Below, piece after piece: positions 1 through 37,463 of a DNA stretch of 37,463 bases. The notes under the pieces were generated by a model, which searched no databases, had not been told where the DNA came from, and saw only the letters and a program-made list of their open reading frames with translations. The stretch is from an uncultured Opitutia bacterium. GTDB lineage: Bacteria; Verrucomicrobiota; Verrucomicrobiia; Opitutales; UBA953. How positions within the stretch are numbered: the first letter of the stretch is position 1; each line of letters begins with the position of its first letter. The position numbers and the translations under genes were made by a program. The stretch is taken from positions 1 to 37,463 of the forward strand of contig CAISXT010000006.1 in the NCBI GenBank assembly GCA_903889525.1, written 5' to 3'.

Positions 1-81
1 GGGGCCGATACCATAGATATAGCGGAGAGAGATCTCTACTTTCTTGTTGTTGGGAATGTCTACGCCGAGGATTCGTGGCAT
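1..81 (-). CDS. rpsM: 30S ribosomal protein S13, N-terminal part (cut by window edge)
   Basis: Reading the minus strand from an ATG at 81 gives 27 codons beginning [14 protein letters not shown] and ending YIYGIGP at the window edge. This is the N-terminus of S13, the small-subunit head protein that contacts the P-site tRNA and forms bridges to the large subunit. The IYGIG motif belongs to the helix-two-turn-helix start of the family. It follows map after a 79-nt gap, so the alpha-operon part of the cluster begins here. The usual infA and rpmJ genes do not fit in that gap. The rest of the gene lies outside the window. Confidence 0.93.
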
Positions 82-160
82 GGTGTCCGTGCTGTTTGGA
101 AGGTGGGAAAGAGGTCGGAACTTGGAGGTTCTGGTGGGATTTGAAAGCAAAAAATGCGGT

Positions 161-922
161 TTAAACGAGGGTGAGGATTTCGGCCCCCGTTTCGGTCACT
201 AAAACGGTGTGTTCGAAGTGCGCGGAGACCATGCCGTCGCCGGTCCGAGCGGTCCATCCGTCGGCAGCCATAATTATCTTATGGGTGCCCAGATTAACCA
301 TGGGCTCTATTGCTAAAGCCATGCCAGGCAATAGTTTAGGTCCAGTTCCAGCCTTACCGCAATTAGGGATTTGGGGCTCTTCATGCATCTTGCGGCCCAC
401 GCCATGTCCAACGAAGTCCCGGACGATGCCATAGCCGCCCGGCGTGAGGGCTTCCTGGATGGCCGCAGAGATATCTCCCACCCTGTTGCCAGGCTTTACA
501 GCGGCAATCCCCGCCATCAGGGATTTTTCGGTATCGAGACAAAGCTGCCGCGCCTGCGGGGCGACGGAGCCGACCATGATGGTGCGGGCGTTGTCGCCGA
601 TAAAGCCATCCCGGCGGACGACGACATCCAAGGAAACCAGGTCGCCATCGCGGATGATCCGGTCGCTGGCCCCGATGCCATGGACGATTTCGTCGTTCAA
701 GGAAATGCATACATATCCGGGGTAGCTCAGCCGGCCCACAACATAGCCGTGGCAGGCGCTCTCGCATCCGTGCCGGACCATTAAGCCACGGGCAGCCGCA
801 TCCAAGCCAGCGGTCGAGATGCCTGGGACGACCAGCGTGGCCAAGTCATGCAGGACCCGCGCTGCGGCCGCACAAGCCGCACGCATGCGACTGACGTCCT
901 CGGCCGACTTCAGATCGATCAT
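161..922 (-). CDS. map: Methionine aminopeptidase, type I
   Basis: A 253-residue protein that removes the initiator methionine from nascent chains in the cytosol. The five metal ligands of the pita-bread fold are all visible: Asp99 (in SLDV), Asp110 (in GD), His173 (in GHGVG), Glu206 (in AIEPM) and Glu237 (in FEHT). The length matches bacterial type Ia enzymes, with no N-terminal zinc or SH3 extension. It sits 11 nt downstream of secY, as in many spc operons, and is followed by rpsM. The ATG start has no clear Shine-Dalgarno sequence. The family assignment is secure from motifs and context. Confidence 0.97.
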
Positions 923-933
923 CCCAGCAAGGC

Positions 934-2508
934 TCAGTGAGCGACCTTAGAGATATTCAATCCCCAGGCAATAAGGCCCAGCACAAACAGAATCGTGCAC
1001 GTCATCTCGAGGGAGCCTAACGCGGAGGATTCGGCCTCAGTCCGCAAACCTGCTGCGGGTACCGGGATGCTTCCGATGCGACCCTTCTTCAAGAAACCTT
1101 CATAGTTACGCTGAAGCAGGAAAGTTTCGATCTGGCGCATCGTATCGAGCATGACGCCCACCGTAATCAGGCCGCCGGTGCCACCCAAGAAAGTCGCCAG
1201 GCGCATGGGGAAGCCAAAGCCCGTGATGAACATGTCCGGCATCAGGGCGATGATGAGCAGGAAGGTGGAGCCAGCCAAGGTCAGGCGGGTCATCACGAAA
1301 TCGAGGAACTGAGCGGTCGGCTCGCCCGGGCGAACTCCGAGGATATAGCCGTTATTCTTCTTCAGGTCGTCGGCGATTTGCACCGGACGGAACATGATCG
1401 AAATCCAGAAGTAACTGAACCCGAAGATGAGGGTCGCGTAGATGGTATAGTAAAACGCGTTATTCCGCTGGAATACTTCGCCCCACTGGCGGAGGAATTC
1501 CAGCTGCGGGGATACCGTGCTCAACGGATTGAGCAACATGGGCGGGAAGCTCATGATGGCTCCAGCAAAAATGACGGGCATCACACCTGCGTAATTGACC
1601 TTGAGCGGGAGGTAGTTGGTCTGGGCCCCGTACATCTTACGCCCGACCATGCGCTGGGCATACTGTATCTGAATCTTCCGGACGGCCTGGTTGATGGCGA
1701 CCATGGCAGCCGTCACGGCGACGAACAGCAAGATCATGCCGATAGCTTTTTCCCAGCCATGCGAGTTGGCAGCAGCTGCGCCAATCTTACCAGAGAAAGT
1801 CATATCAACAAACGACTTCAACGCACCGGGGATATCCGCCAAAATGCCGACGGTGATTAGCACCGAGGTACCGTTGCCGATGCCACGCTGGGTAATCTGT
1901 TCACCAAGCCAGAGCATCACGATGGCGCCGGACGTGAGAAGGCTGACGCCGAGGCACACGAAAAGGACCTTACCACTGATCCAGCCGACATCGGGCATCA
2001 CCACGATGGTTTCAGTGAAGTTTCCTAAGCCGAGGGCTTGGCCTGCCTGGGTCGGATTGCAGAAGGCCGCGAGGAGCATCGCCGACTGGACGATCGCGAT
2101 AAGGATTGTGAGGTAGCGTGAATACTGGGCAACTCGCTGGCGACCGACTTCGCCTTCCTGCTGCAGGCGAGCAATGGAGGGGACCACCGCAGACATCAGC
2201 TGCATGATGATCGATGCACTGATATAGGGCATAATGCCCAAAGAAAAGACGGCACCCTTCAGCAGGGCACCACCCGTGAACATGTTGTACATCGCCACCA
2301 TCCCGCCACTCCCGGCGGACTTATCCGCCGCTTCCTGGAAGTACTTGATGATGGGCGCCGGATCGATGCCGGGCAAAGGAATGTTCGCCCCAATTCGGGC
2401 CACGAACACCAACGCCACAGTCGCGAGGAGCCGTGCCCTGAGCTCAGGAATCCTCCAGCAGTTGGCGAAGGCCGTGAACATCGAGGACAAAGGTGAGCCG
2501 AGGCTCAC
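934..2508 (-). CDS. secY: Protein translocase subunit SecY, with a C-terminal extension
   Basis: This is the channel subunit of the SecYEG translocon in the inner membrane. The protein begins with the family-typical FANCWRIPELR, followed by plug and TM2 sequence (GIMPYISASIIMQ) and the cytosolic loop QRMVGRKMYG. At 524 residues it is about 80 longer than typical bacterial SecY. Part of the excess lies after the usual end (YEGFLKKGRIGS): about 43 residues that include another hydrophobic segment near residues 499-518. The GTG start at 2508 overlaps the rplO stop as GTGA, suggesting translational coupling. An internal ATG at 2481 (MFTAFANCW) is an alternative start. The internal loops also look longer than usual. 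Confidence 0.96.
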   Translation of the reverse strand: MSLGSPLSSMFTAFANCWRIPELRARLLATVALVFVARIGANIPLPGIDPAPIIKYFQEAADKSAGSGGMVAMYNMFTGGALLKGAVFSLGIMPYISASIIMQLMSAVVPSIARLQQEGEVGRQRVAQYSRYLTILIAIVQSAMLLAAFCNPTQAGQALGLGNFTETIVVMPDVGWISGKVLFVCLGVSLLTSGAIVMLWLGEQITQRGIGNGTSVLITVGILADIPGALKSFVDMTFSGKIGAAAANSHGWEKAIGMILLFVAVTAAMVAINQAVRKIQIQYAQRMVGRKMYGAQTNYLPLKVNYAGVMPVIFAGAIMSFPPMLLNPLSTVSPQLEFLRQWGEVFQRNNAFYYTIYATLIFGFSYFWISIMFRPVQIADDLKKNNGYILGVRPGEPTAQFLDFVMTRLTLAGSTFLLIIALMPDMFITGFGFPMRLATFLGGTGGLITVGVMLDTMRQIETFLLQRNYEGFLKKGRIGSIPVPAAGLRTEAESSALGSLEMTCTILFVLGLIAWGLNISKVAH

Positions 2509-2972
2509 TCAGCGGCGGTAGCCGACTTCTTGGATTCGATCAGAATCGCCTTGCCGCCTGCTTTTTCGATTTTGGCTTTCGCGGAGTCGGAAAAACGGTG
2601 GGCCTTGACGGTCACAGCGCGGGTAATTTCGCCCGTGCCAAGGATCTTAAGGAGCAGAGCTGCCGAACGCAGGACGCCGGCGGCCTTGAGTTCTTCGAGC
2701 CCGAAGGTCTTGCCTTCCAATTCCTGAAAGTCGCGGACGTTCAGTACTTCGTATTCAATACGATTGACGTTATTGAAGCCGCGCTTGGGCAAGCGACGGT
2801 AGAGGGGCATCTGACCGCCTTCAAAGCCAGGACGATGGCCGCCGCCGGAGCGGGCCTTCATACCTTTATGGCCTCGACCAGAGGTCTTACCATGACCGGA
2901 ACCGCGGCCGCGGCCGAGAACCTTATGGCGGTGAGTGGAGCCCTTGATGGCGGGCAGTGCGTGGAGCTTCAT
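2505..2972 (-). CDS. rplO: 50S ribosomal protein L15
   Basis: This 155-residue protein is a late-assembly component of the large subunit. The N-terminus is the Gly/Arg/Lys-rich extended arm (GRGRGSGHGKTSGRGHKG) that threads into 23S rRNA. It is followed by GFEGGQMPLYRRLPKRGF, a diagnostic L15 stretch. The gene follows rpsE directly with 15 nt between them; the usual rpmD (L30) is missing. Its TGA stop overlaps the secY GTG start by 4 bp. The C-terminus ends in a short Lys/Ala-rich tail. Family and position are unambiguous. Confidence 0.97.
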   Translation of the reverse strand: MKLHALPAIKGSTHRHKVLGRGRGSGHGKTSGRGHKGMKARSGGGHRPGFEGGQMPLYRRLPKRGFNNVNRIEYEVLNVRDFQELEGKTFGLEELKAAGVLRSAALLLKILGTGEITRAVTVKAHRFSDSAKAKIEKAGGKAILIESKKSATAAE

Positions 2973-2987
2973 GTCTTTATGTTCCGC

Positions 2988-3638
2988 TTAGGCGCGGAGA
3001 GCCTTGATTTGTTCGAGTGTACGGAGCTTGGAGAGTCCGTCCAAAGTCGCTTTCACGACAGCCTGAGGATTATTCGAACCCATGGACTTCGAGAGGACGT
3101 CTTTGTAGCCAGCCACTTCAAGGACGGCGCGGACACCGCCGCCGGCGATGAGACCCGTACCGGGGGCAGCCGGACGGAGCATGACGACGCCACCATCGGC
3201 GTGTCCGATGACTTCGTGCGGAATCGTGTTACCACGGAGATTGACGCGGACGAGAGCACGGTGGGCGCGGTCGGTTCCCTTGCGGATCGCATCAGGAACT
3301 TCCTTCGCCTTGCCGTAGCCGACACCAACGCGACCTTTGCCATCGCCAGACACGATGAGCGCAGCGAAGTTGAAGCGACGGCCACCCTTAACGACTTTAG
3401 AGCAACGGTTGATGTGAACGACCTTGTCGTTGTATTCAGAAGCAGGGCCGTCGTTGCGGTTATCGCGACGAGGACCACGGCCAGGACCACCAGGACCGGA
3501 ACGACGGCCACCAGGACCACCAGGGCCACCAGGGCCACGACGATCGCCACCGGGGCCGGAGCGACCAGGGGCGGAAGGGGCAGCAGGAGCCGCCGAAGGG
3601 GCAGCGGAAGCCGCGGCGGGTTTGTTATCTACGCTCAT
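2988..3638 (-). CDS. rpsE: 30S ribosomal protein S5, with a long low-complexity N-terminus
   Basis: S5 helps form the mRNA entry site and supports decoding accuracy. The conserved body starts at about residue 68 ([21 protein letters not shown]) and includes [20 protein letters not shown] and [15 protein letters not shown]. The protein is 216 residues, about 50 longer than E. coli S5. The first roughly 65 residues are Ala/Pro/Ser-rich and then Gly/Pro/Arg-rich, with repeated GGPGG-like units and no expected fold. The matching DNA carries short CCA/GGA-type repeats. The gene follows rplR by 4 nt. The ATG start at 3638 is the only in-frame Met before the conserved body. Confidence 0.96.
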
Positions 3639-3642
3639 GTAA

Positions 3643-4005
3643 TTAGAAGCTCAAGCCAGCCTTACGGGCGGCATCGGCGAAAGACTTGACGGTACCGTGG
3701 TAACGGCGTCCGGCGCGATCGAAAACCACGGTCGTGAGACCAGCGGCCTTGGCCTTCGCACCAAAGGCTTCGCCGAAGGTGCCAGCTCCGCCCACCGTTG
3801 GGCGCAACTTCTGACCACGGAGATCCTTGGAGGTGGTGGCGAGAGAAACGAGGGTCACGCCCTTGTCGTCGTCGATGGCCTGTGCGTAAAGGTGCATGTG
3901 GGTCATCTTGAGCGCCAAGCGCGGCCGAGCGGCGGTGCCGCGAACCGTCTTGCGGATGCGCCAGCGGCGCTTCTGCGCCAGGAGATTCTTCTTCTGCAGT
4001 TTCAT
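3643..4005 (-). CDS. rplR: 50S ribosomal protein L18
   Basis: A 120-residue protein that binds 5S rRNA together with L5 and L25 in the central protuberance. The basic N-terminus ([19 protein letters not shown]), the core [20 protein letters not shown] and the C-terminal [22 protein letters not shown] are typical of the family. It lies between rplF (23 nt upstream) and rpsE (4 nt downstream) in the spc section. The length matches the family and nothing looks unusual. Confidence 0.97.
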
Positions 4006-4028
4006 GGAATGTTTTCGGTTCGGGCGGA

Positions 4029-4595
4029 TTAGGCCGTCTTCTTGCCCTCCTTGCGGCGGACGTATTCACCTTCGACGCGGACACCCTTGCCCTTGTAAGG
4101 CTCTACAGGCTTGTAGAGCTTAATCGACGAGGCGACCTGGCCGACCATGTGGCGATCGGCGCCAGAGATGAGCAACTTGGTACCATCAGTCACGACGACG
4201 GTCACACCGGTGGGGACGGTGTAGCGAATCGGGTGAGAGTACCCCAGCGCGAGATCGAGGACGTTACCCTTGAGGGCAGCCTTGAAACCGACGCCTTCGA
4301 TGAGAAGGGTCTTGGAGTAGCCAGTGGCCACGCCTTCAACCATATTGCGGATAATCGCGCGGATGGTACCGTGAAGGGCGCCAGCGGTGCCTGCTTTCAC
4401 GATCTTGCCATCCTTGTCCTTAACCTCGGTGAGGTCACTGACGTTGACGATTTTAGCGTCGACGACGACGCCGACTTCCTTGGGGAAGGGCTTCGAGAGT
4501 TCACCCTTGGGCCCCTTGACGACGACGACGTTGTCCTTAACGGCAACGGTGACTTTGTCGGGGATATTGACGGGCTGCTTACCAATTCGGCTCAT
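4029..4595 (-). CDS. rplF: 50S ribosomal protein L6
   Basis: A 188-residue protein of the large subunit near the sarcin-ricin loop and factor-binding site. It begins MSRIGKQPVNIPDKVTV and contains VEGVATGYSKTLLIEGVGF. The C-terminal domain ends in the signature VEPYKGKGVRVEGEYVRRKEGKKTA. Two repeated alpha/beta domains are expected and the length supports both. It lies between rpsH (28 nt upstream) and rplR in the spc section. Confidence 0.97.
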   Translation of the reverse strand: MSRIGKQPVNIPDKVTVAVKDNVVVVKGPKGELSKPFPKEVGVVVDAKIVNVSDLTEVKDKDGKIVKAGTAGALHGTIRAIIRNMVEGVATGYSKTLLIEGVGFKAALKGNVLDLALGYSHPIRYTVPTGVTVVVTDGTKLLISGADRHMVGQVASSIKLYKPVEPYKGKGVRVEGEYVRRKEGKKTA

Positions 4596-4623
4596 AACGG
4601 TGCTTGTAGGGTTGAGGTCGGGG

Positions 4624-5022
4624 TTACCAGACCTTGGCCAGGAGTTCGCCGCCGACTTTTTGGCGGCGGGCTTCGGCGTCGGTCATGACACCGCGGGAGG
4701 TGGTGAGGATGGAGACACCCATGCCGCCGATGACTTTCGGAACGGATGAGTAGCCGGCGTAGACGCGACGACCAGGGGTCGAGATGCGTTCGATGCTGGT
4801 GATGGCAGGGACGCCAGCCACGTACTTGAGGGTGATCTCAAGCACCGGGAGGCCGTCGCGCTCAGCCTTGCGGGCGGAAGCGATATAACCGGCATCGGTC
4901 AGAATCTTGGCGACGCCTTCACGAAGGCGGGACCACTGGATAGTGATCGCGGCCTTGTTGGCCTGCGAAGCATTGCGAATGGAGGTCAGGAAATCCCCGA
5001 CGGTATCAGTTGAAGCGGACAT
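4624..5022 (-). CDS. rpsH: 30S ribosomal protein S8
   Basis: A 132-residue protein that binds the central domain of 16S rRNA and, in E. coli, represses the spc operon. It begins MSASTDTVGDFLTSIRNA, matching the canonical DPIADMLTRIRNA region. It ends with STSRGVMTDAEARRQKVGGELLAKVW, the conserved C-terminal rRNA-binding part; the TSRG and GGE signatures are visible. It is placed between rpsN and rplF. Whether it also autoregulates here cannot be judged from sequence alone. Confidence 0.97.
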   Translation of the reverse strand: MSASTDTVGDFLTSIRNASQANKAAITIQWSRLREGVAKILTDAGYIASARKAERDGLPVLEITLKYVAGVPAITSIERISTPGRRVYAGYSSVPKVIGGMGVSILTTSRGVMTDAEARRQKVGGELLAKVW

Positions 5023-5040
5023 GGTGTTGTTTCTTTGGGA

Positions 5041-5346
5041 TTACCAGGAGGCCTTGGTGACGCCAGGAATCTGGCCGTTGAGCGCAAGCTCACGGAAGGT
5101 GATACGGGAAAGGCCGAACTTGCGGATGAACGCTCGAGGACGACCAGAGATGGAACAGCGGTTCTTCTGACGAACCTTGGAGGAGCTACGCGGGAGCTCG
5201 CCGAGCTCGCGCTGAGCAGCGTAGAAAGCTTCTTCGCTGACCTTGGGGTCAGTGAGGACCTTCTTGAGCTCAGCACGCTTGGCGGCGTACTTCTTGACGA
5301 GACGGTCACGCTTGAGGGCGCGCTGAATAACGGACTTCTTGGCCAT
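5041..5346 (-). CDS. rpsN: 30S ribosomal protein S14, zinc-free long form
   Basis: A 101-residue S14 of the small-subunit head. It has the long-form N-terminus ([20 protein letters not shown]), then [21 protein letters not shown] in slightly altered form ([13 protein letters not shown]), and the C-terminal tail [12 protein letters not shown]. The two CxxC pairs of the short zinc-binding form are absent, so assembly should not depend on zinc. It lies between rplE and rpsH, separated by 20 and 18 nt. Confidence 0.97.
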
Positions 5347-5366
5347 GCTAGTAAGTGGGCTGGGGG

Positions 5367-5963
5367 TTAGGCCTTGGCGGCGGCGGTGGCGGTGGCAGCG
5401 GCCGCATCAGCGGCGCTGGAGCGACGGAAGGGCATGCCGAGCAGACGGAGAAGCTCGCGACCTTCCTCGTCGGTGTTGGCAGAAGTCACGATGATGATGT
5501 CCATCCCGACATTGGCACGCTGGGAGCCATCAGCCTGGGTCTCAGGGAAGATGGTGTGATCCGAGATGCCGAGGGAATAGTTGCCGCGGCCGTCGAGACG
5601 GTTCGAGGTACCGCGGAAGTCGCGGATCATCGGGAGGGCCACCGCGGTGAGGCGGAGATAGAACTCCCACATGCGGGCACCACGGAGGGTGACGACGCAA
5701 CCGAGAGGCATGCCTTCGCGGACCTTAAAGGCGGCGACAGACTTGGAAGCCTTGGTGATAATCGGCTTCTGGCCGGAGAGCTTGGTGATATCCTTGACGA
5801 CTTCGGCCATGTGGCCCTTGTCGGCTTCGGCCTTGAACGCGGAGTTCAGGACGATCTTCTCCAGGTTCGGGACCTGATGAATGTTGGTGTAACCGCGGCT
5901 CTTAATGAGCTCGGGGACGACCTTCTCGAGGTAGACCTTCTTAAGGTAAGGAACAGATGCCAT
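5367..5963 (-). CDS. rplE: 50S ribosomal protein L5
   Basis: This 198-residue protein binds 5S rRNA and contacts P-site tRNA. Diagnostic stretches are [46 protein letters not shown] and [14 protein letters not shown]. It carries about 20 extra residues at the C-terminus, a low-complexity Ala/Thr tail ([15 protein letters not shown]) after the normal end [10 protein letters not shown]. The tail is probably disordered. The gene sits between rplX and rpsN in the standard order. Confidence 0.97.
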
Positions 5964-5995
5964 GGCGTATTAAATCTCGGGTGGTTTCGTAAGGT

Positions 5996-6265
5996 TTACT
6001 TGGAGGCCTTCGCAGGCTTCTTGGCGCGCCGGGCATCCCAGAGGGAGCCAAGCATGACGTTGGAACGGTGAATCGGGGCTTCACGCTCGGTGATGCCTCC
6101 CTGTCCGTCCTGCGTGCGCTTCAAGTGGCGCTTAACGAGGTTAAGGCCCTCGATGGTGAGACGCTCGTCAGCACGGTTGTAGCTAACAACTTTGCCGCGC
6201 TTACCTTTTTCGGCGCCGGAGATGACGACAACTTCGTCGCCCTTTTTGATGTCGGTCTTGGACAT
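5996..6265 (-). CDS. rplX: 50S ribosomal protein L24
   Basis: An 89-residue assembly-initiator protein that binds the 5' domain of 23S rRNA. The KOW motif is at the N-terminus (KGDEVVVISGAEKGKRGKV) and is followed by GLNLVKRHLK and EAPIHRSNVML, both typical of L24. It is slightly shorter than the E. coli protein (104 residues) at the C-terminal end, which is a basic Lys/Ala tail. It starts 5 nt after rplN, consistent with a single transcript. Confidence 0.96.
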   Translation of the reverse strand: MSKTDIKKGDEVVVISGAEKGKRGKVVSYNRADERLTIEGLNLVKRHLKRTQDGQGGITEREAPIHRSNVMLGSLWDARRAKKPAKASK

Positions 6266-6270
6266 AGTTT

Positions 6271-6636
6271 TCAGAGTACCTCGGGAGCGAGGGAGATGAT
6301 CTTCATGAAGTTCTTGCTGCGGAGTTCGCGAGCAACGGGCCCGAAGATGCGGGTGCCCTTGGGGTTGCCGTTTTCGTCAAGGATGACGACGGCGTTGGTG
6401 TCAAAGCGGAGGTAGCTGCCATCCGCACGGCGAATCGGAGCGACGGTGCGGACGATGACAGCGCGACAGACCGAGCCCTTTTTCACCTGGGCGTCAGGGG
6501 TAGATTCCTTGACGGAGCAGATGATGATATCGCCCACGCCGGCAGTATCGGTCAGCTGACCGAGACGGCGAATCATGCGGACCCTGCGGGCCCCGGTGTT
6601 GTCGGCTACTTCGAGCCGGGAGAGCATCTGAATCAT
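6271..6636 (-). CDS. rplN: 50S ribosomal protein L14
   Basis: This 121-residue beta-barrel protein forms intersubunit bridges. The sequence begins [19 protein letters not shown]. It contains [38 protein letters not shown], of which [20 protein letters not shown] is the family signature. The length equals the family norm. It lies between rpsQ and rplX. Confidence 0.98.
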
Positions 6637-6675
6637 GTTATAAAGGGCTTAGTGTTTTAAGGTGAGGTCGGGCCT

Positions 6676-6960
6676 TCAGTCTTCGATGGACTGAGCAGCG
6701 ATCTTCGCGGCTTCGACGACACGGATCACGCGCCAGCGCTTCAGCTTGGACAAGGGGCGGGTCTCCATGATTTCGACCTTATCGCCGGGCTTACACTCGT
6801 TCTTTTCGTCGTGGGCGTGCAGGACGGTGCGGCGCTTGACTTCCTTCCCGTAGACGGGGTGAGGAACGGTGTACTGGAAGTTGACCTTGACGGTCTTGTC
6901 TCCGGAACGGGAGGCGACTAGACCTAGGAGGGTCTTACGGTTGGAGCGGGACTCGGACAT
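6676..6960 (-). CDS. rpsQ: 30S ribosomal protein S17
   Basis: A 94-residue primary 16S-binding protein with an OB fold. The core shows LLGLVASRSGDKTVKV, RRTVLHAHDEKNECKPGDKVEIMETRPLSKLKRWRV, in which GDKVEIMETRPLSK is the family signature. The C-terminal tail is slightly extended (EAAKIAAQSIED). It follows rpmC by 25 nt and precedes rplN by 39 nt. Confidence 0.97.
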   Translation of the reverse strand: MSESRSNRKTLLGLVASRSGDKTVKVNFQYTVPHPVYGKEVKRRTVLHAHDEKNECKPGDKVEIMETRPLSKLKRWRVIRVVEAAKIAAQSIED

Positions 6961-6985
6961 CGGGAAAGCGGGTTGGGGGTTGAGG

Positions 6986-7216
6986 TTACTTCTTCTTGGC
7001 AGCGACAGACTTGCCAGAAAGCACGGTCATGCAGCGGGCCACATCGCGGCGCAGGGCACGGAAGCGAGCCGGGTTTTCCACGGCGCCGGTGGCCTTCTTG
7101 AGGCGGAGGCTAAGAAGTTCTTCGCGGGCTTCGCGAATACGCTTCTGCAGTTCGGCGGGCGCCAGGGGGCGGATGGCCGTGGCGGCGGTGGGCTTGTCTT
7201 TCTGGTACTTGGACAT
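6986..7216 (-). CDS. rpmC: 50S ribosomal protein L29
   Basis: A 76-residue helical protein at the peptide exit tunnel, a site used by trigger factor and SRP. The L29 core is ELQKRIREAREELLSLRLKK followed by ENPARFRALRRDVARCMTVL. The open frame continues upstream to 7402, but I chose the ATG at 7216 (MSKYQKDKP) because upstream codons overlap rplP in another frame and show no L29 similarity. Even so, about 18 residues precede the usual L29 start. It sits between rplP and rpsQ as expected. Confidence 0.94.
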   Translation of the reverse strand: MSKYQKDKPTAATAIRPLAPAELQKRIREAREELLSLRLKKATGAVENPARFRALRRDVARCMTVLSGKSVAAKKK

Positions 7217-7256
7217 CGGTGAAAAGGGTCTGTTGTGGTTGGTCTGATCGAAAGTA

Positions 7257-7685
7257 TTAGTACTTTTCGAGTTCTTCGCGGGCGATAAAGCGGCAACGGA
7301 CCTGCAACTTCGTGTCGGCGAGGCGCATGGCCTCACGTGCGACGGAGATAGGAACGCCACCCACTTCGAAGAGCATGGTGCCCGGCTTGACGCAGGCCAC
7401 ATAGAGTTCGACGCTACCCTTGCCAGAGCCCATGCGGACTTCGGCTGGCTTCTTGGTCACGGGAGTGTGCGGGAAGATGCGCATCCACATCTTGCCTTTA
7501 CGCTTCAGCGAGCGGGAAATGGCGATACGGGCGGCTTCAATCTGATTAGCCGGGAGACGGCCACGATCGAGGGACTGGATGCCGAAGTCGCCGAACGCGA
7601 GGGTGTTGCAGGCCGTGGCGTTGCCGCGGATTTTGCCCTTACGATGCTTGCGCCACTTGGTGCGGGCGGGTTGGAGATTGGCCAT
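7257..7685 (-). CDS. rplP: 50S ribosomal protein L16
   Basis: A 142-residue protein near the A site of the large subunit. Family signatures are [14 protein letters not shown] near the N-terminus, then [20 protein letters not shown] and [29 protein letters not shown] ([12 protein letters not shown]). The R in MRIFP corresponds to the site that is hydroxylated in some bacteria (Arg81 in E. coli). It follows rpsC by 36 nt and precedes rpmC. Confidence 0.98.
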
Positions 7686-7721
7686 ATTGGTCTAGTTAAG
7701 TCGGAGGGTGGACGGAACGGC

Positions 7722-8363
7722 TTAGAACTCGGAGTCCTTGGTGCAAATCCAGCACTTGATGCCGACCTTGCCGGCTAGGGTGCGGGCTTCGGTGAAACCG
7801 TAATCGATGTTTTCGCGCAGGGTGTGGAGCGGGACGCGGCCGACGCGAGCGGACTCGACGCGGGCGATTTCAGCGCCACCGAGACGACCGCCGAGGCGGA
7901 TACGGATGCCATCGGCACCGTTGGTCATCGTGGTCTGGACGGCCTTCTTCATGGCGCGACGGAAAGAGATGCGGCGTTCGAGCTGCAGGGCAATGTTCTC
8001 AGCGACGAGCTGGGCGACCAAGTCAGGGCGCTTCACTTCATTGACCTCGAGAATGATATCGTCGATGCGGGCCTTGCCAGCGACCTTCTGGATCTCCGCA
8101 CGGAGATTCTTAAGTTCATCGCCCTTACGGCCGATGACAACGCCCGGGCGGGCGGTCCAGATGCGAACGCGAACCTTCGGGCCGGCACGTTCGATGAAGA
8201 TACGAGGCACAGCGGCCTGGCGAAGCTTCTCCTTGAGGAACGTGCGGATGCGGTAGTCCTCCAAGATGTTAGCGGGGAAATCGCGCTTGGTGGCGTACCA
8301 GCGGGATTCCCAGTTACGACGGACGGCTAGACGGAAGCCGATAGGATTTACTTTCTGGCCCAT
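7722..8363 (-). CDS. rpsC: 30S ribosomal protein S3
   Basis: A 213-residue protein of the small-subunit head that lines the mRNA entry tunnel and has helicase activity together with S4 and S5. It begins MGQKVNPIGFRLAV. The KH-domain core is VRIWTARPGVVIGRKGDELK, with the GxxG-type loop IGRKGD, and the C-terminal domain contains GADGIRIRLGGRLGGAEIAR. It is directly downstream of rplV (9 nt). The length is close to that of E. coli S3. Confidence 0.98.
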   Translation of the reverse strand: MGQKVNPIGFRLAVRRNWESRWYATKRDFPANILEDYRIRTFLKEKLRQAAVPRIFIERAGPKVRVRIWTARPGVVIGRKGDELKNLRAEIQKVAGKARIDDIILEVNEVKRPDLVAQLVAENIALQLERRISFRRAMKKAVQTTMTNGADGIRIRLGGRLGGAEIARVESARVGRVPLHTLRENIDYGFTEARTLAGKVGIKCWICTKDSEF

Positions 8364-8372
8364 TGTGCGAAA

Positions 8373-8711
8373 TTACTTGGTTGCGGAGCCCAAAGCCACG
8401 CGGATGTGACTCATGGACTTGTGGATTGGGTGAGCGGAGCCGCGAGCTGCAGGCATGGAACGCTTGATGACCGGACCTTGGTTGACCGTGGCGGAGACGA
8501 TCACGAGATCGCTGCTGGACAAGTTGTGGTTGTTCTCGGCGTTGGCCATGGCGCTAGCGAGCGTCTTGGCCAGGAGGCGGGCGGACTTGCGGGGGATGAA
8601 GCGCAGGAGCTGGATGGCTTCTTCGGCCGGGAGGCCTTGGATTTGGCGCGCGACTTCTCGCACCTTCTGGGGCGACATGCGGGCGAAACGGGTGGTGGCG
8701 TGTACTTCCAT
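8373..8711 (-). CDS. rplV: 50S ribosomal protein L22
   Basis: A 112-residue protein whose beta hairpin lines the exit tunnel, where macrolide resistance mutations arise. Core features are RMSPQKVREVARQIQG, LLAKTLASAMANAENN and the C-terminal hairpin region KRSMPAARGSAHPIHKSMSHIRVAL. In most bacteria rpsS immediately precedes rplV. Here a small secreted-protein gene separates them, with 20 nt between its stop and this ATG. Confidence 0.97.
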   Translation of the reverse strand: MEVHATTRFARMSPQKVREVARQIQGLPAEEAIQLLRFIPRKSARLLAKTLASAMANAENNHNLSSSDLVIVSATVNQGPVIKRSMPAARGSAHPIHKSMSHIRVALGSATK

Positions 8712-8731
8712 GACGTTAGTTAAATTGGGGT

Positions 8732-9070
8732 TCAGATGCGGGGGTTAGCGCGGGGGGTGACAAGGTCGCCAGAGGTGATCTGGGCGGAGGAGTCGAGGGA
8801 AAGAATGAGTGCAACCGAGCGATGAAGCCCAGCTTCGGCGATGACGACGGCGCCGAAGGCGCGGCCATCACGGCTGACATTGCAGACCGTGCCGGGGCGA
8901 AAGCCGCGGTCGTGTCCGCCATCCAAGACAACCAGATCCGTCGAGCGGGCAGAAACGACCGCCACGACCGGAGCCTTGCCGTCCGCCTCCGCCGTTCCCA
9001 AGGTGCGGGCTTCCGCGCCGACCGCGGTGGCGGCGACGAGAAGGGCAAACATGGAGAAGGCGGTGCGCAC
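8732..9070 (-). CDS. Small secreted protein encoded inside the S10 operon (unknown function)
   Basis: A 112-residue protein with a GTG start at 9070; an internal ATG lies 18 nt further on. Residues 1-20 form a signal peptide: Arg2, a hydrophobic stretch (MFALLVAATAV) and a likely cleavage site near VGA-EA. The mature part of about 90 residues has the pattern VVAVVSARSTDLVVLDGG, GFRPGTVCNVSRDGRAFGAVVIAEA and a final SGDLV. That resembles the small beta domain at the end of FlgT-like and similar PVC envelope proteins, where a value, a 'G-x-x-x-G' turn and 'x-GD-x-V' recur; this similarity is from memory. It lies 9 nt after rpsS and 20 nt before rplV in the same direction, so it should be co-transcribed. 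The function is unknown. Confidence 0.8.
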   Translation of the reverse strand: MRTAFSMFALLVAATAVGAEARTLGTAEADGKAPVVAVVSARSTDLVVLDGGHDRGFRPGTVCNVSRDGRAFGAVVIAEAGLHRSVALILSLDSSAQITSGDLVTPRANPRI

Positions 9071-9079
9071 GGTATGGGT

Positions 9080-9358
9080 TTACTGAGCTTCCTTGCGGGA
9101 GGGTTGGGTGTGCTGGCGGAAGGTGCGCGTAGGAGCGAACTCTCCGAGCTTATGGCCAACCATGTTTTCCGTCACATAGACGGGGACGAAGGCTTTGCCA
9201 TTGTGAACCTCGAGATTGAGGCCGATGAAATCAGGAGTAACCGTCGAGCGACGAGACCAGGTCTTGATCGGCTTACGGCTATTGGCCTTCTGGGCGACGG
9301 TGACCTTATCGACGAGATGAGCGTCGACATAGAAACCCTTTTTGCGAGAGCGTGCCAT
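9080..9358 (-). CDS. rpsS: 30S ribosomal protein S19
   Basis: A 92-residue protein of the small-subunit head that binds with S13. It begins [15 protein letters not shown]. The conserved block includes [44 protein letters not shown], with the signature [15 protein letters not shown]. It follows rplB by 22 nt. It is the last canonical gene before the secreted-protein insertion. Confidence 0.98.
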
Positions 9359-9380
9359 GTTAGGAGAGTGCTAGGAGGGG

Positions 9381-10241
9381 TTAGACCTGCTTCACCTTCC
9401 GGCCGTTGCGGCGGAGGATGATTTGGTTGTTGGAGGCCTTCGCCTTGGTGCGCGTCGGGAATCCCTTCGCGAGCTGTCCCCAGGGGGACTTGAGGTGCTG
9501 GCGACCGCCACCACCCTTTTTCTTACCACCGCCACCACCGTTCGGGTGATCGACAGGATTCATGGACATACCACGCTGGCGAGGGCGAATGCCCTTCCAG
9601 CGGCTACGGCCGGCCTTACCGAGGCTGGCGTTGTGGTGATCGACGTTGCCGACGATACCCACGGTGGCGCGGCAATCGGCGTTAAGGTAGCGCTGTTCAC
9701 CGGAAGGCATGCGCAGAATGGCGCGGCCGTCTTCGATACCGAGGAGCTGGGCGAAACCGCCGGCAGAACGGGCGAGCTGACCACCCTTACCTGGGCCGAT
9801 TTCGATGCAGTGAATGAAGGTGGCCGGAGGAATCAGGCGCAACGGCAGGGACAGGCCCGGGGTGAGCTGCTCCTGAGCGGTGTTGGTGCTGACGACCTTG
9901 TCGCCAACCTTAAGGCCATCCGGTGCGAGGATGTAATTCAGGGTCTTGTCGGCGTACTCGATCAAGGCCAGGTGCGACGTGCGGTTCGGATCGTATTCGA
10001 TGCGAATGACGGTGGCAGGCTGGTCGAGGCGGTCGCGACGGAAGTCGATGGTGCGGTAAAGCTTCTTATGACCTCCGCCACGACGGCGAGAAGTAATGCG
10101 GCCGTAGCAATTACGGCCCATGGCACGGTGATTACTTTCCGTGAGGGCAGGCACGGGGCGACCGGCGTGCAGCCCCTCGGTCTTCACGCGCACTAGGAAG
10201 CGCGTGCCGGGGGTGATAGGACGATGGGTTACGATGGGCAT
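9381..10241 (-). CDS. rplB: 50S ribosomal protein L2
   Basis: A 286-residue protein needed for subunit association and peptidyl-transferase centre assembly. Signatures are RNCYGRITSRRRGGGHKK near the N-terminus and GMSMNPVDHPNGGG near residue 225; the latter holds the conserved histidine. A Gly/Lys-rich stretch (GGGGKKKGGGGR) follows. The family-typical C-terminus NNQIILRRNGRK is present. It is in the usual place between rplW and rpsS. Confidence 0.98.
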   Translation of the reverse strand: MPIVTHRPITPGTRFLVRVKTEGLHAGRPVPALTESNHRAMGRNCYGRITSRRRGGGHKKLYRTIDFRRDRLDQPATVIRIEYDPNRTSHLALIEYADKTLNYILAPDGLKVGDKVVSTNTAQEQLTPGLSLPLRLIPPATFIHCIEIGPGKGGQLARSAGGFAQLLGIEDGRAILRMPSGEQRYLNADCRATVGIVGNVDHHNASLGKAGRSRWKGIRPRQRGMSMNPVDHPNGGGGGKKKGGGGRQHLKSPWGQLAKGFPTRTKAKASNNQIILRRNGRKVKQV

Positions 10242-10261
10242 GGCTTTGCGGCTCCGGAAGA

Positions 10262-10549
10262 TTAGGCGAGGGAGATGACGTCGCCCTTCTTCAGGGTGAC
10301 GATGGCACGACGAGAGTTAGTCTCGGTGAAAATCGATCCACCCGAAAGGCGGCTGCGACGCAGCTTACCCTTACGGATGAGGATATTGATCTTCTCGACG
10401 GTCACCTTGAAGGAAGCCTCGATGGCCTTCTTGATTTGGGCGCGGTCGGGTCCAGGGAGGACCTCAAAGACGTACTTGTTGGCTTCGGCGAGGCCGGAGG
10501 CCTTTTCCGTTAGGATCGGGCGGCTGATGATTTCAGAAGCGGGCTTCAT
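10262..10549 (-). CDS. rplW: 50S ribosomal protein L23
   Basis: A 95-residue protein at the exit tunnel, docking site for trigger factor and SRP. It shows IISRPILTEKASGLAEANKYVFEVLPGPDRAQIKKAIEASF and VEKINILIRKGKLRR. These match the L23 fold and its conserved start RPILTEK. It lies between rplD (12 nt) and rplB (20 nt). Confidence 0.97.
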   Translation of the reverse strand: MKPASEIISRPILTEKASGLAEANKYVFEVLPGPDRAQIKKAIEASFKVTVEKINILIRKGKLRRSRLSGGSIFTETNSRRAIVTLKKGDVISLA

Positions 10550-10561
10550 GGGATGACGGTC

Positions 10562-11188
10562 TTAGTTTTTGGCGCGCTCGAGGACCTTCTTCAGGCCATC
10601 TTCCGAGATCAGGATACGCGGGGTGCGTACGAGATCCAGAGCGTTGAGATTGGAGGAATTGGAGAAAATCGCGCGGCTGAGGTTGCGGCTGGCGCGGAGC
10701 ACCGGCTCGGACCAGGAGCTATCGACGACGAGCAGGCGCTTGCCGGCAGGGCTCACGTTGGTGAGGACCTTGGCGAAACACTTGGTCTTAGGCTGAGCGA
10801 CTTCGAATTTTTCGATCACCGAGATACCACCATCGGCGGCGAGCTCGAAGAGCGCACGCTGGAGGGCGATTTTCTTGGCCTGAGCGGTGATGGTCTTGGA
10901 CCAGTCGCGAGGACGCGGACCAAAGACGATGCCACCCTTGTAAAGCTGAGGAGCGCGCTTATCGCCGTGGCGAGAGCCGCCAGAGCCCTTCTGCGGGAGC
11001 ATCTTCTTACCGGAACCGGAGACTTCGCCGTAATCCTTGGTCTTGGAAGTGCCTTGGCGCTTATTGGCCTGGTAGGAAACGATGACCTGCTTGAGCAGAG
11101 CAACGCCCTTGGTGCCTTCGAAAGAAGGAATGTCGAATTCCTTCTCGGTGAAGGCGGATCCGTCGGACTTGTAAACTTTGAGCTTCAT
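10562..11188 (-). CDS. rplD: 50S ribosomal protein L4
   Basis: A 208-residue protein with an extended loop lining the exit tunnel; in E. coli it also represses the S10 operon. The loop carries KRQGTSKTKDYGEVSGSGKKMLPQKGSGGSRHGDKRAPQ, closely matching the family KQKGTGRARxGSxxSPxxxGGG pattern, and is followed by GGIVFGPRPRDW. The C-terminal VDSSWSEPVLRASRNL corresponds to the rRNA-binding globular part. It follows rplC by 21 nt. Confidence 0.96.
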   Translation of the reverse strand: MKLKVYKSDGSAFTEKEFDIPSFEGTKGVALLKQVIVSYQANKRQGTSKTKDYGEVSGSGKKMLPQKGSGGSRHGDKRAPQLYKGGIVFGPRPRDWSKTITAQAKKIALQRALFELAADGGISVIEKFEVAQPKTKCFAKVLTNVSPAGKRLLVVDSSWSEPVLRASRNLSRAIFSNSSNLNALDLVRTPRILISEDGLKKVLERAKN

Positions 11189-11209
11189 AGCGCTGAGATG
11201 CTGAGTGGG

Positions 11210-11851
11210 TTACTTGGCGGCGATGGCCTTCTTGGCCGGACGAACGAGGACAACCTCGCCGTTGGCGCCGGGGAAACTGCCCTTGATGAGCAGAAGGTTC
11301 TTTTCCGCAAGGACTTGGACGACGCGGAGGTTCTGGACGGTACGCTGCACCTGGCCCATGTGGCCCGGCATACGCTTACCCTTAAAGACGTGACCAGGAG
11401 TCTGGCGCATACCGATGGAGCCGATTCGGCGGTGCATCATGTGACCGTGGGAGTCAGGCTGGCCATCCATGTTGTGGCGCTTCATGACGCCCTGGAAACC
11501 GCGGCCCTTGACCGTGCCGATCACGTCGACCATCTGGCCGGCGGTGAACTTCTCGACCGTAATGACGTCGCCGACCTTAGCCTCAGTGGCACCGGCCTGG
11601 CGGATTTCGTGAAGATGGGTGTGGGGCGCGATGCCCGACTTGCGAAGGTGGCCGACTTCGCCGGCCGACATGCGGCTCTCCTTCTGCGGACCGAAACCGA
11701 TTTGGACGGCATCATAGCCATCCTTATCGACGGTCTTCACCTGGGTGACGGGACAGGGGCCCGCTTGGACGACCGTGACAGGGACGAGGTTATTGTCCGC
11801 GTCATAGACCTGGGTCATTCCGATTTTTTTACCGAGTAGCTGGTGTTTCAT
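11210..11851 (-). CDS. rplC: 50S ribosomal protein L3
   Basis: A 213-residue protein whose extended arm reaches the peptidyl-transferase centre. It begins MKHQLLGKKIGMTQVYD. It contains the arm VKGRGFQGVMKRHNMDGQPDSHGHMMHRRIGSIGMRQTPGHVFKGKRMPGHMG, whose GKRMPGHMG end is diagnostic. The glutamine in QTPGHV matches the position methylated by PrmB in E. coli in other species. It is separated from rpsJ by 145 nt, the longest gap in the cluster, which holds several inverted repeats. Confidence 0.97.
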   Translation of the reverse strand: MKHQLLGKKIGMTQVYDADNNLVPVTVVQAGPCPVTQVKTVDKDGYDAVQIGFGPQKESRMSAGEVGHLRKSGIAPHTHLHEIRQAGATEAKVGDVITVEKFTAGQMVDVIGTVKGRGFQGVMKRHNMDGQPDSHGHMMHRRIGSIGMRQTPGHVFKGKRMPGHMGQVQRTVQNLRVVQVLAEKNLLLIKGSFPGANGEVVLVRPAKKAIAAK

Positions 11852-11996
11852 TTTCTAAGAGGCAGGTGGCTGTTGAGGCCGTTTGGTCATTGCTGACCTG
11901 CATTAGGCTTGGGATTTCCTTGCGGAATCTTGGTCCTGATAGAGGGGCGTTGGCGGCCTGCGTTGGGTTAGAGGTTAATGTGGAAGGGTTGAGGAG
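11852..11996 (-). promoter_or_regulatory. Structured rpsJ-rplC intergenic leader
   Basis: This 145-nt gap contains no gene. On the minus-strand RNA it can form several hairpins. A perfect 5-bp stem, GGUCA/UGACC, closes a GCAA tetraloop (11885-11898). GAUUCC/GGAAAUC, with one bulge, closes another GCAA loop (11913-11929). A 6-bp stem, GCAGGU/ACCUGC (11862-11867 with 11896-11901), encloses an inner GGC/GCC hairpin. The 6-bp stem and the first hairpin share bases, so they are mutually exclusive. A role as an autoregulatory leader for L3/L4 is inference. No convincing promoter was seen. Confidence 0.45.
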
Positions 11997-12305
11997 TTAG
12001 ACTACGATGTTGATGTCAACCCCAGAAGGCAGATTGAGCTTCTTTAGCTCATCCACGGTCTGGGCATTGGGCTCCATAATCTCGATCAGGCGCTTGTGCG
12101 TGCGGATTTCGAACTGGTCCATCGACTTCTTGTCGACGTGGGGGGAGCGGTTGACGGTCAGGCGGGAAATATCGGTCGGCAGCGGCACGGGGCCGGAGAC
12201 GCGGGCGCCAGTACGCTTGGCGGTGTCGACGATCTCATTGGCGGACTGTTCGACCATGCGATAGTCGAAGCCTTTGAGCTTGATGCGGATTTTGGTGCGA
12301 GCCAT
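11997..12305 (-). CDS. rpsJ: 30S ribosomal protein S10
   Basis: A 102-residue protein of the small-subunit head that also acts as NusE in antitermination. It begins [22 protein letters not shown] and contains [39 protein letters not shown], which holds the signature [19 protein letters not shown]. The open frame extends to 12455 into fusA, but the ATG at 12305 is the family start and clears fusA by 25 nt. It follows fusA directly; tuf, usual at this place, is absent. Confidence 0.97.
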
Positions 12306-12330
12306 CGGGAAACGGGTGTGTTGGGGGTAA

Positions 12331-14496
12331 TTAGGTGCGGGCCGGGGCACGCGAGGAGGTCTCAACGACCTGCTTGAGAATCTGAGCGGGCACCTGCTCG
12401 TAGTTGGCGGGCTCCATGGAGAAGGAGGCTCGGCCCTTGGAGAGGGAGCGGACATCTGTGGCGTAACCGAACATTTCAGCCAGCGGGACGCGGGCCTCGA
12501 TGTTGCAAAGGCCCATCTTGGTTTCCATGCCCTGAATCTGGCCGCGGCGGCGGTTAAGGTCGCCCATGATGTCGCCCTGGTATTCTTCCGGGGTGACGAC
12601 TTCGACCTTCATAATTGGCTCGAGGAGGATGGGTTTAGCATCCTTCATGGCTTCCTTAAAGGCGAAGATACCGGCCATCTTGAACGCCATTTCATTCGAG
12701 TCCACTTCGTGGAAGGAACCGAAGATGATGCGGGCTTTGAAGTTGATGACGGGGTAGCCAGCGACAGTGCCGTTATTGGCGGCTTCGCGGATGCCTTCGA
12801 TCGCGGGCTTAATGAATTCCTTGGGGATGACGCCACCGACGATTTCGCTGACGACTTCCTCGCCTTTTTCGCCAGGAACGCGCGTGGCAACCGGGTTAGG
12901 CTCAAGTTTGATTTCGACGTGACCATACTGACCACGGCCACCCGACTGGCGGATGAACTTACCCACGCCTTCGGAGGCCAGATTGATGGTTTCGCGGTAG
13001 GAAATCTGGGGTTTGCCGGACTTGGCCTCGACCTTGAATTCGCGCTTCAAGCGGTCGACGATGATTTCGAGGTGAAGCTCACCCATGCCGGAGATGAGTG
13101 TCTGTCCGGTTTCCGGGTTGGAGGTCACGCGGAAGGTAGGATCTTCCTGGGCGAGGCGCTGCAGGCCGAGGGAGAGGCGCTCTTGGTCACCCTTCGAGTT
13201 AGGCTCGATGGACATCGAGATAACGGGTTCAGCGAAGGTGGTCTTTTCGAGAATCAGGTCGTCTTCGGAGGTCAGGGTGTCGCCCGTGGCGATATCCTTA
13301 GGCCCGATGATCGCACAGATGTCGCCCGAGTACGCGACGTCGATTTCTTCGCGGTCCATCGCACGCAGGAGGACGATCCGCGAGATGCGTTCATTCTTAC
13401 GGGTGCGGGGATTGTAAAGGGCTTCACCCTTCTTGAGCTGTCCGCGATACACGCGGTAAAACACCAGCTGGCCGACGTGCGGGTCGGACCAAAGCTTGAA
13501 ACAAAGACCAGTGACCTTAGCTTTGTCGTCCGGACCAATGGTGATTTCCGTGTCGCCATCGTCGGTAAACGCCTTCTGGGGGCGCATGTCGATGGGGGAA
13601 GGCAGAAAGTCGACGACACAGTCGAGGAGCATCTGCACGCCCTTATTTTTGAAAGCGGAGCCAGGAATGACGCCAATAAAGTTGAGCGAGAGCGTGGCCT
13701 TACGGATACCCGTACGCATTTCCTCGATGGTGACTTCCTCGCCGTCGAGGTACTTGGCTGCGAGGACGTCATCGAAGTCAGCAAGCGCTTCAATGAGCTT
13801 GGTGCGCCAGACTTTGGCTTCGTCCTTCTGCTTCTCCGGGATTTCGATTGTGTCGAACTTCATGCCCTTCGGATCGGTCTCGTCGTAAAGGTAGGCGGTG
13901 TTCTTGATCAGATCGATCATGCCTTTGAAGTCTTCCCCTTGGCCGATCGGAATGAACAGAGGGTGGGCGTTGCCTTTGAGTTTCTCGCGGATATCGTCGA
14001 CGGCACCGAAGTAATCGGCCCCCGTGCGATCCATCTTATTGACGAAGGCGACGCGCGGGACGCCGTACTTATTCATCTGGCGCCAGACGGTTTCAGACTG
14101 GGGCTGCACACCGGCGACGGCGCAGAAAACGGCAACGGCACCGTCCAGGACGCGGAGCGAGCGCTCCACCTCGGCTGTGAAGTCCACGTGTCCGGGGGTG
14201 TCGATGATGTTGATGCGGTGATCAATATTCGCGAAATGCCCTTCCTTGGTCTTCCAGCCGGCGGAAATAGCGGCCGCGGTAATCGTGATGCCACGCTCAC
14301 GCTCCTGCTCCATCCAGTCGGTGGTGGCGGTGCCATCATGCACTTCACCCATCTTGTGCACCACGCCGGTGTAGAAGAGGATGCGCTCCGTGGTGGTCGT
14401 CTTGCCAGCGTCAATGTGCGCGGCGATACCGATGTTACGCGTGTGCTCCAAAGGGAACGCACGGGTCGGAGAATTGAGGGAAGAGAGGGTGGACAT
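12331..14496 (-). CDS. fusA: Elongation factor G
   Basis: A 721-residue translocation GTPase that also works with RRF in ribosome recycling. G-domain motifs are AHIDAGKT (residues 26-33), the RGITITAAA switch I end, DTPGH (99-103) and NKMD (153-156). Domains II-V follow in order, ending with the domain IV/V sequences [27 protein letters not shown] and [22 protein letters not shown]. The length is slightly above the roughly 700 norm, mainly through a short N-terminal extension. It lies between rpsG and rpsJ. Confidence 0.98.
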
Positions 14497-14538
14497 GGTC
14501 GGAACCAGGTATCGGCCTAAAATAGAGTTAGGCGGAGA

Positions 14539-15012
14539 TTACCACTTAAGGTGGGCGAAGGCGCGATTCGCCTGGGCCATCTTGTGCGTTTCTTCGCGCT
14601 TCTTCACCACGTTACCGGTGTTATTGTAAGCATCGACGAGTTCAGCAGCGAGGGCTTCTGACATCGTGGTGCCCTTGCGGCCGGCGGCAGCTGCGGCGAC
14701 CCAGCGCAGTGCGATGCTATTCTGACGATCATGGCCAACTTCGACCGGAACCTGATAAGTAGCGCCACCAACGCGACGGCTCTTAACTTCGAGCTTCGGG
14801 CGGCAGTTCTCGAGCGCTCCGAGGAGTAACTCGACGGGATTACCCTTCATCAGCTTTTCGCTGACCTTTTCGATCGCACCGTAGACAATCGTCTGGGCGA
14901 TGGACTTTTTGCCGGACTTCATCACGACATTGATGAGCTGGCTGACAAGGGGGCTGCTGTAGCGAGCGTCCGGGAGGTGGGCGCGTTTTGCGGCTTTGCG
15001 ACGGCGAGACAT
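14539..15012 (-). CDS. rpsG: 30S ribosomal protein S7
   Basis: A 157-residue protein that nucleates assembly of the small-subunit head. It begins MSRRRKAAKRAHLPDARYSSPLVSQLINVVMKSGKK, with the signature D-x-R-Y-x-S-x-x-V-x-x-x-I-N. It continues with ALENCRPKLEVKSRRVGGATYQVPVEV and the C-terminal KKREETHKMAQANRAFAHLKW. It is the second gene of the str section, 29 nt after rpsL. In E. coli S7 represses this operon; no such site was identified here. Confidence 0.98.
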   Translation of the reverse strand: MSRRRKAAKRAHLPDARYSSPLVSQLINVVMKSGKKSIAQTIVYGAIEKVSEKLMKGNPVELLLGALENCRPKLEVKSRRVGGATYQVPVEVGHDRQNSIALRWVAAAAAGRKGTTMSEALAAELVDAYNNTGNVVKKREETHKMAQANRAFAHLKW

Positions 15013-15041
15013 ATTCGAAGAGTGTTAGTTACGGAAACGGA

Positions 15042-15425
15042 TTAGGCCTTCTTTTCCTTCGGGCGCTTAACGCCGTACTTGGAACGGGAGCGACGGCGCT
15101 TCTCGACGCCAGAGCAATCGAGGGGGCCGCGGACGATGTGATAACGGACACCGGGTAAATCTTTTACGCGACCGCCACGGACGAGGACCACGGAGTGCTC
15201 CTGGAGCTTATGGCCTTCGTCGGGGATGTAGGAGATGACCTCCTGGCCGTTCGTCAGGCGCACTTTGGCGACCTTACGCTGAGCCGAGTTCGGCTTCTTC
15301 GGCGTTCGGATCATGACCTGCACGCAGACGCCGCGGCGGAAGGGCGAGTTGTTCAAGGCAGGCGATTTCGACTTGGCCTTGGGTTGGACACGCGGTTTAC
15401 GGACGAGCTGGTTGATGGTAGGCAT
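15042..15425 (-). CDS. rpsL: 30S ribosomal protein S12
   Basis: A 127-residue decoding-centre protein. The start at 15425 ([12 protein letters not shown]) is chosen over the longer frame to 15461 because it is the family start, and GAGGT lies a few bases upstream on the minus strand. Key stretches are [53 protein letters not shown] and [20 protein letters not shown]. The two lysines linked to streptomycin resistance (in TPKKPNSA and RVKDLPG) are wild type. It is the first gene of the ribosomal cluster as seen here. Confidence 0.98.
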
Positions 15426-15457
15426 GGACCTCGGTAAATAGGGAAAAGAGGGTTTGG

Positions 15458-15482
15458 GCATAGGGGTCGAGGCCCCTCATGC
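15458..15482. repeat. Inverted repeat upstream of rpsL
   Basis: GCATAGGGG (15458-15466) pairs with CCCCTCATGC (15473-15482), leaving one bulged base and a 6-nt loop. It sits 33 bases upstream of the rpsL start. If transcription starts near 15493, it would be a hairpin in the str-operon leader. No U-tract follows, so it does not look like a terminator. A role in regulating rpsL expression is inference only. Confidence 0.4.
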
Positions 15483-15499
15483 AAGAGGAAAGTGCGTGG

Positions 15500-15505
15500 A
15501 TTTTA
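15500..15505 (-). promoter_or_regulatory. Candidate -10 element of the str operon promoter
   Basis: On the minus strand this hexamer reads TAAAAT, five of six matches to the sigma-70 -10 consensus. It lies about 75 bases upstream of the rpsL start, in the only sizeable gap before the ribosomal cluster. No good -35 element stands at the right spacing, so the call is weak. Confidence 0.25.
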
Positions 15506-15597
15506 AGGTTTCTTTACTCTCATGACCATAACCCCAGCAGACTGCCTTTTTTGGAGAGACAATTACCGAGCCCCACGCCATTAACTAAAACCCGTCC

Positions 15598-17394
15598 ATG
15601 CTCTCCCACCGTCCGCTCGCCGCCCTTCTCCTCGGGATGTCATGCCTCCCAAGCTGGGCCCAGTCACCGGCCGCGCCCTCCTCTTTGCTCGCGCCACCCC
15701 CAGCCAAGGCACCCTTAGAAGCCAAGAAAGATGAGGAAAATGACGCCGAAGCCATCCTTTTAGCTGGCTTACCTGGCCTCAAGGAACGCGAGGCGATTCT
15801 CAGTTATGCCCGCAAAACCTATATTAAGGCTGATTTAATCAAGGACCCCATCCTCCTTCAGATGGTTCGCTTAGCTTTGGCTAAAATCGAAGATCAGCCT
15901 GATAAGGCAGCGTTTCTCCGCCAAGAGCATCTCAATAAACTGGCTGATTATTTCACCAAGCTGGCGATGGAAGCCCAAGACGCCGGACGCCAAGCGGATG
16001 TCCTCCGCTTCGCCCAAGTCGCCGTGCGCTGTAATCCCGCCAACGCTAAGTCTAAGTTGTTCTATGCCAACTTCTTGCACTCAATCCAAGGCCGGACAGA
16101 TGATGCGATTCAGACCCTCCGGCACGGGCTGGAATTCCTTGCCGTAGATGACCCTCTGACCAAAGACTACATGGAGCGCTACTTTCAGCTCCTCCAGGCC
16201 CGGGAACGCGACCAAGAGGTCATCGATCAAGGCCTCAAGCTCCTACGGGAAGGCAAGCAGCTATCCCCTAGCGTCAAGGAGTCTCTTTCATTGGCTGTGG
16301 CTACCTCTCTTTACTGGACTGGCCGCTATCCTGACGCCGTGGCGATGGTCGCCGGCAATGGCCTTGATTCCCAGCCCAGCGGCCTGCTCCTCAAAGCCCG
16401 CGCCCTTTTCGAAGGCGGAAAAACTCAAGAATCCATCAACCTCCTCGAGGCGAAAACATCTACTTTCAAGGGACAGGCCCGCGATGCCGTCCTCTCCCAA
16501 CTCGCTCGTTTTCACATCCTGCTGGGTAAATCTAAATTCGCCCTGAACGTCACCCAAGAGCGCATCTCGGCGGATGAAAAAGCCCCTTTCCCGCATATCC
16601 AGAAACTCCAACTGCTCGACCGGCTTGGCTTGAAAGAAGACTTTGATAAAGAACTGCGCTTAATCTTTGGAAACTACTCCGGCAATTCGTCCGCGATGAT
16701 CGCCCTCGCTAATTTTGCCGCCGAAAAAGGCTACTCGGACCTCACGGGCGCTGTCGCGACTTCGGCGATTAACAACAGCTTGGAACGTGCGCCCTTCGCC
16801 GCACTCCATCTGGAAGCCCTGCTTAACAGCCCTGATCCAAATCAGGTAATCATCCAGTACCAGCAAGTCGTGGCCGCCGACCGGGCGTTCTTTAAATCTA
16901 ATGAGCCGGTCGTCCAGGCACTCCTTGGGATTGCCTACCATGCCCGCCCCAAGAAAGACGCGGTCATTGCGAAGCGCGACCATGACATCGGTGACCGCTA
17001 TATCACGGAATTTCTCAAGGCCAAGGATCTCGGTCCAGAGGCCTACCGCTCGGTCGGCCGCCACCTTCGCTCAATTCGTGCGAGCGACTCCGCTGTGCGC
17101 GTGCTGGAAGCCGGGGTCTTAGCCTACCCGCGCCACTCACAACTCCACGCCGACTTCATCGGCGCACGTATCCTCGCGGGCCAGACGACGGAATACGGCA
17201 CCCGTAAGTCCGTCGCGGACGAACTCGACCTCCTCCTCGCCATGCGCCGCCCATCTCCCGCCATCTGGCAGGACGCGATCGCTTGGCTGCATTCCGAATC
17301 AAAACTTCCGCCCGAGCGCATGCGCAAACTGGAAGCGAGCATCACCCCACTGATTCGCACCAACCTCGACCCCGAAGCCCTCTCGGGACGCTGA
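15598..17394 (+). CDS. Secreted TPR-repeat protein of unknown function
   Basis: A 598-residue protein with an apparent signal peptide (residues 1-21, hydrophobic LAALLLGMSCLPSWA, likely cleavage before QSPAA). A Pro/Ala-rich linker follows. The rest is helical with repeated TPR-like units, for example RQADVLRFAQVAVRCNPANAKSKLFYA near residue 130, RTDDAIQTLRHGLEFLAVDDP and TGRYPDAVAMVAGNGL. No catalytic motif was found. It should act in the periplasm or outer envelope as a scaffold, a general property of the fold. It diverges from rpsL, and its TGA stop overlaps the sufE start by one base (TGATG), suggesting co-translation with sufE. Confidence 0.8.
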   Translation: MLSHRPLAALLLGMSCLPSWAQSPAAPSSLLAPPPAKAPLEAKKDEENDAEAILLAGLPGLKEREAILSYARKTYIKADLIKDPILLQMVRLALAKIEDQPDKAAFLRQEHLNKLADYFTKLAMEAQDAGRQADVLRFAQVAVRCNPANAKSKLFYANFLHSIQGRTDDAIQTLRHGLEFLAVDDPLTKDYMERYFQLLQARERDQEVIDQGLKLLREGKQLSPSVKESLSLAVATSLYWTGRYPDAVAMVAGNGLDSQPSGLLLKARALFEGGKTQESINLLEAKTSTFKGQARDAVLSQLARFHILLGKSKFALNVTQERISADEKAPFPHIQKLQLLDRLGLKEDFDKELRLIFGNYSGNSSAMIALANFAAEKGYSDLTGAVATSAINNSLERAPFAALHLEALLNSPDPNQVIIQYQQVVAADRAFFKSNEPVVQALLGIAYHARPKKDAVIAKRDHDIGDRYITEFLKAKDLGPEAYRSVGRHLRSIRASDSAVRVLEAGVLAYPRHSQLHADFIGARILAGQTTEYGTRKSVADELDLLLAMRRPSPAIWQDAIAWLHSESKLPPERMRKLEASITPLIRTNLDPEALSGR

Positions 17395-17816
17395 TGTCGA
17401 TGGGCCTGGCAACTAGACGGGCAGAGCTCATCGCCGAACTCGAGCCCTTCTCCGATCATCACGAGCGCTTTCAATATGTCATCGATCGGGCGAAGTCCGC
17501 CCCGACGCTGCCGGCCGAACTCAAGCTCGACGCTTTCCTCATCGAAGGCTGTACCTCCAACCTCTGGCTGGTGCCTTCGGTCGAACACGGGGTCTGTCAT
17601 TTCCGCTGTGATGCCGACTCACTGATTACCAAGGGCATCGCGCACCTGGTCTGCGAATTCTACGACGGCGCCACGCCGGCTGAAGTCGCCGCCACGGATG
17701 CCGACTTCCTTTCGGCGGTCGGCGTGACCCAGCACCTGTCGCCCAATCGCCGCAACGGTCTGGCCAATCTGGTCGCGAAAGTCCGGACCTTCGGCCGGGC
17801 GGCCATTAATTCCTGA
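17394..17816 (+). CDS. sufE: SufE-family cysteine desulfuration protein
   Basis: A 140-residue cytosolic sulfur acceptor. SufE takes the persulfide from the SufS cysteine desulfurase and passes it to SufB for Fe-S cluster assembly. The active cysteine is Cys53 in EGCTSNLWLV, matching the family GCxSxVW pattern. The C-terminal part GLTQHLSPNRRNGL appears here as GVTQHLSPNRRNGLANLV, also diagnostic. I start at the ATG at 17394, which overlaps the preceding stop; an ATG at 17400 is possible. No sufS or sufBCD genes are nearby, so its partner is encoded elsewhere. Confidence 0.92.
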   Translation: MSMGLATRRAELIAELEPFSDHHERFQYVIDRAKSAPTLPAELKLDAFLIEGCTSNLWLVPSVEHGVCHFRCDADSLITKGIAHLVCEFYDGATPAEVAATDADFLSAVGVTQHLSPNRRNGLANLVAKVRTFGRAAINS

Positions 17817-17838
17817 TAAGGCCTAGTGGCAGGCCTTA
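17817..17838. repeat. Perfect 8-bp inverted repeat after sufE
   Basis: TAAGGCCT (17817-17824) and AGGCCTTA (17831-17838) flank a 6-nt loop, starting one base after the sufE stop. On the plus strand it is followed by A residues rather than a T-tract, so it is a poor intrinsic terminator. It may protect or process the 3' end of the transcript; this is inference. Confidence 0.4.
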
Positions 17839-17898
17839 AAAACGGCTTCCCCGACGAATGAAATTTGCGAAGCGCCACCTTTCGGGTCTTATGCACGC

Positions 17899-18849
17899 AT
17901 GAGCCACAAGCCTGCCCTTGCGGCCACCACGCCTAATCGCGGCCTGCTCATCCTCTGCCTCGTCACGCTTTGCTGGTCCATTCTCGTCCTCCAAGCGGGC
18001 GGCTTCACGACCAGCATCCGCGCGGGCATGGCTTTCCTCGATTGGCCGCTCTCCAATGGCTCCGTCAATCCGCCAGGCTGGCTCACGGAAATCGATAAGT
18101 TCGCCGAACATTCGCACCGCCTCGCCGCCACCGGACTCGGACTCCTCGCCATCGCCATCGCCGTCATGCATGGCCTCCGCGAGCCCCGACCACGCGTCCG
18201 GCTGGCCACCTACGTCTTAGTCGGCCTCGTCGTGATGCAGGGCGTGCTCGGCGGGCTCCGCGTCTTGCTAGACAATCAGAACATCGGGGGCGAAGGCAAC
18301 GTGAAGGCCGTCGGCTTCGCCGTCGCCCACGCCGTCAACGCCCAACTCACGCTCGCGCTGCTCGCCTTCATCGCTCTCTCCCACAGCATCTCCTGGCACG
18401 CCGCCAAGAAAGATACCGCCCGCAAAGTGCGGCGCGTCGGGATCACCGCCGCTATCCTCGTCCTGTCCGTGATTCTCGCCGGCGCCGTGATGCGCCAAGG
18501 TCACTGGACCGTCTGGGTCTCCGCCCCGAGCGAAGGAATCTTTATCCCCTCGGCGGGCGTCGGCATCGTCTGGTGGGTTAATCTACTCCACCGCGGCGGC
18601 GCCGTACTCGCAGGTGTCTTCGTCCTCACCTTCGCAGTGATGCTTGCCCGCCGCGGCTATTCACTCCCTCGCTGGTCTTCGCTGATTGCGTTGCTTTCCC
18701 TGCAGGTGCTGCTCGGCGTCTTAAGCATTCAACTGCCGAACAACCCACACGTCCGCACCGTGCACCTCGTCGTAGGTGCGGCACTATTCTCCAGCTTGTG
18801 CGCCACCGCCGCCCTTGTTCACCGCCGCGCGGTCGATCGCCGAGCCTAA
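17899..18849 (+). CDS. ctaA: Heme A synthase (COX15/CtaA family)
   Basis: A 316-residue inner-membrane protein that oxidises the C8 methyl group of heme O to the formyl of heme A. About eight hydrophobic segments are visible. Heme-ligand histidines occur in EHSHRLAATGLG (helix 2 region), HAVNAQLTLALLAF, NLLHRGGAVLAG and RTVHLVVGAALF, the four-helix pattern of the family. It is followed 56 nt later by ctaB, the enzyme supplying its substrate. The pair implies a heme aa3-type cytochrome oxidase encoded elsewhere. No Shine-Dalgarno sequence is apparent. Confidence 0.94.
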   Translation: MSHKPALAATTPNRGLLILCLVTLCWSILVLQAGGFTTSIRAGMAFLDWPLSNGSVNPPGWLTEIDKFAEHSHRLAATGLGLLAIAIAVMHGLREPRPRVRLATYVLVGLVVMQGVLGGLRVLLDNQNIGGEGNVKAVGFAVAHAVNAQLTLALLAFIALSHSISWHAAKKDTARKVRRVGITAAILVLSVILAGAVMRQGHWTVWVSAPSEGIFIPSAGVGIVWWVNLLHRGGAVLAGVFVLTFAVMLARRGYSLPRWSSLIALLSLQVLLGVLSIQLPNNPHVRTVHLVVGAALFSSLCATAALVHRRAVDRRA

Positions 18850-18905
18850 GGCAATGGCGGCCGATTTACCTTTAACCCTTCAGCCAAAACCGCCACGACA
18901 ACTGC

Positions 18906-19805
18906 ATGAGTGAACGCGCTGGATCATTGCCTGCTGCCTACTGGGAGCTGACGAAGCCCCGGCTGTCGTTCCTATCCGTGCTCACCTCCCTCGCTGGCTA
19001 TTTCTGCAGTGAACCGGAACAAGGCGTCGACGCCCGCGTGCTCATCTGCCTCGCGATCGGCACGGCGCTCGCCGCCGGGGGCTGTGGGGCGGTGAACATG
19101 TGGTGGGAAAGCGAAGCGGACGCGAAGATGGAGCGCACCCGCAATCGGCCAATTCCCGCTGGCATCATCCGCCCGGGCGCCGCCCTATTGTTCGGGATGT
19201 TTCTACTCTCGCTCGGCGTCGGGCTGGTCTGGACCAGAGTCAACCCGCTGGCGGGAGCGCTGACCGCGGCCACCGCCATCTCCTATCTGTTTTTCTATAC
19301 GCCGCTCAAGACCATGACTGCATGGTGCACGCTGGTCGGCTCACTGCCTGGGGCGATTCCGCCCATCATCGGCACCGCCGCCAAACTCGGGCAAAGCGGC
19401 GACCCCCATATCGACACAATGGGCTGGTTGCTCTTTGGACTCCTCTTCTTCTGGCAGGTGCCCCACTTCATGGCTCTAGCGGTAATGTGCCGTGAAGACT
19501 ACACCCGGGGCGGATTCAAAGTGGCAACCGTCGACGACCCTTCCGGACGCTCGGCCGCCATCTGGGCGCTGCTATTCATCATCCCGATGCTTTTCGTCGC
19601 TGGCGCCATCGCTACGGTTTTCTTCCCGGGCTGGACCGGTCCCTATGTCTGGATCTCCTTCATCGCCGGTGCTTGGTTCTTCAAGTTGACACTGGATTTC
19701 GCCCTGCCTCAGCGACGAGACGCGGTCGCCAAGCCGTTATTCCTAGCCTCGATTCTGTACCTGCCGGTCGTCCTGTTGACTCTGACGCTCAATCGTCTTT
19801 TCTAA
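18906..19805 (+). CDS. ctaB: Protoheme IX farnesyltransferase (heme O synthase)
   Basis: A 299-residue UbiA-superfamily membrane enzyme that adds a farnesyl group to heme B to make heme O. It begins YWELTKPRLSFLSVLTSLAGY, the family-typical TKPR helix. The first prenyl-binding motif is NMWWESEADAKMERTRNRPIP: Asn, then Glu in place of the usual first Asp, then Asp four residues on, then RTRNRP. The later FWQVPHFMALAVMCREDYTRGG is also characteristic. It pairs with ctaA. The 5-formyl-THF cyclo-ligase gene starts 5 nt after its stop. The Glu replacement is the only oddity. Confidence 0.95.
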   Translation: MSERAGSLPAAYWELTKPRLSFLSVLTSLAGYFCSEPEQGVDARVLICLAIGTALAAGGCGAVNMWWESEADAKMERTRNRPIPAGIIRPGAALLFGMFLLSLGVGLVWTRVNPLAGALTAATAISYLFFYTPLKTMTAWCTLVGSLPGAIPPIIGTAAKLGQSGDPHIDTMGWLLFGLLFFWQVPHFMALAVMCREDYTRGGFKVATVDDPSGRSAAIWALLFIIPMLFVAGAIATVFFPGWTGPYVWISFIAGAWFFKLTLDFALPQRRDAVAKPLFLASILYLPVVLLTLTLNRLF

Positions 19806-19810
19806 AGCGC

Positions 19811-20392
19811 ATGGAAACGCGTGCCGCCAAGGACAGCCTGCGCGCTGAACTCAAGGCCCGCCGCACGGCCCTGACGCCCCTTGAATTGCAGGTCGCCGGC
19901 GATGCCGCCGCCCGCCTCATCACGCAACTCCCAGAATGGAAGCAGTCGAAGACGATCTGCCTTTATGCGTCTTTGGGCGGGGAACTTCCGACCGACGCGC
20001 TAATGGCGATCGCCCTGCTTGAGGGCAAGCGATTGCTCCTTCCACGTGTAACGAACAAGACCGCTCTCACGCTACACGAGGTCACCGATCTCGCATCCCT
20101 CCAGCCGTCTCGCCTCGGCATCCGTGAACCGAAGCCCTCGGCCCCCGTCGCGACGCTGTCCGAGGCCGGCCTCATCCTTGTTCCCGGATTGGGCTTCGAC
20201 GGTGCCGGCCGACGCCTCGGCTTCGGCGGCGGGTTCTATGACCGACTTCTAGCCAAACCACCCCGAAAGACCTTCCTGCTCGGCCATGCCCATTCCTTCC
20301 AGATGGTCCCCCGCCTGCCCGACGAGGCTCATGATATTAAAGTTAAGGCCGTCGCCACCCCGCAGGGTGTGATTCGGTGCCGAGTCCGCTAG
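19811..20392 (+). CDS. 5-formyltetrahydrofolate cyclo-ligase
   Basis: A 193-residue cytosolic enzyme that converts 5-formyl-THF to 5,10-methenyl-THF with ATP. The ATG at 19811, 5 nt after ctaB, gives MEQR-like METRAAKDSLRAELKARRTAL, matching the basic N-terminal helix of the family. The frame runs on upstream into ctaB, but those codons are not part of the family. Conserved parts are LYASLGGELPT, LLLPRV, and the signature VPGLGFDGAGRRLGFGGGFYDR with GGGFYDR. In other species the gene is called ygfA, fau or MTHFS. Confidence 0.94.
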   Translation: METRAAKDSLRAELKARRTALTPLELQVAGDAAARLITQLPEWKQSKTICLYASLGGELPTDALMAIALLEGKRLLLPRVTNKTALTLHEVTDLASLQPSRLGIREPKPSAPVATLSEAGLILVPGLGFDGAGRRLGFGGGFYDRLLAKPPRKTFLLGHAHSFQMVPRLPDEAHDIKVKAVATPQGVIRCRVR

Positions 20393-20425
20393 CAAGTTTG
20401 CCAAGCGCGAGGTTTTATGTCCGTT

Positions 20426-20430
20426 GGAGG
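20426..20430 (+). promoter_or_regulatory. Strong Shine-Dalgarno site deciding the uvrA start
   Basis: GGAGG stands 7 nt before the ATG at 20438. An upstream in-frame ATG at 20417 has GAGG only 4 nt before it, a poorer spacing. This is one of few clear ribosome-binding sites in the window and favours 20438. Confidence 0.55.
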
Positions 20431-20437
20431 GTCGCCG

Positions 20438-23400
20438 ATGACCGCCCCCCGACCAGACGCCATTCGCCTCCGCGGCGTTCGCCAGAACAACCTGAAGGGT
20501 TTCGACGTCGATATCCCGGTCGGGAAACTGGTCGTAGTCACCGGCCTCAGCGGCGCCGGCAAGTCGTCGCTGGTTTTTGATACGCTGCACGCGGAAGGGC
20601 AACGACGCTACGTCGAGACGTTCAGCCCCTACGTTCGGCAGTTTCTGGAGTTACTCCCTTCGCCGGCCCTCGACTCTGCGGAAAACGTCCGCCCATCCGT
20701 CGCCATCAAGCAGGGTAATGCCGTCCGCACCTCGCGCTCGACGGTCGGCACGATGACGGAGTTGTGCGATTGGTTTAAAGTCTGGTTCGCCCACCGGGCC
20801 GAACTCATCGATCCGGCCAGCGGCCTCGCCGTGATCCCGCGCGGTCCCGATGCCGCCTGGCAGGACTCGCTGGCGCGGTTCATCGATCAATCCGTGTCGC
20901 TGGCCTTCGCCGTGGGCAAACCGGAGTCACTCGGATGGAAGACTATCGCGGAAGAGTTTACCCGGGCAGGCTTCAGCCGCGCCTTTGCCCATGGCCAGCG
21001 CATCCGCCTGACCGAAGATGAAATTCAGGCCGAAGCGACCGAGCTGCTGATCATCCAGGATCGCGTCCCGATAGCGAAATCCCAGGCCTCGCGCTTTCAT
21101 GAAGCCGCGCTCGCCGCCTACCGTCTAGGTGGCGGCCGGCTTCGCCTGCTCGATGATCACGGCAATGAGCTTTCGCGCTACAGCGAAGCCCTGGAATCAC
21201 CCGTCAACGGGCGTAAATTCCGGCCCGCCTCGCCGGCACTCTTCTCTTTTAATTCACCGGTCGGCGCCTGCCCTGAATGCCGCGGCTTTGGTCGAGTCAT
21301 CGGACTTGATTGGAATAAAATTATCCCAAATCCGGCGCTCACCCTGGCTGAAGGTGCCATCGCCTCCTTCCAAGGTACAGTCTACGGCGAATCGCAGAAA
21401 GACCTCGCCAAGGCGTGTCGCAAGGAGGGTATCCCGCTCGACGTGCCGTGGAAGAAACTCTCCGCCGCCCATCGTAAGTTCATCGAAAACGGCGAGCCCA
21501 GCTATGTCCCGGGCGAGTGGGATTCCAAGTGGTACGGGATCCGCGGGTTCTTCCGCTGGCTCGAATCATCGACTTACAAGATGCACGTGCGCGTCTTCCT
21601 GTCACGCTGGCGCGCCTACGAGCAGTGCCCCAAGTGCCAAGGTCGCCGCTTTCGCGAAGAATCTCTCTGCTGGCGCTGGCAGGCCAAGACGCTCCCGGAG
21701 CTCTACGCCATCCCGGCCACGGATTTACGCCGCTTGCTCGCCCCACTGGCGCCGAAAGACTCGCGGCATCCGGCCGACCACGCCCTCGAGGCGATTCTCG
21801 CCCGCCTCGGGTACCTTGAAGCGGTTGGCCTGGGCTACCTCGCCTTAGATCGGCTTTCGCGCACGCTCTCGGGGGGCGAAGTCCAGCGCGTGAACCTGAC
21901 CTCCTGCCTCGGCGCTTGCCTGGCGGATACGGTCTTCGTCCTCGATGAACCCAGCGTCGGCATGCACGCCCGTGATTTATCCCGCATGGTGGGCATCCTT
22001 CGCGGGCTCGTCGAGCAAGGCAACACGGTCGTGGTCGTCGAGCATGATGAGTCGGTGATGCGGTCCGCCGATTGGCTCATCGAAATCGGCCCGCGGCCCG
22101 GCGCCGAAGGCGGGCACCTGCTTTACCAAGGCCCGCCCAAAGGCATCCTGAAGCTGAAAGAATCAGCGACGGGCAATTGGCTCTCCGGCCGCCGCCAACC
22201 TGAGAAACGCGCCCCACGCAGCGTCGACGATACGACTCCGCGCCTGCGCGTCACGGGCGCCACGGTGAATAATCTGCGCGACTTTGCCTGCACCATCCCG
22301 CTGGGTCGACTCGTCGGTCTCTGCGGCGTGTCTGGCTCAGGGAAATCCACCCTACTCCACCAAGTCATCGGCCGCCGTGACCCTGAGTCCGGCGATCAAG
22401 CCGAAGAATCCAAGTGGCTCAAGTTCGACAAAGAGCCCGAAGAGGTCGCCTTAGTCGATCAATCGCCTGCCACGCGCACGCCGCGCTCGAACCCAGCCCT
22501 CTACGTTGGCGCCTGGGATGCGATTCGTAATCTGATAGGTAACTCGGCCGAAGCCAAAGCCGCCGGACTCACGCCTTCGCACTTCTCCTTCAATGCCGGC
22601 GAAGGGCGCTGCGAACGTTGCGGCGGGGCGGGCTGGGAAACGGTGGAGATGCAGTTCGTCTCGGACGTCGCCCTGCCCTGTCCGTCCTGTAATGGTAAAC
22701 GCTTTCGCGACGAGGTGCTCGCTTTCCAGTACGACGGTAAATCTGTCGGGGACCTCCTGGCAATGTCCATCACGGACGCCCGCAAGTTCCTCGGTGCGCG
22801 CACCCCGGCCTCCACGCAGCTCGCCTGCCTCGAGGAAGTTGGCCTCGGCTATCTCTCGATGGGCCAGCCACTCACGACCCTCTCCGGGGGCGAAGCCCAG
22901 CGACTCAAGCTAGTTCGCTACCTCTCTAAAATCGATACCCGTAAGCGCGGCGCACTCCTCTTGCTTGATGAACCGACGACGGGGTTGCACCGCGAAGATG
23001 TCTCCCGCTTGATCGGCTTACTCCACCGCCTCACCGAGGCTGGCCACTCACTGATCGTCGTCGAGCACCAGCTCGATGTGCTGAAAGCCTGCGATTGGAT
23101 TATGGAGATGGGGCCCGAAGCCGGGCCCGGCGGCGGCCACCTGGTCGCGCAAGGCACCCCCGCCGAAGTCGCCCTCGCGGGTACGGTGACCGGCGAATTC
23201 CTCGCCAAAGGTGACGAAGCCTTCGCCGATGCCGAAACCCGAAAGAGCCGCCCACGCCCGACCTCCATCTCCCTGCGCGGCGCCCGCGAGCATAACCTCA
23301 AAGACGTCTCCCTCGAAATTCCGCACGGCTCGCTCACCGTGATGACGGGTGTCTCCGGCTCCGGTAAATCATCCTTGGCTTTCGATATCTTGTTTGCGGA

Positions 23401-25954
23401 AGGTCAGCGCCGCTTCCTCGAATGCGTCTCCGCTTACGCACGACAGTTTGTCGAACAACTCCCCAAGCCCGACATCGACTCACTCACCGGCCTCCCGCCC
23501 ACGGTCGCGATTGAACAACGTGTGACGCGCGGCTCCGCCAAATCGACGGTGGCCACGGTCACCGAGGTCGCGCAATACCTCCGCGTACTCTTTGCGCGGG
23601 CTGGCGTGCTCCATAGCCCGACAACTGGCGAGCCCCTCGAAGAAATGACGGAGGACGCGGTCGTCCGGCTGGTCGCCAAGAAAGCCAAGGCGCTCAAGAA
23701 AGGCTCCCTGCTCGTGGCCGCACCGCTGGTCCGCGCCCGCAAGGGGCACCATCGCCCCCTCGCTGAGTGGGCGGAAACGAAAGGCCTTCGCCTCCTGCGT
23801 TGCGACGGCAAGATGCTCAAGGTCGATGGCTTCGACGGACTCGATCGCTACTCCGAGCACGACGTCGACGCCATCTTTGGTGAAATCCGGCCTGACGGTT
23901 TAATCCTTCTCCCGGATGAAACGGAAGAGTCCGGCGAAAAAGCCCTCCGCACCTTAGTCCGCCAGGCACTGGCCTCCGGGAAAAACGCCTGCGTGCTCCT
24001 TGATCCGCATGGTCACCAGCTGGGCTACTTCTCGACGGCCCGAAGCGACCCTGCTACCGGCGAAGCGTTCCCGGAAGTCGACCCGAAGCATCTCTCCTGG
24101 AACTCGCCCCGCGGCTGGTGCCCGGATTGCCGCGGCCATGGACTGGAAGTCACCACGTTCTCCGCCGATGAAGAAGAGTCGCTAAATGAGAATGCCATCG
24201 CGGATCGGGTTGGCGAAAAGATCTGCCCTACCTGCCACGGCGAGCGGCTCGGGCCCATCGGGCGTTCCGTCAAACTCGCCGGCCCCAAGGGACGCTCGCT
24301 CTCATTGCCAGGACTGCTTCGACTCCAACCCGATGAATCACTGGCGTTCCTCAGCAGCCTGAAACTCGAAGCCCGCGAAAAAGCCATTGTCGGTGCGTTG
24401 TTGCCCGAAATCGGCGCACGCCTGCGCTTCCTCGACTCAGTCGGCCTCGGTTACCTGGCCCTCGATCGCGGGGCGGATACCCTCTCGGGTGGCGAAGCCC
24501 AACGCATCCGACTCGCCGCCCAGCTCGGCTCCACGCTCTCCGGCGCGCTCTACGTACTCGACGAACCGAGCATCGGGCTACACCCGCGCGATAACGACCG
24601 ACTCATCGAGTCTCTCCGCGAACTCCGCGATCGCGGCAATACCGTGCTCGTCGTCGAACACGATGAAGACACGATGCGGGCCGCCGACCTCGTGGTGGAT
24701 ATGGGCCCCGGCGCGGGCGTTCACGGCGGCGAAATCGTCGCCCAGGGCACCGCCGCCGCGCTGGAAAAACGCCCCGACTCTGTCACGGGCCGCTTCCTGA
24801 AAGAAGCCATCCCGCATCCACTCCGCGGAACCCGCCGTCCGGTCGCCGGTCAAGGCGCTCCCGCCGAATGGATTAAACTCCGGCACGCCGCTTTACGTAA
24901 CCTCAAGGGCTTCGACGTGCAGTTCCCGGTCGGACGGCTCACCGTCGTCTGCGGCGTTTCCGGCGCTGGCAAGAGCACCCTGATCACCGACCTACTCGCC
25001 CCGGCCATCCGCGCGGCCATCGCCAAAAAGAAAGATGGGCTGACCGGCAAGGAAGCACTCACGGCGGTATCGCACGCAGGAAAGCCTGCCTTCACCTCCC
25101 TTTCTGGACTGAAAAGCTTCCGCCAATTGGTCGTCGTAGACCAAGAGCCGATCGGCAAGACCCCTCGCTCTACCCCGGCGACTTACATCGGTGCGTGGGA
25201 TCTGATTCGGGAACGACTAGCCTCACTACCCGAAGCGGCCATCCGTGGCCACACCGCCGGCTTCTTCTCTTTCAATACTTCCGGCGGCCGCTGCGAATGC
25301 TGCTCAGGCGCGGGCCGAATCAAACTCGAGATGAGCTTCCTGCCCGACACTTATGTCCCGTGCGAAGAATGCGCGGGCACTCGCTACGGCGCCGCCGCTA
25401 AAGCCATTCAATGGAACGGCAAGTCCGCGGCGGACCTCTTAGCGATGACGTTTGAGGAAGCGGCCGAGTTTCTCTCCTTCGACGCCAAGCTGGGCGACCT
25501 GTGTAAGCTGATGGTGAAAACCGGCTTGGGCTATTTAACCCTAGGACAAAGCAGCCCCACGCTCTCCGGCGGCGAAGCCCAGCGCCTCAAACTGGTCAGC
25601 GAACTGGCCCAAGGCCTGCCCACCTTCCGCGAACGGTCGCGCGGAGAGATTCGCCCGAACCTCTACATCCTTGAAGAGCCAACCATCGGACTCCATCAAT
25701 CGGATTGCCGGCGCCTCATTGAGCTCGTGCATGCACTCATTGATCAAGGCCACACCGTGATCGTCATCGAGCACCACCCTGACGTGATTGCCGAAGCCGA
25801 CTGGGTCGTAGAAATCGGGCCAGAAGGCGGCAACGCCGGCGGGCAATTGGTGCATGCAGGCGACCCAGAATCCCTCGCTGCCCATCGGAAATCACCGACC
25901 GCCCCCTCCTTGCGCCTGACGCTCGAGCGCGGCAAGGCCCTCACCCGAGCTTAA
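20438..25954 (+). CDS. uvrA: Excinuclease ABC subunit A, double-length tandem fusion
   Basis: A 1838-residue protein, twice the length of normal UvrA (about 940), that detects DNA damage for nucleotide-excision repair with UvrB and UvrC. Two complete UvrA units lie head to tail, giving four ABC ATPase domains. Walker A motifs are GLSGAGKSS (36-44), GVSGSGKST (630-638), GVSGSGKSS (971-979) and GVSGAGKST (1506-1514). LSGGE signatures lie near 478, 815, 1349 and 1709. The second zinc modules are intact (CERC/CPSC; CECC/CEEC). In both units the first module keeps only one CxxC, and unit 2 lacks about 85 residues present in unit 1. The fusion resembles chlamydial UvrA, which I recall as about 1790 residues. 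An alternative start is at 20417. Confidence 0.95.
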   Translation: MTAPRPDAIRLRGVRQNNLKGFDVDIPVGKLVVVTGLSGAGKSSLVFDTLHAEGQRRYVETFSPYVRQFLELLPSPALDSAENVRPSVAIKQGNAVRTSRSTVGTMTELCDWFKVWFAHRAELIDPASGLAVIPRGPDAAWQDSLARFIDQSVSLAFAVGKPESLGWKTIAEEFTRAGFSRAFAHGQRIRLTEDEIQAEATELLIIQDRVPIAKSQASRFHEAALAAYRLGGGRLRLLDDHGNELSRYSEALESPVNGRKFRPASPALFSFNSPVGACPECRGFGRVIGLDWNKIIPNPALTLAEGAIASFQGTVYGESQKDLAKACRKEGIPLDVPWKKLSAAHRKFIENGEPSYVPGEWDSKWYGIRGFFRWLESSTYKMHVRVFLSRWRAYEQCPKCQGRRFREESLCWRWQAKTLPELYAIPATDLRRLLAPLAPKDSRHPADHALEAILARLGYLEAVGLGYLALDRLSRTLSGGEVQRVNLTSCLGACLADTVFVLDEPSVGMHARDLSRMVGILRGLVEQGNTVVVVEHDESVMRSADWLIEIGPRPGAEGGHLLYQGPPKGILKLKESATGNWLSGRRQPEKRAPRSVDDTTPRLRVTGATVNNLRDFACTIPLGRLVGLCGVSGSGKSTLLHQVIGRRDPESGDQAEESKWLKFDKEPEEVALVDQSPATRTPRSNPALYVGAWDAIRNLIGNSAEAKAAGLTPSHFSFNAGEGRCERCGGAGWETVEMQFVSDVALPCPSCNGKRFRDEVLAFQYDGKSVGDLLAMSITDARKFLGARTPASTQLACLEEVGLGYLSMGQPLTTLSGGEAQRLKLVRYLSKIDTRKRGALLLLDEPTTGLHREDVSRLIGLLHRLTEAGHSLIVVEHQLDVLKACDWIMEMGPEAGPGGGHLVAQGTPAEVALAGTVTGEFLAKGDEAFADAETRKSRPRPTSISLRGAREHNLKDVSLEIPHGSLTVMTGVSGSGKSSLAFDILFAEGQRRFLECVSAYARQFVEQLPKPDIDSLTGLPPTVAIEQRVTRGSAKSTVATVTEVAQYLRVLFARAGVLHSPTTGEPLEEMTEDAVVRLVAKKAKALKKGSLLVAAPLVRARKGHHRPLAEWAETKGLRLLRCDGKMLKVDGFDGLDRYSEHDVDAIFGEIRPDGLILLPDETEESGEKALRTLVRQALASGKNACVLLDPHGHQLGYFSTARSDPATGEAFPEVDPKHLSWNSPRGWCPDCRGHGLEVTTFSADEEESLNENAIADRVGEKICPTCHGERLGPIGRSVKLAGPKGRSLSLPGLLRLQPDESLAFLSSLKLEAREKAIVGALLPEIGARLRFLDSVGLGYLALDRGADTLSGGEAQRIRLAAQLGSTLSGALYVLDEPSIGLHPRDNDRLIESLRELRDRGNTVLVVEHDEDTMRAADLVVDMGPGAGVHGGEIVAQGTAAALEKRPDSVTGRFLKEAIPHPLRGTRRPVAGQGAPAEWIKLRHAALRNLKGFDVQFPVGRLTVVCGVSGAGKSTLITDLLAPAIRAAIAKKKDGLTGKEALTAVSHAGKPAFTSLSGLKSFRQLVVVDQEPIGKTPRSTPATYIGAWDLIRERLASLPEAAIRGHTAGFFSFNTSGGRCECCSGAGRIKLEMSFLPDTYVPCEECAGTRYGAAAKAIQWNGKSAADLLAMTFEEAAEFLSFDAKLGDLCKLMVKTGLGYLTLGQSSPTLSGGEAQRLKLVSELAQGLPTFRERSRGEIRPNLYILEEPTIGLHQSDCRRLIELVHALIDQGHTVIVIEHHPDVIAEADWVVEIGPEGGNAGGQLVHAGDPESLAAHRKSPTAPSLRLTLERGKALTRA

Positions 25955-26031
25955 ATCAGCAGTTAATTAGGGAGGGGTGGTGATGTTCTTTTGACCAACG
26001 ACCGAGCAAAGCCATTGTCACGCCATCGACC

Positions 26032-28173
26032 ATGGCCTCCCCTTCAATCCCCCCACGCAAACCCGCCCCCGTCCTCGCCCGACGCAGCAGCCAGACCAAT
26101 TGGCCCGTCGTACTCCTGGGTGGCGCCCTGCTCGCGGCCGCCGGATGGTTTATCTGGTCCGCTAACCAGAAACCAGATGCGCCCATCGTCGTCGTCAAAG
26201 AAGTATCGAAGGTCGTGGAGGCACCCAAGGTAGCCGAACCGGAAAAGAAACCGGAGCCCGTCGTCGAGAAAGTCGTCAAACCCACGGAGCCCGTCAAGAT
26301 GGTCGAACCCGTCGTCGTCGTCCCCGAGAAAACCATCGTCGTCGAACTAAAGCCTTACCGCTTCGAGGGCACCGCGCTCGTCGACCCAAAATTTCTGGGC
26401 GCCCTGATTGATGATGCGCACGCACGCCTCAAGGACGGCAAATGGGAGGATCACCTGGCCCGCCTTGAGAAAGGCCTACTCCCGGCACTTGCCTCCACGG
26501 CGAGTACCGCCGGTATCGATCGCTATAACCGCCTTTGGGAAAGCCGCGTGTTTGCACTCGGCATGACTCAGTCTCTATTCATTCGACGGGTCACCCCTGA
26601 AGCCATGCGCACGGCCGCCCAAGGGGATGAAAAGCTGACCTCGCTCCTTTCCGACCTTCTTACCCGGCCTGAGCTACTCGAGAAATTCGCACTCACCTTG
26701 AAGTCGGAAGATGACGCCGCCGAAGCGTTGCGCATCTGGTCCACCCTCGCGGCAGATGACACGGCCGCCCAACGCGGCAAATACGAGAACCTGCAAATCG
26801 CTTGCTCGCTCGTCTTCGACCAACCCTTGAGCTGGACGCGTTTCGACGGCGGGGCAGCTTGCACCACCACGGCCCTCACCCGCTATCGTTACTTCAAGAC
26901 CAACACCGAGTCCGGCCGCCTCGCCAATGACGTCCGTAAGGCCTCCGCCACCGATTTAATCTGGGTCGTCGGCGCCACCGCGACCGAAGAAGAAATGGCC
27001 TGGGCTCTCTCCCAGCCTAAACTCCGATCTCTCGGCGAGTGGGCGCCGAGCTACGGCATGATCCGCTACCGCATGGATTACGTCACCCACGAGAAGACCA
27101 AGCTCCCAGCCCCCAGCGAAGGCACCCTCAAGGAGATTTTTGAGATTGGCGGCATCTGCATGCACCAGGCCCACTTCGCCGCAAATACCGCTCGGGCGTT
27201 CGGCATCCCCGCCGCCTATGTCACCGGCGATGGCAATCGCGGTGGCCACGCTTGGTTCGCCTATCTCCGCAAGGACCACGAATGGAGCATGAACACTGGC
27301 CGCTATAACGACGGTTACGCCTGCGGCCACACCACCGACCCGCAGACCCGTCAGACTGTCGGTGAATTTGAAGTGCAGATTCTCGGCGATGCCCAGCGCC
27401 GCGGGGAACGCTTCACTAAATGCCAGCGACTCCAGCTGGCGGCCCAGATTTACGCCGCCGCCGGGAACCTCGATGCGCAACGGGAAAGCCTGCGACTCGC
27501 CGTGACGACCGCTAATCGCTGCCTGGAAGCTTGGCGCGGCTACGCAGCCTGCCTCGAGAAAATCGGGCCGGCCGTGAAGATCGAAGAATGGAAAAGCTTT
27601 GTCACCGAGATGCGCCGGGCCTTTGACGAATGGCCCGACATGCGCGACCTCGCCGACGAGATGGAAGAGAAGCACCTCTTCCCATCCATGACGGAGGATG
27701 AAATTTTCCTGAGCTGTAAGCGCGCCTACGATCGGCTCATGTCCGAAAAGAAACGGCACGGGGAGTACGACCGGACGCGCTATGACATCGTTCAAAAAGC
27801 GGTCGCCCGGGAATCCGCCGTCCTGATGAAGGATCGCACGAAGAACGCCGAGAAACTCAGCAACCTCCACCGACACGCCCTGGAAGATAACGCCGACCAC
27901 CTGCCGACCTTCCGCATCCTGCTCGAGGGATACTACGAAGCCGTCAAGGGCGACCCGAAGCTCGAAGCGCCCTTTCTCTCCGAGATTGAACGCGTCTACC
28001 GCCGACGCATGGGCAATGGCGCCGGGGCGGATGTCTTCCGCTTGAAAGCGTTGGTGGGCCTGCTCGACCTTATCCAAGGATACTTCGACAAGTGCGGCGA
28101 CCCGGGCCGGGCCAAACGTCTGGCACTCGAGTCCGAGAAGCTCCAGAAGACTCTCGAGAAGATGAAGAAATGA
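26032..28173 (+). CDS. Membrane-anchored transglutaminase-like protein of unknown function
   Basis: A 713-residue protein. Residues 25-45 form one transmembrane segment (VVLLGGALLAAAGWFIW) after a short basic start, so the bulk should be periplasmic. Residues 50-100 are a Val/Pro/Glu/Lys-rich linker with repeated VVEKVVKP-like units. A transglutaminase-like core is suggested by GGICMHQAHFAANTARAFGIPAAYVTGDGNRGGHAWF, giving Cys376 and His406, with Asp427 (RYND) as a candidate third residue. The C-terminal 250 residues are helical with charged repeats, perhaps TPR-like. Its stop overlaps the pdxJ start (ATGA). Target and activity (protease, cross-linker or inactive) are unknown. Confidence 0.75.
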   Translation: MASPSIPPRKPAPVLARRSSQTNWPVVLLGGALLAAAGWFIWSANQKPDAPIVVVKEVSKVVEAPKVAEPEKKPEPVVEKVVKPTEPVKMVEPVVVVPEKTIVVELKPYRFEGTALVDPKFLGALIDDAHARLKDGKWEDHLARLEKGLLPALASTASTAGIDRYNRLWESRVFALGMTQSLFIRRVTPEAMRTAAQGDEKLTSLLSDLLTRPELLEKFALTLKSEDDAAEALRIWSTLAADDTAAQRGKYENLQIACSLVFDQPLSWTRFDGGAACTTTALTRYRYFKTNTESGRLANDVRKASATDLIWVVGATATEEEMAWALSQPKLRSLGEWAPSYGMIRYRMDYVTHEKTKLPAPSEGTLKEIFEIGGICMHQAHFAANTARAFGIPAAYVTGDGNRGGHAWFAYLRKDHEWSMNTGRYNDGYACGHTTDPQTRQTVGEFEVQILGDAQRRGERFTKCQRLQLAAQIYAAAGNLDAQRESLRLAVTTANRCLEAWRGYAACLEKIGPAVKIEEWKSFVTEMRRAFDEWPDMRDLADEMEEKHLFPSMTEDEIFLSCKRAYDRLMSEKKRHGEYDRTRYDIVQKAVARESAVLMKDRTKNAEKLSNLHRHALEDNADHLPTFRILLEGYYEAVKGDPKLEAPFLSEIERVYRRRMGNGAGADVFRLKALVGLLDLIQGYFDKCGDPGRAKRLALESEKLQKTLEKMKK

Positions 28174-28925
28174 CCCAGCCACGCATCCTTCTGGGCGTCA
28201 ATATCGACCACGCCGCGACCTTGCGGCAGGCCCGCTATCGCGGCACGCACACTTCCCTGCACGCCGAGCCTAACCTCACCGCCTTCACCCGCGAGGCCCT
28301 TGCGGGCGGAGCCGACGGCATCACGGTGCATCTCCGCGAAGATCGCCGCCACATCCAAGATGACGATGTCCACGCCATCGCCCAACTGACGGGCGTCCGC
28401 CTTAACCTCGAGATGGCCTGCACTTCTGCGATGGTGGACTTTGCGCGCCAGCTCCGCCCGGCGGCGGTGTGCCTCGTCCCTGAATCCCGTGAAGAAGTGA
28501 CGACGGAAGGCGGCCTCGATGTCGCCGGGCAACTCGAACGCGTTACTCAAACCACCCGTGAACTGAAGGCGGCTGGTATTGAGGTCTCGCTTTTCATCGG
28601 CCCGGACGAAACGCAAATACGCGCGGCGGCAATCGCGGGCGCTCCGGTTATCGAGTTACACACCGGAGCCTTCGCCAATGCTTGGCCAACCGAAGCCGCA
28701 GCGCCCGAGTTGGCACGCCTCCGGGCGGGCTGCGTCTTGGCACGTGAACTCGGACTCGTGGTCAACGCTGGTCACGGCATCAATTATGATAACATTGGGG
28801 CCATCCTAACCCTTCCGCATGTCCACGAACTCAACATCGGTCACGCCATCGTCTCGCGCGCACTCTTCACCGGCATCCGCAGCGCGGTCGCCGAGATGAA
28901 ATCCCACCTGACCAAGACGGCATGA
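28170..28925 (+). CDS. pdxJ: Pyridoxine 5'-phosphate synthase
   Basis: A 251-residue TIM-barrel enzyme that condenses 3-amino-1-hydroxyacetone phosphate with deoxyxylulose 5-phosphate in the DXP-dependent vitamin B6 pathway. It begins LGVNIDHAATLRQARYRG and has ADGITVHLREDRRHIQDDDV, the substrate-binding signature with the catalytic His/Arg/Asp/Arg cluster. It ends with GLVVNAGHGINYDNIG and HELNIGHAIVSRALF. The ATG at 28170 overlaps the upstream stop as ATGA; the longer frame upstream lies in the previous gene. It is coupled to acpS, a common bacterial pair. Confidence 0.97.
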   Translation: MTQPRILLGVNIDHAATLRQARYRGTHTSLHAEPNLTAFTREALAGGADGITVHLREDRRHIQDDDVHAIAQLTGVRLNLEMACTSAMVDFARQLRPAAVCLVPESREEVTTEGGLDVAGQLERVTQTTRELKAAGIEVSLFIGPDETQIRAAAIAGAPVIELHTGAFANAWPTEAAAPELARLRAGCVLARELGLVVNAGHGINYDNIGAILTLPHVHELNIGHAIVSRALFTGIRSAVAEMKSHLTKTA

Positions 28926-29317
28926 AGTTAGAAGGTGGCAATGTACTCGGCGTCGGCGTGGATCTCACGGAAGTCGCCCGCATCCGCTCCGCTCACGAGA
29001 AACACGGCGCGGCGTTCCTAGAGAAAATCTTTACCCCCGCGGAGCAAGCCCTCTGCCTCGCGAAGGCCGACCCTTATCCATCGCTTGCCGCCCGCTTTGC
29101 CGCCAAGGAAGCCGCGAGCAAAGCCTTTGGCACCGGCATTGGGGCCGAACTCTCACTGACAAGTATCGGGGTGCTCAATGGCGAAGGCGGCGAACCCATT
29201 GTCGAACTCGATGACAAAGCGAAAGCGTTACTCACGGCTCGCGGGGCCACTCGCCTGCTCATCTCCCTGACCCATACCGATACGCTGGCCCAAGCCTTCG
29301 CGGTCCTCGTACGCTGA
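28922..29317 (+). CDS. acpS: Holo-[acyl-carrier-protein] synthase
   Basis: A 131-residue phosphopantetheinyl transferase that loads coenzyme A's 4'-phosphopantetheine onto acyl carrier protein. The magnesium/CoA-binding residues are the Asp in GVGVDLTEVARI and the Glu in RFAAKEAASKAFGTG, both intact. The fold end is LLISLTHTDTLAQAFAVL, in place of the more usual SLSHxxxxAxA. The start overlaps the pdxJ stop by 4 bp (ATGA). The pdxJ-acpS linkage is widespread. The nnr gene starts 5 nt further on. Confidence 0.96.
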   Translation: MKLEGGNVLGVGVDLTEVARIRSAHEKHGAAFLEKIFTPAEQALCLAKADPYPSLAARFAAKEAASKAFGTGIGAELSLTSIGVLNGEGGEPIVELDDKAKALLTARGATRLLISLTHTDTLAQAFAVLVR

Positions 29318-29322
29318 ACATC

Positions 29323-30816
29323 ATGGGGTTAAATAGCCGACTCCCCGTCCTATCCTGTGCGGAAGCCGCGGCGGCGGAAGCAGCCTACCTCGGCGGCGAC
29401 ACGGCTCTTGCTTGGAGACTCATGCAACGGGCGTCCCGCGGTATCGCGCACGAAGCCCGCTCCCTGCTGGGCCGGAAGCCTCGCCGCATCCTCGTGCTAG
29501 CCGGCAAAGGTAATAATGGCGCCGATGCCTTTCTCGCCGCCCTCCACTGCGCCTCGGCCGGGACTCAGATTATTGCCGTCTTCGCCGAAGGCGGCCCAGC
29601 TCGCCCGCCCGCGCAACGCGCGTGGGCCGCTCGCAAAAAAGGGGTCTGCATCGGCATCGTGGCCGCCGCCAATCTACGTCAACTTCAGGCCGAAGAGTTC
29701 TGCCTGATTTTTGACGGTATTCTCGGGCAAGGTTTTCGCGCGCCACTTTCAGCGGAGCTCCGCAGATTCCTGAAGGCTTCGGATAATCTCCAGGGCCTCC
29801 GCGTTGCCGTGGATCTCCCCAGCGGCATCGGCGATGACGCCCACGGGCCGGCCTTTCGCGCCGATCTCACCGTATCCATCGGTTGCCTGAAACGACCTCT
29901 CCTCTCCGCCAAGGCTCGCCCCTTCGTCGGTCGCCTCCGCGTGATCGACATCGGCCTGCCGCTCGGCGAAACCGAAGAAGCCTGCGTCACCGCCGCCAGC
30001 CTCGACCCTTTGCGTCGCCCCCGCCGGGCGGGGGGAGACAAGCGCCATCAAGGCCGCCTACTCATTATCGGCGGCTCTGACCGCATGCCTGGGGCGGTGC
30101 TCATGAACACCGCGGCCGCGCTTCGCTCCGGCGCTGCGCTGGTCACGACCTGTCTGCCCGACTCAGTCCGCGCGAAAGCCGCAGTCACCTTCCCTGAGGC
30201 CATGTGGTGCGGGCTTGTAACCGGTCGCGAGGGCAGCCCCACCACAAGTAATCTTCCCGCCCTCCGTAAATTGATCGCCGGCAAGGACGCGCTTCTTCTC
30301 GGCTCCGGCCTAGGCGTAAAAGCCGCTAAGCTCATCGGCACCGTTGCCGCCGCTTGTGAAGGCGAACTCATCCTCGATGCCGACGCGCTGCGTCCTCCTG
30401 TCATCAACGCCTCGAAGCAAATACGCGTGCGCGTGCTCCTCCCCCACGCGGGGGAATTTAAACGCCTGAGCGGACGAACCATGTCCGTCGCGGCGGGCTG
30501 TGCCTTCGCACTTAAAACGAAGACCATCATCATACTGAAGGGCCCCCTGACCTGCGTGACCGATGGCAGGCGCGTGCTCCACATTCCTTTCGGCGGACCA
30601 ATCTTAGCGCGGGGCGGCTCCGGCGACTTGCTCGCTGGCATAGTTGCCGCGGTGCTCGCCCGGCGACGGGAACTCGGTCTCACGGCCTTCGACGCGGTCG
30701 TCTTGGCGACCACCTGGTATGCCCGCGCCGCCGATTGGCTGAGGGAAACCCGCGGGGAAGAAGCAGTGAGAACTACGGAGCTGCTGGCTGGGCTATCCCC
30801 GGTCTTGCGCAGCTGA
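29323..30816 (+). CDS. nnr: Bifunctional NAD(P)H-hydrate repair enzyme (epimerase and dehydratase)
   Basis: A 497-residue cytosolic enzyme that repairs hydrated NADH and NADPH. The N-terminal YjeF_N epimerase half (about 1-220) shows GKGNNGADAF at 61-70, FDGILGQGF and VAVDLPSGIG. The C-terminal ribokinase-like dehydratase half (about 235-497) shows IIGGSDRMPGAVLMNTAAAL, LLLGSGLGVKAA, LILDADALRP, LLPHAGEFKRLSG, LKGPLTCVTDG and ARGGSGDLLAGIVAA. In the epimerase motif the usual GGDG is GADAF, a mild departure. It ends 22 nt before dprA. Confidence 0.94.
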   Translation: MGLNSRLPVLSCAEAAAAEAAYLGGDTALAWRLMQRASRGIAHEARSLLGRKPRRILVLAGKGNNGADAFLAALHCASAGTQIIAVFAEGGPARPPAQRAWAARKKGVCIGIVAAANLRQLQAEEFCLIFDGILGQGFRAPLSAELRRFLKASDNLQGLRVAVDLPSGIGDDAHGPAFRADLTVSIGCLKRPLLSAKARPFVGRLRVIDIGLPLGETEEACVTAASLDPLRRPRRAGGDKRHQGRLLIIGGSDRMPGAVLMNTAAALRSGAALVTTCLPDSVRAKAAVTFPEAMWCGLVTGREGSPTTSNLPALRKLIAGKDALLLGSGLGVKAAKLIGTVAAACEGELILDADALRPPVINASKQIRVRVLLPHAGEFKRLSGRTMSVAAGCAFALKTKTIIILKGPLTCVTDGRRVLHIPFGGPILARGGSGDLLAGIVAAVLARRRELGLTAFDAVVLATTWYARAADWLRETRGEEAVRTTELLAGLSPVLRS

Positions 30817-30838
30817 TTCAGTCGCACTGGCTGGCCGA

Positions 30839-31924
30839 GTGTTCCCCATCCCGACTGAAGCGCTCGCCCAACGCGTCTACCTTAATGGCATCAAGCACGT
30901 CGGCCCCGTCACGGTCCGCCGGTTGCTGGAGGCATTCGGCGGCGACTTAAGCACGGCTCTGGGCGCACCCGCGGACCAACTTGCGAAAGTCACGGGGGTC
31001 AGTCGGCCGGCGGCCGAGGCCATCGCGGCCCGGGCCTTCAATTGGGTCGAAGAAATGCGCCGAGCCCAGGAACTCGGTTTCCGCTTACTGACGGCCGACG
31101 ATTCCGCCTGGCCAGAGCCGCTCACACATCTCTGGGACCCACCCTTACTCCTCTATGCTCAAGGCACATCCACCCCGGACGATCGTTCCGTCGGCATCAT
31201 TGGCTCACGGCATTGTACGACGTACGGCGCCTCACTCGCTCGCAGCATCTCCCGCGATCTCGCCCGGGAAGGTTGGTGGATCATCAGCGGGCTTGCTCGC
31301 GGTATCGATATCGCCGCGCACGAAGGTGCCCTGGATGTAGAAGGACGCACGGCCGCCGTGCTGGGGCACGGGCTCGACCTCACCTTTCCGCCCGAGGCGA
31401 TTAAACTTCGCCACCGCATGGCCGAACGTGGCGGCCTCTTTTCCGAATTCCCGTTGGGTCGGCCCGCCGATCGCCAGAGCTTCCCTCAACGCAACCGTAT
31501 CGTCGCTGGCCTTGTCCGCACGCTCATCGTCATCGAGACCGATATCGATGGCGGCAGCATGATTACTGCACGCTTCGCGGGCGACCTTGGCAAAACCATT
31601 TGCGCCTTCCCGGGCCGCGTGGATAGTCCGGCTAGCCGGGGTTGCCACGCGCTCATTCGCGACGGCGCCACGCTGGTTAGCTCGGTCGATGATATCCTCA
31701 CCGAATTAGGTGAAAGTCGCGGCAGCCCAGCGCTCAAGCTCATCAGCGACCCGCCAGAGTTCGCCCGCTGGCTTCCGCATTTCGCCGGCGGCACGGCACA
31801 CGATGCGGAAAGTCTCGGCCTCTTGGCGAACTGCACGGTCGCAGAGGCGGCCGTCGCCTTGACGCTGATGGAAATCCGCAGCGTTCTCACGCGCCGGCCG
31901 GATGGACGGCACGAGCGCGCCTAA
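30839..31924 (+). CDS. dprA: DNA-processing protein DprA (Smf)
   Basis: A 361-residue protein that binds incoming single-stranded DNA in natural transformation and loads RecA. A GTG start gives MFPIPTEALAQRVYLNGI. The N-terminal helix-hairpin-helix part contains VTVRRLLEAFGGDLSTALG. The Rossmann core follows (GSRHCTTYGASLARSISRDLAREGWWIISGLARGID, FPQRNRIVAGL, and GSMITARFAGDLGK). The C-terminal winged helix is short (LANCTVAEAAVALTLMEIRSVLTRRPDGR). The last four residues reach the stop, which directly abuts the SanA-like gene on the other strand. Its presence hints at DNA uptake or recombination functions, not proof of competence. Confidence 0.95.
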   Translation: MFPIPTEALAQRVYLNGIKHVGPVTVRRLLEAFGGDLSTALGAPADQLAKVTGVSRPAAEAIAARAFNWVEEMRRAQELGFRLLTADDSAWPEPLTHLWDPPLLLYAQGTSTPDDRSVGIIGSRHCTTYGASLARSISRDLAREGWWIISGLARGIDIAAHEGALDVEGRTAAVLGHGLDLTFPPEAIKLRHRMAERGGLFSEFPLGRPADRQSFPQRNRIVAGLVRTLIVIETDIDGGSMITARFAGDLGKTICAFPGRVDSPASRGCHALIRDGATLVSSVDDILTELGESRGSPALKLISDPPEFARWLPHFAGGTAHDAESLGLLANCTVAEAAVALTLMEIRSVLTRRPDGRHERA

Positions 31925-32557
31925 TCAGCGGTGGGGATGATTGCCTTCTCCCGCGGGCATCGGCGCCTGCAAGGGATTACCGTTCAAGCGATCGAGCACG
32001 GCCTTCGGCTTGGCGAAACAATCGCGCACCCACGCTTGGTAGGCCCTCCAACCTTCACCGAAGCCGGCAGAATAACCCGAAGCACTCAGACCTTCGAAGT
32101 CGGCCAGCCAAATCGCTCGTACGCTGTGCCAGCCCTGAGATACGAAGACGACGTGATCGTTGGGGTAGTAGGCCTTAGCCCGGAGCACCGAATCCAAGGT
32201 GCGCCAGCCGTAAGGGTCTTCGACGATGGGACAGGTGACGCCGGCCTGGCGGAGATGATTCGCCATCATGTAAGCGTGTTCGGCGGTTCCCGAAGTGACC
32301 ACCAGGCGGATCTTACCTGACTTGCAGAGGGCCGTCGCGGCCTCAATCCGTGGACGATAAGTCCCGGTCACTTGCGACGTCCCGTGCACAAATTCATCCG
32401 TCCCGAGAAGCACCATGACGGAATGAGCCGGGACCTGCGCGGGGTGGGCGGCCACCCGCCCCCAGCCCGCCCCCCAAATCCAAAGATTGGAGGCGAGTAA
32501 AAATAGGCCTAAAAACCAGAAAATGGCTTGGAGACTCTTTTTGAGCCAGGGGAACAT
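31925..32557 (-). CDS. SanA/YdcF-like DUF218 inner-membrane protein
   Basis: A 210-residue protein from the ATG at 32557 (MFPWLKKSLQAIFW); a longer frame reaches 32638. A single N-terminal transmembrane helix (IFWFLGLFLLASNLWIWGAGW) is followed by an alpha/beta DUF218 domain: VMVLLGTDEF, YRPRIEAATALCKSGKIRLVVTSGT, VEDPYGWRTLDSVLRAKAYYP and VVFVSQGWHSVRAIWLADFEGL. In E. coli SanA is linked to envelope barrier function against vancomycin at high temperature. The biochemical activity is unknown. Its stop directly abuts that of dprA. It is divergent from the sigma-54 regulator. Confidence 0.85.
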   Translation of the reverse strand: MFPWLKKSLQAIFWFLGLFLLASNLWIWGAGWGRVAAHPAQVPAHSVMVLLGTDEFVHGTSQVTGTYRPRIEAATALCKSGKIRLVVTSGTAEHAYMMANHLRQAGVTCPIVEDPYGWRTLDSVLRAKAYYPNDHVVFVSQGWHSVRAIWLADFEGLSASGYSAGFGEGWRAYQAWVRDCFAKPKAVLDRLNGNPLQAPMPAGEGNHPHR

Positions 32558-32682
32558 ATTCTGGAGAATTACGCCCAAAAAACGGAAGGCAAGGGGGCTA
32601 TCAAAGGGACGTTTGCTTAAATTTAAACACAAACTCATTGCGATAAGGGTGTATTAGCTCAATTTTACGACCCGAACGCCGA

Positions 32683-32698
32683 TGGCACGGATACTGCC
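32683..32698 (+). promoter_or_regulatory. Sigma-54 (-24/-12) promoter of the NtrC-type regulator
   Basis: The sequence TGGCACGGATACTGCC places GG at 32684-32685 and GC at 32696-32697, exactly 12 bases apart, in the consensus TGGCACG-N4-TTGC with one mismatch (CTGC). The expected start of transcription is near 32709, only about 4 nt before the ATG at 32713. The gene downstream encodes a sigma-54 activator, so autoregulation is likely but inferred. Confidence 0.65.
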
Positions 32699-32712
32699 TA
32701 CTTTTACTCAAG

Positions 32713-34212
32713 ATGAGTGCTAATCCTTCCGCCGCCGCCGCCAAAGTCCTCGTCATTGATGACGACAAAGATCTTCGCTACTCGCTTCGCCGCGCACTCG
32801 CTGGGCTCGGACACACCGTCATCGAAGCCGACAGCGGAGAAACCGGCGTCGTCGCCGCCAAGCGCGACCAGCCTGATGTCATCCTCCTCGATAATCGGAT
32901 GGGGGGCATGACTGGGATTGAAACCCTTCAGATGCTCCGCGGCGCCCAGCCGCAGGCGATGGTGATTCTGATGACGGCGTTCGGCACGACTCAGACCGCC
33001 ATCGAGGCGATGAAATTCGGCGCCTATGATTATGTCATGAAGCCTTTCGATCAGGCCAAGCTCATCACGCTCGTCGATAAAGCCCTCTCCGCCCGCCGTG
33101 ATCTGGCGAATGCCGTTAACTCAACGCGCACGCTCGTCAATCCCGCCGACTACAAGGAAGGCATCGTGGGCAGCTCCGAGCCGATGCAGGATGTCTTGAA
33201 GTCCATCGGCCAGGTCGCCGCCAGTGATGCGACCGTACTCATCACCGGCGAAAGCGGTACCGGCAAGGAACTTGTCGCCCGTTGTATCCACCAGCATTCC
33301 CTGCGCGCGAAAGGGCCTTTCTTGGCGGTAAATTGCGCGGCGATTCCCGAAAACCTCATCGAGTCCGAACTCTTCGGCCACGAGAAGGGTGCCTTCACTG
33401 GGGCCACCAACCTGAAGCCCGGAAAGTTCGAGCTCTGCGATGGTGGCACGATCTTCCTCGATGAAATCGGAGATATGTCACTACCCACGCAGACGAAAGT
33501 CCTGCGTGCCATTCAGGAAGGCGAGATTCAGCGCGTCGGCGGCACGACCACCCTGAAGGTCAGCGTCCGCTTGGTCGCCGCGACCAACAAAGACCTCGAG
33601 GCGATGGTCGTGACGCGGCAGTTCCGCGAAGATCTCTACTATCGCCTCAACGTCTTTCGCATTCGCTTACCCGCCCTGCGCCAACGCAAGAGTGATGTGC
33701 CGCTGCTCGTGGACTACATGCTGCAGCGCCAGGCCGCGGCGAAGAAGATCAAGCCGAAGCGCCTCTCCAACGAGGCCCTCGACGCCCTGCTCGCCTACGA
33801 TTGGCCAGGCAATGTCCGCGAACTCGAGAACGTCGTGCAGCGCGCCAATGTCCTGGCCAAGGGTGAAACGATTCTCCCGAAGGACCTGCCGCAGGATGTG
33901 CTCAACCCTCGCAAGTCCGGCCTGAGTCCCATTGCCACGCCCAGCGCCGTCGCTACGGTCGCGGCTGCTCCGACCGAAGCCACCGTCCCCGCGGCTGGCC
34001 TCGCCCCGTCCTATGATGCGATTTATCGCCAGTGTCGTCAGAGCGACGGAAAATCCATTCTGAACGTCATCGAGATGGAGATGATCCGCCGGGCAATGGA
34101 AGAGACCCGCGGCAATCAGCTCCGCTCCGCCGTTATCCTCGGGATCAATCGCTCGACGCTAAAGAAGCGCCTGATTGAGATGCGCGAGGCCGGGTTCAAG
34201 GTCTTCACTTAA
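32713..34212 (+). CDS. Sigma-54-dependent response regulator, NtrC family
   Basis: A 499-residue activator of RNA polymerase sigma-54. The receiver (residues 11-125) has acidic pocket DDD16-18, phosphoacceptor Asp60 (LLDNRM), Thr88 and Lys110 (VMKP). The AAA+ domain starts with [11 protein letters not shown] and has Walker A GESGTGKE (179-186), the sigma-54 contact loop GAFTGA (226-231), Walker B TIFLDE (246-251) and the later [17 protein letters not shown]. An Ala/Pro/Thr-rich linker (about 410-430) precedes a Fis-type helix-turn-helix ([33 protein letters not shown]). No sensor kinase is adjacent, so it is an orphan regulator here. Confidence 0.95.
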
Positions 34213-34255
34213 CCTTTGCCATGGGCCGGGAATGGGTTTGGTTAGGCGCTTCCCC

Positions 34256-34903
34256 ATGAGCTCCTCACCCCTCCGCACCACCCTGCTGGCCACGGCCGCG
34301 ATCTTCCTGAGCTCTTACGCCGCGTTCGCCGGTGAAACCATCCAGCTCTTCGACGGCAAGTCCCTCGCTGGCTGGAAGCCCTCCAAGAACTCCCCCGAAG
34401 GCACCTATAAGGTGGAAGACGGCGTCCTGCAGGTTCGCGGCGGCCAAGGTCACATCTACTACGTCGGTGCCGACGGCAAAGCAGAGTTCAAGAACTTCGA
34501 CTTCAAAGCGAAGGTGAAGACCTACCCGAAAGCCAATTCCGGCATCTACTTCCACACGGCCTATCAAGATAGCGGCTGGCCCGCCGCTGGCTTCGAATGC
34601 CAGGTCAACGCTAGCCATGGCGACATCAAGCGCACGGGCGGCCTGTATGCTGTGCGCGACGTCCTGAATATCCCAGCCGCACCTGACAATGTCTGGTTTG
34701 AATACCACGTGCGCGTCGAAGGTAAGCGCATTCAGATCTGGATCGACGGTAAGCAGACCGTGGACTTCACCCAGCCGGAAGACTGGACTCCTCCGAAGGG
34801 TATGCCCGGCCGCAAGCTCGGCGCCGGCACCTTCGCCCTCCAGGCCCACGACCCCGGCTGCAAGGTCGACTACAAGGACCTCGTCGTCGAACGCCTGCCC
34901 TGA
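34256..34903 (+). CDS. Secreted DUF1080 (3-keto-disaccharide hydrolase) domain protein
   Basis: A 215-residue protein. The ATG at 34256 gives a signal peptide (SPLRTTLLATAAIFLSSYAAFA, likely cleaved before GETIQ). The DUF1080 beta-jelly-roll follows: IQLFDGKSLAGWKPSKNSPEGTYKVEDGVLQVRGG, ANSGIYFHT, GFECQVNASHG and the end GTFALQAHDPGCKVDYKDLVVERLP. The family is abundant in Planctomycetes and Verrucomicrobia and related to carbohydrate turnover; one group hydrolyses 3-keto-disaccharides. Activity and substrate are not shown by sequence. It lies 43 nt after the regulator and ends at a strong terminator. The upstream part of the frame overlaps the regulator and is not used. Confidence 0.9.
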   Translation: MSSSPLRTTLLATAAIFLSSYAAFAGETIQLFDGKSLAGWKPSKNSPEGTYKVEDGVLQVRGGQGHIYYVGADGKAEFKNFDFKAKVKTYPKANSGIYFHTAYQDSGWPAAGFECQVNASHGDIKRTGGLYAVRDVLNIPAAPDNVWFEYHVRVEGKRIQIWIDGKQTVDFTQPEDWTPPKGMPGRKLGAGTFALQAHDPGCKVDYKDLVVERLP

Positions 34904-34916
34904 GCCGGCCGACAGA

Positions 34917-35642
34917 TTAAAAGGCGGACCACCTGGTCCGCCTTTTTTGTGCCCAGGGTATTTGGTTCAGTGACGTCAGCCGCCACCGGCAATCCATTTC
35001 CCAGGCGCCTTGAGGTGGCGCAAAGACACCGTCCTGCAAAATCGACCACCCTTGGGCAACCAAGGTATACTTGGCATCCAGCAGCATACCAAATCCCTGC
35101 AGGCTGTTATCGGGCAGGTCCCCGTAAATATTTCGATCCTTGGCCACCTCAGACGTAATCTCATCAATTCGCCCCTCCTTAATCCACGTCCCCATGGTCT
35201 TCAGCACGGTCAAATCATAACCCTGGATATCGCTGACGTAGGCGGAGATCCGACTGACGCCACGTTCGCACAGGAAGCGATTCAGGTCGAGTGAGGGAAC
35301 CGTGATACTTTCCGAGACGAAAAGCTGCCCGCTTTGCACGCCTGGAAAATCTTCGGCAAATTTCCCCACCGAAGAGGCGGCACCGTTGCGCGAACTAATA
35401 TTAAAAGTCACCGTGCCATCAACACCCGTCACGGCGGCTTGGACGACCTCGATATATTTCCGCCAAGCGAACCGGCGGCGCAATTTCTCAGCCATCTTAG
35501 GGTTAGCCTCAAAGCAGTAGACCTTACGATAGCGTCCGCAAATCCGGCTGAGCCCCTTACCTCGGTGCACGCCGAGATAGACGAGTACATCCCGATCCGG
35601 GGCGGGCTCAAAAAAGGCTTTGATTCTATCGAGGATGTTCAC
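34917..35642 (-). CDS. FkbM-family methyltransferase-like protein
   Basis: A 241-residue protein from a GTG start (MNILDRIKAFFEP). The FkbM-type SAM-dependent methyltransferase fold is suggested by VLVYLGVHRGKGLSRI (motif I region), VYCFEANPKMAEKLRRRF, VEVVQAAVTGVDGTVTF-like VVQAAVTGVDGTVTFN, SITVPSLDLNRFL and ISAYVSDIQGYDLTVLKTM. The usual D-x-G start of motif I appears as YLG. Such enzymes often methylate sugars or small molecules. The last codons (QKRRTRWSAF and stop) lie inside the terminator hairpin, so the C-terminus may be a recent read-through product. The substrate is unknown. Confidence 0.82.
   Translation of the reverse strand: MNILDRIKAFFEPAPDRDVLVYLGVHRGKGLSRICGRYRKVYCFEANPKMAEKLRRRFAWRKYIEVVQAAVTGVDGTVTFNISSRNGAASSVGKFAEDFPGVQSGQLFVSESITVPSLDLNRFLCERGVSRISAYVSDIQGYDLTVLKTMGTWIKEGRIDEITSEVAKDRNIYGDLPDNSLQGFGMLLDAKYTLVAQGWSILQDGVFAPPQGAWEMDCRWRLTSLNQIPWAQKRRTRWSAF
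34919..34948. terminator. Bidirectional intrinsic terminator
   Basis: AAGGCGGACCA (34921-34931) and TGGTCCGCCTT (34934-34944) are perfect complements with a very short loop, so a stem of about 10 pairs is likely. A T-run (34943-34948) follows on the plus strand, and an A-run precedes it, giving a T-run on the minus strand. It ends the DUF1080 gene. On the minus strand it overlaps the last codons of the FkbM-like gene. Confidence 0.85.
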
Positions 35643-35699
35643 GTTCGCCGAGCTGACGCCACTCTGTACATCGATCCGGCAGGAACAATAAGAATAGCC

Positions 35700-36572
35700 T
35701 CAGCCCAAAGCCCGCGCCAATTGCTCAGCAAGACGGAGGCGGAGGGGCTCGGCGAGTCCGACCAATCGCCGCTGTTCGGCTTCATATTCACCCCGACCTT
35801 GCGCGGTCTCGATGGGAATGGGCCGCAAGCCAATGGCTGAGAAATCGTACGGGCTCGCGCGCATGTCCACGGTTCGCGCCACATGCGCGAGTTCGAAGGC
35901 ATCCGCGGCGAGCTCAGCCGAAACCCACGGCTGGGCCTTCATGCTCCACTTAAACAGATCCATCGTGACATGAATGCAACCGGGCTGCTCGTTCTCGAGG
36001 CGAGCATCGAGCGTCGGGGCGAGTTTGTTCAAGGGCCGGGCACCTGAGGTGAAAAACCGGAAGGCATCGTAATGCGTACAGCGAATCGACATGGCACGCA
36101 CGACCGCATCCGTGCCCTCGGCGCCGAGGCGCAGCGGCCAAGCTCCATGCCGACGCTGCGCTGCTTCACCAAATACCATCGCCCATTCATGCAGACCAAA
36201 ACAGCCGAAGAAGGCCGGACGGGCGGCGACGGCTCGGCAAAGCCGCAAACTAAAATCTAGGCGACTCGCCTGTGCCCCGTCTGGCACGGCCACCCGAACG
36301 AGTCCGTCCTTACCTGCACAGAAGCGGCGACCATCGACCAGCTCGGCCGCATCCATCAGCGCCACACCGGAGCCAGGCGTCCAGCGCCGTAAAGCGGAGA
36401 GACGGAAAGGGTAATAGGTGAAAAGAAAATCTTCCACTGGGTCCGGCTCGCCGCGGAGCGCCCGACCGCGACGTGCGTCGACCAGACGATCCGCGCGCGC
36501 CTCATGGGCAGCCCGTTGCGAGCGCCATTCGGATCCCGCCAGTACGACTGGACTGTCAGCCAGCGAACTCAC
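35700..36572 (-). CDS. Conserved protein often annotated as 3-methyladenine DNA glycosylase
   Basis: A 290-residue protein. I start at the GTG at 36572, which overlaps the upstream stop as GTGA; the frame runs to 36800 but upstream codons overlap the carbonic anhydrase gene and contain no family sequence. Recognisable blocks are DPVEDFLFTYYPFRLSALRRW, FFGCFGLHEWAMVFGE, CTHYDAFRFFTSGARPLN, EQPGCIHVTMDLFKWSMKAQPWVS and RTVDMRASPYDFSAIG. Homologues recalled from actinobacteria carry the glycosylase label, but I see no helix-hairpin-helix or AAG-type catalytic motif. The true activity is uncertain. It forms a unit with the carbonic anhydrase-like gene. Confidence 0.75.
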   Translation of the reverse strand: MSSLADSPVVLAGSEWRSQRAAHEARADRLVDARRGRALRGEPDPVEDFLFTYYPFRLSALRRWTPGSGVALMDAAELVDGRRFCAGKDGLVRVAVPDGAQASRLDFSLRLCRAVAARPAFFGCFGLHEWAMVFGEAAQRRHGAWPLRLGAEGTDAVVRAMSIRCTHYDAFRFFTSGARPLNKLAPTLDARLENEQPGCIHVTMDLFKWSMKAQPWVSAELAADAFELAHVARTVDMRASPYDFSAIGLRPIPIETAQGRGEYEAEQRRLVGLAEPLRLRLAEQLARALG

Positions 36573-37144
36573 TCGAAGCGGCGGTGATGGACGGCGACCT
36601 TTACGTACTTCTCCGCCCAACCTGGTAGGGCCGCCATCTCGGCGACACTCAATGGACGCACCACCTTGGCGGGCGACCCCATGACCAAAGAGCCGTCGGG
36701 CACCTGCGTGCCCTTGGTCACCAGCGAATTGGCGCCGATGATGCAGCGATTCCCGATGACGGCACCGTCGAGAATCGTGGCGTGCATGCCGATCAGGCAC
36801 TCGTCGCCGATGGTGCAGGCGTGAATCATCGCAAGGTGCCCGACCGTGACACGTGCCCCGATCTTCGCCGGTAAGCCGTCAGCCACATGGACCACGGCAC
36901 CGTCCTGGATATTCGTGCCCTCGCCAACGGCGATCGGGGCGATATCCCCCCGCAGCACCGCACAGGGCCAGACGCTGGACCTGGGGCCGATGGTGACATT
37001 CCCGATGACGACTGCCTTAGCATGGACGAAGGCGGTGGCGTGCACGCTGGGCCCCTTGGAGAGATTACGGGTCAGCTCCTTGGAGAGAGCCTCGTCCGCA
37101 TCCGTGGGCTCTCCGAACTGGCTGGCTTGATGGAAAGGGTTCAT
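36569..37144 (-). CDS. Gamma-carbonic anhydrase-like hexapeptide-repeat protein
   Basis: A 191-residue left-handed beta-helix protein from the ATG at 37144 (MNPFHQASQFGEP); the longer frame to 37282 translates the hexamer repeat and is not used. The hexapeptide repeats run from VIGNVTIGPRSSVWPCAVLRGD through GTNIQDGAVVHV to VTVGHLAMIHACTIGDECLIGMHATILDG. The zinc-ligand histidines are in VVHV, VGHLAMIH (two) and GMHA, as in gamma-carbonic anhydrases and YrdA/PaaY proteins. The N-terminal 40 residues are extra. Carbonic anhydrase activity is possible but not proven by sequence; family members also serve as assembly or thioesterase proteins. Its stop overlaps the next gene start. Confidence 0.88.
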   Translation of the reverse strand: MNPFHQASQFGEPTDADEALSKELTRNLSKGPSVHATAFVHAKAVVIGNVTIGPRSSVWPCAVLRGDIAPIAVGEGTNIQDGAVVHVADGLPAKIGARVTVGHLAMIHACTIGDECLIGMHATILDGAVIGNRCIIGANSLVTKGTQVPDGSLVMGSPAKVVRPLSVAEMAALPGWAEKYVKVAVHHRRFE

Positions 37145-37240
37145 GTCCGGAGAATTAAGCACCTCCCCCCGACAGGGAAGGCGGAATGAGTCCCCCGTGC
37201 TGCTTTGACCCGATTTTATTGCCAAAACCCCTTTTTCTGA

Positions 37241-37288
37241 CCCCAGCCCTATCCCTATCCCCATCCCTATCCCGGTCCCCATCCCTAA
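37241..37288. repeat. Eight imperfect CCCTAT/CCCCAT hexamers, potential G-quadruplex
   Basis: Eight C-tracts of three or four begin exactly every 6 bases (37241, 37247, 37253 and so on to 37283). Spacers are mostly TAT, AT or AG. On the minus strand this gives GGG/GGGG runs with 2-3-nt loops, a strong quadruplex motif. It lies in the 206-bp gap between the divergent carbonic anhydrase-like gene and rplU. Any role in either promoter is inference. Confidence 0.8.
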
Positions 37289-37350
37289 TCACCCCACAAT
37301 TCCCCTTGCCAACCCCCTCTCCCTCCGTTTGCTCCGACCTTCCGACAGCC

Positions 37351-37463
37351 ATGAAGGCCACATTTATCACCTCCGGTCGCCAGTTCACCGTCAAGCAAGG
37401 CGACATCCTCATCGTTAACCAGTACCCTGGTAAGAACGAAGGGGACATCCTCACCTTTGACCA
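37351..37463 (+). CDS. rplU: 50S ribosomal protein L21, N-terminal part (cut by window edge)
   Basis: An ATG at 37351 opens 37 codons to the window edge: MKATFITSGRQFTVKQGDIL, then a stretch ending in GDILTFD. This matches the start of L21 (TGGKQYxVxxGD, then GDxVxFDxVL), a large-subunit protein. It is preceded by the C-tract hexamer region, which should hold its promoter. The rest, and the usual downstream rpmA, lie outside the window. The identification rests on a short N-terminal segment. Confidence 0.85.
   Translation, partial: MKATFITSGRQFTVKQGDILIVNQYPGKNEGDILTFD

Follow-up and report, generated by a model that had tools for sequence, protein, structure and literature searches.

Few bacterial gene clusters are as well conserved as the S10 operon, and the occurrence within it of an exported-protein gene that spans a whole phylum is unexpected. 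The C-terminal domain of FlgT has the topology of the F1-ATPase N-terminal domain-like barrel, an arrangement common also to the barrels of periplasmic adaptors (PMC4446572). Known arrest peptides are encoded upstream of secA, secDF and yidC (PMC10987492), and the PVC signature protein CT421.2 has been reported also in Chlamydiae and Planctomycetes (PMC3444138). Here, a small gene between rpsS and rplV, designated X, is compared with these systems; a search of the open literature turned up no account of it.

The gene at the rpsS-rplV junction

The window, i.e. the whole stretch of 37,463 nucleotides that was analysed, derives from an uncultured Opitutia bacterium and carries X on the minus strand at positions 8732 to 9070. 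The gene comprises 112 codons, with a GTG start at 9070 and a TGA stop at 8732-8734, and encodes a 112-residue protein that is predicted to be exported; the plus-strand reading of the same interval does not correspond to X. Upstream lies rpsS (S19; 9080-9358, minus strand; Pfam PF00203 Ribosomal_S19, E 6e-35), the stop of which precedes X by 9 nt, and a gap of 20 nt separates X from the start of rplV (L22; 8373-8711, minus strand; PF00237 Ribosomal_L22, E 1e-36). Both gaps are exact, confirming the claim of a previous sequence-only reading that a co-directional 112-residue ORF is packed between these two genes. The context is provided by rplB (9381-10241, minus strand) and rpsC (7722-8363, minus strand), which were used as tblastn queries and have counterparts upstream of rpsS and after rplV, respectively, in related loci. 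A profile search revealed a single copy of X in the draft genome to which the window belongs.

The stretch from rpsS through X to rplV contains no predicted terminator on the strand that encodes these genes, and the single sigma-70-like site in this region compares with 1.3 expected by chance. An Rfam search of the window returned no match. In codon usage, X ranks just below each of the 17 ribosomal-protein genes that were tested, and higher than nine other genes in the window. Elsewhere in the window, only 15 nt (2973-2987) separate the ORFs read by position as rplO and rpsE, a spacing that leaves no rpmD (L30) there, and an ORF of 1845 residues on the plus strand (20417-25954) contains repeated ABC and UvrA domains, apparently representing a double-length UvrA.

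Predicted export signal, architecture and predicted fold

Residues 1-21 of X (MRTAFSMFALLVAATAVGAEA; 9008-9070, minus strand) read as a signal peptide with an A-X-A motif. Since a plain test of N-terminal hydrophobicity was non-discriminating (68 of 140 C-termini also passed), a stricter test was adopted in which an uncharged hydrophobic 12-mer was sought; this was present within the first 75 residues in 113 of 140 homologues and after residue 75 in two of the 140. The signal peptide described in the earlier reading is supported. Most of the 27 proteins that failed the test still have a hydrophobic stretch, and in three loci (L022, L044 and L136) the start is wrong, cut or uncertain. At L022, a seeming fusion of rpsS and X is an artefact of a run of N marking a gap. 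The N-termini of the homologues are variously of SPase I, anchor-like or lipobox-like type, the last having been identified by eye at two loci (L100 and L147).

The remainder of the protein is dominated by a C-terminal beta domain at residues 33-112 (DLVVLDGGHDRGFRPGTVCNVSRDG...SGDLV; 8735-8974, minus strand), supported by the domain profile, structural modelling and dN/dS analysis, with the pattern DLVVLxGGxxxGxRpGxvCxVxRxG...ALILxL...GDxV. The short form of X has a median length of 113 residues (86 Opitutales loci), and the non-Opitutales proteins have a median of 249 residues (n=54). In most of these lineages the additional length comprises a helical, often coiled-coil-like middle part: 43% of the 54 long forms show a 3.5-residue periodicity in this region at p<0.05, and for several of them NCBIfam gave weak matches to coiled coils of the SMC type.

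A first model of full-length X was too poor for use (pLDDT 64), but an AlphaFold2 model of the domain alone was better (pLDDT 76.9, pTM 0.63) and contains six predicted strands, supporting the small beta domain suggested earlier. Relatives with which to enrich the model alignment were sought in viral contigs and none was found. The best structural neighbours of the model are the N-terminal barrels of F1/V1-ATPase subunits (Foldseek E 0.02), with Z up to 8.7 and an rmsd of about 2.4 Å over 73 residues; FlgT itself was not among the matches listed. With moderate confidence, the domain is predicted to be a six-stranded barrel like that at the N-terminus of F1/V1-ATPase subunits. Since the scores are middling and the barrel is a common arrangement, the model indicates a class of fold as opposed to a function.

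Searches of Pfam, NCBIfam and PHROGs gave no match to X above cut-off, the window protein was assigned to no Pfam family, and a profile search of the PDB found nothing below E 0.2. What did recur were weak matches to Pfam FlgT_C at E values of 0.01-0.06, which would fit a barrel topology shared with the C-terminal domain of FlgT. The likeness to FlgT noted in the sequence-only reading may hold as regards predicted topology, given that the model matches the F1/V1 barrel, which is described as the fold of the C-domain of FlgT (PMC4446572), but not as regards family membership, the FlgT_C matches being below cut-off. X belongs to no named family that was found, and constitutes a new family for annotation.

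Distribution, selection and history

Within the family of the source organism, BLAST detected X in 68 of 79 genomes, including all 36 of good quality. The median dN/dS of the gene is 0.27 (227 pairs), and both results indicate that X is more than a chance ORF. The corresponding values for rpsS and rplV are 0.043 and 0.047; X is under purifying selection and evolves faster than its neighbours. Within X, the signal peptide is relaxed (0.63) compared with the domain (about 0.23). Across the order, 129 of 273 sampled genomes gave a match, the weakest of which include paralogues located elsewhere (e.g. L172 and L173), and every Opitutales locus checked that carries the short form has it between rpsS and rplV. 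The nearest named records are from uncultured Opitutae and Opitutus sp. MAGs. A record labelled Akkermansia muciniphila (L049, CALQLO010000057.1) shares 99% identity with the window gene and is probably a mislabelled Opitutae MAG bin.

More distant copies in the phylum were reached with a profile of 38 domain sequences (A1). The domain gene lies directly upstream of rplV in 36 of 47 distant loci inspected, the other 11 being paralogues elsewhere. In the 36 proteins the same domain forms the C-terminus and is preceded by a helical middle part, with a signal or anchor at the N-terminus of most of them. In all, relatives of X were found directly upstream of rplV in 140 fetched genomes or loci from many families of Verrucomicrobiota, usually with rpsS on the other side, at a median distance of 19 nt from rplV and 10 nt from rpsS (n=119). 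Families are denoted here by codes (f1, f29, f38 and so forth), and counts per family reflect samples that were unevenly drawn, all within Verrucomicrobiota, from loci picked because they matched. By hand count of 68 classified genomes sampled across the phylum, about 37 have X directly upstream of rplV and about 31 do not, absence with rpsS and rplV adjacent to each other being frequent. Given these absences and the patchy tree described below, X is not generally needed.

The junction has also been broken. In five families (f38, f43, f44, f48 and f49; loci L176-L197 and L200-L207), rpsS and rplV reside at separate loci, the S10 operon having parted exactly between rpsS and rplV (or X-rplV). 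X remains upstream of rplV after the split in 14 of 19 cases examined from f38, f43 and f48, by 12-127 nt in the copies found, and was not found in f44 or f49. On a tree built from four ribosomal proteins (82 rows), the presence of X has to change 16 times, with at least nine of these changes forced by strongly supported branches, and presence is clustered. As this tree has no outgroup, we infer the direction of change: X would be an old gene with a history of repeated loss, repeated independent gain at the same junction seeming less likely. The earlier description of X as an insertion is accordingly upheld in that a real gene lies inside the S10 operon, but not in the sense of a peculiarity of one genome, since it is a phylum-wide feature, apparently old and lost many times. 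The splitting of the operon here, together with the recurrent loss of X, should be useful for studying change in ribosomal-protein operons.

Paralogues with an anchor, a helical part and the same domain occur outside the S10 operon. A domain tree of junction copies and paralogues did not reject a single origin of the junction copies (AU p 0.47), albeit with 77 columns, which are too few for proof. In some Opitutales a paralogue adjoins a pgi-like gene (L172:1980-2792, L174:1427-2182 and L175:2014-2739), and those at L172 and L174 also adjoin a TP_methylase (rsmI-like) gene, the Pfam check being of the L172 methylase. Two such paralogues in tandem adjoin a gene for an ABC exporter (ABC_membrane) in other families (L160:1159-2750 and L168:1398-3047).

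Possible roles and comparison with known systems

The reading that we favour, at somewhat better than even chances, is that X is an exported scaffold or assembly protein of the envelope, periplasmic or membrane-anchored, that is co-expressed with ribosomal proteins. Export would rely on a signal peptide or a membrane anchor, with a putative lipobox in a few proteins, and X would act on the periplasmic side by means of an anchor, a coiled-coil-like helical stalk in most lineages and a C-terminal six-stranded barrel of the FlgT-C or periplasmic-adaptor type. Given its place in the S10 operon just ahead of rplV, X is probably transcribed with the ribosomal proteins, so that its supply may rise with growth; output in proportion to ribosomes, and any coupling of growth to the envelope, as proposed in the sequence-only reading, might follow from such an arrangement. 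Counted in favour of the envelope scaffold are the location, the occurrence in many families, the split operons, selection, the export signal, the helical region, the fold, the lack of a predicted terminator and the paralogues; counted against it are the patchy absence, codon usage below that of ribosomal-protein genes, the commonness of the fold and a link to rplV that may be passive, since any gene inside an operon is retained when breaking that operon carries a cost. X would offer a connection between the envelope and the supply of ribosomes that can be put to the test in the phylum to which Akkermansia and Verrucomicrobium belong.

In the main rival explanation, X is an envelope gene of use to the cell but unrelated to the operon, which it joined on a single occasion by chance; its position would be devoid of functional meaning and maintained by selection against rearrangement of S10. 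This is a serious, if on the whole unlikely, explanation, consistent with the frequent absence of X from an otherwise contiguous rpsS-rplV pair, with its faster evolution and with codon usage that is not of the ribosomal-protein type. The retention of X close upstream of rplV after the operon split argues to the contrary, as do the paralogues, which demonstrate that genes of this kind are not confined to the operon; however, f38, f43 and f48 sit on one common branch, and a single split of the operon may account for all three. Alternatively, an exported protein translated in the middle of the operon could pull the S10 mRNA, with the ribosomes on it, towards the membrane (transertion) and in this way position the synthesis of ribosomal proteins or tie it to Sec capacity; this role is unsupported, and we consider it improbable. 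The same low expectation attaches to the variant in which such translation tethers the S10 mRNA or the pool of new ribosomal proteins to the membrane in Verrucomicrobiota, and the envelope or Sec machinery positions or tunes the supply of ribosomes. Maintenance of an export signal, whether the N-terminus is of SPase I type, anchor-like or lipobox-like, and of a position inside the operon, would suit tethering; yet X accompanies only the rplV half of split operons, many lineages manage without it, and the selected, conserved part is the folded domain, with the signal peptide being least constrained.

It is very improbable that X is a secretion-monitoring leader, that is, an arrest peptide of the SecM/ApdP type controlling translation of rplV and the genes that follow. 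A small secreted protein does lie directly upstream of a ribosomal gene, and in the genus of the window the C-terminus is RANPRI, which loosely resembles RAGP/RAPP. However, RAPP-like motifs (motif list after PMC10987492) were present in the last 40 residues of none of 140 homologues, C-termini differ between families (KTLQNS, VKTIN and others), and this reading was rejected on these grounds. The resemblance to SecM and ApdP is that of a small protein, with an N-terminal export signal predicted from sequence in X, encoded upstream of a conserved part of an operon; X differs in its C-terminus, in its conserved folded domain and in preceding rplV as opposed to a Sec or YidC gene such as those that follow the known arrest peptides (PMC10987492).

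MreC (PF04085) was considered as an ancestor. Long-form X resembles it in having an anchor, a coiled coil and a beta domain. The likeness is at the level of a short motif (hhalign probability 15%; best NCBIfam E 0.0001) and all cut-offs were missed, the best Pfam scores being 14.4 bits for a paralogue and 14.0 for a junction copy against a cut-off of 28, and this candidate was discarded. The same genome encodes a separate MreC on another contig (G000:C30, E 2e-28), giving the cell an MreC other than X. Compared by description with CT421.2, X was surveyed within Verrucomicrobiota, whereas the signature protein has been reported also from Chlamydiae and Planctomycetes (PMC3444138).

FlgT differs from X in that the gene for X is in the S10 operon and other FlgT domains were not found with it. 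The best relative of X scored 16.7 bits against FlgT_C (PF16538), compared with a gathering cut-off of 27, and the window protein gave no match; nor was the flagellar rod family (Flg_bb_rod) matched in the 90%-complete draft genome, in which positive controls were found. The periplasmic adaptors (HlyD/MFP) likewise gave no family match above cut-off, that to TIGR01843 being at the level of the coiled coil and scoring 27.6 bits, where the cut-off is 208.65. The Vibrio H-ring protein FlgT is exported, as predicted for X, and has a six-stranded F1-ATPase N-terminal-like barrel of the kind modelled for X. The adaptors combine an anchor and a helical part with a six-stranded barrel, the topology of which is described as being the same (PMC4446572), and thus resemble the architecture predicted for X.
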